Source: Blastocatellia bacterium
GTDB lineage: Bacteria > Acidobacteriota > Blastocatellia > Pyrinomonadales > Pyrinomonadaceae
Assembly: GCA_013697915.1 (NCBI GenBank)
Contig: JACCVY010000006.1
Span: forward strand, 1-64,000
Reading direction: 5' to 3'
Length of the DNA: 64,000 bases
The notes under the pieces were generated by a model. The model was not told the DNA's origin, ran no database searches, and saw nothing but the letters and a program-made list of their open reading frames with translations. Both the position numbers and the translations under genes were made by a program. Of the stretch, positions 1 through 64,000 are shown one piece after another. Each line of letters begins with the position of its first letter. Position 1 is the stretch's first letter.

Positions 1-2
1 AC

Positions 3-31
3 AAAGTCAGGCCAAAAAGCCGCCTGACTTT
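3..31. terminator. Inverted repeat (aaagtcaggc / gcctgacttt), terminator-like
   Basis: 10-bp perfect arms at 3-12 and 22-31, short loop, weak T run; no upstream gene visible. Confidence 0.4.
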
Positions 32-76
32 CCCACATTCCCACAGCTTCTACTGCTGGAGACGAAATGAACCGAT

Positions 77-127
77 CGGACACTTCACTTGCTAATAACA
101 CCGGACATTTTAATTTGCTAACAACAC
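77..127. repeat. Two imperfect ~25-bp direct repeats (cggacacttcacttgctaataacac / cggacattttaatttgctaacaacac), resembling an insertion-sequence terminus
   Basis: Direct repeat visible by eye; pattern similar to IS21-type multiple terminal repeats; no transposase in window. Confidence 0.4.
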
Positions 128-143
128 AGGTAGTTTAAAACCA

Positions 144-914
144 ATGAAAAAGCTCACAACCATTTGCCTGGCGCTCGCTTTCTCAAGTTGTAGCTACCAC
201 GCAACAACGAATCAGCAGACTGCGCCCCAGGAACTGGTGGTTGCGGCGGCGGCCAATCTAACCGACGCTTTCGGCGAAATCGGTCCTCGCTTTACCAGCA
301 AAACCGGTATTCGTGTTGTGTTTAGTTTTGGCGCGACTGCTGAGTTGGCAAAGCAGATTGAGAATGGCGCGCCGTTCGATGTTTTTGCAGCCGCTGACAC
401 GGAACACGTTGACTCGCTTGATCGCGCTGGGTTACTTACGCCGGGGACGCGGGCTCTTTATGCTCGTGGGCGTTTGGTGTTGTGGCTGCCAGCCGGATCG
501 ACTTTAAAAATTGACCGAATTGAAGACTTAACCGCAAAACAGTTTGACCGCATCGCGATAGCCAAGCCCGACGTCGCGCCTTACGGGCAGGCTGCCGTTG
601 AAAGCCTGAAACAACTTGGCATTTGGACTCAGATCGAGCCAAGGGTCATTTACGCACAGAACGTTTCGCAGGCAAGGCAATATGCCGCAACCGGCAATGC
701 GGAAGTCGCCTTCATTCCGTTAGCTCTGGTTAAATCGGGCGATGGTACGTTCATTGAACTCAAAGAAAGTCTCCATCGTCCGATCAATCAGGCTCTCGCC
801 GTGATACAGTCTTCGGCGCACCAGGATGCGGCACGACAATTTGTCAGTTTTGTACTAAGTCCTGAAGGGCAGCAACTGCTCATAACAAAGGGGTATTCTA
901 AGCCGGGCTCTTGA
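144..914 (+). CDS. modA: Molybdate ABC transporter substrate-binding protein (ModA-like)
   Basis: Lipoprotein-like N-terminus; ELVVAAAANLTDAFGEIGPRFTSKTGIRVVFSFGATAELAKQIENGAPFDVFAAAD is typical of ModA. Confidence 0.9.
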   Translation: MKKLTTICLALAFSSCSYHATTNQQTAPQELVVAAAANLTDAFGEIGPRFTSKTGIRVVFSFGATAELAKQIENGAPFDVFAAADTEHVDSLDRAGLLTPGTRALYARGRLVLWLPAGSTLKIDRIEDLTAKQFDRIAIAKPDVAPYGQAAVESLKQLGIWTQIEPRVIYAQNVSQARQYAATGNAEVAFIPLALVKSGDGTFIELKESLHRPINQALAVIQSSAHQDAARQFVSFVLSPEGQQLLITKGYSKPGS

Positions 915-1072
915 CGGTCTGGCCGCTCTGTACGAGAACGTACACAACTGGTATGCTGCTCCTCGAAATTTGGCTAGGATTGTGACATTTTTCCTTTCCC
1001 GCTATTTTAGTTTCAAGCGATATCACGCAAGCTGAGTTCACTTGATCGTAGGGAGACCACAGGAACGACTTT

Positions 1073-2644
1073 ATGAAGATATTGCTTTACAACCCGGACA
1101 ACGGCGTGACTCGTAACTTTATGCCACACCTCTGGATGTTTCTGCTACAGGCGATTACACCTCCGGGACATGAAGTCATTTTGGTTGACGGCAATGCGCG
1201 TCCCATGGACGAAGCGGAGTTGGTGAACTATGCGCGCGAGCAGGGTGTGGGGCTCGTCGGCATTGGCGCGATGACCAGAATGGCTGCGCGCGCGTATCGC
1301 ATGGCTGACGCTGTTCGCGCCGCCGGTATTCCGGTTGTTATGGGTGGCCCACACGTGACCGAAGTGCCTGACGAAGCATTAGGAAAAGACGGTGGTCCAC
1401 GGCACGCGGATGCGATTGCTTTGGGAGAAGCGGACGAGACCTGGCCACAGATTGTTGAAGACGCGGCTAACGGACGCTTGAAAGACATTTATGCGCCGGT
1501 GGACGAAAATGGTAAGGAACACAAACCAAGCTTGCAGCCATATCCTGCGATACCCTGGGACCAAATGGACCTCGATCAGTTTGACATGGTGCCAAAGTTT
1601 GCGCGGCCTCTCCTGAAGCGTTATGGCTCCGGCTGGCAAGCGGTGCATGTCATTCCCATGGAGTCAGGCCGGGGCTGTCCTTACGGTTGTGAGTTCTGCA
1701 CTGTAACCGGGTTCTTCGGAGATTCAATTAGGTTTCGCAGCAACGAAAGCGTCGTTCAGGAATTGCTGGCCCTTAAAAACCACGCTCGCAAAAATCGAAG
1801 CCAGGTCATTGTCTTTTTCATCGACGACAATTTCGCTATCAATATCAAACGGACTAAATCGCTTTTACGCGACATCATCGCTGCCGACGCTCAAGTGCCT
1901 TGGATGGCGCAGATTAGTGCAAACCTGCTGCGCGACGAGGAGTTGGTGGATTTGATTGCTGCATCCGATGGTAAGTGGGTTTTCATTGGCATGGAATCAA
2001 TTGACACCGCAAACCTCAAAGACATGAACAAGAGCTTCAACAAGCCGGCAGAATACGCAACCGTGCTCAACCGTCTGGCCGCGCGAAATATTTATGCGGT
2101 GACTTCCTTTATCTTCGGCATGGACAACGACACGGCTGGCGTTGCCGATCGCACACTCGAACAAATCGAAAGCTGGCCTCCGGGTTTGCCGGTGTTTGGC
2201 CAATTAACACCGTTCCCGGCAACGCCGCTTTACGATCGTTTGGTAGCTGCGAACCGTTTGACGCGCCCGAAACACTGGATGGAATTCGCGCCGTATCAAA
2301 TGGCCCACGAACCGTTGAAGATGTCGATTCCGCAGACGCAAGCGGAACTGAATGAGGCATGGAGCAGATCCTATAGCCCTGAGCGCAATCTTCAAGCGCT
2401 GGATGCTCTCAAAGACCAACACATCAAATTTCGTGTTATTCATCTGATCATGCGCTTGTTCTTCCGCGGCATCTATTTTCCGCAAATGAACAAACGCGCC
2501 TGGCTCAAAGTGATCGCGCAAAATCGCCGCGCCATTCTTGGCCTTTCCAAAGAGGCAGTTGGGAAGTGGCGAGCTGGGCGAAAGAACAACCACCAACTAC
2601 CGCAATCGTCATTACCAGCAATAAGCGAAAAACGAGCAGCTTGA
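1073..2644 (+). CDS. B12-binding-domain radical SAM protein
   Basis: N-terminal cobalamin-binding-like region and CPYGCEFCTVTGFFG radical SAM CxxxCxxC motif. Confidence 0.9.
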   Translation: MKILLYNPDNGVTRNFMPHLWMFLLQAITPPGHEVILVDGNARPMDEAELVNYAREQGVGLVGIGAMTRMAARAYRMADAVRAAGIPVVMGGPHVTEVPDEALGKDGGPRHADAIALGEADETWPQIVEDAANGRLKDIYAPVDENGKEHKPSLQPYPAIPWDQMDLDQFDMVPKFARPLLKRYGSGWQAVHVIPMESGRGCPYGCEFCTVTGFFGDSIRFRSNESVVQELLALKNHARKNRSQVIVFFIDDNFAINIKRTKSLLRDIIAADAQVPWMAQISANLLRDEELVDLIAASDGKWVFIGMESIDTANLKDMNKSFNKPAEYATVLNRLAARNIYAVTSFIFGMDNDTAGVADRTLEQIESWPPGLPVFGQLTPFPATPLYDRLVAANRLTRPKHWMEFAPYQMAHEPLKMSIPQTQAELNEAWSRSYSPERNLQALDALKDQHIKFRVIHLIMRLFFRGIYFPQMNKRAWLKVIAQNRRAILGLSKEAVGKWRAGRKNNHQLPQSSLPAISEKRAA

Positions 2645-2739
2645 TTCCTCACCTATTCTTACCCGCTCCTGAAGGCCGAATTGTAGTACTATGGCCGCGC
2701 GGTATGAGCCCCCAAGACTAAACCGCCAAGGTTTGTTCA

Positions 2740-5160
2740 GTGCGCATTTTTCTCGCGCCGTTCCTGAGCGCCATTCTCCTGGCACAACTGGTATGTGCAT
2801 CTTCTGTTTTCGCTCAGGGAGACGTCCGCCCGCGCCGATCACAAACAACTGAACCTTCTCAACCCTCGCCTCCAACAAACAACGGCCAGTGGCAAACGCC
2901 TCCCCCTTCGCCAGTAACTTCTTTCGATAAACTCAGTGCGGCGGATTCTAAAAACGAACCAACCATCCGTGTTGCCCTCGCAACCGACGCGCGTTCAGCA
3001 TCAATCTCCACCACAGGCCACTTGATGAATGCGACTGATGTCGCCAACACGATGGTGGCGTTGGATGTCGCCAGAGTTCGCGTTGAGGCGCGGCTGCTCT
3101 CGCCGCTTCCGCCGACAAGAGAAGAATCTTTTCGCCTAAGCCTCGCCGCATTGTCTTCGCGAGTTGAGGCCGAACAGAAAGCCCGCGAGATCAAAGAAGC
3201 TACTAACGAAGACTCGCAAGTCACTCTCGACAATGTAACGAAAACCTGGGGACTGTTGATTGGTGACCGCTATTCGCAACCGGAAGCAGAAGAATTGCGA
3301 GCACGATTGCTGGATGCTGCGATCGACACAACTGTGGTGCCTCTGTCGCCGGCCGGATCAACGGTCGCAAAGAATGACATTGCCGCGACGCCTGCAAGCA
3401 GTCGCTCGAATGTTCGTTTAGCGTCGGCGCGGCCAAGCGGGCCATCGCGTGAAGTGGTTGCCTTTGCTGCCGGCTCAAGCCGCCTTTTCAGTTCCAGTGC
3501 GCCGGTCATGTTTGGTTCCGACGATGAAAAGGCGCCGGTGCGTTTTAATGACAAGCCTTATCGCGGACGCCTCGAAGTTTTTGCAAACACTCGAGGGGCG
3601 CTGACTGTCGTTAATGTTCTTGGCCTTGAAGACTACGTCAAGGGCGTTGTGCCAAATGAGTTATCGGCGGGTGGCTATCCACTTATTGAGGCACACAAAG
3701 CGCAGGCAATTGCCGCGCGCACTTATGCGTTGAGAAACCGCGGGCAATTTATGTCGCAGGGCTATGATCTGCTGCCCACGACGCGCTCGCAGGTTTATCG
3801 TGGACTGACCTCCGAAAATGCGCTGTCGTCACGCGCCGTGGACGAAACTCGCGGGATGATAGCGACCTACAATGGCGAACCCATCAACGCGTTGTACACG
3901 TCGACCTGCGGCGGGCGTACCGAAGATGCGGCAAATATTTTCAACGATGCAGTTCCCTATTTGAAGGCACGCGAGTGTGCCGCGGAAGGTCGCGCAGCGC
4001 TCGCGCCTTTTATCGTTAAGACTTCGCGCGAACCAGCCGAACTCAAGACTCAACAGAATGTTGCGTTGGCCCGAGATGTTGCGTTGCTTGCCATTCAAAG
4101 CTTCACTTCGCTGCGGACGCGTGTTTCCGATTCGTGGCTTGATGCAGAGGCGCCGGTCTCGGATGTTCGCAGTTGGCTGGCGTCAGTTGCGCGGTTGGCC
4201 CATCAGACAGCGCCGACAGTTACCGAAGCGGTTAATCGTCCGGGCGCGTTTGCCACGGCGTTGAGCACGGCAGTTTATGGCGAAAGCCGGGCTGACACAC
4301 TGCTCAACAATGCTGACGTTGAGTACTTCCTCGCCGTGCGCGATGCCACCGAGATTCCGCAAGCTAATCGTGCCGACGTTGCGCAACTGCTTCGCGATGG
4401 TTATCTGTCGGTTTTTCCGGACGCCACGGTTCGTCCGCGCGAGCCGCTTTCGCGGGGGCGCGCGCTGCATTCGATCGCCCGAATTCTGGAGGCGCGCAGT
4501 CTGTTGCAACTACAGAAAGGAATCTCGCGACCGACTGCCGGCGATTCCCTTGTCCTGCGAAGCACGAAAGGAAAAGATCTGCCTGTCAAAGTTAGCGCTG
4601 ACGCGTTTCTCTTTCGGCAGATAGGGGAAAGCCTTTATCCGGTTTCTACCATCGCCTTGGTTGGCGGCGAGCCGGTAGCATTTCATGTGAACAGCGCGGG
4701 CGAAGTCGATTATCTTGAGGTGCGGCCCGCCGCCAGCGGTGCCGCTGCCGATCGCTTCTCGCCATTTTCTAATTGGACTACTGATTTATCTCCGGGCCAG
4801 GCGCAGGCGCGTCTGGGACGTTATGCTTCGGGTATCGGATCGCTGGTTGATTTGCGCGTCATTGCCCGCGGCAATTCCCGCCGAGCGACCGATCTCGAAG
4901 TAGTTGGTACTGCCGGCACGGCACATGTTCGCGGCGGGCGTATTCGTTCAGCGCTGGGATTGCGCGAACAACTGTTTGTCATTGAGCATCGCTATGACGA
5001 CGAAGGCCGGGTTATCGGATTCACTTTTCTCGGGCGCGGCTGGGGCCATGGCGTGGGCATGTGCCAGGTCGGCGCTTACGGCCTCGCACGTCAGGGGTTT
5101 ACTTACGAACAAATCCTCAAGGCTTATTACACGGGTATTGAACTGACGCGAATGTACTAA
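2740..5160 (+). CDS. SpoIID/LytB-domain protein with SPOR-like region
   Basis: LEDYVKGVVPNEL, AHKAQAIAARTYAL, GRGWGHGVGMCQVGAYGLA are SpoIID/LytB motifs; signal peptide. Confidence 0.9.
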   Translation: MRIFLAPFLSAILLAQLVCASSVFAQGDVRPRRSQTTEPSQPSPPTNNGQWQTPPPSPVTSFDKLSAADSKNEPTIRVALATDARSASISTTGHLMNATDVANTMVALDVARVRVEARLLSPLPPTREESFRLSLAALSSRVEAEQKAREIKEATNEDSQVTLDNVTKTWGLLIGDRYSQPEAEELRARLLDAAIDTTVVPLSPAGSTVAKNDIAATPASSRSNVRLASARPSGPSREVVAFAAGSSRLFSSSAPVMFGSDDEKAPVRFNDKPYRGRLEVFANTRGALTVVNVLGLEDYVKGVVPNELSAGGYPLIEAHKAQAIAARTYALRNRGQFMSQGYDLLPTTRSQVYRGLTSENALSSRAVDETRGMIATYNGEPINALYTSTCGGRTEDAANIFNDAVPYLKARECAAEGRAALAPFIVKTSREPAELKTQQNVALARDVALLAIQSFTSLRTRVSDSWLDAEAPVSDVRSWLASVARLAHQTAPTVTEAVNRPGAFATALSTAVYGESRADTLLNNADVEYFLAVRDATEIPQANRADVAQLLRDGYLSVFPDATVRPREPLSRGRALHSIARILEARSLLQLQKGISRPTAGDSLVLRSTKGKDLPVKVSADAFLFRQIGESLYPVSTIALVGGEPVAFHVNSAGEVDYLEVRPAASGAAADRFSPFSNWTTDLSPGQAQARLGRYASGIGSLVDLRVIARGNSRRATDLEVVGTAGTAHVRGGRIRSALGLREQLFVIEHRYDDEGRVIGFTFLGRGWGHGVGMCQVGAYGLARQGFTYEQILKAYYTGIELTRMY

Positions 5161-5326
5161 TGCAAAAGTATTGATGCAAAAACCTTTGCATGTTCTCCCA
5201 CCCCACGCGGGCTGCCCGCGCGGGGACCCCGGTTGAACTTGACCTCTTCCCTCCGCTGCGTGTTAATTGCCTCAGACACGTGCTAGTTTGAATCTTCGCC
5301 CGGGCTAGATTGACCAAGGACACGTT

Positions 5327-5887
5327 ATGGCTTCAAGAATCGAACCTCTGCTGACAGTCGCGGACCTCGACGCCTGCCCGAACGACAACAATCGATACGA
5401 GTTGATTGGAGGAGAACTATTCGTGTCTCGTGCTCCTGGTATTTCTCACCAACGCGTCCTTCTAAATCTTCAGATTGCATTGAGCGAGTATCTTAGAACT
5501 CACCCCATCGGAATTCTCGTTCCAGGACCCGGAATGATTCTTAGCGACTACGACGCGGTGATTCCGGATATTTGCTTTGTTCGCAATGAACGCTGGGATG
5601 AAGTTGTCACCGGTGAAAAGTTTACGCGTGCCGTCGACCTGGTCATCGAAATCATCTCTCCGGGCAAAGAGAATCGCGAACGCGATCTGAAGTTCAAGCG
5701 CCAGCTATATGCGAAGTTCGGCGTTGAAGAATATTGGATTATTGACAGTGAAAATCAGTGCGTTCTGATTTATCGCCTTCGGGGGAGCATCCTTGAAGAG
5801 ATTGCTAAGCTCAGCCTTGAAGATGAAATCACCACGCCTCTTCTGCCTCAGTTTCAACTAAAAGTACCTTCAATTTTCAATTATTAG
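5327..5887 (+). CDS. Uma2 family (DUF820) putative restriction endonuclease-fold protein
   Basis: YELIGGELFVSRAPGISHQRV ... PDICFVRNE ... DLVIEIISPGKENRERDLKFKRQLYAKFGVEEYWIID. Confidence 0.9.
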   Translation: MASRIEPLLTVADLDACPNDNNRYELIGGELFVSRAPGISHQRVLLNLQIALSEYLRTHPIGILVPGPGMILSDYDAVIPDICFVRNERWDEVVTGEKFTRAVDLVIEIISPGKENRERDLKFKRQLYAKFGVEEYWIIDSENQCVLIYRLRGSILEEIAKLSLEDEITTPLLPQFQLKVPSIFNY

Positions 5888-5902
5888 CTTCGCTCAATTT
5901 CA

Positions 5903-6148
5903 GTGACACAAGCAGACCAGACAACGGTGAACCTCTATGTCGTTCCTGATTGTCCGTTGTGCGGTCGGGCACGCAATTGGCTAAACGGGCATGGCATTCC
6001 CTACGTCGAACGCGATGTCGCCAATAACTTCGGTGCGCTGCGTCGGATGTACGAATTAACGCGGCAACGGTTAGTGCCCGTCTTCGAAGTTGAGGGCCGG
6101 GCGCTGGTACGACCCGGTGATGAAGCGTTAACTGACTTTCTTCTCTAA
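5903..6148 (+). CDS. Glutaredoxin family protein
   Basis: GTG start; VVPDCPLCGRARNWLNGHGIPYVERDV thioredoxin-fold CPLC motif. Confidence 0.85.
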   Translation: MTQADQTTVNLYVVPDCPLCGRARNWLNGHGIPYVERDVANNFGALRRMYELTRQRLVPVFEVEGRALVRPGDEALTDFLL

Positions 6149-6155
6149 TCGCACG

Positions 6156-6251
6156 ATGCGTTTCTCACGCAACCAAATTATTGGCGCGCTGATCCTCATC
6201 ACACTGCTTGGGGCCGTAATTCTTTATCGCATGGTATTCTCTCGCGCGTGA
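6156..6251 (+). CDS. Small hydrophobic ORF (31 aa, MRFSRNQIIGALILITLLGAVILYRMVFSRA), single TM candidate
   Basis: ATG ORF directly after the glutaredoxin gene; not in supplied ORF track; plausible microprotein. Confidence 0.4.
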   Translation: MRFSRNQIIGALILITLLGAVILYRMVFSRA

Positions 6252-6399
6252 GCGCGAACCATTTAGACAAACACAGAACCGCGAGCGGTAGCGACCGGGT
6301 CTTAACACCTCAACATTGTGTTTGATATCAGGTAAAGGCAGGTTGAGTGTGGGACCCTGTCGCTACGGCTCCCGGTTCTGTAATTGTCGTCCCACTAGC

Positions 6400-7338
6400 A
6401 TGAATGATTCTCCGATCGCAATCGTTGGCCCAACCGCTTCCGGCAAAAGCACGCTTGGAATAGAAATCGCACTGCGTCTTGGCGGCGAGATTATCAATTG
6501 CGATTCGGTACAGGTTTACCAGGGCATTCAGATAGCCACAGCGAAAGTTCCTTACGAAGAACGCCGCGGGGTTCCGCATCACCTGATTGATTTTGTTTCG
6601 CCGGAAATCAATTACACGGCCGGAGACTGGGGACGCGAAGCGGCTAGACAAATTGAAGAGATTGAACAGCGGGGCCGGGTGCCAATATTGGTTGGCGGCA
6701 CCGGCTTCTACTTGCGCGCGCTGCGCAATCCGTTTTTTCCCAGCCCGGAAACGGACGAAATGCTAAGAACCCGGCTCAACGCGATTCGCGACAACAAAGG
6801 CGTCGAGCATCTGCACCGGTTGCTGCGCCGGCTCGATCCGGAGAGCGCAGCGCATTTGTTTCCGCGCGATTGGCCTCGAATTCAACGTGCAATCGAAGTG
6901 CGCTTGCAAACTGGAAATCGCATGTCCCAGCAAAAAAACCTAAGGCCGCCAGCGCCGGAGATTGCCGGACGCCTGCGTCTAATTGTGCTGAATCCGCCCC
7001 GCGCGGAACTCTACCAACGCATTAATGAACGCACGGAAAAACACTTTGCTGCCGGACTCGTCCAGGAAGTTGAATCGTTGTTAAAGCAGGGTGTGCCGGC
7101 GAACTCGAATGCCCTCGGCGCGCATGGCTACCGCCGGGTAGTCGAATTTCTTCAGGGGAAACGCGACCTGCCCAGCGCTATCGAGCAAACAAAGCTTGAT
7201 GTCAGGCATTACGCAAAGCGGCAGTTGACCTGGTTCCGTCGCGAGCCCGGTGCGGAATGGTTTGACGGTTTCGGAGAAGACAACCTTACCGCGTCGGCAG
7301 TTCTAAAAGCGCTGCAAACCGGCCCAGGCAAAAGTTAA
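6400..7338 (+). CDS. miaA: tRNA dimethylallyltransferase
   Basis: AIVGPTASGKSTLGIEIALRLGGEIINCDSVQVYQGIQIATAKVPYEERRGVPHHLIDF; ORF track start 6316 is probably too early. Confidence 0.95.
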   Translation: MNDSPIAIVGPTASGKSTLGIEIALRLGGEIINCDSVQVYQGIQIATAKVPYEERRGVPHHLIDFVSPEINYTAGDWGREAARQIEEIEQRGRVPILVGGTGFYLRALRNPFFPSPETDEMLRTRLNAIRDNKGVEHLHRLLRRLDPESAAHLFPRDWPRIQRAIEVRLQTGNRMSQQKNLRPPAPEIAGRLRLIVLNPPRAELYQRINERTEKHFAAGLVQEVESLLKQGVPANSNALGAHGYRRVVEFLQGKRDLPSAIEQTKLDVRHYAKRQLTWFRREPGAEWFDGFGEDNLTASAVLKALQTGPGKS

Positions 7339-7403
7339 AGTCCTTCACAATCCGGATATTCCTTGTCAGGAGCAAACGGCTGCGGTAGTCTGACTACTCC
7401 CCC

Positions 7404-7730
7404 ATGTCACAGACCGACCCGACAGGTGTTGCCATGTTAGATGGAAAGCCTGCGCCGCAAAATATTCAGGACGCATTTCTAAATACTGTCCGGCGCGAAA
7501 AAACCACCGTCATTATCTTCCTGCTGAATGGTGCGAAGTTGACTGGCCGCATTCGTAGTTTTGATAAGTTTTCGGTTTTGCTTGAATCCGGAGCCCATGA
7601 ACAATTGATCTTCAAACACGCCATCTCAACCATCTCACAGACGCGACGCAACAGCGGCGACCTGCGCTCACAAGCTCACTCTGAAACGGCATTCGAGCCG
7701 GCCGGCAATCCCAACTCGCCTGAATCGTGA
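7404..7730 (+). CDS. hfq: RNA chaperone Hfq with C-terminal extension
   Basis: [58 protein letters not shown]. Confidence 0.95.
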
Positions 7731-7778
7731 CATTCCTTTAAACTCTTGCGAGATTATCCAATTGGCAAGAGGAATCAG

Positions 7779-8447
7779 GTGTCCGGCACTTTTATTACCT
7801 TCGAAGGAATTGATGGTAGCGGCAAGTCTACGCAACTGCGCCTGCTTGCAAACTACTTGAAAGAGGCTGGCGGTGAAGTTGTGCTGACCCGTGAACCAGG
7901 CGGCACGCCGGTTGGCGTCCGTCTGCGCGGCGCTTTGCTCGATGCACATGAAGAAGTAGATCCGCTGACGGAGCTGTTGGTTTTTGCCGCCGATCGCGCT
8001 CAGCATGTGCGGCGCGTTTTGCGGCCTGCGATCGAAGCCGGGCAAGTTATTATTTCGGATCGTTATGCCGATGCGACTGTGGCTTATCAGGGTGCGGGTC
8101 GTGGGTTTTCGCCGGAGCTGATTGCCGAGATTGTACAGCTTGCGACTGAAGGCCTGAAGCCTGATTTGACAGTGCTATTCGATCTTTCCGTTGAAGAGTC
8201 AACCGCGCGCACCAGCCGCCGCTCAGACGGCAAACACAAAGGTGATCGCCTCGACGCCGAGGCTTCCGATTTTCACGTGCGCGTGCGTGACGCCTATCTG
8301 GAGCTGGCACGTGCCGAGCCCGAACGAGTGAAGGTTGTAGAGACAAATCGACCGGTGGAAGAAACTCATAAGCGCGTCAAAGAGATAATCGTGCCGTTCC
8401 TGAAGAGCCGGGGTCACCTGGTCGAAGTCGAGGTCAAACACGCGTAG
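7779..8447 (+). CDS. tmk: dTMP kinase
   Basis: GTG start; GTFITFEGIDGSGKSTQLRLLANYL ... TREPGGTPVG ... DRYADATVAYQGAGRG. Confidence 0.95.
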   Translation: MSGTFITFEGIDGSGKSTQLRLLANYLKEAGGEVVLTREPGGTPVGVRLRGALLDAHEEVDPLTELLVFAADRAQHVRRVLRPAIEAGQVIISDRYADATVAYQGAGRGFSPELIAEIVQLATEGLKPDLTVLFDLSVEESTARTSRRSDGKHKGDRLDAEASDFHVRVRDAYLELARAEPERVKVVETNRPVEETHKRVKEIIVPFLKSRGHLVEVEVKHA

Positions 8448-8483
8448 CGCCAAACTCCCGAATGCGTTCAGAGTGAACAACTG

Positions 8484-9563
8484 ATGTTTGATGAACTAAT
8501 TGGAAACGACCGTGTCAAGGAACTGCTGCGACGCATGCTCCAGTCCTCGCGTATGCCTGGCGCTATGCTCTTCAGCGGCGAGGACGGCGTCGGCAAGAAA
8601 ATGTTTGGGCTGGAAATCGCCAGGGCGCTCAATTGCCGCGCGCCGCAAGGCGTAGAAGCATGCGGCAGTTGCCCTGCCTGTAAGCGAACTTTGAAAATCA
8701 ACTATCCGGCTGGTGATGAGGCGGACGATTTTAAAGGAATAATCTGGACGGGCCATCCCGACGTGGGCCTCGTGGTTGCTCCCAAGCGCGTCCTACTGGT
8801 CCATCAAATGCGCGCGATTGAGAGCGCGGCAAACTATCGTCCCTTTGAAGGCAAGGCGCGCGTCTTTATTGTCGAGGACGCTGATAAACTAAACGAGAGT
8901 TCGGCGAACGCATTGCTGAAGATACTGGAAGAGCCGCCGCCCACGTCGCACATTATTTTACTGACTTCCCGCCCGGCGTGGTTGTTACCAACCATTCGCT
9001 CGCGCTGCCAGGTTATACGGTTCTCACCGCTCGCAGCCGCTGAGATCGAAAATTATTTGACGCATAACAAGGTCGCGCGCGCCGCCGAAGCGCGCGTGCG
9101 GGCGCGCGTGGCGCGCGGCAGTTTGCGCCGGGCACTGGCCGCGGACCTGGATGACTTTATTGAACAGCGAAAGGCAATGCTCGAGGTGCTTGAGGCATTA
9201 GCTCGAAGTGATGACCGGCTACAGTTGCTGCGATCCGCTGAACAACTTAATGAAGCGCAATACAAGGACGAATACGAAGCGCGTTTGGATGTGCTGGAAA
9301 CATTGATTCGCGACGCCTGGCTGCTTTCGCTTGGCGCCGACACTGAGACGATTGTCAACGACGACGTGCTGCCTGAACTTAGTCGTATGGCAAAAGGGTT
9401 GGATAGTAAGCGGCCGGCAATTTGGATCGGGCAGATTGAAGAGATGCGCGAACAACTGGTTGTGAACATCAATCGCAAGCCGGCCACCGATGCTCTGTTT
9501 CTCACCATGGCTGCGGCGTCCGCCACTGAACTACCACCCAAGAGACGTTACATTATCAAGTAG
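8484..9563 (+). CDS. holB: DNA polymerase III subunit delta' (AAA+ clamp-loader)
   Basis: FDELIGNDRVKELLRRMLQSSRMPGAMLFSGEDGVGKKMFGLEIARALNC; zinc-finger-like CGSCPAC; NALLKILEEPP. Confidence 0.9.
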   Translation: MFDELIGNDRVKELLRRMLQSSRMPGAMLFSGEDGVGKKMFGLEIARALNCRAPQGVEACGSCPACKRTLKINYPAGDEADDFKGIIWTGHPDVGLVVAPKRVLLVHQMRAIESAANYRPFEGKARVFIVEDADKLNESSANALLKILEEPPPTSHIILLTSRPAWLLPTIRSRCQVIRFSPLAAAEIENYLTHNKVARAAEARVRARVARGSLRRALAADLDDFIEQRKAMLEVLEALARSDDRLQLLRSAEQLNEAQYKDEYEARLDVLETLIRDAWLLSLGADTETIVNDDVLPELSRMAKGLDSKRPAIWIGQIEEMREQLVVNINRKPATDALFLTMAAASATELPPKRRYIIK

Positions 9564-9680
9564 ATATTGTTCCTGCCCTATGAAGCTCGTCGTTTGTGGC
9601 AGGGCTTTGCACAAAAAGTCCCCCCATGAGTAACGCGGCTAGTACCGTTCACAGCATTCGCGTAATACTCATCACGCGAA

Positions 9681-9795
9681 GCGTTCTCATTAACACCGTG
9701 GCTTCAGCCCGGCGAAAGCTGGGTTCCACTTTCCTTAACCGTTCATGATCGCCACGTGGTCACCGGGCTGAAGCCACGGTGCTAATGAGAAACGC
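9681..9795. repeat. Large intergenic inverted repeat (arms ~32 bp around accgtggcttcagcccgg)
   Basis: gcgttctcattaacaccgtggcttcagcccgg (9681-9712) pairs with ccgggctgaagccacggtgctaatgagaaacgc (9763-9795). Confidence 0.8.
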
Positions 9796-9843
9796 TCCGC
9801 GTCGACCCGATCGGACTTTTTGCGCACAGCTTTGTCGCAAACG

Positions 9844-9870
9844 AAAAGGGCTGCACCTGCAGCCCTTCAC
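9844..9870 (-). terminator. Intrinsic terminator-like hairpin downstream of ispG
   Basis: aagggctgca-cc-tgcagccctt perfect stem, followed by U-rich run on minus strand; between convergent holB and ispG. Confidence 0.6.
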
Positions 9871-9890
9871 AACATTGACATTCGAATTCG

Positions 9891-11009
9891 CTATTTGACC
9901 GTTACCAGTTCGCGTGTTTCTGCGTTCGCCTCGTCCTGCTTTTTAGAAGCTATCTCTGCCAGAAGCTTTTCCGTTTCCATCACAAACGCATCGACGATGT
10001 TTTCGCCGGCGACTTTGCGCATCGGCACGCCGTCTTTGAAGATCATGCCCACGCCACGCCCAAAGGTTACGCCAAGTTGAGAGTCATGCGCCTCGCCTGG
10101 TCCATTTACCGCGCAACCCATAATTGAAAGATGCAACGGCTCTTCAACGTGGGCCAGCCGCCTCTCAATCTCAGTAACAATCTCGACGAAGTTATCGACA
10201 TCCAGGCGGCCGCAGGTGGGACAAGCCACGACGGTGACGCCGCGCGTGCGCAGCCCGAGCGATTTCACAATCTCCCAGGCAACGCGCACCTCTTCCTGCG
10301 GTTCAGCCGCCAGCGAAACACGAATAGTGTCGCCAATGCCTTCGTGCAACAGAATACCCAGTCCGATTGACGATTTTATTGTGCCGCCAAATGCCGTCCC
10401 GGCTTCAGTCACGCCGAGATGAAATGGATAGTCAACTTTTTCGCCCAGTAAGCGATACGCAGCGACAGTGCGCTGCACGTCCGAAGCCTTCAGTGAAATG
10501 ATCGTGTCGGTGAATCCCAGGTCCTCGAGTATTTGAATATGGCGCAGTGCGGATTCAACCATGGCTTCCGGAGTCGCGGTGCCGTATTTCGCCAGCAGAT
10601 CTTTTTCGAGCGAGCCGCCGTTGACGCCAATGCGAATCGGCACTTTCTGAGCCTGTGCCGCACGCACTACCTCGACGATGCGTTCGTGCTTGCCGATGTT
10701 TCCCGGGTTCAATCGCAGCTTGTCGATGCCGGCTTCCAGCGCCAACAGCGCCAGCTTGTAGTGGAAGTGAATATCGGCGACCAGTGGCACGTCAGGCACG
10801 CGCTTGCGAATTTCCTTCAGCGCTATCGCGGCATCGTTGTCAGGAACCGCTAGCCGCACAATCTCGCAGCCGGCGCTAACCATCTCTTCAATTTGCGCGA
10901 CGGTTTCGCCGACGTTAGCCGTGTCAGTCTTCGTCATAGACTGAATGACTACCGGCGCGCCGCCGCCAATTTGCAGATGCTTAACCTGAACTGCTTTCGA
11001 CTTTCGCAT
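9891..11009 (-). CDS. ispG: 4-hydroxy-3-methylbut-2-en-1-yl diphosphate synthase
   Basis: GGGAPVVIQSMTKTDTANVGETVAQIEEMVSAGCEIVRLAVP; MGCAVNGPGEA; likely start MRKSKAVQV, ORF track start 11048 lies in a palindrome. Confidence 0.95.
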   Translation of the reverse strand: MRKSKAVQVKHLQIGGGAPVVIQSMTKTDTANVGETVAQIEEMVSAGCEIVRLAVPDNDAAIALKEIRKRVPDVPLVADIHFHYKLALLALEAGIDKLRLNPGNIGKHERIVEVVRAAQAQKVPIRIGVNGGSLEKDLLAKYGTATPEAMVESALRHIQILEDLGFTDTIISLKASDVQRTVAAYRLLGEKVDYPFHLGVTEAGTAFGGTIKSSIGLGILLHEGIGDTIRVSLAAEPQEEVRVAWEIVKSLGLRTRGVTVVACPTCGRLDVDNFVEIVTEIERRLAHVEEPLHLSIMGCAVNGPGEAHDSQLGVTFGRGVGMIFKDGVPMRKVAGENIVDAFVMETEKLLAEIASKKQDEANAETRELVTVK

Positions 11010-11026
11010 AATCAACCATGAGCCAA

Positions 11027-11109
11027 GTTCAAGTAGTTCAGAGTACAACCTTCAGGTTGCCGATTCCGGAACAGAGCAAGCTGAAGCTTGGACTCTGAAC
11101 TACTTGAAC
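11027..11109. repeat. Intergenic palindrome, family A (perfect 18-bp outer arms gttcaagtagttcagagt / actctgaactacttgaac)
   Basis: Arms at 11027-11044 and 11092-11109 plus an inner imperfect stem. Confidence 0.85.
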
Positions 11110-11127
11110 GCATAAACGTTGAAACTT

Positions 11128-12522
11128 TTACTTCCCTGGCGTGGTTGCCGCGGGCTGATTGCCCGTGCCGCGCCAGATCGATGCCTGCTTCAAAAGGTCG
11201 TTAGTAATAACAAAGACCATCAACAAAATGACGAACACAAATCCGACTTGCTGTATACGTTCGCGTAGACGCATAGATAGGGTCAGTCCAACCATCGCCA
11301 AAACAGCTTCAATCAACAGCAGAAAAATCGCGCCGCCATCCAGCACCGGTATCGGCAATAAATTGAAAACACCGAGGTTCAAACTCAGGAAAGCGAGCGT
11401 TGTGAAAAGTCCGCCCCAGCCAAATCTTTCGACCGACGTTGAGGCTACTTTGTAAATTCCCACCGGCCCCGAGAGCGTATTGCGCGCCGAACGTTGGCCC
11501 GTAAAGAATTGGCCCAGCGCTTTGCCGGTCAAGCGCATTATTTCCAGATTGCTGGCAACGGCATAAATACCGGCGGCCGCCACCCCGGCTTTGTGCAGCG
11601 GAATTTCCTCGTCAGGCTTGAACCCCAGGCGCTCGCGACCGTCGGAAAGTCTTCGCGCTGTAGCCGTAATGTTTACCTGACGACCGTCGCGATTGACAGT
11701 TAGCGTGATGGGCTCGCCTTTATGATCGCGTATGAACTGCGTGACCTGTTCCGCGCTATGAACCGGCTGACCCGATACTGCCAACACGCGATCGCCCGCT
11801 TGCAAGCCTGCTTCTGCTGCTGGTGTGTTCGGCTCAACTTCGCGGACCACCACCGGCAGGTCGCCGTAGTCAGGGATAAAGTCGAGGAACCCCGCAGTCT
11901 CGCCGTCTTCGACGTGTGCCGTCGGGGTGACGGTTAGTTGTTGGCGTTGCCCATTGCGTTCCACAACCACCGGCAGCGGCTGCCCGGGCGACAAAAGCGC
12001 ATCGCCCCGAATAGTGTCCCACTTCGGATTGTCAATTCCGTTGAATGTGACGATGCGATCGCCGCGCTGCAATCCGGCCACCTCGGCTGCGCCGCCGCTC
12101 GCAATGCTACTGACCACCGGCGCCGGTGTCGCCGGAATGCCGTAAATCAATGCGCCTGCAAAAGGAATTGCCAGTGCCGTAAGAACGTTCATCACTGGTC
12201 CGGCAATAGCAACCAGGATTCGTTGCCAGCGCGGACGGAGATCGAACCTTTCGTTGTCTGGTATATCCGAAGCGCCTTCTCCCTCAATCGGCGCGTTCGA
12301 CTCGTCGCCGCCAAGTTTTACATAACCACCCAGCGGTATGGCCGAGATGCGGTAATCCGTGTGTCCCCACTTTATTCCGAACAGTCGCGGCCCAAAACCT
12401 GCAGAAAAAGTCTCAACCCGAATCTTGAAAAGCTTGGCGACGATGAAGTGTCCAAACTCGTGCAGCACGACGGCCGCGCCAAGAATGAAGATAAAAGCAA
12501 GAATTCCAATAACTACCGTCAT
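11128..12522 (-). CDS. rseP: RIP metalloprotease RseP (site-2 protease, two PDZ domains)
   Basis: VVLHEFGHFIVAKLFKIRVETFSAGFGP (HExxH); two PDZ-like regions; LLPIPVLDGG. Confidence 0.95.
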   Translation of the reverse strand: MTVVIGILAFIFILGAAVVLHEFGHFIVAKLFKIRVETFSAGFGPRLFGIKWGHTDYRISAIPLGGYVKLGGDESNAPIEGEGASDIPDNERFDLRPRWQRILVAIAGPVMNVLTALAIPFAGALIYGIPATPAPVVSSIASGGAAEVAGLQRGDRIVTFNGIDNPKWDTIRGDALLSPGQPLPVVVERNGQRQQLTVTPTAHVEDGETAGFLDFIPDYGDLPVVVREVEPNTPAAEAGLQAGDRVLAVSGQPVHSAEQVTQFIRDHKGEPITLTVNRDGRQVNITATARRLSDGRERLGFKPDEEIPLHKAGVAAAGIYAVASNLEIMRLTGKALGQFFTGQRSARNTLSGPVGIYKVASTSVERFGWGGLFTTLAFLSLNLGVFNLLPIPVLDGGAIFLLLIEAVLAMVGLTLSMRLRERIQQVGFVFVILLMVFVITNDLLKQASIWRGTGNQPAATTPGK

Positions 12523-12655
12523 CGATAATCTCTCTTCCGTAAAACTAAAAACGCAGTTTCTTTAAGTAATGAACCCTAAACAGCTTGCCACAATTCGAGT
12601 GTACGCGGCGAGCTTAGAACGCGTCAAACGGTCTTTCCCGGGAATACAGGCCGGT

Positions 12656-12720
12656 AGTTCAGAGTACAACCTTTAGGTTGCTGCTGGGAAAGCGGCAAGC
12701 GAAAGCTTGTACTCTAAACT
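12656..12720. repeat. Intergenic palindrome, family A (agttcagagtacaacctttaggttg / caagcgaaagcttgtactctaaact)
   Basis: Imperfect 25-bp arms; shares agttcagagtacaacctt-aggttg core with 11027-11109. Confidence 0.8.
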
Positions 12721-12724
12721 TCCA

Positions 12725-13927
12725 TTATTTTTCGGCGAGTAACGGTGCAGTCTTCGTGAGTTTTTGTATTTCATTGGCGGCGGAGAGTCGCGCTGTTCGG
12801 TCCGCATCCAGAATAGTAGCGAGCTCGGTTGCCGGCTGGTTGTTATGACCGTTCATCACCGCTTCAATGACGATGGGTATATCGGTTAAGGAAATCTGTT
12901 CCTCGATAAACGCGCGCACCGCTTCCTCATTCGCCGCATTCATCGCCGCAGGCAAGGTGCCTCCTTCGCGCAGGGCTCGATAAGCGAGCCCGATACATGG
13001 GAAACGATCCACGTCGGGAGGTTCGAAATGAAGGGCAGAAAGCGAGGTCAAGTCCAGTGGCGGCAGTTCACAGGAATGACGGTCGGGATACGTCAACGCG
13101 TATTGAATGGCGTGGCGCATGTCGGTAATACCCATCTGTGCGATCACTGAACCGTCAACCAGTTCAATCATCGAATGGACTACGGATTCCGGGTGAACGA
13201 CGATCGCAATCTCATCCCAGGCAAAGCCAAACAGCCAATGTGCCTCGATCACTTCCAGACCCTTGTTCATTAGTGTCGCAGAGTCGATTGTAATTTTCGC
13301 ACCCATGTTCCAGGTGGGATGTTGCAATGCTGCGGAAACTGTCGACGACTCCATCTCACGTTTTGTGCTGGTGCGAAATGGTCCACCCGAGGCCGTCAGT
13401 ATTATTCGTCGCACTTCCGATCGCTTCTCACCACGCAGGCATTGATGCAACGCGTTATGTTCAGAATCAACCGGCAGCAGTTCAGCGCCCGAGGCTCGTG
13501 CCGCGCGCGTCATGAGTTCGCCCGCCATCACCAGCGTCTCTTTATTGGCCAACGCCACACGTTTGCCGGCTTCCAGCGCACGCAATGTTGGGACAAAGCC
13601 AACCGCGCCGACGGTCGCGGACACCACGCAATCGGCTTGCGCGTGCGTAGCGACTTCGATCAGCCCGGCTTCACCAACAATGATGCGCGGCACATCGATG
13701 TCCCGTTCAAATAACCGCGCGCGGAGATCGTGCGCCGCCTCTTCGCTGTCAACGGAAACCAGCTCCGGCAAGTGGGCGGCAATCTGATCGGCAAGCGTTT
13801 CAACGTTATGGCCGGCGCCAAGCGCCACTACGCGAAACTGTGCGCTACCCAGCGACTCAACCACGCGCAGAGTATTGCGACCGATCGAGCCGGTAGAACC
13901 GAGTAGCGCGACTCCTCTTGCTGCCAT
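12725..13927 (-). CDS. dxr: 1-deoxy-D-xylulose-5-phosphate reductoisomerase
   Basis: GVALLGSTGSIGRNTLRVVES; LLPVDSEHNALHQCLRG; ATLMNKGLEVIEAHWLF. Confidence 0.95.
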   Translation of the reverse strand: MAARGVALLGSTGSIGRNTLRVVESLGSAQFRVVALGAGHNVETLADQIAAHLPELVSVDSEEAAHDLRARLFERDIDVPRIIVGEAGLIEVATHAQADCVVSATVGAVGFVPTLRALEAGKRVALANKETLVMAGELMTRAARASGAELLPVDSEHNALHQCLRGEKRSEVRRIILTASGGPFRTSTKREMESSTVSAALQHPTWNMGAKITIDSATLMNKGLEVIEAHWLFGFAWDEIAIVVHPESVVHSMIELVDGSVIAQMGITDMRHAIQYALTYPDRHSCELPPLDLTSLSALHFEPPDVDRFPCIGLAYRALREGGTLPAAMNAANEEAVRAFIEEQISLTDIPIVIEAVMNGHNNQPATELATILDADRTARLSAANEIQKLTKTAPLLAEK

Positions 13928-13930
13928 TTG

Positions 13931-14368
13931 TTATGCCGCCATCCGGGGGACGAGTTTTCGGGATTCGTAGGGGTTAAGAAGGTCGACGGTTTGACCTGCT
14001 TCGTTTTGGTAAGAAGCTGCAGTGACGCGCCACTGATGCCCGCTGCGGTACATCAATTCGACGGAAGCGTCCACCGATTTTCGTTCGCCGTTCACTTTAA
14101 TGCTTAACTCCGCAGTGCCGTCGCCATTCCTGACGTTGATGTTGCCGGTTACAAACTTGCCAAAGCTCTTGACTTCTCCAATGTCCTGCTTCAGTCGTTC
14201 ATTACTCTTCAGAAAATCCTTGGACACAGTTGCAGCTTCGCTGTTCCCAATTCCATAAAACACGGCGCCTATAATGCCACCGACAAAAAGAAGCACTATC
14301 AAACCCAGCACCATCACAATCGAGGCGACTATGATGATAATCTTTTTCGTCGTCATTGGTTTGTGCAA
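13931..14368 (-). CDS. Small membrane-anchored protein, Coa1-like/uncharacterised
   Basis: One N-terminal TM segment followed by a small soluble domain; sits between cdsA and dxr. Confidence 0.55.
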   Translation of the reverse strand: MHKPMTTKKIIIIVASIVMVLGLIVLLFVGGIIGAVFYGIGNSEAATVSKDFLKSNERLKQDIGEVKSFGKFVTGNINVRNGDGTAELSIKVNGERKSVDASVELMYRSGHQWRVTAASYQNEAGQTVDLLNPYESRKLVPRMAA

Positions 14369-14401
14369 ACTGTTAGTTTGCGGTCGTTACAAGTAGCTCA
14401 G

Positions 14402-14440
14402 ACTTCAGTCTGTGGGTGCGTAAAGAGCACAGACTAAAGT
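14402..14440. repeat. Intergenic palindrome (acttcagtctgtg / cacagactaaagt)
   Basis: 13-bp arms with one mismatch, in the cdsA-13931 gap; related in style to family A. Confidence 0.65.
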
Positions 14441-14455
14441 ATCTGCCGCTAACAA

Positions 14456-15292
14456 CTAAAAACGATTGCTACCAAAATAGAGGCGGGCAAAATAGTAGAT
14501 TAGCGGCGCGTTAAAGAGCAAGCTATCCAACCGATCGAGCACGCCGCCGTGACCGGGTAATAAGTTTGCGGCATCTTTCGCGCCGGCGCTGCGTTTAAGC
14601 GCGCTTTCCGACAAATCGCCCAGAACACCAAGTACCATCATCACCCCGGCGAGCGGCAACGCCCATTTCAAAGGCAGCTCACGAAAGAACCAAAAATGCG
14701 CCACGGTGGCGAGGGCCAATGCCGCCAACATTCCGCCGGCGACGCCTTCCCAGGTTTTTCCCGGACTGATTTTCGGGGCCAGTTTGTGCTTCCCGATTGC
14801 ACGTCCGGTATAATAGGCGCCTGTGTCTGCGCCCATCAGCACCAGAAAAAAGAAGGATAAAAGGTGGGCCGACAGCTTTTGTTCAAAGCCCATGCGCACC
14901 GCCACCAGATGGCCGCCAAGCAGAACGATGTACAGCACACCGAGGATGGTAGCTCCTGACGAGGCGATTATTCTGTCAAAAGGAGCGCCGCGAAGTGTTG
15001 CCGCAATCAAGACTCCAGCGGTAAGCGCCAGCACCGTCAATTGAATCATTGAAAAATCAAAGTCGCGCCCGGGCTCGGCAAAATAAAAAATCGTGAAGAG
15101 TGCCGCAGAACCCAGGAAGCCGGCGGCAATGTCAGGCTTCATGTCGCGCTTTCGCGCCAGCTTGTAAAACTCGTAAAGCGCTAACACCATCGCGGCGGCC
15201 GCCAGCGCAACGAAAAGAAGTTGCAGCCAGGGAACCAATATCGATGCAATCAGAAATGGAAGAAGAATGACTGCGGTTAAGATTCGTTGCAT
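14456..15292 (-). CDS. cdsA: Phosphatidate cytidylyltransferase
   Basis: Multi-TM; SPGKTWEGVAGG ... LGDLSESALKRSAGAKDAANLLPGHGGVLDRLDSLLF signature. Confidence 0.95.
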   Translation of the reverse strand: MQRILTAVILLPFLIASILVPWLQLLFVALAAAAMVLALYEFYKLARKRDMKPDIAAGFLGSAALFTIFYFAEPGRDFDFSMIQLTVLALTAGVLIAATLRGAPFDRIIASSGATILGVLYIVLLGGHLVAVRMGFEQKLSAHLLSFFFLVLMGADTGAYYTGRAIGKHKLAPKISPGKTWEGVAGGMLAALALATVAHFWFFRELPLKWALPLAGVMMVLGVLGDLSESALKRSAGAKDAANLLPGHGGVLDRLDSLLFNAPLIYYFARLYFGSNRF

Positions 15293-15309
15293 CTAGTCTC
15301 GGCAATCTC

Positions 15310-15410
15310 AGAAAGCAGATTTATCATTTTTCATTTTCCATTTCTCATTTTCAATTTTCAAGATTTGCGGGTTCCTAAATGGCGAATGAGAAATGAGAAA
15401 TGGAAAACCT
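15310..15410. repeat. Degenerate heptanucleotide array in inverted arrangement (AATGRRA-type units)
   Basis: cagaaagcagatttatcatttttcattttccatttctcattttcaattttcaag ... gaatgagaaatgagaaatggaaaa. Confidence 0.75.
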
Positions 15411-15436
15411 TAAAGTCCGGCGCCTGTCATCGGCGT

Positions 15437-16228
15437 TCACTTCGAGTTAGCAACAAGCTTCAATCCCCCAAACCGCCGATCGCGTCGCTGGTAATCAACT
15501 ATCGCTTCCAGCAAATGCACGCGGCGGAAATCGGGCCAAAGCGTTTCGGTAACATAAATCTCGCTGTAGGCAGCCTGCCACAACAGAAAGTTCGAAATTC
15601 GCAGTTCCCCGCTGGTGCGAACAAGCAAATCCAAATCCGGCATCGTTCGAGTGTAAAGCTCGTTGGTGATGCGTTCTTCAGTTAACTCGTCGGGAGCATT
15701 TCCTTCATCCAACAACCGCCTAACGGCAGCGCGAGTGGCATCAACAATCTCAGCGCGGCTGCCATAGTTCAACGCCACCGCCAAAATCATTCCGGTATTT
15801 TTAGCCGTACGTTCCGTTGCCTTTTCAATCTCGCTGCGAACATTTTTCGCGAGGGCTCCAGTGCGGCCAATGGTTTGAAAGCGAATGTTTTGCTTGTCAA
15901 TCTCATCCAGCTCGATACGCAGGTAACGACGCAACATGCGCATCAGTGCATCAATCTCGTAACGCGGGCGTTTCCAGTTTTCAGTTGAGAACGCATACAG
16001 CGTCAACGCGCCCAGACCCAAACGCGCGCCGGTGTCTACCGCCGCCCTCACTGCCTCGACGCCGGCACGGTGACCAGCGATGCGTGGTTGACTTCGTTGC
16101 GCGGCCCAGCGGCCGTTGCCATCCATGATGATCGCCACGTGGCGCGGCAGATGGTCCCAATTGATGGACGCCAATAACTGCGCTTCACTCGTGCCGACTT
16201 TAACGATTTCTGCGAAGTCAGAAAGCAT
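15437..16228 (-). CDS. uppS: Isoprenyl (undecaprenyl) diphosphate synthase
   Basis: LPRHVAIIMDGNGRWAAQRSQPRIAGHRAGVEAVR ... LTLYAFSTENWKRP ... PDLDLLVRTSGELRISNFLLWQAAYSE. Confidence 0.95.
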   Translation of the reverse strand: MLSDFAEIVKVGTSEAQLLASINWDHLPRHVAIIMDGNGRWAAQRSQPRIAGHRAGVEAVRAAVDTGARLGLGALTLYAFSTENWKRPRYEIDALMRMLRRYLRIELDEIDKQNIRFQTIGRTGALAKNVRSEIEKATERTAKNTGMILAVALNYGSRAEIVDATRAAVRRLLDEGNAPDELTEERITNELYTRTMPDLDLLVRTSGELRISNFLLWQAAYSEIYVTETLWPDFRRVHLLEAIVDYQRRDRRFGGLKLVANSK

Positions 16229-16271
16229 GTCAACATTCTTGCCGCAAGCTAGGAGAGTGTCAATAAGGGTT

Positions 16272-16422
16272 TAATAGCGGCTTTGCCGCCGTCGGTGGGG
16301 AAAAGCTTGGCCTTTCCGTCCGGTGTATCCTTTTTCTTCGCCGAGCTGAGCCTCGGCGAAAAGAATTTGTGAGTTGCAACGGTAAGGCAAAGCCTTACCG
16401 CACGGAAGGCGGCAAAGCCGCA
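16272..16422. repeat. Nested inverted repeats (gcggctttgccgcc/ggcggcaaagccgc; ttcgccgag/ctcggcgaa; cggtaaggc-aaa-gccttaccg)
   Basis: Three nested or adjacent stems in the uppS-truA intergenic region. Confidence 0.75.
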
Positions 16423-16436
16423 CGCGTATTCAGTTG

Positions 16437-17237
16437 CTACTCATATCGCACCGACAGCAACGTCAGGCCGCAAGCAGGAGCAGTTGCGGCGACGAGTGCG
16501 CGGTCGCCGCCGTCTATTGCCTGGGCCACAAGCTCGTCATCCATCTCGCCGCGGCCCACGGCTAAGAGAGTTCCGGCAATCGATCGCACCATGTAACGAA
16601 GAAAACCCTCAGCGCTCACTTGGATCTCAATGAGCCGAGAGCGCGCGCGTTCGTCGCTGTGCTCAGAAACTGCGATGTTAGCGATTGTGCGGTGCTTCGT
16701 TTCAGAATCGGACTGAGCGGACGAGAAGGCGCACCAATCGTGCTCACCCAGAAACAACTCGGCGCTACTTTTCATTCGCTCAAGGTCCAACGCGCGCGCT
16801 TCATGATGAGCATAGCGCAGCCAAAAGGGTGAGATAACCGGTCCATTAATCACGCGGTAAACATAGGTCTTTTCGAGCGCGGAGTACCTCGCATGAAATT
16901 CGTCGTCAACCAACGCAGCCTCAATGACGCGCACGTCTTTTTCAGTGTTGCCATTGATCGCGGCGCGAAGTTTTTCAGGTGTTATTTGCTTTTCCAGATG
17001 AACGTGAGCGACTTGTCCTTCAGCATGCACACCGGCGTCGGTACGGCCCGAACCGTGCACCACCACATCGCGACTATCAATTCGCGACAACGCTCGCGTC
17101 AGCTCGCCCTGAACGGTCCGTAGCTCGCCCTGCATCTGCCAACCATGAAAGTCTGTGCCGTCGTATTGGATGGTTAGCTTAAAGTTCATTAGGTTGTCGA
17201 GTGAAGACGATGCGCGGAAGATTAAACCATTTACCAT
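16437..17237 (-). CDS. truA: tRNA pseudouridine(38-40) synthase
   Basis: FKLTIQYDGTDFHGWQMQ ... GSGRTDAGVHAEGQVAH ... FLRYMVRSIAGTLLAVGRG. Confidence 0.95.
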   Translation of the reverse strand: MVNGLIFRASSSLDNLMNFKLTIQYDGTDFHGWQMQGELRTVQGELTRALSRIDSRDVVVHGSGRTDAGVHAEGQVAHVHLEKQITPEKLRAAINGNTEKDVRVIEAALVDDEFHARYSALEKTYVYRVINGPVISPFWLRYAHHEARALDLERMKSSAELFLGEHDWCAFSSAQSDSETKHRTIANIAVSEHSDERARSRLIEIQVSAEGFLRYMVRSIAGTLLAVGRGEMDDELVAQAIDGGDRALVAATAPACGLTLLSVRYE

Positions 17238-17293
17238 TTACGAATGACCAATGGAAAATGAAAAATGAGAAATGGAAAATCTGCTTTCTGCTC
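17226..17293. repeat. Second degenerate heptanucleotide array (AATGACC AATGGAA AATGAAA AATGAGA AATGGAA), ending in aatctgctttctg
   Basis: Heptamer periodicity; terminus is the reverse complement of cagaaagcagatt at 15310. Confidence 0.75.
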
Positions 17294-17310
17294 CTGCCTA
17301 CGCCTGGTGC

Positions 17311-17889
17311 CTACTGTTTGCGACTCCCCGGCTTGATCGCCTGCTCGCCGCGCCGACAAGCTTCACAAACAGCCGGCTCAACCGCCGCCACATCGAGCGT
17401 TGCCAGTGCCATTCGCGGCACGCCAACATCCGCAGAACCGGACGACCGATCGATGATTGATGCAGCGCCGTGAACGTCTGCTCCCAAACTCTGCAACACC
17501 GCGATGGTTTCTCGCGTCGATCCGCCGGTCGTCACGACATCCTCGATAACCAAAATTTTCTCGCCCGGCGCAACTGAAAATCCGCGACGCAAGATCATCT
17601 TGCCGTTTTCGCGTTCAGTCCAAATGAAGCGGGCGCCGAGAGCGCGCGCCACTTCATGGCCAATGACAATGCCGCCGATCGCCGGTGACGCCACCGTTTG
17701 AATGCCTGCCGAGCGAAAATGAGTTGCTATCTCGCGGCCAAATTCTTCCGCCGTACGCGGATGCTGAAGCACGAGCGCGCATTGCAGATAGACAGCGCTG
17801 TGCAATCCACTGGTGAGCAGAAAGTGTCCTTCCAACAGCGCGCCAGTCTGCCGGAACCGCTCAATCACTTGTTCAGGTTGCAAACTCAT
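17311..17889 (-). CDS. pyrE: Orotate phosphoribosyltransferase
   Basis: GHFLLTSGLHSAVYLQCALVLQHP ... ILVIEDVVTTGGSTRE PRPP-binding motif. Confidence 0.95.
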   Translation of the reverse strand: MSLQPEQVIERFRQTGALLEGHFLLTSGLHSAVYLQCALVLQHPRTAEEFGREIATHFRSAGIQTVASPAIGGIVIGHEVARALGARFIWTERENGKMILRRGFSVAPGEKILVIEDVVTTGGSTRETIAVLQSLGADVHGAASIIDRSSGSADVGVPRMALATLDVAAVEPAVCEACRRGEQAIKPGSRKQ

Positions 17890-17937
17890 CAGGCAAGTTC
17901 ATCGGACTAATCAAAAGGCATGCTACAATCCGCGACC

Positions 17938-18804
17938 ATGTCGTCCTATTCCAACCTCGTATCCGACTCGACTCTGCTTCAGGAAACAATCGAGCTGCTT
18001 CGCGATTGTGGCGGACGCGCGAACGCGTCGCAGATTGTCGATGTCGTATTCAAGGTATCGCATATTGACGACGAATTGGCTGGTTTGCTCGTCGGTGATC
18101 TGATCCGGGATGACCGACGCTTTAAACTCCTCGAAGGCAACACCGTCCAACTGGAGCTGAATGATTGCGAAACGCGACTGCTCGATGATTTGGATTTTGT
18201 CGTTGTCGATGTTGAAGCCACCGGCGCCAAGATGCCGCCTAATCGAATCATCGAACTCGGCGCCTATCGCATCCGCGGTAGACAAATAGTAGATAACTTT
18301 CTGACGCTGGTAAATCCGGAGATTCCAATTCCGCGGTTCGTTGCTTCGTTAACGGGAATCAATAACGATATGGTCAAGCAGGCGCCGCTCTTCGCTGAAG
18401 TCGTGCCACGCTGGCTCGAGTTCGTTGGCGATGCAGTGCTGATTGCTCACAACGCACCTTTTGACACCAACTTTATTAACCATGAAATCTCGCGCGTTTA
18501 CCCGGGCCAACGGATGGTAAATCCTCATCTTTGCACCGTAACGCTTTCGCGACGAGCGATTCCCGGTTTGACTAACTATCGCCTGGACACAGTAGCGCAA
18601 AATTTCTCGATTCCCATTGCTGAGCGGCATCGCGCGGGCAGCGATGCTTTGGCCACCGCCGAGATTTTTCTGCATTTGCTCGATCGACTTGCTGCCAGCG
18701 GCATAAAAGATCTTGCCGCCGCTCACAAGTATGAATCAATGCCTCTGGAAAAAGCCGTGGAGGCCGGCGAAACGCAACAGCTGCCACTCTCGTCAAACTT
18801 CTAG
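17938..18804 (+). CDS. DnaQ-like 3'-5' exonuclease (Pol III epsilon-type) with N-terminal winged-helix-like region
   Basis: DFVVVDVEATGAKMPPNRIIELGAYRI ... AHNAPFDTNFINHE ... HRAGSDALATAEIF; start chosen at ATG 17938. Confidence 0.88.
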   Translation: MSSYSNLVSDSTLLQETIELLRDCGGRANASQIVDVVFKVSHIDDELAGLLVGDLIRDDRRFKLLEGNTVQLELNDCETRLLDDLDFVVVDVEATGAKMPPNRIIELGAYRIRGRQIVDNFLTLVNPEIPIPRFVASLTGINNDMVKQAPLFAEVVPRWLEFVGDAVLIAHNAPFDTNFINHEISRVYPGQRMVNPHLCTVTLSRRAIPGLTNYRLDTVAQNFSIPIAERHRAGSDALATAEIFLHLLDRLAASGIKDLAAAHKYESMPLEKAVEAGETQQLPLSSNF

Positions 18805-19422
18805 ACTCTCGACCACGGCCTCTTCCTTCTTCTTCAACCGATTTCGCGTGCTGTAAACGGCGATCAGCGCCAGCGCCACTACTAATCCAATCCAGGGATA
18901 GTATTGCGCCAGAATCTGTTTTGCTTGCGAGCCGTAACGAACGGCGAAGAATCCTTCAAGTATGAAGCGAAAAGCGCGACCGGCAACGATGGCCAGCGTA
19001 AAGCGAAGCACGCTAAAACGAAACACACCGGCAGTTATTACAAACAACTTAAAAGGAAATGGCGGCGGCAGCAGCGACGCGATCAGCACCGCCAACACGT
19101 CATAACGATCGATCAGTTCCTTTACTCTTTTTTGTTTCGCTTCAGAAAATTTCTTGAGCGCCCGCCCGCCCGCGCGGCGCGAGATGTAATAAAGAATGAC
19201 GCAGCCGATCGCCGAACCGGCCGTGGCCAGAAAGGCGTAGAGCGGCATCAAGCGCGGATGCGCCGCCGAGAGCAACAGCATCAAGGCATCGGCACTGCTC
19301 GGCAGGGGAACGAATGCTGAATCGAGCAGCGCTACAGCAAACAGTCCGAATGGGCCAAGGGCAATAAAATAATCGGAAAGACGGACCAGCCCCTGGCTAA
19401 TGTTGTGAATCAAATGTTTCAA
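18793..19422 (-). CDS. VTT/DedA-family membrane protein
   Basis: Multi-TM; FVPLPSSADALMLLLSAAHP ... LPPPFPFKLFVITAGVF. Confidence 0.85.
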   Translation of the reverse strand: MKHLIHNISQGLVRLSDYFIALGPFGLFAVALLDSAFVPLPSSADALMLLLSAAHPRLMPLYAFLATAGSAIGCVILYYISRRAGGRALKKFSEAKQKRVKELIDRYDVLAVLIASLLPPPFPFKLFVITAGVFRFSVLRFTLAIVAGRAFRFILEGFFAVRYGSQAKQILAQYYPWIGLVVALALIAVYSTRNRLKKKEEAVVESLEV

Positions 19423-19452
19423 ATAATATGCCCTCTTCGCTTGTGACTTGTT

Positions 19453-20130
19453 CTACTCCGGCATTGCCTTGTCGGTAGGTCCGTCTGGCTGGACGTCTGC
19501 GGGTTGGGCGTCTGCCCGCTGCGGCTGGCGGCGGTTGACTAAAGCAAAAATTAAGACGAACACAATCGCGGCTGCTCCGCAAAGAGTGGCGATTACCAAA
19601 CCGTTGTCTCTCATAAACCCCAGCACGCGGCGTCCGTAGAATACCGCCAGTATACCCTCGACGTAATACCGAAACGCGCGGGCCACCATCACCGTGACTA
19701 AAAACTTCCAACGCGGATACTCGAGCGTGCCGGCTGTAGCCACAAAAATCTTGAAAGGCATTGGTGGCGGCAGCAGGGCGGGGATTGCTATTGCCAGGAA
19801 GCCGTACCTGGCATAGGCGCGCTCAACCTTTTCGATGTTTTCACGTTTGAATCGGCGGCGCAGTAAAGCCTGACCGCCGCGCCGCATGATCGTGTAAAGC
19901 AACAGGCAGCCGAGAACGGAGCCAATTGCCGCAAACAGTGGGAAGTAGAAGACTGCGCTCGGTTGCTTGAAGCACCTCCCCACCACGAGATAATCATTGA
20001 TTTCGGGAAGCGACAACAATGACGAGTCGAGCGCGCCAATCAAAATCATGGCCGGGGCCGCGTAATAAATCGGCAAGGCGATGACATAGCGCTCAAGCCA
20101 GCGCCCAATCGGTCTTAACCAATCAAACAT
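19453..20130 (-). CDS. VTT/DedA-family membrane protein (tandem paralogue)
   Basis: Same LLPPPMPFKIFVATAGTLEYPRWKF signature as 18793-19422. Confidence 0.85.
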   Translation of the reverse strand: MFDWLRPIGRWLERYVIALPIYYAAPAMILIGALDSSLLSLPEINDYLVVGRCFKQPSAVFYFPLFAAIGSVLGCLLLYTIMRRGGQALLRRRFKRENIEKVERAYARYGFLAIAIPALLPPPMPFKIFVATAGTLEYPRWKFLVTVMVARAFRYYVEGILAVFYGRRVLGFMRDNGLVIATLCGAAAIVFVLIFALVNRRQPQRADAQPADVQPDGPTDKAMPE

Positions 20131-20140
20131 AGTTAGAAAA

Positions 20141-20170
20141 AGTGATGAGTAATGAGTGATGAGTCATGAT
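20141..20170. repeat. Heptamer array AGTGATG AGTAATG AGTGATG AGTCATG
   Basis: Four 7-bp units; inverted relative to 20288-20325. Confidence 0.8.
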
Positions 20171-20287
20171 CATAACAAAGCGCTTACCCTCACCCGCATT
20201 CCTACGTCAACGCAGACTTCGAACAGGAAGTCATAATAACGAGCAAGCGGTTCCAAGTGTAAACAAAGAGCCGGGCCTTAACCCTTC

Positions 20288-20325
20288 GCTCATCACTCAT
20301 CACTCATCACTCATCACTCATCAGT
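20288..20325. repeat. Heptamer array (CATCACT)x4, inverted partner of 20141-20170
   Basis: catcactcatcactcatcactcatcactcatcag. Confidence 0.85.
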
Positions 20326-20331
20326 GATTTT

Positions 20332-21207
20332 TTATTTGGCTGGAGAAAAGATAGCCGGTGTGTCGTAAGTAACGCCGACGGTCACGCCGCTGTTGTGTGT
20401 GAGGCTGGTGAGTCCCTTTATGGCCGCGAAATCAAAGCGCAGGCCGGAGGCGTGCACCTGCATTCCCAGGCGGGCTTCCGATTGCGATTCCGTGCCCTTT
20501 GGTCCACCGCCGGGACGGGTGTTAGCCCGACCGTTAACCTCGCCCGCAATACTGAATTGTTTGTTCACGCGAAAGATTCCAGCGGCGCCGTAGGTCATCA
20601 CATCGTTTTGAGAAAACAATTGGGTGGGCGCTGTCAGGATTGCAATTCCCAGGTTGCCGAAAGTATTCAGGCGGCCATGGCGGCCAAACTTTTTGCCTAT
20701 CAGAACGGAACCGTAAGCGTTCGTCTGATTCAAGCCAATGCCGCGGCCTTGATTGGAATTGGGCAGTCCCACGCCAAAGCGGAAGCCCAGCGACGGTCCG
20801 GTTTTGGTTTCACTGCGCAGCTTGAACTTTGCCCAGAGAATGAAGTCGCCAGTATCGTTTGTCGAATTTGCCCCAGGCGCTAATGACAAGGGAATGGCGG
20901 AAACGCCTCGAGAATTGATGCTCAGAACATTTTGGGCCACGCCTTCAATTTGGAATTCAACATTGGGCGCCATCCCAATGTTGATACCGATAATACCCAC
21001 GCGCGTCAGGTCGCCAGTCAATCCCGAAACTGGAAATTTTGCCCCCTGAAGAAAATCAATTCCTGCCTCGATGCGCATCGTGCCCGGCGGAATGATGTCA
21101 ACGTCTTCAGTCAACAATGGGCGCTGTTGTGCGGATGCGGTTAATCCGCCGGCGAACAAAAAAACCATCGCCAACATGCCGGGCAAATATTTGTTAGTTG
21201 AAAGCAT
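20332..21207 (-). CDS. Secreted/outer-membrane beta-barrel-like protein
   Basis: Signal peptide; alternating beta-strand-like pattern, RIEAGIDFLQGAKFPVSGLTGDLTRVG. Confidence 0.6.
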   Translation of the reverse strand: MLSTNKYLPGMLAMVFLFAGGLTASAQQRPLLTEDVDIIPPGTMRIEAGIDFLQGAKFPVSGLTGDLTRVGIIGINIGMAPNVEFQIEGVAQNVLSINSRGVSAIPLSLAPGANSTNDTGDFILWAKFKLRSETKTGPSLGFRFGVGLPNSNQGRGIGLNQTNAYGSVLIGKKFGRHGRLNTFGNLGIAILTAPTQLFSQNDVMTYGAAGIFRVNKQFSIAGEVNGRANTRPGGGPKGTESQSEARLGMQVHASGLRFDFAAIKGLTSLTHNSGVTVGVTYDTPAIFSPAK

Positions 21208-21277
21208 TACTTTCTTCAGATTGTTTCCTGGCGGCGATTGTAATGGCCGCTTCTGGTCGCGTCAATGTTCCTCCCCG

Positions 21278-21869
21278 TCATGGGTTCTTCAGAATCTGAA
21301 ATGAGTCGAAATACTTTGCCGCATTCCTGGTCATGGCTTCGCCCTCGTTAGCTTTTGGGTAAACAACTTGCTGCACATACACTCGATTTTCGGTGTCGTA
21401 GACTTAACGAGAAAGATGTATTCAGTCTCACCAGACTTGGATCCAACCTTCATCTCGAGGCCGGGATTGCCGCTGAGACTTATGGTGCGCTGGCTAATCA
21501 GGTGCCTTTAACGGCGGTCACCATTCCGTCACGAGCACGATCGACGGAAAAAGTTGTTCCCGGCACGTGATCAAAATAGCCCACCAGGTAAATCGCGTTG
21601 GGTGCCTGAGCAGTCGCCATGTATTGAAGAAATTTTTGGCCGTCAGCGGTAGCAGCTTCCTGGGTACTCACCTTCGGTTGTGCCGGAAGTGAAACGGTGT
21701 AGCGGCCTTCAGCCGAATTATAGTCAACCCAGCCGGCGTCTTGAACAGCACGGGCCAGCGAGATGATGAACAACAAAAGCAGAACCGGGAGCGCGGCTTT
21801 TCTCATTAATGTTTTGCCTCGAGAAAGAGTTTTGATTTTAGTTGCCGGTACGTGCCCGGTCTTACACAA
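21278..21869 (-). pseudogene. Secreted hypothetical protein interrupted by two -1 frameshifts
   Basis: ORF 21498-21869 ends ...VTAVKGT*; the other frames continue LISQRTISLSGNPGLEMKVGSKSGETEYIFLVK then VYDTENRVYVQQVVYPKANEGEAMTRNAAKYFDSFQILKNP*. Confidence 0.75.
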
Positions 21870-21965
21870 GCAGCAAACTCAATTCTAAGAGCCCTCACGA
21901 AAAAGCGTCAATCAATATTCGCTATGCTATATTCACGCCAATCTTTAGAGCGAGGTTCCCCCAAC

Positions 21966-24398
21966 ATGTCCTTCAGCATAACTGTTCGCGCAATTATCGG
22001 TTGTCTGTTCATTTCCCTGGCAGCGGGCGCGACGTTCACACTTGCAGAAAGAACCGCAACCGCCCAGACCGCGCCAACGCTCATTCCCGGTCTTATCGAT
22101 CAGGTAATTATCCGGCGTGACGAGCGGGGCATTCCCTACATCCAGGCGAAAAACGATCACGACCTTTACCTGGCGCAGGGCTTTGTGACAGCGGGCGATC
22201 GTCTTTGGCAGATGGATTTGCTGCGTCGATCCGAGCGCGGAGAGTTGGCGGAAATTTTGAGTGCCGGACCCAACAACGTCGTTCTCGACCAGGACAAGCA
22301 ACATCGAACGCTCGGGTTTACTCAAGTTGCTGAGGCCGAATTTGCGGAAGCATCGCCGCAATCACGCGCGCTGCTGCAAGCGTACGCGGACGGCGTTAAC
22401 GCCTACATTGCGTCGCTGGATGCGCGAACGCTGCCGCCGGAATTCCAAATTCTGCAATATAAGCCGAGGACGTGGACGCCCGTTGACTCGCTGCTCGTCA
22501 TCAAGATCTTTGCCGAAGCGCTGTCATCCACCTGGCGTCTTGACCTGATGCGTGAGGCATTGGCTTCCCTGACGGCAGAAAAACGCGCCATGCTGCTGCC
22601 TGAATTTTCGCCGCTGGATGTGCTGGTGGTTGGCAAGGACAGTCGCAAGGTTGCTACCTCGTCAGACTCTGCGACTCCAAAAAACTTTTCCACCACCCAA
22701 GCTGAACTGCTCGCACTCGCGAAGGATCAGGAGCTTGAATCTCAATCACTCGCGCGCGTTGGCGTTTATGCGGAAGGACTCGCCGCCAGCAACAATTGGG
22801 TCGTAAACGGCAAACACACCGTGACTGGGAAACCGCTGCTCGCAAACGATCCCCATCTGGCGCCGTCGGCGCCAGCGATCTGGTACATGGTCCATCTCAG
22901 CGCTCCCGGCGTGCGCGTCGCCGGTGTCACCACACCCGGACTCCCCGGAGTCATCATTGGCCACAACGATCAAATCGCCTGGGGTTTTACCAATGTCGGT
23001 CCGGATGTGCAGGATCTGTATAGCGAGCAATTCGATCCCGCAAACCCGCGACGCTACAAAACGCCATCGGGTTGGAGTGACGGGACAATCCGTCATGAAG
23101 AGATTAAGGTGCGCAAGGGGTTTACCGAATCGACTACCGACATCGTTCCGCTTGACGTGACCGTAACTCGACATGGGCCAGTCGTTTTCGAAAAAAACGG
23201 TAAGCGTTACGCATTGAAGTGGACTGCGCTTGATCCAAAACTGAACAACCCCGATTCGACTTATTCATTAAACCGCGCGCGCAATTGGAAAGAATTCAAT
23301 GCGGCCCTGCGTTCATTCACCGCGCCGACGCAAAACATCGTGTATGCAGACGTCGCCGGACACATCGGCTATCACGCAGCGGGCGTTGTGCCTATCAGAA
23401 AGTCTGGCGATGGCAGTGTTCCTTATGACGGTTCTACCGACGAAGGCGAGTGGACCAGTTTCATTCCGAGCGACAAACTGCCAATGGTCTACGATCCGCC
23501 ATCGGGCATTATCGTTACCGCGAACCAAAGAATCGTGGGCACGGATTACCCTTACTTCCTGACGCATTCGTGGGCTCAACCTTATCGCGCGCGCAGAATT
23601 TTCGACTTGTTGAGTCAAACGCCGAAGCTGACTGCCAATGATTTTCGGCGTATTCAGGGCGATATTTATTCAATCGGAAACGTCCTATTTGCTCAGCAAA
23701 TCACGAAAATCATGAGCGGCCAGGTAAAACCTGAAGAACCGCGCCTTGCCGCAACGCTTGCTGCTTTTGAAAAGTGGGATGGGCGGATGGCGGCCGATTC
23801 ACACCTGGCTCCCATCCTCGCTCAAATGCGAATTGCCTTTCGCTCAAGAGTGTTGAATGCAGCCCTCGGCGAAGACCTGTTTAAGATTTATGCCTGGTCC
23901 AATTTTGAAACCACCATCGATCGTCTAATAACGGAACAACCAAAAGAGTGGCTGCCAAAGGAATTCACAAGCTATGCCGATTTGTTGCGGGCTTGTTTTG
24001 AAGACGCGGTAAAAGCGCTAACCAAGAGTCTTGGCACAGACGAATCGAAGTGGACCTGGGGCGAGATGGCTAAAGTGCGCTTCTCGCATCCGCTGGCAAA
24101 TGCTCCGTTGGTAGGTTTGCAATTTACGATTGCTTCTATTCCGCAAAACGGCGCCGGTGGTTTGGCGGCAACTCCCAATGTCGGTGCTGCCGTGTCAATG
24201 CGCTTGATTGCAGACCCCAGCGATTGGGACAAGACTCAGCACGGCATCACACTCGGCGAATCAGGACTGCCTGCGACCTCTCACTGGAGCGATCAACTTG
24301 CCGATTGGCGCGCAGTCACACCTCGCGAGTTCCCCTTCACCGAAGCAGCCATCGCGAAAGCAACTAAGGCGACGACGGTCCTGGAACCTAAAAAGTAA
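21966..24398 (+). CDS. Penicillin acylase family protein (Ntn hydrolase)
   Basis: VIIRRDERGIPYIQAKNDHDLYLAQGFVTAGDRLWQMDLLRR ... SNNWVVNGKHTVTGKPLLANDPHL (catalytic Ser). Confidence 0.95.
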   Translation: MSFSITVRAIIGCLFISLAAGATFTLAERTATAQTAPTLIPGLIDQVIIRRDERGIPYIQAKNDHDLYLAQGFVTAGDRLWQMDLLRRSERGELAEILSAGPNNVVLDQDKQHRTLGFTQVAEAEFAEASPQSRALLQAYADGVNAYIASLDARTLPPEFQILQYKPRTWTPVDSLLVIKIFAEALSSTWRLDLMREALASLTAEKRAMLLPEFSPLDVLVVGKDSRKVATSSDSATPKNFSTTQAELLALAKDQELESQSLARVGVYAEGLAASNNWVVNGKHTVTGKPLLANDPHLAPSAPAIWYMVHLSAPGVRVAGVTTPGLPGVIIGHNDQIAWGFTNVGPDVQDLYSEQFDPANPRRYKTPSGWSDGTIRHEEIKVRKGFTESTTDIVPLDVTVTRHGPVVFEKNGKRYALKWTALDPKLNNPDSTYSLNRARNWKEFNAALRSFTAPTQNIVYADVAGHIGYHAAGVVPIRKSGDGSVPYDGSTDEGEWTSFIPSDKLPMVYDPPSGIIVTANQRIVGTDYPYFLTHSWAQPYRARRIFDLLSQTPKLTANDFRRIQGDIYSIGNVLFAQQITKIMSGQVKPEEPRLAATLAAFEKWDGRMAADSHLAPILAQMRIAFRSRVLNAALGEDLFKIYAWSNFETTIDRLITEQPKEWLPKEFTSYADLLRACFEDAVKALTKSLGTDESKWTWGEMAKVRFSHPLANAPLVGLQFTIASIPQNGAGGLAATPNVGAAVSMRLIADPSDWDKTQHGITLGESGLPATSHWSDQLADWRAVTPREFPFTEAAIAKATKATTVLEPKK

Positions 24399-24402
24399 AA
24401 AC

Positions 24403-25005
24403 GTGACGCAGACGAACAGCGAAACGTGGCGTGTTTTTTGTGCAATTGAACTGCCCTCACTGGTGCTTGAGAAAATCTCCGAACACATCAACCGCTTGCG
24501 CGAGGCAGCGCCTGACTCACCCGCAAGTTGGAGCCGTCCCGAGAATGTTCACCTCACGCTCAAATTCATTGGCGAGATCGCGCCGAACCGAGTAGGCGAT
24601 CTGTCAGAAGCCGCAGCCGCTGCAGTCGCGGGTTTTTCGCCGTTTGAGATCCTGATTAAGGACACGGGATCGTTTCCCAAAAACGGCACGCCGCGAGTTT
24701 TTTGGATCGGCGTCGACGATTACTCAGGAAGGTTGAAGCAATTGCAAGGAAGACTTGAAGAGGAATGTCTGCAGCTTGGTTTTGCAAAAGAGGCGCGGGC
24801 TTTTAATCCGCACCTTACAATCGCACGCGGACGCAAACCACAGGGCGCACGCGCACTGGCGGCGGCTCACAAAGAAATGGGCTTTGCTTCGGCGGAGGTC
24901 AGCGTGAGGGAGTTGACGGTGATTCGCAGCGAGTTGAGCAGCGCGGGTTCAAACTATACCGTGATCTCGCGTCACGCGCTGGCTGATAACCACAGACCCA
25001 CATAG
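24403..25005 (+). CDS. thpR: RNA 2',3'-cyclic phosphodiesterase (2H phosphoesterase)
   Basis: GTG start; RVFCAIELPSLV ... ENVHLTLKFIGEI ... FNPHLTIAR (two HxT motifs). Confidence 0.92.
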   Translation: MTQTNSETWRVFCAIELPSLVLEKISEHINRLREAAPDSPASWSRPENVHLTLKFIGEIAPNRVGDLSEAAAAAVAGFSPFEILIKDTGSFPKNGTPRVFWIGVDDYSGRLKQLQGRLEEECLQLGFAKEARAFNPHLTIARGRKPQGARALAAAHKEMGFASAEVSVRELTVIRSELSSAGSNYTVISRHALADNHRPT

Positions 25006-25024
25006 AAAAACTAGGACAGGGAAT

Positions 25025-25110
25025 CTCAGGGTTGGGAAGGGTGGTTTACCCCCGTTCGTTGAAATGCCGCTCAAGCAGAGCGGGGGCAAGCCGCCCTTCC
25101 CAACCCTGAG
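25025..25110. repeat. Dispersed ~86-bp palindrome, family B copy 1
   Basis: ctcagggttgggaagggtggtttacccccg / cgggggcaagccgcccttcccaaccctgag. Confidence 0.9.
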
Positions 25111-25190
25111 CCTTTCGTTCTTGAGCCATCCTCCGTTTCTCTGTGCCGTTTGAATGTCGAGAACACTTGATCTGAGTTTCCTTAGACAAT

Positions 25191-26216
25191 TTATTGCAGC
25201 TCGCGGGGCCTTGGCGGGGGCTGAGGTGCGGGCGGATCCTCACCGCTTTTCGTGCCCATTTGCCCCAGCACTTCTTTTATCACCCCGACGCTCGAGAGCA
25301 TCGCTGAAGTTTCCACCGGCATAAAGATCACTTTCGAATTGTTGGTGCGCGTCATATCGCGCAAACTTTCAATGTAGCGAGTGGTAATCAAATATTGCGC
25401 GGGATTGCCGTGTTCATGCATGGCCTCGGCGACGAGCGCGATTGCCTGTGCTTCACCCTGCGCGTTTCGCTGTCGCGCTTCGGCCGCGCCCTCGGCGGAG
25501 AGAATAGCCGATTGCTTTTCGCCTTCCGCGCGGGTGACCGCCGCTTGCTTCTCACCTTCGGCACGAGTGATCGCGGCCTGGCGATCGCCTTCTGCTTGCA
25601 GCACGAGCGCGCGCCGGTTGCGTTCCGCCGTCATCTGCTTTTCCATCGTGATGCGCACGTCTTCCGGAGGATTAATGTTCTTTACGTCAACGCGCGTTAC
25701 TTTCACGCCCCACTTGTCCGTCGCTTCGTCGAGAATGATTCGCAGCTTCGCATTAATTTGATCGCGTTGCGACAAAGTGTGATCGAGGTCCATGTCGCCC
25801 ATCACCGCGCGCATGCCGGTGATTGTTAACTGAACGATGCCGCCGACCAGGTCGTTCATCTCATAAACGGCTTTCACTGCATCGGTGATTTGCCAATACA
25901 CAACCGAATCAACATGAATGGTTACGTTGTCGCGAGTGATAACCGGCTGCGGTGGCAGATCGATGTACTGTTCGCGCAGATCGATGGAAGTCATGCCCGG
26001 TCGCGAGTTGGTCCAATAGACTGCGCGGGGGCGGTCCATGAACGGTATCAAAATATTCAGACCGCTGCTGGCAACTTTATCAAAACGGCCGAGCCGCTCG
26101 ACCAGCATGACGGTGGCCTGCGGCACGATGCGGATCGTCTTGATCGCGATCACCAGTAGTACGATGGCGATGAAACCAAAAAACAGGAAGGCGACGGCAG
26201 TGGAAAGGGGATCCAT
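25191..26216 (-). CDS. SPFH/Band 7 (stomatin/QmcA-like) membrane protein
   Basis: RIVPQATVMLVERLGRFDKVASSGLNILIPFMDRPR ... DVRITMEKQMTAERNRRALVLQAEGDRQAAITRAEGEKQAA. Confidence 0.93.
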   Translation of the reverse strand: MDPLSTAVAFLFFGFIAIVLLVIAIKTIRIVPQATVMLVERLGRFDKVASSGLNILIPFMDRPRAVYWTNSRPGMTSIDLREQYIDLPPQPVITRDNVTIHVDSVVYWQITDAVKAVYEMNDLVGGIVQLTITGMRAVMGDMDLDHTLSQRDQINAKLRIILDEATDKWGVKVTRVDVKNINPPEDVRITMEKQMTAERNRRALVLQAEGDRQAAITRAEGEKQAAVTRAEGEKQSAILSAEGAAEARQRNAQGEAQAIALVAEAMHEHGNPAQYLITTRYIESLRDMTRTNNSKVIFMPVETSAMLSSVGVIKEVLGQMGTKSGEDPPAPQPPPRPRELQ

Positions 26217-26402
26217 AAACAGAACTCCTGAATGAAAGGGTTAGTTCGGGTCAAACGAGCTGTGGTGAAACTATATCGGATCGGTTGCGTGTCCGACAAA
26301 CTTCAGGACTTATGTCCGATAAACTTCAGTTTGTCAGGATTCCATACCCCAGACACCACTACAAACTCAGATCAAGCTGATCGGGCTCACCTTTCCAAAA
26401 CC

Positions 26403-26626
26403 CGCGTAGCGGGCGAAAGCATAGAGCCTGGAGTGGAGCGAAGCGGAACCCCATGTTCCCGTCAGATAAGGAGACCGAGCGCGCGAAGCGTGCGATAGCG
26501 CAAAGGCGACAATTAATTCATGTGTCGCTGTCGCCCACTTCGCGGGCTCTTGCATCACATGTCAATGATCCTGGGGTTCCGCTTCGCTCCACCCCAGGCT
26601 TTATGCTGACGCCGCGCTTCGCGGGC
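26403..26626. repeat. Long inverted repeat (~50-bp arms, ~115-bp spacer)
   Basis: gcgtagcgggcgaaagcatagagcctggagtggagcgaagcggaacccc pairs with ggggttccgcttcgctccaccccaggctttatgctgacgccgcgcttcgc. Confidence 0.85.
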
Positions 26627-26652
26627 TCAAGACAAACTGTTTATTGCCTTAA

Positions 26653-28050
26653 TCAAGGTTTCCTAAAGTTTGTCGACAATGGCGGCTTCCAGCCGCCCAA
26701 GGCCTCTTCCACAATTGCCGCGGCGGCCAGCACAGTCTGCTCTGCAAGAGGCCGGCCCACGATCTGAACGCCAATTGGCAATCCTTTCACCGAACGACCA
26801 GCCGGAATCGCCGCGGCCGGCAAATCAAAAACATTAAACGTTTGCGAATAACTGAACGCGCGAAAGGTACTGAACGTCTGCTCGCCAACCGTCAGCTTGT
26901 GCGTGCCGTGCGCATATGCCGGCGTCGCGCCTACAGGTGCAATAAGCAACGGCGTGTCTTTCATCCACTCGATCAACTCCGCACGCAGCCGGTCGCGTTC
27001 CCTCCACCAAATCATGTATTCGTGCCGCGGCGGCGGTTGTTCGTTGACCGCCTTTGCCAATCGCCGGCGCACAAAGTCTCCGCCCTGATCTTCGTGATCT
27101 TTGTAAATATTACGAAGTTGGACCACCGACGCGCATGAAAACAACTTAAGCCAAAGATCATGCCCGCGTTCTATCCCGGGCGGCCGAACTTCGCCAACCA
27201 ACAAACCAGCTTCCGACAACGCGCGCGCGGCGGTCTCAACTGCCAAACGAGTTTCGTTGGTAACCGGCGTGACACTATCGTCGGTGTACCAAGCTACTCG
27301 CTGCCCCGCTAGTTGATTAGTTTCAATCTTCCGCGTTGAGTTTCCGGACAACACACTGAAAAGTAAATCTAGATCTTCCACGCGCCGGGCCATGGGACCA
27401 ATCGACGACCCCAGTGCGTATGGACCAGTGTTCGGCGGAAACTGCCCGCCGCCCGGAACCTGGCCCACGGTTGGCTTCAAACCCACGATGCCGCAAAAGT
27501 GCGCGGGAATCCGAATTGAGCCGGCGAGATCGCTGCCCAATCCGCATGGCGACATGCAACTAGCAATCGCCGCGGCCTCGCCCCCGCTCGATCCGCCCGG
27601 CGTAAATGAAGCATCGTGCGGATGATTCGTCCGGCCGAAGACGCGATTTTCGGCTGTGTACTCCATTGCCAACTCTGCCGCGTTTGTCTTTCCGAGAACA
27701 ATGGCGCCGGCTTCTTTAAGTCTTCGCACCGCCGGCGCATCGCCCGCAGGAACAAAATCCGCGCGCATTAACGAGCCGCTGGTAGTTCTCAGTCCAGCCG
27801 TTTCGATTGTGTCTTTTATGGTTACCGGCAAGCCGTGCAAAGGCCCGAGCGCATCGCCACGCGTGACGGCGGTTTCCGCCTCACTGGCTCGCTCCATAAG
27901 ATCAGGCGCGAGCGTGACGATCGCATTAAGTTTGGGATTGAGTTGCGCGATTACGCCCACGTGAGCCTTCATTACTTCAACTGGCGACACGGAACGACCT
28001 GAAATGAGCCGAACCAGCGCGCTGGCAGAGTATGAAGTAAGTTCCGACAT
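26653..28050 (-). CDS. Amidase (amidase signature family)
   Basis: LHGLPVTIKDTIETAGLRTTSGS ... TPGGSSGGEAAAIASCMSPCGLGSDLAGSIRIPAHFCGIVGLKPT. Confidence 0.95.
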   Translation of the reverse strand: MSELTSYSASALVRLISGRSVSPVEVMKAHVGVIAQLNPKLNAIVTLAPDLMERASEAETAVTRGDALGPLHGLPVTIKDTIETAGLRTTSGSLMRADFVPAGDAPAVRRLKEAGAIVLGKTNAAELAMEYTAENRVFGRTNHPHDASFTPGGSSGGEAAAIASCMSPCGLGSDLAGSIRIPAHFCGIVGLKPTVGQVPGGGQFPPNTGPYALGSSIGPMARRVEDLDLLFSVLSGNSTRKIETNQLAGQRVAWYTDDSVTPVTNETRLAVETAARALSEAGLLVGEVRPPGIERGHDLWLKLFSCASVVQLRNIYKDHEDQGGDFVRRRLAKAVNEQPPPRHEYMIWWRERDRLRAELIEWMKDTPLLIAPVGATPAYAHGTHKLTVGEQTFSTFRAFSYSQTFNVFDLPAAAIPAGRSVKGLPIGVQIVGRPLAEQTVLAAAAIVEEALGGWKPPLSTNFRKP

Positions 28051-28178
28051 GTTAGCGAGTTTGGCTTTTCCGAAAGTTGTTCATATAATTTCCCTGCTCT
28101 GAAAAAACTCGTTCACAACTTGCCTGAGTCAGGATCATCGATTTTGACTGCTGATCCAAAATCCAAAGGAGCGCGTTC

Positions 28179-28850
28179 GTGGGCGTGAAGTTGAGCAGGA
28201 CTTTTGTTCTGCGCAAACTCCATCAGTTGTCGGGTATTATGCCGCTCGGCATCTTTTTGTTGGAGCACTTTTATACCAACTCTAAAGCTCTTACCGGTCC
28301 GGCCGATTTCAATAACGCCGTCAAAGACCTGCAGTCGATTCCCTACATTCTATTTGTCGAAATCGGCGGAATCTTTATACCGCTCATCTACCACGCCGTC
28401 TACGGTCTGGTGATTACGATGGAAGCGAGGCCTAACAATCTTGCCTATCCGTACCCGCGCAACTGGTTTTATCTAATCCAGCGCATTACCGGCATGATTT
28501 TGTTTTTCTTTATCACATTTCACGTGCTCAATTTCAGATTTGGTTTGATTCCGGGGTTGAACACGATCTCGGTTGCCCATAGTCCGCAAATGGCTTTCGA
28601 TATTGTTTCGCGCGAGTTTCGCATTATTCCAATCTTTATCGTGTACATGATAGGCATCGCTGCAACCGTCTGGCATCTGGCAAATGGCATCTGGCTGTTC
28701 ATGGTCGATTGGGGCATCACTATCGGCGAGCGCGCGCAGCGATTGACCGGCTACGCTTGTATCGCGTTTGGAGTGGTACTGTTGCTGGTTGGCATTAACG
28801 CCGCGATTGCATTCATTCGTCCGGGCGGTTTGTTGGGAGGAATTCTTTAA
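28179..28850 (+). CDS. sdhC: Succinate dehydrogenase cytochrome b subunit
   Basis: Five-TM b-type cytochrome; LHQLSGIMPLGIFLLEHFYTNSKAL; directly precedes sdhA. Confidence 0.9.
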   Translation: MGVKLSRTFVLRKLHQLSGIMPLGIFLLEHFYTNSKALTGPADFNNAVKDLQSIPYILFVEIGGIFIPLIYHAVYGLVITMEARPNNLAYPYPRNWFYLIQRITGMILFFFITFHVLNFRFGLIPGLNTISVAHSPQMAFDIVSREFRIIPIFIVYMIGIAATVWHLANGIWLFMVDWGITIGERAQRLTGYACIAFGVVLLLVGINAAIAFIRPGGLLGGIL

Positions 28851-28854
28851 AGGC

Positions 28855-30699
28855 ATGGCGGAAGGCATCAAGATCGCAATCGTAGGTGGCGGCCTTGCCG
28901 GCCTGGCAGCAGCCATGCGCATTGCCGAAGCCGGACACTCCGTCGATCTTTTCTCTGTCGTCCCAGTGAAACGTTCGCATTCCGTTTGTGCGCAGGGCGG
29001 AATCAACGGCGCGGTCAACACCAAAGGCGAAGGCGATTCGACCTGGGAACACTTTGACGACACCGTTTATGGCGGCGATTTTCTTGCAAATCAACCGCCC
29101 GCAAAAGCCATGTGCGAGATGGCGCCGTCGATCATCTATTTGTTCGATCGCATGGGGGTTCCTTTCTCCCGCACTCCCGAAGGCTTGCTCGATTTTCGTC
29201 GCTTTGGCGGAACTAAACATCACCGCACGGCATTCGCCGGAGCCTCAACCGGCCAGCAACTTCTTTATGCTCTTGACGAGCAGGTGCGCCGTTATGAAGT
29301 CAACGGCAAAGTGCGGAAGTTTGAGCATTGGGAGATGTTGTCCCTTGTGCTCGACGAAGCGCAGGTGTGTCGTGGCTTGATTGCGATGAACCTGCAAACG
29401 CTCGAACTGAAGGCGTTTCCGGCAGACGCTGTGATTGCCGCGACTGGTGGTCCGGGATTGATCTTCGGCAAGTCCACCAATTCGATGGTTTGCACCGGCA
29501 GTGCGGTGGCTGCTTGTTATCAGCAGGGCGCGAAATACGCCAACGGCGAATTCATTCAGGTTCATCCCACGTCGATTCCCGGCGAAGATAAGTTGCGCCT
29601 AATGTCCGAATCAGCGCGCGGCGAAGGTGGCCGCGTTTGGGTGCCGCGCCAAGCTGGCGACACGCGCGCGCCTTCTTCAATTCCAGAAAAAGAGCGTTGG
29701 TATTTCCTCGAAGAAAAATATCCGGCTTACGGAAACCTGGTGCCGCGCGATATCGCGACGCGAGAAATTTTTCAGGTGTGCATCGAAGGCAAGGGCGTCG
29801 CGAGAGAAAACCAGGTCTATCTGGATGTAACTCACATCCCCGCCGAGACGCTCGATCGCAAGCTGGGCGCAATTCTCGAAATCTACGAGATGTTTGTGGG
29901 CGACGATCCGCGCCACGTGCCAATGCGAATTTTTCCAGGCGTGCATTACTCGATGGGCGGGCTGTGGGTGGATTATGAGCAGCGCACCAACATTCTCGGT
30001 TTGCTCGCCGCGGGTGAATGCGACTATTCGATTCACGGAGCGAATCGTCTCGGCGCGAATTCGCTGGTGAGTTGCGTTTACGGCGGCTTTATTGCTGCCC
30101 CGGCTGCGATCCAGTATGCGACCGGCGTCCAGCGCAACGGCTCGAATGGTTCGGGCGTTTACGATCAGGAGCTAAGAAAGCAACAGGAAATCAACGACGC
30201 GTTGATTAAGCAAAGGGGCAAAGAAAATCAGTACGTGCTTCATCAGGAAATGGGCAAGTGGATGACGGACAACGTCACGGTTGTGCGCTACAACGACAAG
30301 CTAAAGGAAACTGACAACAAGCTGCTGGAGTTGATGGATCGTTACAAACGCATTTCAATCAACGATTCAAATCTTTGGGCCACGATGGCTTTGCCGCATG
30401 CGCGACATCTCGACAACATGCTTGAACTGGCGCGCGTGATCACGCTTGGGGCGTTGAATCGCAACGAGTCGCGCGGCGCACACTACAAGCCCGACTTTCC
30501 CGAACGCGATGACGAGAACTTTTTGAAAACGACGATTGCCGAGTATTCAGGAGAAGGGCCGGTGCTTTCTTATGAAGCGGTTGACGTCTCGCTGATTCCG
30601 CCGCGCAAACGCGATTACAGCAAGGCGAAGCAGGAAAAGCAACCTGATCCGGCAGCGCCGCGGCCCAGCGCTCCAGCAGAAAAATCACGAGTTCAATGA
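28855..30699 (+). CDS. sdhA: Succinate dehydrogenase/fumarate reductase flavoprotein subunit
   Basis: KIAIVGGGLAGLAAAMRIAEAG ... HSVCAQGGINGAVNTKGEGDSTWEHFDDTVYGGDFLA ... FPGVHYSMGGLWVDYEQRTNILGLLAAGEC. Confidence 0.96.
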   Translation: MAEGIKIAIVGGGLAGLAAAMRIAEAGHSVDLFSVVPVKRSHSVCAQGGINGAVNTKGEGDSTWEHFDDTVYGGDFLANQPPAKAMCEMAPSIIYLFDRMGVPFSRTPEGLLDFRRFGGTKHHRTAFAGASTGQQLLYALDEQVRRYEVNGKVRKFEHWEMLSLVLDEAQVCRGLIAMNLQTLELKAFPADAVIAATGGPGLIFGKSTNSMVCTGSAVAACYQQGAKYANGEFIQVHPTSIPGEDKLRLMSESARGEGGRVWVPRQAGDTRAPSSIPEKERWYFLEEKYPAYGNLVPRDIATREIFQVCIEGKGVARENQVYLDVTHIPAETLDRKLGAILEIYEMFVGDDPRHVPMRIFPGVHYSMGGLWVDYEQRTNILGLLAAGECDYSIHGANRLGANSLVSCVYGGFIAAPAAIQYATGVQRNGSNGSGVYDQELRKQQEINDALIKQRGKENQYVLHQEMGKWMTDNVTVVRYNDKLKETDNKLLELMDRYKRISINDSNLWATMALPHARHLDNMLELARVITLGALNRNESRGAHYKPDFPERDDENFLKTTIAEYSGEGPVLSYEAVDVSLIPPRKRDYSKAKQEKQPDPAAPRPSAPAEKSRVQ

Positions 30700-30751
30700 C
30701 GTGGACTGGCAGTGGCGTTGAGAGCTTTTAGAAAAATGTTTCAAGAATGAG

Positions 30752-30840
30752 GGTCTCATGGTTGGGAAGGGCGGCTTGCCCCCGCCAAGCTTGAGCGGCA
30801 TTCCACGGGCGGGGGCAAGCCACCCTTCCCAACCATGAGA
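30752..30840. repeat. Dispersed palindrome, family B copy 2 (between sdhA and sdhB)
   Basis: gtctcatggttgggaagggcggcttgcccccgc / gcgggggcaagccacccttcccaaccatgagac, near-perfect 33-bp arms. Confidence 0.92.
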
Positions 30841-30906
30841 CTTTGAATCTTGAGTTTTTCTTTGAAGCTTTGAAGCTTTTGTGGCCCAATTAGAACTGAG
30901 TTAATT

Positions 30907-31692
30907 ATGTCCGCACACGCCGTCAATCAGAAGAAGAGCAATCGCGTCCCCCCGAAGACTGTCGAGATTCACATTCGCCGGCGCGCGAATCCCGACTCGC
31001 CTCAGTACTGGGAAGTCTTTGAGCTTCCTTATCGTCCGAACCTCAACATCATCTCGTGCTTGATGGAGATTCAGAAGAACCCGGTCACCAAAGAGGGCAA
31101 TCCAACCACGCCGCCTGTTTGGCAGATGAACTGTCTTGAGCAGGTTTGCGGAATTTGCACGATGGTCATCAATGGACGGGCGCGGCAATCCTGTTCTGCG
31201 CTGATCGACAATCTCGAACAACCGATCAAGCTTGAGCCCATGTCCAAGTTTCCCAACATTCGCGACCTGGTAGTCGATCGCTCGCAAATGTTTGATCATC
31301 TCAAGCAAGTTAATGCCTGGGTGGAACTCGACGGCACTCACGATCTCGGGCCGGGTCCGCGCATGGACCAGGAAGAAGTTCAAGAGCGTTATTCGTATTC
31401 ACGTTGCATGACGTGTGGCTGCTGTCTCGAAGCTTGTCCACAATATGAAGGCGACAATTATATTGGACCGCAGGCAATTGCCCAGGTTCGTCTATTCAAC
31501 ATGCATCCGAGCGGCAAGATGACCCGTGACGAGCGGCTGGAAGGAATCATGGGTGAAGACGGCATCACCAATTGCGGCAACGCACAAAACTGCGTCAAGG
31601 CTTGTCCCATGGGCATTCCGCTAACACGCGCGATTTACGAAGAGAACCGCGAGACGGTGGTGCACGGTTTGTTTGGCTGGCTAAAAAGTTAA
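30907..31692 (+). CDS. sdhB: Succinate dehydrogenase/fumarate reductase iron-sulfur subunit
   Basis: CLEQVCGICTMVINGRARQSCSA ... CMTCGCCLEACPQY ... CGNAQNCVKACPMGIPL. Confidence 0.96.
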   Translation: MSAHAVNQKKSNRVPPKTVEIHIRRRANPDSPQYWEVFELPYRPNLNIISCLMEIQKNPVTKEGNPTTPPVWQMNCLEQVCGICTMVINGRARQSCSALIDNLEQPIKLEPMSKFPNIRDLVVDRSQMFDHLKQVNAWVELDGTHDLGPGPRMDQEEVQERYSYSRCMTCGCCLEACPQYEGDNYIGPQAIAQVRLFNMHPSGKMTRDERLEGIMGEDGITNCGNAQNCVKACPMGIPLTRAIYEENRETVVHGLFGWLKS

Positions 31693-31737
31693 ATTCGACT
31701 AACATTTTATTGACTTCCTGCCGATAGGTGGACTATT

Positions 31738-32277
31738 GTGCCTCCACAATACAAGGTTTGTTCGCCGCGAACTTCCTGCCGATGGCCGCTCTTTTATCAC
31801 GGGGGTTACTTGTTCACTCAATTTCTTCGGCCATACCTCGCAGCTATAACTGTCATTTTATTAGCTCTATTAGTGTCTCCGTCTCTGCTTGCGCAGCGTC
31901 AAACGCCCGACAAAATATATACCCTTGCTGACGAAAAGAGGGCCCGGACGCCCGCGCAAAAGAAAATTGATTCACAATTGCTCTATGCAATTAAGCAACG
32001 GCGCGGCGAGACGCGAGGGGTACCCGAGTTGCGAATTGAACTCAAACTGGACGATCAAAAACGGGTTCTAGTGGACATCACCTCTTTGACGCCGTCAAAA
32101 GTGATTGCTCCAGTGAAGGAATTGGGTGGGTCAGTCATATCTGTTTCGCAACGATACCATACCCTCCGTGCGCTGTTGCCGCTCGATAAATTGGAACTTC
32201 TCGCTAGTGCCAAACAGGTTAGGTTCATTTCTCTCCCCGCTGAACCTGCCACACACGGTGCTGTGATAACGCACTAA
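31738..32277 (+). CDS. Secreted stand-alone propeptide/inhibitor-I9-like protein, homologous to N-terminal region of the downstream subtilase
   Basis: KRARTPAQKKIDSQLLYAIKQRRGE and RVLVDITS...VISVSQRYHTLRALLPLDKLELLASAKQVRFI match KRNRTPEQNKIDSQLLYAIKMHRGQ and RVVVDITG...ILVSTPNYNSIRVEVALDSLESIAASPDVNFI. Confidence 0.75.
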   Translation: MPPQYKVCSPRTSCRWPLFYHGGYLFTQFLRPYLAAITVILLALLVSPSLLAQRQTPDKIYTLADEKRARTPAQKKIDSQLLYAIKQRRGETRGVPELRIELKLDDQKRVLVDITSLTPSKVIAPVKELGGSVISVSQRYHTLRALLPLDKLELLASAKQVRFISLPAEPATHGAVITH

Positions 32278-32388
32278 AAGTACAGCAATGTTCTAGATTT
32301 TTACGGCATGCTCTTCGGCTTTGAGCACGGGCATGCTCATTACTGCTCGCCTGGTTACAAAAAAGAATTTTCCTAAGGAGCTCACAAC

Positions 32389-35300
32389 ATGAAGAAGTCT
32401 CATGCCAGACAGTCCCGATTTAGTCCCAACGGTAAACAGCGGCGCCTAAGCCCGAGGTGGCCGCTGGTGCTTTTCCTCCTAACTGCCGCCACCCTGGTGA
32501 CGCTAGCCACGGGTGTTTTTCCAAACGCGGCCTTTTATGTTTCCGCCGCGGGTGACGGCGATGCCATCAGCGCCAGCGCCGCTCAGCAGATTCAAGCTCT
32601 GGTTGAAGAGAAGAGAAATCGCACGCCCGAGCAGAACAAGATTGATTCGCAACTCCTTTACGCGATCAAAATGCACCGCGGTCAACCTATAGCCACCGGA
32701 GTTCAATCACTTTCCGTGAACGTTGCTACGAACGACCAGGGCCGTGTGGTAGTCGACATCACCGGCAACATAAATCAGTCACTCCTACAAACGCTCACTA
32801 GCTATGGGGCTAAAATTTTGGTTTCAACGCCAAACTACAACAGCATCCGCGTGGAAGTGGCGTTGGACAGTCTTGAATCCATAGCGGCCTCGCCTGATGT
32901 CAATTTCATACAGGCGAAACAAGAGGCGATGACGTCGCGGAGTAACGCCGCCGTTGTAAGTACTCCAGCGGCTGGAAGATCTATTCGAAGTGATTTCCCC
33001 ATGCGGGCTGCACGCGTACGTGAGCGACTCACAAAAGCGCTGGCCCGTTATTCTCAGAAGGATTCTCCAATCGATCCCGGAGCGGGTACGAATGTCGGTC
33101 AACGCCAATCCGAAGGCGATATCACTCACCGCGCCAACATAGCCCGATCCAGATATGGAATAGATGGCACAGGTGTCAAGATTGGCGTGCTTTCAAATGG
33201 CGTGGTCAGTTTGGCGCAGGCGCAATCCACGGGTGATTTGCCGCCTGATGTGACGGTTTTGCCTGGCCAGGCGGGGACCGGTGATGAAGGTACAGCAATG
33301 CTCGAAATTGTTCATGACCTCGCTCCCGGTTCCAAGCTTTACTTTGCCACCGCTTTTTCCAGCATTACTAATTTCGCCGATAACATTAAAAAACTTCGCG
33401 CGGCGGGATGCGACATCATCGTCGACGACGTCTTCTACTTCGCTGAATCGGTGTTCCAGGACGGACAGGCGCCGGCCATAATATCGCCGACGAACGGCGG
33501 GGTGGTGACACAGGCTGTCAACGACGTTACGGCCAGCGGCGGGATGTACTTCTCGTCAGCAGGTAACGAAGGCAACCTCAACGACGGCACGGCCGGAGTC
33601 TTCGAGGGGAACTTCACAAACGGAGGCACGCTCGCACTAATCGGGGGCGCAGGCGCCGGACCGGTCCACGACTTCGATTCCACCGCGGCTGTCGCGCAGT
33701 TCGACCGCATCACGCTTGGTTCGGCAAACCCCATCACGCTTTTCTGGTCTGACCCGCTTGGCGGGTCGGCCAACGACTATGACTTGTACATTCTGAACAG
33801 CGCCGGCACCGCGGTTGTCGCGGCCTCGACGGGCACCCAGGACGGTAACGACGACCCCATCGAAATCGTGGGGGGCGGCGCCAACGTCACCAACAACCGC
33901 ATCGTGGTGGCCAAGTTCAATGGCGCCGATCGCTTCCTGCACGTCAACACCTTCCGCGGTCGCCTGCTCTTCGCAACCTTCGGACAGACGCACGGCCACT
34001 CGGCAGCGGCCGAGGCTTACAGCGTGGCGGCGACGCCTTCGGTCGGCCCGTTCCCAATGCCCTTCACTGCGGCGAACGTGGTCGAGACGTTCGAATCCGA
34101 CGGCCCGCGCAAGCTCTACTTCCAGCCCGACGGGACGCCCTACACGCCCGGTAACTTCCTTGCGGCGGGCGGCATCACGCGCCAGAAGCCGGACATTACC
34201 GCGGCTGATGGTGGAGTGGTCTCTGGAGTGGGCGGCTTTTCCAGTCCGTTTTTCGGTACGTCTGCGGCTGCACCGCATGCCGGCGCAATTGCGGCCCTGG
34301 TCAAGTCAGCCAATCTGAGCCTGACGCCGGCTCAAATTCGAACGGCTCTGATCGCCTCGGCTATTGACATCGAAACGCCAGGCGTTGATCGCGACTCGGG
34401 CGCCGGAATCATCATGGCCGACACAGCCGTTGCCGCAGCCGGCGCGACTGCGGTGGACCTCGAACTCGGCACCGTTACAGTCACGGAAGCCGCCGGCAAT
34501 GGCAATGTTTTTGTTGAGCCTGGCGAGAAGGGCTCGATCACGGTTCAGTTAAGAAACAACAGCGCCGTAACTCTTACGAACGTGACCGCGACACTTACAA
34601 CTACCACTCCCGGCGTGACGATTGTGCCGCCGGGCTCATCAGCCTATCCGGACATCGCACCCGGGGGCGGCACTGCGAACAACACCACTCCGTTTCAGTT
34701 CATCATCGGCAGCAGCGTTCCCTGTCCGACGACGATCCATTTCACTCTAACGGTTAGCCTGACAGGCACCTCGAGCCCGAGAGTGTTCAACTTCGACTAC
34801 GGGGTCCAGCGGAAGGCGACCATTAGCACCACGCTCGACACTGTAGCACCGGCAAACGGCGAGGGCTTCACGTCGACGACTGGACTTCAAACCGGACGTT
34901 TGGTGCGCACCGGGAACACCTCCCTCTGCGGTATAACCAAACCTAATCCGGGGATCAATGGTGCGGATGCGGCCATCGCACACCGGTACGACGCCTACAG
35001 GTTCCAAAATCCCAGCACGTCGCCTATCTGCATTACGGTCACGCTAACCACGTCGAACGCGGACGATCTAAAACTTCAGTCAGTCGCTTATGCACCCACG
35101 TTCGATCCGGCCCACATAAGTGACAATTACATCGGGGACATTGCTGGGAATGACGGAAGAGATTCCCGGTTCTACTCATTCACCGTACCCGCGCTCACGA
35201 CTTTCGTAGTGGTCGTAAACGAAATCACCGGAGGGGCCGGCGGCGGCACAGCTTACACGCTGGTAGTTGATGGGTTGCCTTGTGTAACTCCACCGCCGGC

Positions 35301-36429
35301 GCTTGTCTCCTTGCAATTCGATCCTTCGGGAACTTCGGTTACCGAGGACAACACGTCCATTACCCTGACAGTCACGCGCACTGGTGATGCAAACTTCCCG
35401 GTCTCCGTCGACTACGCGACTGTCGATGGCAGCGCCTCTTCGCGTTCTGATTATGAGAAAGCGATCGGCACGCTGAAATTTGCGGTTGGCCAAACCAGTG
35501 CAACGATTACCCTGCTGCTCAACGAGGATTCCTTCGTTGAGGGCACGGAAACCTTCACTGTCTCGTTGAGCAATCCGCAAGGCGTTGAAACCTTCGTCGG
35601 CGGAGCGCCCACGGCCACCATTACCATCAATGACGACGTATCGGAACCTTCAACGAATGCCATCGATAACACCGATATTTTCGTCCGGCAGCATTATCAC
35701 GATTTCCTTAATCGTGAAGCCGACACGCCGGGTCTGGCGTTCTGGACCAACAACATCACAGTTTGTGGCGCCGATTCCGCCTGCATACAGGCGAAACGCA
35801 TAGATACAAGCGCGTCCTTCTTCCTGTCCATAGAATTTCAGGAGACTGGCTTCTTTGCCTACCGTTTCTACCAAGCGTCATATGGACGACGCATTGGAGG
35901 CACTGTGCCTCTAACTTTCGACGAGTTCATTCGGGACGCGGCGAAAGTTGGCCGAGACGTAATCATCGGACAAGCGGGAGCACTTGCACAGTTGGAGTCC
36001 AACAAACAGGCTTATTCTCTCGAATTCGTGACTCGTCCCGAATTTCTGGCCGCATACCCAGCCAGTCTGACTCCGAACCAATTCGTGGACGCTCTGAACT
36101 TAAACACGGGTGGGTCTCTCTCCACGGCCGAGAGGAATGCATTGATCGTTGAGCTGGCAGGCAACAACACGAACCAGGGCCGCGCAAGCGTCCTGCGACA
36201 GGTCGCAGATGATGCTGATTTCAAAGCGCTTGAAACTAATCGAGCGTTCGTGCTGATGGAGTACTTCGGATACCTGCGCAGGAATCCGAACGATGCGCCT
36301 GATGGCAATTTCAACGGGTTTAACTTCTGGTTGAATAAACTGAATGGCTTCAATGGAGATTTTAGGAAGGCAGACATGGCCAAGGCCTTTATCGTCTCCA
36401 CTGAATACAGGAGCCGGTTCGGCAATTAA
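32389..36429 (+). CDS. S8 (subtilisin-like) serine protease with Calx-beta domain and C-terminal DUF4214-like region
   Basis: GTGVKIGVLSNGVV (Asp region), FFGTSAAAPHAGAIAALV (catalytic Ser), VTEDNTSITLTVTRTGDANFPVSVDYATVDGSA (Calx-beta), FVRQHYHDFLNREADTPGLAFWTNNI (DUF4214). Confidence 0.9.
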   Translation: MKKSHARQSRFSPNGKQRRLSPRWPLVLFLLTAATLVTLATGVFPNAAFYVSAAGDGDAISASAAQQIQALVEEKRNRTPEQNKIDSQLLYAIKMHRGQPIATGVQSLSVNVATNDQGRVVVDITGNINQSLLQTLTSYGAKILVSTPNYNSIRVEVALDSLESIAASPDVNFIQAKQEAMTSRSNAAVVSTPAAGRSIRSDFPMRAARVRERLTKALARYSQKDSPIDPGAGTNVGQRQSEGDITHRANIARSRYGIDGTGVKIGVLSNGVVSLAQAQSTGDLPPDVTVLPGQAGTGDEGTAMLEIVHDLAPGSKLYFATAFSSITNFADNIKKLRAAGCDIIVDDVFYFAESVFQDGQAPAIISPTNGGVVTQAVNDVTASGGMYFSSAGNEGNLNDGTAGVFEGNFTNGGTLALIGGAGAGPVHDFDSTAAVAQFDRITLGSANPITLFWSDPLGGSANDYDLYILNSAGTAVVAASTGTQDGNDDPIEIVGGGANVTNNRIVVAKFNGADRFLHVNTFRGRLLFATFGQTHGHSAAAEAYSVAATPSVGPFPMPFTAANVVETFESDGPRKLYFQPDGTPYTPGNFLAAGGITRQKPDITAADGGVVSGVGGFSSPFFGTSAAAPHAGAIAALVKSANLSLTPAQIRTALIASAIDIETPGVDRDSGAGIIMADTAVAAAGATAVDLELGTVTVTEAAGNGNVFVEPGEKGSITVQLRNNSAVTLTNVTATLTTTTPGVTIVPPGSSAYPDIAPGGGTANNTTPFQFIIGSSVPCPTTIHFTLTVSLTGTSSPRVFNFDYGVQRKATISTTLDTVAPANGEGFTSTTGLQTGRLVRTGNTSLCGITKPNPGINGADAAIAHRYDAYRFQNPSTSPICITVTLTTSNADDLKLQSVAYAPTFDPAHISDNYIGDIAGNDGRDSRFYSFTVPALTTFVVVVNEITGGAGGGTAYTLVVDGLPCVTPPPALVSLQFDPSGTSVTEDNTSITLTVTRTGDANFPVSVDYATVDGSASSRSDYEKAIGTLKFAVGQTSATITLLLNEDSFVEGTETFTVSLSNPQGVETFVGGAPTATITINDDVSEPSTNAIDNTDIFVRQHYHDFLNREADTPGLAFWTNNITVCGADSACIQAKRIDTSASFFLSIEFQETGFFAYRFYQASYGRRIGGTVPLTFDEFIRDAAKVGRDVIIGQAGALAQLESNKQAYSLEFVTRPEFLAAYPASLTPNQFVDALNLNTGGSLSTAERNALIVELAGNNTNQGRASVLRQVADDADFKALETNRAFVLMEYFGYLRRNPNDAPDGNFNGFNFWLNKLNGFNGDFRKADMAKAFIVSTEYRSRFGN

Positions 36430-36466
36430 CTAACCTAACCAGACGGAGCGAGAGCCCCGCAAAACA

Positions 36467-36505
36467 AAACGGCGTAGCCTGGTTGGCTACGCCGTTTCAA
36501 TTGTA
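36467..36505. terminator. Bidirectional intrinsic terminator between subtilase and mdh
   Basis: aaacggcgtagcc-tggtt-ggctacgccgttt perfect 13-bp stem with A/T flanks between convergent genes. Confidence 0.85.
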
Positions 36506-36547
36506 AGGACCACGGTGGCTTGCGGCCGTGATCAAGCGAGCATAAGC

Positions 36548-37516
<969 letters not shown>

Positions 37517-37670
37517 TTAAGCGAAATGTTCGTGCGCAATTTGTATATAAGAATGCTAGGATTTGAAAGAGCGCGAGTTTATCCGTCGCTATGAGCAGTG
37601 TCAAGAAAGTGCCTGGCGAACGGTAAAAGTGAATACCTAATCACTAATAACTTCGCGGCGCAATAATCAA

Positions 37671-38297
37671 GTGTCCGACCAAGACCACCTTAAGAAACTA
37701 ATTGCACTTTTGCGACTCGCGTACTCGGCCGAGTTGGCTGCGGCATGCGCCTATCGCGGTCACTGGCATTCTGTTTCGGACGCAAACGAACGTGGGCGCA
37801 TTCTGCAAATCGAAAATGAAGAATGGCATCATCGCAAGCTGGTAGGCGAGATGCTCAAAAAGTTGGGAACACTCCCAAGCCGCGCTCGTGAGTTGCGTGC
37901 AACTGTTGTCGGACGCGTGCTCGGTACCTTGTGCCACCTCACCGGCGGGCTCGCCCCAATGTATGGCGCTGGCCGACTTGAAAGTCGCAATATTCGCGAG
38001 TATGAAACTGCCGCGCGTTACGCGCGCGCTGCCGGCCACGATGAATTTGCGGATTGCTTGCTGATGATGGCCGAAGTGGATTGGGAGCACGAGAAATATT
38101 TTCGTTCGCGCGTTCTGTCTCACCTTTTAGGAAGGCGCCTGGCCATATGGTCGGAACCACCGCCCCGGGAAATGATTCGCAAATCATTTGCGAACTCTGC
38201 CGAATCTGCACTATTGGACCAGGAGGCCGCCTCATTGGCTGGGGACAGGGTAGAAGTGCCGCTTGATGCCGTGGTAATATCGCAACACGCTGAATAG
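37671..38297 (+). CDS. Ferritin-like (Coq7-type di-iron fold) protein, uncharacterised
   Basis: AAACAYRGHWHSVSDANERGRILQIENEEWHHRKLVGEML ... AEVDWEHEKYFR: ExxH-type carboxylate/His motifs. Confidence 0.6.
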   Translation: MSDQDHLKKLIALLRLAYSAELAAACAYRGHWHSVSDANERGRILQIENEEWHHRKLVGEMLKKLGTLPSRARELRATVVGRVLGTLCHLTGGLAPMYGAGRLESRNIREYETAARYARAAGHDEFADCLLMMAEVDWEHEKYFRSRVLSHLLGRRLAIWSEPPPREMIRKSFANSAESALLDQEAASLAGDRVEVPLDAVVISQHAE

Positions 38298-38334
38298 CAA
38301 TTCCCCCTAATTAACAGGCAACGAGGTTTGCGCT

Positions 38335-38400
38335 ATGTGTAATAAAACAAATCTGGATCATCGCCCCCTCGACAGCCGTTCCGACCTCTTCGCGGACTAG
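38335..38400 (+). CDS. Very short ORF (21 aa, MCNKTNLDHRPLDSRSDLFAD) in leader of the aminotransferase gene
   Basis: ATG to TAG; followed by hairpin-rich leader; speculative leader peptide. Confidence 0.25.
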   Translation: MCNKTNLDHRPLDSRSDLFAD

Positions 38401-38505
38401 CAGTCTTTCCTTAGTGACTCGTCGCTGATTCGTTGACGACTCTAGTCTCGTTGACGCGCCGCATCGTCTTTAGACGACGCCTTTTTCAAGCAAGGAGAGA
38501 ACCAC

Positions 38506-39864
38506 ATGTCGACCACAGCTATCGCACCGAAGCGACCTGAAATTAAAACCGAACTGCCTGGTCCGAAAGGCAAAGAAATCATCGCGGCAGACGCACAGTT
38601 TGTTACGCCTTCTTATCCGCGACCCTCATTCACACTGGTGGCCGAACGCGCACATGGTGTTTGGGTGGAAGACGTTGATGGAAATGTTTTTCTCGATTGC
38701 AACGCCGGCGTCGCCGTGTGTTCGACGGGCCATTGCCATCCGGAAGTTGTGCGCGCGATTCAGGAGCAGGCGGAACAACTCATCCACATGTGCGGCACCG
38801 ACTACTACTATCGTCACATGCCGGCGCTGGCGCGTAAGCTCGATGAGATCGTTCCGGTTCCCTCGCCTACCAAAACCCACTTTGCAAACAGCGGCACCGA
38901 AGCTGTCGAGACTGCCTTGAAGCTGGCGATGCACGCAACTGGTCGCGAGAAATTCATCGCGTTCTTCAATAGCTTTCACGGCCGCACGTTGGGTTCGCTT
39001 TCGTTGACTTCATCAAGATCAGCTCAGCGCCTTGGTTTCAAACGCCAGGCGCTCGACGTCATTCACGTTCCCTTTCCAAATGAGTTTCGCAATCCCTTTA
39101 ATCCAGCGGACTGTGGCGATGGCGGCGCGGGCCAGGGCGCTCTTAATTGGATTACCGAGCGGTTATTTAAAACGACCACGCCGCCGGAAGAGGTTGCGGC
39201 CATCGTCGTGGAAGCAGTGCAAGGCGAGGGCGGATATGTGCCGGCGCCCCAGGGTTTCCTGAAAGGACTTCGCCGCATTTGTGACGAACACGGCATTCTG
39301 TTGATTGTGGATGAAGTGCAATCGGGAATGGGACGCACCGGAAAGATGTTTGCTTGTGAGTACTACGATGTTCAACCCGACATAGTGACTATCGCCAAGG
39401 GTATTGGTTCAGGTTTGCCAATTGGCGCCTGCGTCGCGCGCGCTGATTTGATGGATTGGAAACCCGGCGCGCATGCATCGACGTTTGGCGGCAATCCTGT
39501 CTGCATCGCTGCAGCGTTGAAGACGATCGAGTTGTTGCAGAACGGCTTGGTGCAGAACAGCGCTGAAGTTGGTGCTTACTTGAAAGCAGGCCTTGAGCGC
39601 TTGCAAAAGAAATACGACTGCATCGGTGACGTTCGCGGCATGGGTCTGATGCTGGGAGTGGAGTTCGTAACCGACACTACTTCAAACAGGCCCAATGCCG
39701 AGCTTCGAGATCGTATTGAGATCGCTTGCTTTGAAAGAGGAATGATCGTGCTGGGAGCTGGGGCAAACACGATCCGCTGGTCGCCGCCGTTAATAATCAC
39801 CAAAGAGAATATTGACGTCGCTTTAGAGATATTCGACAAAGCAATCGCGGCTTCATTGGGCTAA
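38506..39864 (+). CDS. Class III PLP aminotransferase (acetylornithine/4-aminobutyrate aminotransferase family)
   Basis: DVDGNVFLDCNAGVAVCSTGHCHPEVV ... FHGRTLGSLSLTSS ... LLIVDEVQSGMGRTGKMFACEYYDVQPDIVTIAKGIGSGLPIGA. Confidence 0.93.
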   Translation: MSTTAIAPKRPEIKTELPGPKGKEIIAADAQFVTPSYPRPSFTLVAERAHGVWVEDVDGNVFLDCNAGVAVCSTGHCHPEVVRAIQEQAEQLIHMCGTDYYYRHMPALARKLDEIVPVPSPTKTHFANSGTEAVETALKLAMHATGREKFIAFFNSFHGRTLGSLSLTSSRSAQRLGFKRQALDVIHVPFPNEFRNPFNPADCGDGGAGQGALNWITERLFKTTTPPEEVAAIVVEAVQGEGGYVPAPQGFLKGLRRICDEHGILLIVDEVQSGMGRTGKMFACEYYDVQPDIVTIAKGIGSGLPIGACVARADLMDWKPGAHASTFGGNPVCIAAALKTIELLQNGLVQNSAEVGAYLKAGLERLQKKYDCIGDVRGMGLMLGVEFVTDTTSNRPNAELRDRIEIACFERGMIVLGAGANTIRWSPPLIITKENIDVALEIFDKAIAASLG

Positions 39865-39899
39865 GCAAATATTCCATTTGAAGCATTCAGTTTGGCAGT

Positions 39900-39980
39900 C
39901 TCGAGGTAAGGAAGGGTGGCTTGCCCCCGCTGGTCGAATGCCACCAACTAGCGGGGGTACACCATCCTTCCAACCATGAG
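39900..39980. repeat. Dispersed palindrome, family B copy 3
   Basis: ctcgaggtaaggaagggtggcttgcccccgct / agcgggggtacaccatccttccaaccatgag. Confidence 0.85.
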
Positions 39981-40032
39981 CTTTTAATTCTTGACCCTCA
40001 CTCTCAATCTTTGCAGCCGGCCAATCCTTGGG

Positions 40033-41391
40033 TTACGCCTTTAGCTTTTCACCAATTTCTTTCATCCGCGCGCGCAGGCGACTCTCGTCAACTGTCGTCA
40101 CACGCCCATCGCGATAAACTTCCCTTCCCGCAACCACCGTCAATACCACATCACGCGCGCTCGAGCTGAAAATGAGAGCGCTGACCGGATCGTAAACGGG
40201 AATTTGCTGGGCACCATCCAGCGAAACGATCGCGAAATCTGCCTGCATCCCTGCCTGCAATGCGCCGAGTTGTTCGGACCTGCCGAGTGCCCGCGCGCCC
40301 CCGCGGGTAGCGAGTTGCAAAACATCCGCGGCGGATAGACCAGCGGCGAGATTCGTCTCAGTAACATCCGAACGCGCGAGCAGCAGAGCGTAACGCGCCT
40401 CCTCGAGCAAATCACAGACGTTATTGCTCGCCACCGAGTCGCTACCGAGTCCGGTTGTCATTCCCTGCTCGAGAAATCTCGTGAGCGGCGCTACTCCATG
40501 GCCAAGTTTTGCATTCGATTTGGGACAATGCGCGATCTTGCTTCCAGTTTCACCGAGTGTCTCAATGTCGGCTGCATCAACGTGGATGCAATGCGCCAAC
40601 AGCGGTTTCGTTTCAAGAATTCCGTGTTGCTTGAGATATTGAATCGGCGAAAGCGACGGTGGCTGCCAGTCAATGCTGCGGCTTCTGAGTCCATCCGCGA
40701 AAGCGCCACTTCCCTCGCTTAGCAGTGATACTTCCATCGATGTTTCCGCGGCATGCATCGTCAACGGCAATTCTTCAACAATCGCAAACTGCGCGATCAT
40801 CTCCAACTGCGGGCCGCAAACTGTATAGGGCGCGTGGGGAGACACGCCGCATTTCACCAAAGCCGTCTCAAGTTCGCGCAGCCGAGAGATTTTTGTTTGC
40901 AGCTTTGCAAAGTTCTCCTGCGCCAAACGCGGATCTGGTCCAAACGATTCCTGGAAAACGATTCCCCGCAAACCGACGGCGCGCAACGCATTCATGCTTT
41001 CAAATGCGGTATCGCTGGCGTCCGCGACGCAGGTGACGCCCGCGCGCGCCGCTTCGCACGCACCCCACTGCGCCGATACATTCAAATCATCTGCGGTCAT
41101 GCGTTCCAGCCTGGCGATTGTCAGCTTTTTCAACCACGCGAAGAAATCACTTTCCTCGTTTTCCAGGAAGCCGCGCATAGCGGTTAGTTCCAAATGTGAA
41201 TGGCTGTTGACGAGGCCGGGAATTATTGCGGCCGGTCCAAAGTTTCGAACTTCTGCTTGAGGAAATTGTTGGGCCAGTATTTGGCGCGTGCCGACGCCGA
41301 CAATGCGATCGTCGCTGACGGCGATTCCGCCATCGGTGAAAGGCGGAGAAGAAAGCGGTACGGTCCATTGAGCGCTGTAAATTATCGTCAT
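40033..41391 (-). CDS. Amidohydrolase (metal-dependent cytosine/SAH/MTA deaminase-like)
   Basis: AAIIPGLVNSHSHLELTAMRGF ... PHAPYTVCG ... LLAHCIHVDAADI ... GLGSDSVASNN. Confidence 0.93.
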   Translation of the reverse strand: MTIIYSAQWTVPLSSPPFTDGGIAVSDDRIVGVGTRQILAQQFPQAEVRNFGPAAIIPGLVNSHSHLELTAMRGFLENEESDFFAWLKKLTIARLERMTADDLNVSAQWGACEAARAGVTCVADASDTAFESMNALRAVGLRGIVFQESFGPDPRLAQENFAKLQTKISRLRELETALVKCGVSPHAPYTVCGPQLEMIAQFAIVEELPLTMHAAETSMEVSLLSEGSGAFADGLRSRSIDWQPPSLSPIQYLKQHGILETKPLLAHCIHVDAADIETLGETGSKIAHCPKSNAKLGHGVAPLTRFLEQGMTTGLGSDSVASNNVCDLLEEARYALLLARSDVTETNLAAGLSAADVLQLATRGGARALGRSEQLGALQAGMQADFAIVSLDGAQQIPVYDPVSALIFSSSARDVVLTVVAGREVYRDGRVTTVDESRLRARMKEIGEKLKA

Positions 41392-41452
41392 ACTTTTGCG
41401 ATCCAGATGGAATCAGCAATATCGCCAGGGGTTTTAGCGCAAGCGTCGCAAA

Positions 41453-42061
41453 TCAACGCGCGGGTGATGCGGAGTTTTGCAAATTGACGTTACCTGCGTG
41501 ACCTTTCAATTTGCGATAACGTTCGAGTATGGAAACGACGTAGGCGCGCGTTGATGGGATATCGATGTTGTTGATGAATTGCTCGCCGGAAAGTTGGTCT
41601 TGTCCCGCCGGCACCTTATTCCATTCGGCGGCGCGGCTGGGACCGGCATTGTAAGCAGCAATCATGCGCGCCTCGGCATCCGGAGTGTCGCGATACTGCT
41701 GATAGAATTTTTCCAGATACCAGCAACCAATTTGGATGTTGCGCTCGGGATCGCGAAGTTGCGCGGCCGGATTATCAGCCATCTGCCGTTCGAGATCCTT
41801 CATTCCTGTTTCGGTGGCCCAATCGCGGCCCACTGCGGAGGTGATCTGCATCAGGCCAATCTCGCCGTCTTTGCCGTTCTTCCAGGGACTGAAATATGTC
41901 TCCTCGTAAATAACGCTCCAGACAAGATTAGGTTCGAGACGATAGATGGCGGCCTGCCGCGCAATCAGCGCATCGTAACGATGGATCCAGTATTGGTTGA
42001 AAAAATAAGAACCGACAGCGACGGTGAGTACAATGAGGATTACGACAAGGACACGTTTCAT
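41453..42061 (-). CDS. Lytic transglycosylase (SLT domain)
   Basis: LEPNLVWSVIYEETYFSPWKNGKDGEIGLMQITSAVGRDWA ... RMIAAYNAGPSRAAEWNK. Confidence 0.93.
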   Translation of the reverse strand: MKRVLVVILIVLTVAVGSYFFNQYWIHRYDALIARQAAIYRLEPNLVWSVIYEETYFSPWKNGKDGEIGLMQITSAVGRDWATETGMKDLERQMADNPAAQLRDPERNIQIGCWYLEKFYQQYRDTPDAEARMIAAYNAGPSRAAEWNKVPAGQDQLSGEQFINNIDIPSTRAYVVSILERYRKLKGHAGNVNLQNSASPAR

Positions 42062-42124
42062 TTAGTCAGTCGATTGGTAACTTCTGATCTTTCGGAAAGG
42101 TAGCCTGTTAGTGGGCCACGCCAA

Positions 42125-42913
42125 TTAGTTTTTGCGGCGCAACCGCCTCCAGAAATCTGCGGTCGAATATGAAATGTCGACCCCTTCGTAACGAGAACGC
42201 AGCGCCAGCTCGTCCAACACGTGGCCCTGCAACCAAATTTCCGCGTCCAACGTCGCGCCCGGCACTAATCTATCGCCACGCAGTGAACGTTCGTTGACCA
42301 AAATCTCGAGATTCATGCGCTCTAGATCCACATTAATCCAATAGAGATTGCTGCCCGAAAGCGGGTTCTTCAGCGGCTTGCAGGCCACCACCCGACCCGA
42401 CAAACTCCAGTCGTTTTCATGCGCAGCGCGGGAAGGCGCTGCTTTATCCAATGGCAGCCAGCGCGTTTTCGCCGGACCGGAACGAACGCGCGCGCGATAG
42501 GCCAACCCGCAAAGTCCCACATGCAACTCCTGCGCGCGAAAGCCGCCGGGACCGACTTCCGTCAGGTTTTGCAGTTCAAATAAAACTTCGCAATCCGTAC
42601 CTTGGCGATAACCATGGACCACGGCTTCGCCTTCTTCGTCGTATTCGGTCAGTGCCCAGGGCGTAATTGTTTGAATGTAGCGAGCGCGAAAACCAGGACG
42701 GCAGTCGGCATAGAACACGTCGCCGCTACCGGATTCGTAAAGTACGGTCCAGACTTCGAGGCCTTCACCGAGCTTCCAGCAACGTCCATGCAGGACCGCG
42801 CCGCGACGATTCAGTTGCGTGGCTTCACCCTGATCGCCGGCGCGTTCCGCGAGATAGTTAAAAGCTTTCTCGCTGGGAACTTCCAGTCCAATGGTTTCAA
42901 ACGTTGCGTTCAT
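42125..42913 (-). CDS. Conserved-looking hypothetical protein (262 aa)
   Basis: Long ORF consistent in orientation with the neighbouring run; no family recognised. Confidence 0.6.
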   Translation of the reverse strand: MNATFETIGLEVPSEKAFNYLAERAGDQGEATQLNRRGAVLHGRCWKLGEGLEVWTVLYESGSGDVFYADCRPGFRARYIQTITPWALTEYDEEGEAVVHGYRQGTDCEVLFELQNLTEVGPGGFRAQELHVGLCGLAYRARVRSGPAKTRWLPLDKAAPSRAAHENDWSLSGRVVACKPLKNPLSGSNLYWINVDLERMNLEILVNERSLRGDRLVPGATLDAEIWLQGHVLDELALRSRYEGVDISYSTADFWRRLRRKN

Positions 42914-42952
42914 AAATTCGGGAAAGGGATTCTCGCCGGCACCATCCGGTTC

Positions 42953-43180
42953 TTACCGAGTTCTGCCGGCACGCTTTTTTGGTTGCTCGTCAATCTCAAC
43001 TTCCAAATCCTGCGGCGGAACATGTGTCCGCCTACCGCGAATAATTCGTTCTGGACCGCGCGCGGGACGGATTCCGGATCGCACCAACTCTGCAAAAAGA
43101 TCTACATCGTAGTCTACTTCACGAGACATCTCCTCGCGAATCGCATGCAGCACTTCCAGAAATTTTGGCCGTCGATACAT
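42953..43180 (-). CDS. Small putative antitoxin-like protein
   Basis: 75 aa, RPKFLEVLHAIREEMSREVDYDVDLFAELVRSG, 8 bp downstream of PIN gene. Confidence 0.6.
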   Translation of the reverse strand: MYRRPKFLEVLHAIREEMSREVDYDVDLFAELVRSGIRPARGPERIIRGRRTHVPPQDLEVEIDEQPKKRAGRTR

Positions 43181-43188
43181 CTAGTAAT

Positions 43189-43677
43189 CTATTTCCCAGT
43201 CTCGGTAGCTTCGGAAACAAGAAACTCAGGCGTAACAATCATCGGAACATAAAAACCTGCTGCTGTATTGAACAGGCGAATGCGAGCCTGCCGGCGCACG
43301 TTCGCCAAGTGACCAAAGTTCCACGTCAACAAGTAATCGATTTTGTGAACCGACGCAATGGCTACATGCATGGCGTCCGCAATGTACTTGCGATGAAATA
43401 TTCCGCGCGAGATATAACCTTCGGCAAGTATCGATGCCTCCTCTGCCAGCTCGACCTGTTCGAGCTCGGCGATCAATTTGAGATATGAAGAGCGGTGCGG
43501 TTCCGCGACGCGCTCTAATTCCCGCGTGACCAATGGCGAGATTACGGCGCGATAATCCGGCATCTCGTGTTCCCACCAGCGAATAGTCAAGTCGCGCCGA
43601 AACGGCTCACCATTATCAAGGTAAGCTCCGATCACTGATGTTTCGAGATAAAGACTTTGCTTCATAACCAGGATCAC
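43189..43677 (-). CDS. PIN-domain protein (VapC-like)
   Basis: SLYLETSVIGAYLD ... YIADAMHVAIASVHKIDYLLTWNFGHLAN typical PIN acidic motifs. Confidence 0.85.
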   Translation of the reverse strand: MILVMKQSLYLETSVIGAYLDNGEPFRRDLTIRWWEHEMPDYRAVISPLVTRELERVAEPHRSSYLKLIAELEQVELAEEASILAEGYISRGIFHRKYIADAMHVAIASVHKIDYLLTWNFGHLANVRRQARIRLFNTAAGFYVPMIVTPEFLVSEATETGK

Positions 43678-45323
43678 ATTGGCTGCAAGTTGTTGCTCGT
43701 CTTTGCAGTTATTTTCAATGGTTCCAGTTTAATCAATCCACGTTTGAAATCGAAAGAAATACGATAGTGGCCGAGAAAGTTTCCGCCGAGAATTCCGCTT
43801 TGCGTGAACCCCGCCGTCTCATTTACGGGCTCCATATCCAGAACGGCTGCAGTGATTTGTTCGCGCGCAGTGTTGCCGAGCATTACCTTTGGCAAAACAA
43901 CAGTCTTTACGTCGTCGGCTATTCCGGCTGCCCCATAAACTCGCATGCGCACCGGAGCGATATAACTTGTGAGTTCTTCTTCAGCTACGAGTTTTTCCGA
44001 AACGACCGAGACGCTGGCGCCGGTGTCGACAATGAAGTTGAGAGGCTTGTCGATTCCTTCCAGCCGCACTTCACCGCTGAGAAATCCGCTTGAAGTTGTG
44101 CGCACCGGTATTTCCACGATACCTGAAGGAATCGTACCTGCAAGTGCGGACGCGAATGTCCTGGGCGCTTCGCTGTAATCCGCACTTGATTGCCGCTGCA
44201 ATGTAAAAGTTCTTTCACCATAATCTACCGAAGCAATCAACTTTGAGATCACTGACAGACCGAGATAACCATCGACCGGCGTGCTACGGTCATAAAAATG
44301 GCGAATGTAGACTGGCACGCTAGCGACTTTCATGTCACCCAATTCCAGGGACGAAAGAAAACCATAAACGATTTCAAACTTTCCCCCGCCTCCGACAGCA
44401 CGCGCCAACCCGCCTCGCGCGACGGGATGCAGCCCCAGCTTCTTTGCTGTTTCCTCAGAGATAACAGACATTCCCGAGCCGGTATCGAGCACAAACCGGA
44501 GAAATTCTTTACCACCGTTGACGCGCACCTTTAGCAGGGGCCGACCATCAGTCAACTCAAATGGCAGACTGGTTTTGGTTCCGGTCAACGAGTACAACTG
44601 TCCCTGATTGACCAGGTAGCGCAGAAAGTCGATCAGCCCGCGGATGCGCGCGCGACGTTCCGCATCCGTCTTCGGGGCGATCAACAAAAACCTTTCATAC
44701 GCATCCGCAGCCTCTTTATATCGTTCATTGCGCGCGCTTGCCTGCCCCAAATTAAAGAGGTAGTCCGGTTCGTCTGAATCCAAACTCGTCGCACGTCGCA
44801 GCCCCTTGACCGCTTCCTCCATACGGTTCTCATAAAAATCCACCATAGCGAGTCCGGCAATTGCCAGGGACTCGTTCTCGTGAAGACTGAGCGCCGTGCG
44901 GAACTCTTCAACTGAATTCTGAAAATCACCGGAAGCGAGGATTGTAGCGCCGAGCAAAGCATGAGCTCGCGCGGAAAGTGGGTCGGCGAAAATCACTCTT
45001 GCAGCCTGATCGTAAGCATCTTGCAGATGCCGCTGTTTCAGGAGTGCAAAACTCAAGCCCAAACGAGCGTCCTTGTCGCGCGTATCTTTCGCGAGCAACT
45101 CGCGATACATTTTTTCCGCATTCTCAAAGTCGCCGTCGCGAAGGGCGCGATCGGCGCGCACGCGCGCTTTTTGCTCGCCACCGGCATTTACTGGAGCAAC
45201 AAAGGCAAGACAAATCACAATGGCCGCGAAAAATTCTGCGGCCAATCTGCGTCGCCTGTCTGTCATTTCACTAAACTCCTTGATCCATACCGCAATCATG
45301 GCTTTCGCCTTGGGGAGTAACAA
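43674..45323 (-). CDS. TPR-repeat protein with two retropepsin-like aspartyl protease domains
   Basis: TPR-like N-half; FVLDTGSGMSVISEETAKKLGL and FIVDTGASVSVVSEKLVAEE (two DTG motifs). Confidence 0.88.
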   Translation of the reverse strand: MLLPKAKAMIAVWIKEFSEMTDRRRRLAAEFFAAIVICLAFVAPVNAGGEQKARVRADRALRDGDFENAEKMYRELLAKDTRDKDARLGLSFALLKQRHLQDAYDQAARVIFADPLSARAHALLGATILASGDFQNSVEEFRTALSLHENESLAIAGLAMVDFYENRMEEAVKGLRRATSLDSDEPDYLFNLGQASARNERYKEAADAYERFLLIAPKTDAERRARIRGLIDFLRYLVNQGQLYSLTGTKTSLPFELTDGRPLLKVRVNGGKEFLRFVLDTGSGMSVISEETAKKLGLHPVARGGLARAVGGGGKFEIVYGFLSSLELGDMKVASVPVYIRHFYDRSTPVDGYLGLSVISKLIASVDYGERTFTLQRQSSADYSEAPRTFASALAGTIPSGIVEIPVRTTSSGFLSGEVRLEGIDKPLNFIVDTGASVSVVSEKLVAEEELTSYIAPVRMRVYGAAGIADDVKTVVLPKVMLGNTAREQITAAVLDMEPVNETAGFTQSGILGGNFLGHYRISFDFKRGLIKLEPLKITAKTSNNLQPM

Positions 45324-45339
45324 CTGCTGGAACGGCCGA

Positions 45340-46008
45340 TTATTTCAACACTTCGCCGGTCTTAATCGACCAAAGAACCAAATCAAGTTCTTCAAAATCT
45401 ATCTTGATGTCGCGCGAAAAAAGTTTCAACTTTTCTTCGACTTCCAGATAGCGAGCTCGAGTAGCAGGCGGTTTCGCGGTCTCAACTATCTGCAAATCCT
45501 GAAGACAACTCATCACATGTTTGTCGAGAATCGCGTGGCCGCGCAGGCCAATATTTCTCAGGAAATGGCTCGACTCTTTGTAACCCAGTCCTTTGATGCG
45601 CTTTTCCTGGGCCAACCAGTCTCGGCGCTCGAGTGGATCACGAAAACCTTCAAGCTTTCCGCGCAATTTCAGATTGCAATGCTCGCGCAAGTAATCGCGG
45701 GTGACGACGATATAGCCGGGCCGCTCTACCGGAAAGCGATGTGCGCGCGCTTTTCGTAAAGCTCGCGTCATATCTCGTCGTCCGCCCTGGGCCAGCAATG
45801 GCCTGACCGCATCGACGGCAGTGAACCCCATGCGCGCCGATGCCCCGGCAGTGAAAATACAAAAGACGAGTTCTTCCCAAAGGCGCTCATCAGAACCGTG
45901 CCGCCAGACTTCACGGAACTCGTTGAGCCGCGCTTGAATCTCTCTCTTGCGCGCAGCGTGTGTGGCACGTATGTCCGCCGCAGTAACAGGCTGATGATTT
46001 CGTCTCAC
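45340..46008 (-). CDS. Ogg2-type N-glycosylase/DNA lyase (archaeal-type 8-oxoguanine DNA glycosylase)
   Basis: LWEELVFCIFTAGASARMGFTAVDAV ... IKGLGYKESSHFLRNIGLRGHAILDKHVMSCL: HhH-GPD-like Lys/Asp arrangement. Confidence 0.82.
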   Translation of the reverse strand: MRRNHQPVTAADIRATHAARKREIQARLNEFREVWRHGSDERLWEELVFCIFTAGASARMGFTAVDAVRPLLAQGGRRDMTRALRKARAHRFPVERPGYIVVTRDYLREHCNLKLRGKLEGFRDPLERRDWLAQEKRIKGLGYKESSHFLRNIGLRGHAILDKHVMSCLQDLQIVETAKPPATRARYLEVEEKLKLFSRDIKIDFEELDLVLWSIKTGEVLK

Positions 46009-46221
46009 TGGATTGTCAATGTCCAGATTCTAGGTTTGCGGTTCTTTTATTGTCAACGCAATTACGATCTGACGGTTTGTGAATCCAGGCGCGAATTGTT
46101 TTTGGAGTTCAAGTGCGACATCCTCCTTGACGACGAGCGCATCGAAAGATCCTCTCCACTATTACTCCCCAGCTTCGTGTTATTATCGATCTGGCACTGC
46201 TCACTGGTGAGCAATGATGGT

Positions 46222-47577
46222 ATGAATAAAAAACTCGAGCAGGCAAAGATTTTTCTTTCAGTTCTTTTGTTGCTGGCTTGTGCAGCGTTGGGTAGCGCTC
46301 AGTCGCCTTTGCCGCAGCCAGCCCCTCCAGCGAAACCAGACGCGCTGCCGGCCGACGCCGTCACACAGCAAGCTGAAAGCAGTGATGAGCCATCAGTCTA
46401 CGGTTTCCAGGGAGTGCTGATCGAAACAGTCGATGGGAAAACTGTGTCGGCACAAGCAACTGACCAGGCATTCAATCCAGCGTCATCGGTCAAACTCGGC
46501 TTGGTTGTCGTAGCACTTCACACCTTTGGCCCGCAGTATAGATTCACAAACGGCTTCTGGACAGACGGAACCATAAATAAAGCGACCGGAGAGTTAACCG
46601 GTAACTTGTATGTAACCGGTCGGGATCCGTCTTTTCATTACGAGCACGGCGTAATGATCGCGCGGCTGTTAAATAATTTGGGTATACGGAGTGTGTCCGG
46701 CAATCTTATTGTCGCTCCCGGCTTCACGATGAATTTCAGTTCGTCTGCGCGCCGCTCCGGCGAAGTGTTATATGACACTCTGGATGCAGCGCGTCGATCC
46801 GGTGAGGCCACACGCTCGTGGGTGTACGAGCGCATGACGCTCGGCGACCAGGCAAGCTTACAAACTGTTCCCAGCGTTGCTGTCATGGGCGAAGTTATAG
46901 CCGGCGCCGCGGCGCCCGGAGCCAAACTCCTTCTAACTCACAACTCAAGTAAGTTGACAGACGTGCTCAAGGTTCTTCTCTGCTATTCAAATAACTTTAT
47001 GGCCGAGCGCATCGGCGATAGCCTCGGCGGTGCTCAATCGGTACAACGCCAACTCGTTACCTTGTTGGGAATCCCCGACAGTGAGATTCGACTTTCGTCG
47101 GTCAGCGGGCTGGGGATTAATCGGGTAACGCCCCGCGCCATGATGAAAATTTTCAGAGGGCTACGCAACCAACTGCAGAAGGACAAGCTTACGCCTGCCG
47201 ACGTCATGCCGGTTGCGGGCATAGATCCCGGCACCTTGGAAGAGCGCTTTACCGGACCTGCGTGGCAAGGAAGCGTCATCGCCAAGACTGGCACGCTGGT
47301 ACGCACGGATGGCGGCGCCAGCTCGTTGGTTGGTCAGATGAAGACAGCAAACGGGGACGTTCTTCTTTTTGTAATTATGAACCAGCGCGGCAGCGTGTTG
47401 AGGTTCAGGCAAAACCAGGACCGTCTGGTAATGCAAGTGCAGAACAGTCGTGGCGGGCCAAAGTCTTTCGGCTACACGCCTCGTGTGTTGGCAATGAAAC
47501 TGGCGGACACACAAAGCATCTCGACATCAGCAAATGAGTTTGAGCCAAACTCCAAAACCGGCACCAGCCCACCCTAA
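46222..47577 (+). CDS. D-alanyl-D-alanine carboxypeptidase / PBP4-like (peptidase S13)
   Basis: FNPASSVKLGLVVVALHTFGPQYRF (SxxK), YSNNFMAERIGD (SxN), VIAKTGTL (KTG). Confidence 0.9.
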   Translation: MNKKLEQAKIFLSVLLLLACAALGSAQSPLPQPAPPAKPDALPADAVTQQAESSDEPSVYGFQGVLIETVDGKTVSAQATDQAFNPASSVKLGLVVVALHTFGPQYRFTNGFWTDGTINKATGELTGNLYVTGRDPSFHYEHGVMIARLLNNLGIRSVSGNLIVAPGFTMNFSSSARRSGEVLYDTLDAARRSGEATRSWVYERMTLGDQASLQTVPSVAVMGEVIAGAAAPGAKLLLTHNSSKLTDVLKVLLCYSNNFMAERIGDSLGGAQSVQRQLVTLLGIPDSEIRLSSVSGLGINRVTPRAMMKIFRGLRNQLQKDKLTPADVMPVAGIDPGTLEERFTGPAWQGSVIAKTGTLVRTDGGASSLVGQMKTANGDVLLFVIMNQRGSVLRFRQNQDRLVMQVQNSRGGPKSFGYTPRVLAMKLADTQSISTSANEFEPNSKTGTSPP

Positions 47578-48203
47578 GAAATAAGTCTTCCAGTGCAGCA
47601 TTGCGCCCCGCCAATCAAAAGATCGACGGGGCGCTTTGCCGTCCAACCGCGAACCCGGCGTGCGGCACCATGGCCTGCGGCGGACGATCTTGTTACGGCT
47701 TTCCCCAAGCGGGCAGCCCGCGCGGGGTGGCACATCGCTCGAAGCACATTCCTGGCTTAAGCGAAGATTCTTCCTTAGTCTAAAGTTCGAAAGCTCCTCA
47801 GCTTTCCCGATCACACGGCAAATCAATTCTCCCACCGGCCAATGAAGAGTCATCGCTAAGCCCAATCGGCAAATAAGAAGGTCGCTTCCGTCGTAGTTAC
47901 TAAAAGTGACGCGTTGCCTGTTGTGCTTGGCAAACAGCCAAGCAAAACGGTCGATTTCGTTGAGAGTTGGAGCTGGCACAGTCGTTGCTAAAGGGATGCT
48001 GCCAAGGTCATTGACCTTTCCGTATCAGGCGTTCGAGGGAGTGAATACTGTGAGCAATGAATTGGCAGGAGCAGATACGAGACGATTGGATTTGATGGAT
48101 GATAGTAACGGGCCGAAATAAATGTGACAGCAATTGCTTGATGCCCTATCGCACAGGTCACACCGACCAGTTCGCTCTAGGACGATTTAATGGGAGGAGA
48201 AGG

Positions 48204-49259
48204 ATGAAGAGGCGCCAGGCGAGCGAGATCTCGAACACCAGTTTACGCCAGCAGCAGTCACGTGGCTTCACGATGCTGCAATTAATAGTCACCATCGCCC
48301 TGGTGGTCATTATCACGACATTTGGCGCTGTGACCATCACGAAGGCTCGAGCCGGAATTCGGCTCACGAACTCGGCACGCTTGCTAGCGGGTTATATCGA
48401 AAAAGCACGCTCTGACGCCGTTCGACGGCACGGGTTTTCGACGGTCGAGGTGCTCAACACCGCGTCACCGCAAACTACCTATCGCATAACGATGGACTTC
48501 GATGGCAACGGAATTACAGAGAGCCGCGACTTCAGTCTGGAAGAAGGGGTTAGATTTATTACTCCCGGATCCATGACATTCGATTGGCGAGGACGAATTA
48601 TCAGGGAAGTTTCAATCGGAATTTCCTTAATAAGCGATGAAAACCGAAACAGCAACATCGCCGTAACATCTTCAGGCGACGTTACGCTTGACAGTATGGT
48701 TTTTCAGGATAAGGACATTCCCACAGTAGTGCTAAACAATGGATCTGTTGGGGGCGATGTTGTTCCCGATCCTTACCCAAGTTCGCAGCCGTCACCCAGC
48801 CCAACAAATTCGCCCAGTCCGACGCCTTCGCCCAACCCTTCGCAAAGCCCTACGCCCACGCCCAATCCTTCGACGTCGCCAACTCCTTCGCCAAGCCCGG
48901 GTGCTTCTCCCAGCCCTTCACCAACCCCCTCTCCATCGCCATCGAGTAGCCCCACTCCGTCGCCGACGCCAATCACAGGGCCATGCACAATTTCCATCGC
49001 ACCTAGTCCACTCGAGATCATTAGAAACGGCTCTGGCGGAGCTTACGTGACTATAGGGAATTTCTCGGGCAGCGTAACTATTACGGCAACGCCCGGCAAC
49101 TCGGGCGTGATACAGGTATCGCCCACTTCCAAAACTGTTACTGCGACAAGTAATGGTACCGCACAAGCGATTTTTGTCGTCACCGTGAAGAGTAAGAATG
49201 AGAGTGTTCTTTTCAATTCGCCCTGCGGATCTAAAACGCTGAACATCGTCGTAAAGTAA
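48204..49259 (+). CDS. FimT/GspH-like type IV pseudopilin with Pro/Ser/Thr-rich linker and C-terminal domain
   Basis: Prepilin-like [75 protein letters not shown] linker. Confidence 0.8.
48768..48980 (+). repeat. Low-complexity Pro-Ser-Thr coding repeat inside the pseudopilin gene
   Basis: cccagccc/tcgccc/acgccc-like hexameric repetition. Confidence 0.85.
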
Positions 49260-49265
49260 ATTCAA

Positions 49266-49763
49266 ATGAGACTGTCAGAACACGAGCAACACGATCCGCT
49301 AACAAGGAATCACGCGGAACTTTCTTCTGCCACTGGTTTCACATTACTGGAAACGTGTATTGCGCTTTTGATCATGCTAATCGTATCTCTTGGCGTCGCA
49401 TCTCTATTCGCGTTGTCCGTCGGCAACAATTCGGGCGCTGCTGACCGACAACTATCGATGGCGGTAGCACAGGACCGAATGGAACGACTCCGCAACGTGA
49501 TCTTCTCCGATCCCAGTCTGGATGTGACGCCAACGAGTGGCACGACAGAAACAATCACAAACGCCAGACGGAGTTATAGAGTAACAACAGTTATCACCGC
49601 TTCTAACACCGTGAACGGTCAGCCAACGGTGAAGACAATCAGCATTCGTGTAAACCCCCTGGGTGCGGGCCCGTCATGGTCAGGCATAACTTCGATATTT
49701 GGTTCGGTTACGGTTGTGTCGCAACGTTCCAGTCTGTTAACTGGACCCCACCGTGAACTTTAA
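49266..49763 (+). CDS. Type IV pilus prepilin-like protein (PilV-like)
   Basis: TGFTLLETCIALLIMLIVSLGVASLFALSVGNNSGAADRQLSMAVAQDRMERLRN. Confidence 0.8.
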   Translation: MRLSEHEQHDPLTRNHAELSSATGFTLLETCIALLIMLIVSLGVASLFALSVGNNSGAADRQLSMAVAQDRMERLRNVIFSDPSLDVTPTSGTTETITNARRSYRVTTVITASNTVNGQPTVKTISIRVNPLGAGPSWSGITSIFGSVTVVSQRSSLLTGPHREL

Positions 49764-50508
49764 TTCACTTCTTATGAAGTACAACGACATGGACAACCGA
49801 CACTCAGCGGCCAAAGAAGTCGCAGGCTTTTCGATCTTTGAGTTGCTCATCGCAATGACGATTACCTTGGTTCTTATGGGACTGGCGAGCGCGCTTATTG
49901 CTAGCGCCTTCTCAGTGCGCAGCCGCGAGGACCAGCATTCGGATGCGCTGGCTGATGTGCAGCGAGGGCTTAACATTATGTCACGCGAAATTGCCAGCTC
50001 TGGATTCAATATGTCTAACAACGGAATCGTCACAGCTGATTCCGACGGAAGGTCCATTCGCATTCGCGCCAATTTGAACAAGTACGATACCAGCGTAAGC
50101 GATCTCGCGAGATCTGGCATAAGCGTAGCGGGTGAAGACAAGGGCGAGGACATCAAATACTTTCTCAATGATGGCGGTACTACCAAGTACCTGGTTCGTT
50201 ACGATAGGTACGCTCAGCAGGTCCCGGACGATGAAAGAACAAGCGTTCTCGCCAATCGAATCGATTCACTTAAAATTCACTACTTCAATCAAAAAGTAAC
50301 CTATACCACTGTGGACTGCGACATCTCCAATCCGTCCCAAACTGAGTTAACAACGACAAATCTCGCTCAGGCCAAATACATTGTTGTCGGCGCCTGCGTC
50401 AGGCTGGAAGCTATCGGCACTCCGGGCTCGACCGTATACCAGCCGGCGCAAAACGTGCTTCTGGTTTCGGATGTGGCGTTGCGCCGGGCCAACCTGCGAA
50501 CATATTGA
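49753..50508 (+). CDS. Prepilin-type protein (PilW-like)
   Basis: VAGFSIFELLIAMTITLVLMGLASALIASAF; overlaps preceding gene; alternative ATG at 49774. Confidence 0.8.
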   Translation: MNFNSLLMKYNDMDNRHSAAKEVAGFSIFELLIAMTITLVLMGLASALIASAFSVRSREDQHSDALADVQRGLNIMSREIASSGFNMSNNGIVTADSDGRSIRIRANLNKYDTSVSDLARSGISVAGEDKGEDIKYFLNDGGTTKYLVRYDRYAQQVPDDERTSVLANRIDSLKIHYFNQKVTYTTVDCDISNPSQTELTTTNLAQAKYIVVGACVRLEAIGTPGSTVYQPAQNVLLVSDVALRRANLRTY

Positions 50509-51791
50509 GTAGTGGAGTAACACTAATGGAATATCAAAACCCGGCGGCAGACGAAAAGAAAAGCGAAAAGGGAGCCGCGCTCATAACTGTCTTGCTAATG
50601 AGCACCATGCTATTGGCAGTTGGGGGCGTGTTAATCATTAGCAGCACAACGACGGCGACGACCGCTATAGATTCGACGGCCGAAATGCAGGCTTACTATG
50701 CGGCTGAGTCAGGATTGCAGGCAGCGACCACCGCATTACGGGGCAATACTACCGCGAGGCCTCCTCTAGATCCCGCCACCACCAAGATCAACTTTGCCAA
50801 GGCTGTTGATGCTGCGACCTCAAACCTGGCTTCCGACACCTCTGGCTCGGCGAGGCTTTCTGCGTGGCTGCCTTATTCCTACGCGAATGGGGCTAGTGAT
50901 TGGCGTGTACCTCTCACTCCCGCCGATCCCACCGCCTACAATCCCCAGGCCGACATCGCTTACAGCGTCTCAATAGCCCGCCTTCCCGGGGACACGACGA
51001 CTGTTCCTATTCGCTTGCTTATCCGGTCCCGGGGCTACGGACCTAAGGGAGCCATTAAACAACTTGAGGCGGTAGTAATGGATCCCGCCTTTGATTTTCG
51101 TGTCCCCGCCTCGGTTCTGCTTAGGGGTGCAACCAACAATCTGCTCGCAAACTTTGTGTTGGGCCCGAGCAATGCAAAAACTCTAACCGGTCATGACAAT
51201 GCTCCCACTGGCACGATCGTGTCGGTCTTCGGGGTAACCAAAGAAGAGGATCAAATCCTTGTAGATTCGGCAATCTCCAGCGATGGCACCGTTGCTAGCC
51301 CGAAGACTCAGTTGTTAACTGCCTCAGACCTACCCTGGTGGCTGAATTCACCCGCCGATACGGTTTCATTACTTGACGAGCTTCAAAGCATGGCGGAGGA
51401 CAGATCACGATACTTCGCTGCCACAACAACGGATGTCGGAACTGCGACGAATCCGAAGTTTACCTTCATCAACGGCAATGCTTCGATTGGTCCCAATGCC
51501 GATGGCGCGGGCTTGCTTGTCGTGAAGGGCACGCTAACGCTGAACGGCAATTTCAATTTCTTTGGACTCATCCTGGTCCTTGGCAACGGCAACGTTCAAC
51601 GCACCGGTGGAGGTAGTGGCTTAGTCAAAGGTGCGATGGTGGTTGCCAATGTAACGTCCGGGCAACCCTTCCTGGCTCCGACCTACGACTCCACCGGTGG
51701 TGGCAATCTCAGTGTGATTTACGATTCAGACTGGGTGCGCAAGGCGCTGGATTCGGGTGGTCCGCGCATTGTCAATGTGCGCGAATTTTAG
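50505..51791 (+). CDS. PilX-like pilus assembly/minor pilin protein
   Basis: SEKGAALITVLLMSTMLLAVGGVLIISSTTTATTAIDSTAEMQAYYAAESGLQAATTALRG. Confidence 0.78.
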   Translation: MSSGVTLMEYQNPAADEKKSEKGAALITVLLMSTMLLAVGGVLIISSTTTATTAIDSTAEMQAYYAAESGLQAATTALRGNTTARPPLDPATTKINFAKAVDAATSNLASDTSGSARLSAWLPYSYANGASDWRVPLTPADPTAYNPQADIAYSVSIARLPGDTTTVPIRLLIRSRGYGPKGAIKQLEAVVMDPAFDFRVPASVLLRGATNNLLANFVLGPSNAKTLTGHDNAPTGTIVSVFGVTKEEDQILVDSAISSDGTVASPKTQLLTASDLPWWLNSPADTVSLLDELQSMAEDRSRYFAATTTDVGTATNPKFTFINGNASIGPNADGAGLLVVKGTLTLNGNFNFFGLILVLGNGNVQRTGGGSGLVKGAMVVANVTSGQPFLAPTYDSTGGGNLSVIYDSDWVRKALDSGGPRIVNVREF

Positions 51792-51838
51792 CGCCTGGGT
51801 AGTTACGTCTGGTGCGATACGCAGTTGCAAGTTCAATT

Positions 51839-52153
51839 ATGAAAGCCCCTCTCACAATTAAGCGATCAGATGGCTCGGCCGGTTTTAGTGTAATTGAGCT
51901 GCTCATCGTGATGAGCATCATCTCGGTGGTTAGCGGTTTCGCATTTATGCAGATCACACGCGCGCACCAGGTGATGGTCAGAGAAAATGCGGCGCGTGAG
52001 TTAGCTAGTAATCTGGAAAAGGCGCGGGTTGATTCTTTGCGACGCCACCCGACGGCTTCAGCGCAGATGGCCCAGGTGGTGCTCATCAATGCCACCTTCT
52101 ACTCGGTGGCTGATGCCGACGGGAACGGCGCGCTTGATGCTCCAAAAGTTTAA
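51839..52153 (+). pseudogene. Truncated FimT/GspH-like pseudopilin (duplicate)
   Basis: SAGFSVIELLIVMSIISVVSGFAFMQITRAHQVMVRENAARELASNLEKARVDSLRR..., ends abruptly at VADADGNGALDAPKV*. Confidence 0.65.
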
Positions 52154-52515
52154 TCGTTACTGCTGACTCAGCCGCCAACTCTATTCGCGTACGTGCCAAT
52201 CTAAACAATGACACGGATCTGTCCGACTCAGACGAGGACGTGCGCTTCGTTTTTCAAGGTGCAAATGGGGCAAGCGGGCCCATCGTTCGTGTTGATAACG
52301 CCGCCGGTTCGGTGGTCCTGGCGACAAATATCAATGGTCTGACGATTAGCTATCTGGATATGTCTGGTAACGCCGCCACTGCGGCTACAGCCGAGCGGGT
52401 AAACATTGATGTGCGCGTTGACTTGCCTGCCGAGCCGGGCCAACCAGCTTCAGTAGTGCGCCTCGTCTCCGATGTAGCTTTCAGAAATGGCCCAATCACA
52501 TTAAAGCAGTTCTAA
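52153..52515 (+). pseudogene. C-terminal remnant of a PilW-like protein lacking its prepilin N-terminus
   Basis: IVTADSAANSIRVRANLNNDTDLSDSDEDVRFVFQ... aligns with GIVTADSDGRSIRIRANLNKYDTSVSDLARSG of 49753-50508; ends LVSDVAFRNGPITLKQF vs LVSDVALRRANLRTY. Confidence 0.7.
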
Positions 52516-52531
52516 AGTAGCAGGTGATAAA

Positions 52532-53866
52532 ATGAATCCTATTGAACTTAGGGATCGAACAAGTCTGCGAAAGAGCAAGAGTCAGCGAGGGGCAGCCCTG
52601 ATCACGGTCTTGATGATATCTGCGCTGCTGCTAACTGCGGGCGGGGCCTTAATACTCACGACGTCACTTGCGGGAACAAACAGTGTAGACGCGACGGCGG
52701 AGATGCAAGCGTATTACGGCGCGGAAGCAGGGATTCAATCTACCCTCAATGTGCTTCGTGGAAACGTGATGCCGAATCCGTTATTCGTCTCAAATCCGAG
52801 CGGCTCTGTCGCGCCACAAAACAAGATCGACTTTACCAAGGCTCTGACATCAACGACGTCTAATCTGGCTTCTGACCCCACAACAGCCGGCTTTCCCAAG
52901 CGGCTTTCCCGCTGGCTTACATATAACTACACTCCGTCGGGAGTCGCTTATCCTGACCGGGTGGCAATCAGCGCCGGTTACAATCCCCTTAGCGGCATCG
53001 CATACAGTATTTCCGTAACTGATCCAGACAACACGCCCCTCGCCAGCCAGGTACCGCTTCGCTTGATCGTAACTTCCACCGGATATGGACCACGGGGCAC
53101 AAGGAAGACTCTATCAACGTTGATGACCGCAAACGGTCTGGACATCAGCGTCCCTGCAGCGCTCGTTCTGCGTGGGCACGATGATGCTGCAACAGACGCC
53201 ACCATAGATTTGGGAAACAGTAACGCCAAGACCTACTCAGGTGTGGACAACGCTGGCGTGGAAGCTACAAAACCATCGTTAGCGGTCAGCGGACACGATG
53301 TAACCACCGTCCAGGCCGCCTACGCCAGCAGACCTGGAACGGTCGCTGATCCCAAGTTCAAAGTTCTGGAGTTACCAAATGATCCGGCTCCTGCCGGAAC
53401 TACAACTGTACCAACGCCCTGGTTTCTCAAAACGGCAAATGACGCCCGCGCGTTCCTGGCCGAAGCGGAGACTTTCGCTACAAAGCACGGCGTCGTAGTC
53501 TCATCGCTCAACGGAGCAGCCGGGACAGCCGCAGCGCCACAATTCACCTTTGTAAACGGTGATTGTCACTTGGATAGTGGAGCCGGGCTACTGATCGTCC
53601 CCGGAACACTGACGACGAGTGGAAACCCGAGTTTTAGCGGATTAATTCTGGTGCTTGGTCAAGGAAGGGTGGTCAAGAGCGGCGGCGGGAATGGAGATAC
53701 TTTGGGCGCAATGATGATTGCAAGATTCGGCAGTACTGGCGGTTTTCTGAACCCAACATTTCAAGTAAGCGGAGGCGGGAACTCTACACTCCAATACGAT
53801 TCCACGGCCTACCGGAATTCGGTGGTCCTCTCCGGGCCTGTGGTGTTAGGGGTGGTTGAGAAATAA
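52532..53866 (+). CDS. PilX-like protein, paralogue of 50505-51791
   Basis: SQRGAALITVLMISALLLTAGGALILTTSLAGTNSVDATAEMQAYYGAEAGIQSTLNVLRG. Confidence 0.78.
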   Translation: MNPIELRDRTSLRKSKSQRGAALITVLMISALLLTAGGALILTTSLAGTNSVDATAEMQAYYGAEAGIQSTLNVLRGNVMPNPLFVSNPSGSVAPQNKIDFTKALTSTTSNLASDPTTAGFPKRLSRWLTYNYTPSGVAYPDRVAISAGYNPLSGIAYSISVTDPDNTPLASQVPLRLIVTSTGYGPRGTRKTLSTLMTANGLDISVPAALVLRGHDDAATDATIDLGNSNAKTYSGVDNAGVEATKPSLAVSGHDVTTVQAAYASRPGTVADPKFKVLELPNDPAPAGTTTVPTPWFLKTANDARAFLAEAETFATKHGVVVSSLNGAAGTAAAPQFTFVNGDCHLDSGAGLLIVPGTLTTSGNPSFSGLILVLGQGRVVKSGGGNGDTLGAMMIARFGSTGGFLNPTFQVSGGGNSTLQYDSTAYRNSVVLSGPVVLGVVEK

Positions 53867-54124
53867 GCTTGAGACCAGCTACGAAGCCCATGTCTTTCAA
53901 TCTTCATAGGCTAAATCCTTAAGGCTGTTTGCGCCGCCATCGACTCGAGGGATGGCTTTGGGCGCCGGGTGATGCGAGCCCCGTTTGTCTCAATTTGTCT
54001 TTGCTGAGTCGCAAGCGCAATGGGAAAATGGGGCGACGCTCACAGCCCGCAACAAACAGTTGTGGGGTATTCTAAAAGGCTTCGTGAATATTTAAAGCGA
54101 TAGTCCGCGTTGACAAGGGGATCG

Positions 54125-54176
54125 CCGGGGTTGTCGGTTTAGTCGTGAGTGGCTATCCAATAACCCCGGTTTTTTT
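54125..54176 (+). terminator. Intrinsic terminator
   Basis: ccggggtt ... aaccccgg followed by ttttttt. Confidence 0.8.
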
Positions 54177-54258
54177 GTTTGACCCGCACCGGATACAAAC
54201 AGCTATTGCCCGCACCTGTTGTACAATTCCGTGGCCGCCACTTCGCGTCCACGAACCA

Positions 54259-55623
54259 ATGCCTGACATCCTTCTTGTTGAAGACAAAGACAGCCTGCGC
54301 CGCGTTTTGCGTTTGACTCTGGAAAACGCCGGCTACTCAGTCAACGAAGCCGTCGACGCGCGCGCTGCTCTCAACGAAATCGCGAGTGCTCCACATAAGT
54401 TGGTTCTAACCGACCTGCGCATGCCCAACGGTTCCGGTCTTGACGTGCTGCGCGCAGCGCGGGCAGCGGATAACGGCACGCCGGTAATCGTGATGACTGC
54501 ATTCGGCTCGATTGATGAAGCAGTTCAGGCGATGAAAGACGGCGCCCACGATTTTCTGCAAAAGCCGGTTGACTCAAATCATCTGCTTCTCATTGTCGAG
54601 CGTGCTCTTGAACAGGCGCGGCTAAGAACTGAAAACATTCTGTTGCGCGAAGAGTGGTCGCGCCGCTATGGCTTTCCGCGCATCATCGGCGAATCGGATG
54701 CAATCAAGCGCGCCGTTGCTGAAACCCAACGTGTGGCCCAGACTGAAGCCAACGTCTTATTTCTGGGTGAATCGGGTACCGGCAAAGAACTTTTCGCGCG
54801 AGCCGTCCATCATCTTTCTCCCCGCCGCCAAAAGCCTTTCGTTGCCATTAACTGTGCTGCCATTCCGGAAACGTTAATCGAAAACGAGTTGTTTGGACAC
54901 GAACGTGGAGCCTTCACGGGCGCCGGGGATCGGCGCCTGGGAAAGTTTGAGCTCGCTTCCGGTGGCACTGTTTTTCTCGACGAGATTGGCGAACTGCCGT
55001 TAGCGGTGCAGGGCAAACTGCTGCGGGTGATCGAGGAGAAAACGGTCGATCGCATCGGTGGACGCGCGCCTGTTCCGGTGGATGTTCGCGTGGTAGCGGC
55101 GACTAACAAAGACTTGAAGTCAGCGGTGGACCACGGTGAGTTTCGCGGCGATCTATTTTTCCGTTTGGCTGTTTTCCCGGTCGAGATTCCACCGCTGCGT
55201 GAACGTGACGACGATGTCCTCATGCTGGCAAAACATTTTGCCGCCCAACTCGGGAAAGAATTGCGCGGCCGCGAAGCGACTCTCAGCCTGGATTCCGCGG
55301 CCGCGTTGCGCACGCATCGCTGGCCCGGCAACGTTCGAGAGCTGGAAAACGCGATTGAGCGCGCTTGTATTCTTTCGGATACTTTGGTGTTGGAGCCAGT
55401 TGATCTTGGGCTAGTGCCCCGCAGCGGCGGCGATCAGACGCCTGCTTCCTTTGATCTCAGCGGCACGTTGTCTGAAGTGGCGCAGCGTGCTTTGCGTTTT
55501 GTCGAGCAACGCAAAATAGCGGGGGCGCTGAAAAACCACGGCGGCAACAAAAATGAAGCCGCTGAAGAGCTGGGCGTCAGCTACAAGACGTTGCTAACAA
55601 AAATAAAAGACTACAATCTCTGA
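54259..55623 (+). CDS. Sigma-54-dependent NtrC-family response regulator
   Basis: Receiver (DILLVEDKDSLRRVLR ... LTDLRMPNGSG), AAA+ (LFLGESGTGKELFARAVHHLS, GAFTGAGDRRLGKFELASGGTVFLDEIGELP), Fis-type HTH. Confidence 0.95.
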   Translation: MPDILLVEDKDSLRRVLRLTLENAGYSVNEAVDARAALNEIASAPHKLVLTDLRMPNGSGLDVLRAARAADNGTPVIVMTAFGSIDEAVQAMKDGAHDFLQKPVDSNHLLLIVERALEQARLRTENILLREEWSRRYGFPRIIGESDAIKRAVAETQRVAQTEANVLFLGESGTGKELFARAVHHLSPRRQKPFVAINCAAIPETLIENELFGHERGAFTGAGDRRLGKFELASGGTVFLDEIGELPLAVQGKLLRVIEEKTVDRIGGRAPVPVDVRVVAATNKDLKSAVDHGEFRGDLFFRLAVFPVEIPPLRERDDDVLMLAKHFAAQLGKELRGREATLSLDSAAALRTHRWPGNVRELENAIERACILSDTLVLEPVDLGLVPRSGGDQTPASFDLSGTLSEVAQRALRFVEQRKIAGALKNHGGNKNEAAEELGVSYKTLLTKIKDYNL

Positions 55624-55630
55624 ACCCGAG

Positions 55631-57358
55631 ATGCACGAATCTCCCAACCCCGTCGCTTCTCCTCCAGTTAAGGATGGTGAGGCCGACGAAAATCACGCTG
55701 AAGCAAGTTCGATCGCCGGCGAGACGATCGAACAGGTCGGCGACGCCGGCATTGACAGCCCCGTTGGCGAAACAGCGAAGCCAGAACGCAGCAGTGGCAA
55801 ATCCGCATTTCTTGTCGGCGCCGGAATCCTCATCAGTCGCATCGTTGGCTTAGTTCGACAACGCGTTTTCGCGCATTACTTTGGAACTTCAGCCGCGGGC
55901 GATGCCTTTAGCGCGGCGTTTCGCATTCCTAATTTCCTGCAGAACATTTTTGGGGAAGGCGCACTCTCGGCTTCCTTCATTCCGGTTTATGCCAAGCTGC
56001 TGGCCCACGACGATGAAGAGGAAGCCGCACAAGTCGCCAACGCGGTGCTGGGAATACTCGCGCTGGTGGTTTCGATAATCGTACTTGCCGGCGTTCTTAC
56101 CACGCCCTACATCATTTCTGCCATCGCTCCCGGATTCAAAGGCGAGACACGCGAGTTGACGATTCGCCTGGTGCGAATTCTCTTCCCGGGCGCTGGTCTA
56201 CTAGTGCTCTCCGCCTGGTGTCTCGGCGTTCTCAACAGCCATCATCGCTTTTTTATTTCCTATACTGCGCCGGTCGCGTGGAATCTGGCGATGATCGCGT
56301 CGCTGGTCATCTTCGGCCGCAAGGTGGGTCAGTTTCCTCTCGCCGAATACGTCGCCTGGGGTTCGGTTATTGGCAGCGCGTTGCAGTTTAGCGTGCAATT
56401 GCCCGTCGTGTTCCGGCTGGTGCAGCGTCTTCGTCCGGCATTTGATTTGGCGAGCGTTCATGTCAGGACTGTCGTTAGAAATTTTTTTCCTGTCTTCATG
56501 AGCCGTGGTGTGGTCCAGATCAGCGCTTTTGTCGATGCAGTGCTCGCCAGCTTTCTGCCGGAAGGTTCGGTCGTCGCGTTGACTTACGCGCAAAGTCTAT
56601 ACACGTTGCCGGTAAGTTTATTTGGGATGTCAGTATCGGCAGCCGAACTGCCGGCGATGTCGAGAGCAATCGGCAACACTGAGCAGGTCGCCGAAGTACT
56701 AAGAAAGCGGCTGGACAATGGACTGCAACGCATTGCCTTTTTCATTGTTCCGTCCTCGATGGCTTTCCTGGCGCTGGGCGATGTGATTGCCGCAGTGCTT
56801 TATCAGACCGGGCAGTTTAAGCACGACGCTTCAATTTTCGTCTGGGGCATTCTGGCCGGCTCGACAGTTGGCCTGCTCGCTTCCACTTTGGGTCGTCTCT
56901 ATTCCTCCACTTACTACGCTCTTCATGACACTCGTACGCCGTTGCGGTACGCGATCATTCGCGTCACGTTAACTACCTTGCTGGGTTACCTGTTCGCACT
57001 GCCGTTACCAATTGCCCTGGGCATCAATCCAAAATGGGGCGTGGCAGGATTGACCGCGTCCGCAGGCATTGCCGGCTGGATTGAGTTTGCGTTGCTGCGT
57101 CGCACCTTGAACCGGCGTATCGGCAAGACTGGGCTGGCGGCTGGCTATGTGATCAAGCTTTGGTTGGCTGCTTTTGTTGCAGCGGGCATTGGTTGGGGAC
57201 TTAAGTTGCTGGTTGGTAACCTTCACCCCATTCCGTTGGCGGGGATAGTTCTCGGCGGTTACGGAATTTCATACTTCGCAATAACCTTAGCGCTCGGTAT
57301 TTCCGCCTCGCAAGCTGTTGTCGGCAGGCTCCTGCGACTGGCCCGGCTTAGGAAATAG
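55631..57358 (+). CDS. murJ: Lipid II flippase MurJ (MviN)
   Basis: GILISRIVGLVRQRVFAHYFGTSAAGDAFSAAFRIPNFLQNIFGEGALSASFIPVYAKLL. Confidence 0.95.
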   Translation: MHESPNPVASPPVKDGEADENHAEASSIAGETIEQVGDAGIDSPVGETAKPERSSGKSAFLVGAGILISRIVGLVRQRVFAHYFGTSAAGDAFSAAFRIPNFLQNIFGEGALSASFIPVYAKLLAHDDEEEAAQVANAVLGILALVVSIIVLAGVLTTPYIISAIAPGFKGETRELTIRLVRILFPGAGLLVLSAWCLGVLNSHHRFFISYTAPVAWNLAMIASLVIFGRKVGQFPLAEYVAWGSVIGSALQFSVQLPVVFRLVQRLRPAFDLASVHVRTVVRNFFPVFMSRGVVQISAFVDAVLASFLPEGSVVALTYAQSLYTLPVSLFGMSVSAAELPAMSRAIGNTEQVAEVLRKRLDNGLQRIAFFIVPSSMAFLALGDVIAAVLYQTGQFKHDASIFVWGILAGSTVGLLASTLGRLYSSTYYALHDTRTPLRYAIIRVTLTTLLGYLFALPLPIALGINPKWGVAGLTASAGIAGWIEFALLRRTLNRRIGKTGLAAGYVIKLWLAAFVAAGIGWGLKLLVGNLHPIPLAGIVLGGYGISYFAITLALGISASQAVVGRLLRLARLRK

Positions 57359-57514
57359 GCCCTTTGCTCCGCACTTTAAGTCTCTTCCAGAAAAACTTGA
57401 AAGCCCTTGTTTATTGGTTCTTCTCCCAAGAGTAAGGAAATTCAATTAGTCACTGTGCCACCGGGCGAACCCTCAGGATCACACAGAGACTTTACTCGAG
57501 GAGGAGATCGATAA

Positions 57515-58286
57515 ATGAACAAGCTTTTCACGAAGAGCATTTTTGCTCCTGGCGCGCTATTAACTCTTTCGCTGGCGGGCACCAGTGCGCGAGCCGACAA
57601 CTTTCTGATTGTTCCCGTGGGGCCAACAATCGTGCAACCAGCCGGGCTGGGAACAGTTAATACTGTTCTGGTTCTGCAGACCAAGGGTTCCGCGACATCT
57701 GGGTATGGCTCGGTCGCTTATGATCCAAACAATACCCTGTCGAACCGCAAAGGCGATCTCGTCAGCGGCAACCAAACCGTAGCCGGCGCCAACAATCAAA
57801 CATATTCAGTCAACTGATTTGGGCATTACCAACGGGAATCTCTGCATAAACATGAACATCAACGACCCGAATAAGGGCGGTAGCAATACCGGACCCGTCG
57901 GGCCAATCGTGCTCAACACGCTTATCCTGACTGCATACGACCAATCTGGCACGGCTGTTTTCAGCGCGCATCTCGCTGATGCCCTGACCCTCCGCGAAGC
58001 TACCTTGAACGGTACCGGCACCGGCAAATCGGATTTCACTTTCGCGCTTAACGCTGATGCTGCTGCAGCCTTGGCGGCGGCGATTGCAACCAACCCAAAC
58101 CTGAGATTGGGGCTGGCGGCGAGTGTCTCCGATGCATCAGGCGGCCACGAAAGCTTCTTTTTCTGCAAGGGTTGCGATCCTGGTCGAGAAGTTCCCGAGC
58201 CGGCCACCATGTTGTTGCTCGGCACCGGTCTCGCAGGTACGGTGGGCGCAATTCGCAGACGACGCAACGCAGCCAAACCTGAATAA
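57515..58286 (+). pseudogene. PEP-CTERM-sorted secreted protein, split by a +1 frameshift near 57810
   Basis: ORF 57515-57817 (signal peptide) ends ...QTYSVN*; downstream frame continues TDLGITNGNLCINMNIND ... VPEPATMLLLGTGLAGTVGAIRRRRNAAKPE. Confidence 0.8.
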
Positions 58287-58442
58287 GTTCGATTCTCCTT
58301 CCTCCTTGGGTACAAAAAGCCTGAGCGTGCCAACAAAACCTGCTCAGGCTATTTCTATGAAGATTTTTCTGGAGAGTACGAGGCATTCATTCTTTAGTTA
58401 GGTATCCTGGAAAAACGGACGGACTGGTGCAGCGGCAGAGGC

Positions 58443-58470
58443 GAGGCGGCCTCGGGCCGCCATTTTTTTT
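58443..58470 (+). terminator. Strong intrinsic terminator
   Basis: ggcggcc-tcg-ggccgcc stem followed directly by a long T run. Confidence 0.8.
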
Positions 58471-58545
58471 GTGTTCCAGGAAAGCTTTAGAAGCCTTTCC
58501 AGCTTTCGATTGACCGCCTCACGAACTCATCCTTATCATCAAGCC

Positions 58546-60210
58546 GTGCAGCCTGTAATCTCAGCTCAACAAATGCGCGAAGTCGATCGCCTCACCGTAC
58601 AAAATCATCAAGTCTCGTCACTAGAGCTAATGGATTCAGCCGCAGCCGCCTGTCTTCAAGCCGTGACAACTCACTTTGGTGGCGATCTTAGTGCCAGGAA
58701 AATCCAAATACTTTGTGGCCCTGGAAATAATGGCGGCGATGGCGCTGCTCTCGCTCGCCAACTATCCTTGCTCGATGTTCAAATCGACGTAATACTTTTC
58801 GGGAAAGTTGATGACACGCACGGCGACGCGCGCCACAACTTCGAAGCTCTCGCCAATCTCAACTCATCGGACCGAGTTGCTGACTTAAATTTCATCGAAT
58901 GCCCCAACTCAAAACAATGGCGAGAGATCGCAGCCGGTGCGTCTTCTTACGACGTGATCGTCGACGCTCTTTTCGGCACCGGACTGAAGCGACCGTTGAC
59001 GGGCGTCTTCGTCGAAGTCGTGAATTATCTAGGGTCGTCAAAGAATGGGCAATCCTCTTCGCCGGGGCCATTGATTATTTCGGTGGACATACCTTCAGGT
59101 CTCGATGCTGACGAGGCGCAACCGATTGGTCCAGCGGTGACCGCTGATCTCACGGTGACATTCACCGCCCCAAAACTCGCAAACGTCTTGCCCCCCGCTT
59201 CGAATTTGAATGGCAAGTTGGTAATTGCAGATATCGGTTCTCCAGCGGCGCTCATTGATAAGGCGCAGTCAGAACTTTTCCTGACGGAAGAAAAAGACGC
59301 ACGAGAATTTCTAATCAGCACACGCTATCTGCCGGACTCGTTCAAGAATACTCATGGCCATGTGTTGGTGCTGGCCGGTTCGCGTGGTTACACCGGCGCT
59401 GCCGTGCTTTGCGCAAACGCGGCAATGCGATCCGGCGCGGGTTTGGTTACTGTTGCCACCCCGGTGTCTTCCCAAAATGCAGCCGCCGCAGCCGTGATGC
59501 CGGAAGTAATGACGACCGCGCTGGCCGAAACGGATCGTGGCGCAATCAGTGACGAAGCAATCGATCATGTGACGGCATTGATGGCAAATGTTAATGCGGT
59601 GGCGATTGGACCAGGCATTTCGGCTACAGATGAGCGCACCCGTCGTTTTGTTCACGCCGTCGTTACGCAACGCCAGACTGTGCTGGTGATCGATGCCGAT
59701 GCTCTAAACTGTCTGTCTCCGTGGCCGGCTGATTTGCAGGGTCCCGAAGAAGCGCCGCTTATTCTGACGCCGCACGCGGGCGAGATGTTGCGCTTGATGG
59801 GGACCACTGACAAATCCGCACTCGACGATCGCGTTGCGGTGGCGCGCGCTTTTGCCACTCGGCACAAGCTGATTCTTGTTTTGAAGGGCTCGCGCTCGTT
59901 GATTGCTGCGCCCGATGGGCGCGTTTTTATCAACCCAACCGGCAACGCCGGGCTGGGTACCGCCGGCGCCGGAGACACTTTGACCGGCGTCATTGCCGGG
60001 TTTATCGCGCAATCGGCGGGCACATTGAAAGAGAAAGCCAATCCGTTAGCAGCGACGATTGCCGCGCTTTACGTCGGCGGACTTGCAGGCGATTTCGCAG
60101 CGCAAAAACTGGGAATGCGCACCATGGTGGCTTCGGATATTCGCGAACATTTGAGCGAGGCTATTCGCTCGCTTGATCCAAAAGGCGAACGACCCAACTC
60201 CAATCAATGA
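58546..60210 (+). CDS. nnr: Bifunctional NAD(P)H-hydrate epimerase / ADP-dependent NAD(P)H-hydrate dehydratase
   Basis: QILCGPGNNGGDGAALARQL ... VVDALFGTGLKRPL ... DIPSGLDADEA ... LTPHAGEMLRL ... NAGLGTAGAGDTLTGVIAGFIAQ; GTG start at 58546 preferred. Confidence 0.93.
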   Translation: MQPVISAQQMREVDRLTVQNHQVSSLELMDSAAAACLQAVTTHFGGDLSARKIQILCGPGNNGGDGAALARQLSLLDVQIDVILFGKVDDTHGDARHNFEALANLNSSDRVADLNFIECPNSKQWREIAAGASSYDVIVDALFGTGLKRPLTGVFVEVVNYLGSSKNGQSSSPGPLIISVDIPSGLDADEAQPIGPAVTADLTVTFTAPKLANVLPPASNLNGKLVIADIGSPAALIDKAQSELFLTEEKDAREFLISTRYLPDSFKNTHGHVLVLAGSRGYTGAAVLCANAAMRSGAGLVTVATPVSSQNAAAAAVMPEVMTTALAETDRGAISDEAIDHVTALMANVNAVAIGPGISATDERTRRFVHAVVTQRQTVLVIDADALNCLSPWPADLQGPEEAPLILTPHAGEMLRLMGTTDKSALDDRVAVARAFATRHKLILVLKGSRSLIAAPDGRVFINPTGNAGLGTAGAGDTLTGVIAGFIAQSAGTLKEKANPLAATIAALYVGGLAGDFAAQKLGMRTMVASDIREHLSEAIRSLDPKGERPNSNQ

Positions 60211-60662
60211 TTCCGGCTACAGAACAATACATCTCTACCGGTGAATGGACTGCTCGCCATGCGGGTGAAACTTTTGATCTCGGCCAACAAATTGGCACAC
60301 AACTGCGCGGCGGCGAGATTCTGTTGCTCGATGGACCACTGGGCGCGGGCAAGACTATTTTTGTAAAGGGAGTTGCCGCTGGTCTCGATGTTGACGCTGA
60401 CGAGGTAACCAGCCCCTCGTTTACGCTGGTCAATCCCTACCAGGGACGCCTGCCGCTGTTTCACATCGATCTTTATCGTCTGGACGCCGGGGCCCCTGCG
60501 GCTCATGCGGTCGATCTTGAAGAGCTGCTTACCAATGAAGAGGCAGTTGTTGTGATTGAGTGGGCGGAACGTCTCGGCAAATATCCGCTGCCGCCCTGTG
60601 TCTGGCACGTCAAGATTCAAGGCGACGGCGATGCAGCGCGAAGCATTACGATTTCGCGCTGA
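60207..60662 (+). CDS. tsaE: tRNA threonylcarbamoyladenosine biosynthesis ATPase TsaE
   Basis: GEILLLDGPLGAGKTIFVKGVAAGLDVDADEVTSPSFTLVNPYQGRLPLFHIDLYRLD. Confidence 0.95.
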   Translation: MIPATEQYISTGEWTARHAGETFDLGQQIGTQLRGGEILLLDGPLGAGKTIFVKGVAAGLDVDADEVTSPSFTLVNPYQGRLPLFHIDLYRLDAGAPAAHAVDLEELLTNEEAVVVIEWAERLGKYPLPPCVWHVKIQGDGDAARSITISR

Positions 60663-60751
60663 AGTTGAAATGGAAGATTAACTGCCAGATGGCTTGACCG
60701 GAACACTGCGCAAAGAATATAAGGGCATTTGAGATTCAGGGAGGCAAACCG

Positions 60752-61330
60752 TTGTCCACGCACGTCGAAACTGAACGCGATCTACAAAGCGAAAAAATTG
60801 TCAGCAATGATTTTTCGCTGCCGGCTTTGGTAAAAGCACTGGAATCGCAAACGAGCGTTCCTGCGCTCGAACAGATCTACGATTGGCTTGAAACTGCGAG
60901 CATCTCCAGCGAGGAGTTGCAGCCTTACATTGGTTTTAAGGAGGGCAACTACTGGCGTCATCGCGTTTGCCGCAACGAGTTTGTCGAGATGCTGGTGCTC
61001 TGCTGGCGTCCCGGCCATCGCACTCCCATTCACGATCATAACGGCTCGCACGGTGGCGTTAAGGTTCAGGAAGGAAGATTGTGGGAAACGCTCTTCAACT
61101 ACGACGCGGAGAAAGGGCTGGAGTACAAGTCAGCCCGGGACTACGCTCCAGGATCAGTTACCGGTTCAGACATTCCCGACATTCATCAGCTTGGCAATCC
61201 TGATGTGAGCGAACAAGACCTCATCACCATTCACGTCTACGCACCGCCACTCGGCGTCCTTCATACATACAAACCCGGCAGCACAACGATCGATCTGTAC
61301 ACTCCCGACGACACCGAACAATTTTTGTAG
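60752..61330 (+). CDS. Cysteine dioxygenase family protein
   Basis: CWRPGHRTPIHDHNGSHGGVKVQEG ... DIPDIHQLGNP cupin motifs. Confidence 0.88.
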   Translation: MSTHVETERDLQSEKIVSNDFSLPALVKALESQTSVPALEQIYDWLETASISSEELQPYIGFKEGNYWRHRVCRNEFVEMLVLCWRPGHRTPIHDHNGSHGGVKVQEGRLWETLFNYDAEKGLEYKSARDYAPGSVTGSDIPDIHQLGNPDVSEQDLITIHVYAPPLGVLHTYKPGSTTIDLYTPDDTEQFL

Positions 61331-61345
61331 ATTTCACCGGGCGGT

Positions 61346-63955
61346 TCACTTCTGCTTCACGAAAGTTTCCAATTTTAGGTCCGTCCCATTTGTCGTGAAC
61401 GTGATGGTACCGCTGTTGCCTGTTCTCAACACTTCCGCGCCCGCCTGCTCCCATCGTTTGACGACATCCGGACTGGGATGACCAAACATTGAGGTTTGCC
61501 CCACTGAGATCACTGCGTAACGGGGCTGGGCGGCAGCAATGAATCTCGGGGTTGATGAGGTCTTGCTGCCATGATGTGCGACCTTGACGACGTCCGCGCG
61601 GATTTCCCCTAACGGCGCCAGGGCTTCTTCGGCGCGCGCCTCGATATCTCCGGTTAGTAAAAATGATCGCCGGCCACAGATTATGCGTAGAACGATCGAG
61701 TCATTGTTTTGCGACGGCAGATCATTACTCTGCACCGGCGGAGGCCAAAGAACATTTATGCTCACGTCGCCAAAACGTAACTGGTCGCCACCGGCGATTG
61801 TCTGGATGGGAATTCGTTGGGCCAGCGCAGTCGCTGAAAAACGTGCGAACTCTGGATCGTTTTTTGGCGTCCGTGCCACTAGCGCAGCGCGCACACGGAA
61901 ATTTCGGGAGATGTCATTCAAGCCATCAATGTGATCTGCGTCGGCGTGCGTTGCCAAAATGTAATCCACATGATCGAGACCGCGTTGCCAGAGAAACTCT
62001 GAAACAACTGCTTCACCGATGCTGCGCGTGTCGCGCTCAAAACTCTCTTCGCCGTCCGAGTCTGCATCTCTCTGAAAAGGACCAGGTCGGCCGCCGCCAT
62101 CAACCAGCAGGGTGGCGCCGTCCGGAAACGTGACTAGTGCTGAATCACCCTGGCCCACATCGAGAAAATCAACATGAAGATTTCCGTCAGGCCGCGGCGC
62201 ACTCCATGGATGAAAGACAACTACAGCAACCGCCAACAGCTGAGCGATAAAAGCAGGAGACAAGTGCAATCGAACAGATCGCTTCTTAGAACTTGAAAGG
62301 CGTAGGGGTTGCCAGCGCCAGAGGAGGTGAACCAAACCAACCAGTGGCAAGTAATACAAAGCGTAAATCATCGCGGCCCAGCCGCTGTATTCGGGCAAAC
62401 GAATTGAGGCAATGCCGGCTCTCGCGAACGGATCGACGCTGTGAACGGTTAACCAATTCAGGCCATTTGTTAAGCTGATAAATGGACCAGCAAGGAGCGC
62501 GCTGACTTGCGCCACCAGCAAAGCAACCACGGCAGCAATTGCCATCGCCGCCATCATCAAGCTCACACCGATATTCAATATCAATGAAGCAAATGACAGG
62601 CGATGAAAATAAACAATGAGCAGCGGCAGCAAGACAATCTGCACGCTGGCCGAGACAACAATCGTCGAAAACGCGTAACGCAATGGCCGTTGCAAATGCA
62701 ATCGTTCCAGAACTTTTGCTGCCGACGTTTTAAGAAGTTTATAGCTGTAGTTGTTTTGCTCCAGTTCAGCCCGCCATTGCAGTTCACTCCAAAAAACACT
62801 TTCGCACAAACTTCTCAACCACAGCGCGCATGACGGCGGATAAGGAGTCTCGCGGGTTGGTCGCCAAGCGCCAATGGCCGAGAGTTTTTGCAGAAGCGGC
62901 CACGACAACAAAACAATTGCCGCCACTGACGCGAACGTTAACTGAAAAGAGGGATCGAGCAGATCGCTCGGCCGCCAGGCGAGCAGCGCCAGCGCCGAGC
63001 CGCCTAGCGCGTTCAATGAAGATGCGTGCCGCGAAACTAACGGCGCGAGCACGATGACCGTAAACATCAACGCCGCGCGCACGACAGACGCTTCAGCGCC
63101 GACCGCTAGCGCATATGACCACAAGACAGCCGCCGACAAAGCGAACTGCACTGCGCGATTCCGGGTGAAGCGTCTCGCAATCAGGAAAACGATCCCGCCC
63201 AAGAAAGTTATGTGCAGTCCACTGATCACGAGTACGTGGAACGTGCCGCCCTCGCGGAAGCGCGCGGAAGTTGATTGCGACAGGAAATAACGGTTGCCCA
63301 GTATGGCCGCATCCAGCACGCCCGCGGTTTCTTTTGAAAAGTGAGAATCGATTGCGAGTTGAACTTTGCGGCGCCATTCGTACAGCCAAGCTAAAGGCAG
63401 AAACACCCGTTCATTCTCCTGGCGCTCGATCAAAAGCGGACTCTTCACCAGAGCCGTTGCGTCGTAGCCCTGTCGATCCAAATATTCGGTGAACGAGGCC
63501 ACGCCGGGATTGCGAAAGGTATCGGCGCGCTCCAACCTCGTCATCAAGCGCAACGACGCTCCATAGTGCAGGTCGAGTGCGGCGAAATTCTGTTCACTGT
63601 TTTTTTGCGCCACGCGCGCCGATAACATGACCACGCCTGACGCTTGCGTCTCGGTGTTTCTCACTCGAAGTCGTCTTACTTTTAGACGAAGGAACAAACG
63701 TTCCGGCGCCAGTTCCGGCTCTTGTTCCAACACTCCCGTTAATTCAACCGGCTCGCCAACCTTGATCACTCCTTCTTCTAACAAGCGCCGAATTTGATGA
63801 GGAGGGATGCTGCTTTGCTCAACGATTGCGAAGGCCGAACCGAGGAACGCGGTGACGAATAATACAAGCGTGGTCGCCAATCGCAGTTTGTGTTTAAGCA
63901 AAGCCGCAAGCGCACCTGAGACCAACGCGCCGCAGAAGATAAGCAACCAAACCAA
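61346..63955 (-). CDS. comEC: ComEC/Rec2-family DNA internalization competence protein
   Basis: Competence TM domain (VISGLHITFLGGIVFLIARRF) and MBL domain (LDVGQGDSALVTFPDGATLLVDGGG, ATHADADHIDGL). Confidence 0.93.
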   Translation of the reverse strand: MVWLLIFCGALVSGALAALLKHKLRLATTLVLFVTAFLGSAFAIVEQSSIPPHQIRRLLEEGVIKVGEPVELTGVLEQEPELAPERLFLRLKVRRLRVRNTETQASGVVMLSARVAQKNSEQNFAALDLHYGASLRLMTRLERADTFRNPGVASFTEYLDRQGYDATALVKSPLLIERQENERVFLPLAWLYEWRRKVQLAIDSHFSKETAGVLDAAILGNRYFLSQSTSARFREGGTFHVLVISGLHITFLGGIVFLIARRFTRNRAVQFALSAAVLWSYALAVGAEASVVRAALMFTVIVLAPLVSRHASSLNALGGSALALLAWRPSDLLDPSFQLTFASVAAIVLLSWPLLQKLSAIGAWRPTRETPYPPSCALWLRSLCESVFWSELQWRAELEQNNYSYKLLKTSAAKVLERLHLQRPLRYAFSTIVVSASVQIVLLPLLIVYFHRLSFASLILNIGVSLMMAAMAIAAVVALLVAQVSALLAGPFISLTNGLNWLTVHSVDPFARAGIASIRLPEYSGWAAMIYALYYLPLVGLVHLLWRWQPLRLSSSKKRSVRLHLSPAFIAQLLAVAVVVFHPWSAPRPDGNLHVDFLDVGQGDSALVTFPDGATLLVDGGGRPGPFQRDADSDGEESFERDTRSIGEAVVSEFLWQRGLDHVDYILATHADADHIDGLNDISRNFRVRAALVARTPKNDPEFARFSATALAQRIPIQTIAGGDQLRFGDVSINVLWPPPVQSNDLPSQNNDSIVLRIICGRRSFLLTGDIEARAEEALAPLGEIRADVVKVAHHGSKTSSTPRFIAAAQPRYAVISVGQTSMFGHPSPDVVKRWEQAGAEVLRTGNSGTITFTTNGTDLKLETFVKQK

Positions 63956-64000
63956 ATTGGTCCGGGGTAACCAAATGGAATTGGTTTGGGATGACCAGGT

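Follow-up and report, generated by a model that had tools for sequence, protein, structure and literature searches.

Why would a bacterium keep a complete set of minor pilin genes and, directly behind it, the beginning and the end of a second one? We found this arrangement in a window of 64 kb (the whole stretch of DNA analyzed here) from a single metagenome-assembled genome (MAG; G000; 4.5 Mb, 271 contigs, 97% complete), which was compared with relatives in the Pyrinomonadaceae (Acidobacteriota). Very probably the locus holds two old tandem cassettes, the second of which was broken in the window lineage by one recent deletion of ~1,020 bp. Most of this finding is ordinary: a paralogous pilin cassette broken by a deletion, that is, ordinary gene decay.

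Two pilin cassettes and a deletion junction

All features described here lie on the forward strand. Cassette 1 comprises a FimT1/GspH-like prepilin that has a linker rich in Pro, Ser, and Thr and is extended by a C-terminal domain (48204..49259), a PilV1/GspI-like prepilin (49266..49763; TIGR02523 PilV E = 2.2e-6 and gspI E = 5.6e-6, neither of which reaches its curated cut-off), a PilW1/GspJ-like prepilin (49753..50508, starting at GTG 49753 or, internally, at ATG 49774), and PilX1, a GspK/ComZ-like large tip pilin (50505..51791; GspK E = 9e-5, below the cut-off). The NCBIfam matches to GspH, PilV, GspI, and GspK all stay under the equivalog cut-offs. The class III signal/N-methylation motif scores above the Pfam cut-off in the truncated FimT2 of the second cassette (E = 5.2e-6) and is below the cut-off or weak in PilW1, PilV1, and FimT1. 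Judged by these signals and by the order H-I-J-K (FimU/FimT-PilV-PilW-PilX), found in cassette 1 and in the second cassette of the relative G004, each cassette is a candidate GspH-I-J-K-type priming/tip complex (compare the review PMC7248040). The genome has several ATPase genes of the GspE/PilB/PilT type; this contig carries two of these, ~30 kb farther downstream. There is no PilY1 gene within the locus, and a profile search with PF05567 (PilY1) gave no match in the genome but none in control genomes either.

To the right, the cassettes are followed by genes for an NtrC-type response regulator (54259..55623; 95% identity to G004), which adjoins the cassette in many family members as a conserved right-hand neighbor, and for the MurJ flippase (55631..57358), a conserved flank. 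A PEP-CTERM gene 3.6 kb downstream (57515-58286) is split by a 1-nt insertion compared with its intact G004 orthologue (257 aa) and is either a pseudogene or a sequence error.

In the second cassette, FimT2 (51839..52153) is cut short. Its open reading frame starts at GTG 51812 or ATG 51839 (104 aa from the ATG), stops at TAA 52151-52153, and matches the first 102 of the 190 residues of G004 FimT2 with 83% amino acid identity. The remnant keeps the signal, the alpha helix, and the first strands and ends after the DADGNGALDAPKV loop; the C-terminal ~85 aa are gone. The loop itself (DADGNGALD, 52105-52135, just ahead of the truncation) resembles a calcium-binding loop, and FimT relatives share a DxDGDGxLD version of it. 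The C-terminal remnant of PilW2 (52144..52515) lies in the -1 frame relative to FimT2, reads IVTADSAANSIRVRANLNND... and is still open up to 52515, with 83% identity over 121 aa to residues 81-202 of the intact G004 PilW2. It has no start codon at its head and no signal peptide or N-methylation motif, and the earliest usable start in its frame (GTG 52240) lies inside the domain, so that no prepilin signal is made; a pilin product is not expected.

The original prediction had placed a full set upstream (48204-51791), a FimT-like prepilin ending at 52153 with a PilW-like C-half next to it in another frame, and a downstream PilX-like paralogue. All of these are present, with the right coordinates. 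The cross-alignments that it called for gave significant similarity between the PilW2 remnant (52144-52515) and the middle and C-terminus of PilW1 (35% identity over 154 columns, E = 1e-13) and between PilX1 and PilX2 (50505-51791 and 52532-53866; 40% over 436 columns, E = 3e-88). Together with FimT1 and FimT2 (30% over 93 aa, E = 1e-15), these similarities between the cassettes are far above chance.

The nearest relative in the MurJ tree, our species-tree marker, is the congeneric G004 (MurJ 95% identical), which has an intact second cassette at the same locus (FimT2, 190 aa; PilV2, 164 aa; PilW2, 202 aa; PilX2, 456 aa). In alignment with it, FimT2 of the window is matched to ...DAPK-V, and the next matched position is codon ~81 of PilW2. 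The junction falls at 52149..52152, the FimT side reaching to 52149 (...CCAAAAGT) and the PilW side beginning at 52152 (AATCGTT...), with two bases, TT, between them that are assigned to neither side. The ~1,020 bp missing from the window correspond to ~104150-105169 of G004 contig C15 and comprise the C-half of FimT2, the whole of PilV2, and the N-half of PilW2. A complete second cassette is also present in G026 and probably in G029, where it is split over two contigs; hence, the complete state is ancestral and the state in the window is a deletion. Relatives have this locus with an intact orthologue, and the frame is broken in the window, as in a pseudogene formed by deletion. The predicted loss of the FimT C-terminus, PilV, and the PilW N-terminus is thus directly supported by the intact cassette of G004, and the alternative offered with it, a compact diversified cassette that exchanges tips, is unsupported: the fragments of FimT2 and PilW2 are plain truncation products.

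Microhomology at the junction is essentially nil, with at most 2 bases possibly shared, which fits end joining and speaks against a k-mer-driven misjoin. This bears on the most serious alternative, that an intact cassette 2 exists and that the assembler or the binning joined two nonadjacent pieces. The window does come from one MAG of 271 contigs, and the frameshifted PEP-CTERM gene nearby can be read as patchy sequence quality. However, a short-read misjoin requires a common k-mer, a DNA search of the G000 genome gave no further match to this stretch, neither an intact cassette 2 elsewhere nor a leftover of the missing 1 kb, and the remaining genes of the collinear 64 kb are intact. The relative G006 moreover provides a natural case of cassette-2 decay. 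We therefore regard an assembly artefact as improbable.

Age of the deletion and origin of the cassettes

The deletion is recent. The FimT2 and PilW2 fragments have an omega of 0.12-0.14 in comparison with G004, and 4-fold sites have diverged by 0.45 in them and by 0.36 in the flanking genes, a difference without significance (p = 0.09). Outgroup-polarised amino acid changes on the window and G004 branches number 5 versus 7 in FimT2, 3 versus 8 in PilW2, and 26 versus 41 in PilX2; there is no excess on the window branch in any of them, and the fragments evolved no faster than the intact copies. Hence, most of the evolution of the fragments predates their loss of function. A rough estimate, which hinges on the assumed baseline, puts the deletion within the last 3-17% of the window branch.

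Recency also accounts for the PilW2 frame still being open, which might instead suggest a functional chimera, a hybrid minor pilin in which a -1 frameshift at CCA AAA GTT TAA joins FimT2 (104 aa) to the C-half of PilW2 (~122 aa). The two frames are indeed -1 apart, and the Lys codon in the P site can re-pair on A_AAA one codon ahead of the stop. However, an X_XXY_YYZ heptamer is absent at the junction, the downstream RNA has less structure than its shuffled versions (z = +1.08), and no relative has a FimT2-PilW2 fusion. Lacking both slippery heptamer and RNA structure, a programmed frameshift was rejected, and we consider a hybrid pilin very unlikely.

Cassette 2 has decayed in a neighboring lineage as well. 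In the next relative, G006, only scraps of it are found between PilX1 and NtrC, namely the C-terminus of FimT2 (E 2e-9) and a broken C-terminus of PilX2 (E 1e-22). Because G006 keeps the FimT2 C-terminus that the window lost, its decay is independent of that in the window; it is also more advanced. The same interval in G006 (L050:5834-7638) contains an extra TPR-protein gene besides the remnants. In G014, and likewise in a number of genomes from a different genus, PilX is followed by a solo FimT2-type gene, which indicates that partial second cassettes are common. Examples straight after PilX, with the other genes of a second cassette absent, are L041:8417-8959 and L069:6473-6985, and others occur in G137 and G139.

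In the PilX, PilW, and FimT trees, the cassette-2 genes of the window group with the cassette-2 genes of other genera, and AU tests rejected trees that join the two window copies as sisters (PilX, p = 3.9e-7; PilW, 1.7e-5; FimT, 4e-90). In these trees the two cassettes behave as old paralogues common to several genera. The tandem duplication invoked by the original prediction is therefore compatible with the data as an old, family-level event and not as a recent one. A recent duplication of cassette 1 followed by the deletion, the literal order of events first proposed, has in its favor the identical gene order and the homologous products, but with just 30-40% identity between the cassettes, orthologues of copy 2 in other genera, and the sister grouping rejected in three trees, it was ruled out as scarcely credible.

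The surviving PilX2 and a possible exchange of cassette 1

PilX2 (52532..53866) is an intact GspK/ComZ-like tip pilin of 444 aa with 71% identity to PilX2 of G004. It is open and conserved, and we dropped the idea that it is decaying as well, given an omega of 0.094 and no acceleration on the window branch. The description of the second set as a decaying duplicate thus holds for FimT2 and PilW2 and not for the entire copy. The 4-fold divergence of PilX2 from G004 (0.67, versus 0.44 for the PilW2 fragment and 0.32 for NtrC) increases towards the 3' end; this synonymous excess is possibly due to partial recombination and is not fully explained. No carriage of PilX2 on plasmids was found.

The AlphaFold2 model of PilX2 (pLDDT 76.5) had as its best Foldseek match ComZ of Thermus (6qvi; E = 1.1e-4, probability 0.90, TM-score 0.19), followed by a run of ice-binding-protein solenoids. 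ComZ of Thermus thermophilus is a GspK-like pilin with a beta-solenoid that resembles ice-binding proteins (PMC6561018, PDB 6qvi), and the matches ranking after it for the PilX2 model are ice-binding proteins of that kind. The two differ in that the overall TM-score is low, and a sequence search with PilX against solved structures gave no match. From its model, PilX2 looks like a large GspK-like tip pilin with a beta-solenoid and is a putative member of the ComZ type. Many PilX proteins of the family (L045, L055, and other loci) are longer, with 560-670 aa and an extra segment near residue 160 between the conserved N- and C-terminal parts. A ComEC-like gene (61346-63955; Competence domain, E 2e-41, plus a metallo-beta-lactamase domain) lies ~7.5 kb from the pilin cassettes. 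A role in DNA uptake is possible on circumstantial grounds.

The intact cassette 1 has a history of its own. Window and G004 align collinearly, with 82-90% DNA identity, outside three stretches: 31692-36570, 47690..51837, and the diverged and deleted cassette 2 (74-79%). The first of these stretches, which is not at this place in G004, encodes a 1346-aa subtilase/Calx-beta/DUF4214 protein (32389-36429). The second, cassette 1 with its upstream region, has no DNA orthology to the G004 locus: collinearity ends at 47689 and resumes at 51838. Cassette 1 proteins of the two genomes are 41-54% identical, and 4-fold divergence is 0.70, compared with 0.36 in the handful of flanking genes that serve as the baseline (Fisher p = 3e-23). 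As synonymous sites are saturated, fast protein evolution alone is insufficient, and either replacement or differential retention suffices. AU tests of whether the cassette-1 copies of the window and G004 are non-sisters were not significant (p = 0.16, 0.39, 0.30); the case for non-orthology therefore comes from the saturation at synonymous sites, from the promoter no longer aligning, and from a DNA search. That search, across 119 family genomes, identified no donor of cassette 1 and returned only short stretches, mostly at 66-87% identity, with G004 matched via its cassette 2 and not its cassette 1.

The same slot in the sister pair G001/G009 shows a similar pattern, with a divergence of 0.33-0.36 in the flanks and 0.65-0.71 in the cassette (p = 1e-16). 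Here the cassettes as sisters were rejected in PilX and PilW (p < 1e-5), and the G001 cassette type was found in G011 and G003 at another locus. In the control pair G011/G015 the cassette behaves vertically (p = 0.07). We give an even chance to the hypothesis that the interval from the DacB-like gene to NtrC-MurJ is a slot that swaps whole four-gene tip cassettes with their promoter by recombination, with surplus or displaced ones decaying alongside. Such DNA would possibly have been taken up through the same pilus. Tip exchange is better supported for the intact cassette 1 than for the broken cassette 2.

A model of the locus and comparison with known systems

We propose that the locus started with two tandem minor-pilin cassettes of old, separate lineages, each of which would code for a four-part pilus-tip complex of FimT/GspH-, PilV/GspI-, PilW/GspJ-, and PilX/GspK-like subunits. 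In the window lineage, one recent deletion of the end-joining type would then have cut the C-half of FimT2, PilV2, and the N-half of PilW2. FimT2 and PilW2 would now be pseudogenes, and cassette 2 could presumably no longer supply all the subunits of its tip. PilX2 would be either a surplus cap that could associate with FimT1-PilV1-PilW1 or next in line for decay. The functional tip would come from cassette 1 and probably serve a type IV pilus in adhesion, motility, or the capture of DNA.

A search of the available literature for pili in the Pyrinomonadaceae found no paper. In these poorly studied soil bacteria, tip cassettes stand next to each other in tandem, have decayed in sister species by independent events, and are seemingly replaced as units between conserved neighbors. 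Cassette 2 offers a clean and datable breakdown of a redundant minor-pilin cassette, with one deletion and a surviving tip subunit. The pattern in the family also provides a natural setting for asking whether tip complexes work as exchangeable cognate sets and whether a PilX/ComZ-like cap is functional on the base of a different set.

Several FimU-PilV-PilW-PilX/PilY1 clusters serve one pilus machine in Myxococcus xanthus, where cluster 1 or 3 alone is enough for piliation, so that the loss of one is tolerable (PMC7541494). Each Myxococcus cluster has a PilY1, whereas none was seen at the window locus, which further differs in its tandem cassettes, one broken by a deletion, and in a PilX predicted to contain a solenoid. 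Xylella fastidiosa has duplicated fimT/pilEVWX/pilY1 sets with divergent and often opposite roles, with FimT3 as a DNA receptor (PMC9956873). It resembles the window in having paralogous minor-pilin sets, but there they lie in separate regions. Pseudomonas aeruginosa strains PA14 and PAO1 have divergent minor pilin sets that are 61-75% similar (PMC5979040); in the window, by comparison, the cassette is 41-54% identical to that of its relative between flanks of 87-95%, with a paralogous cassette alongside.
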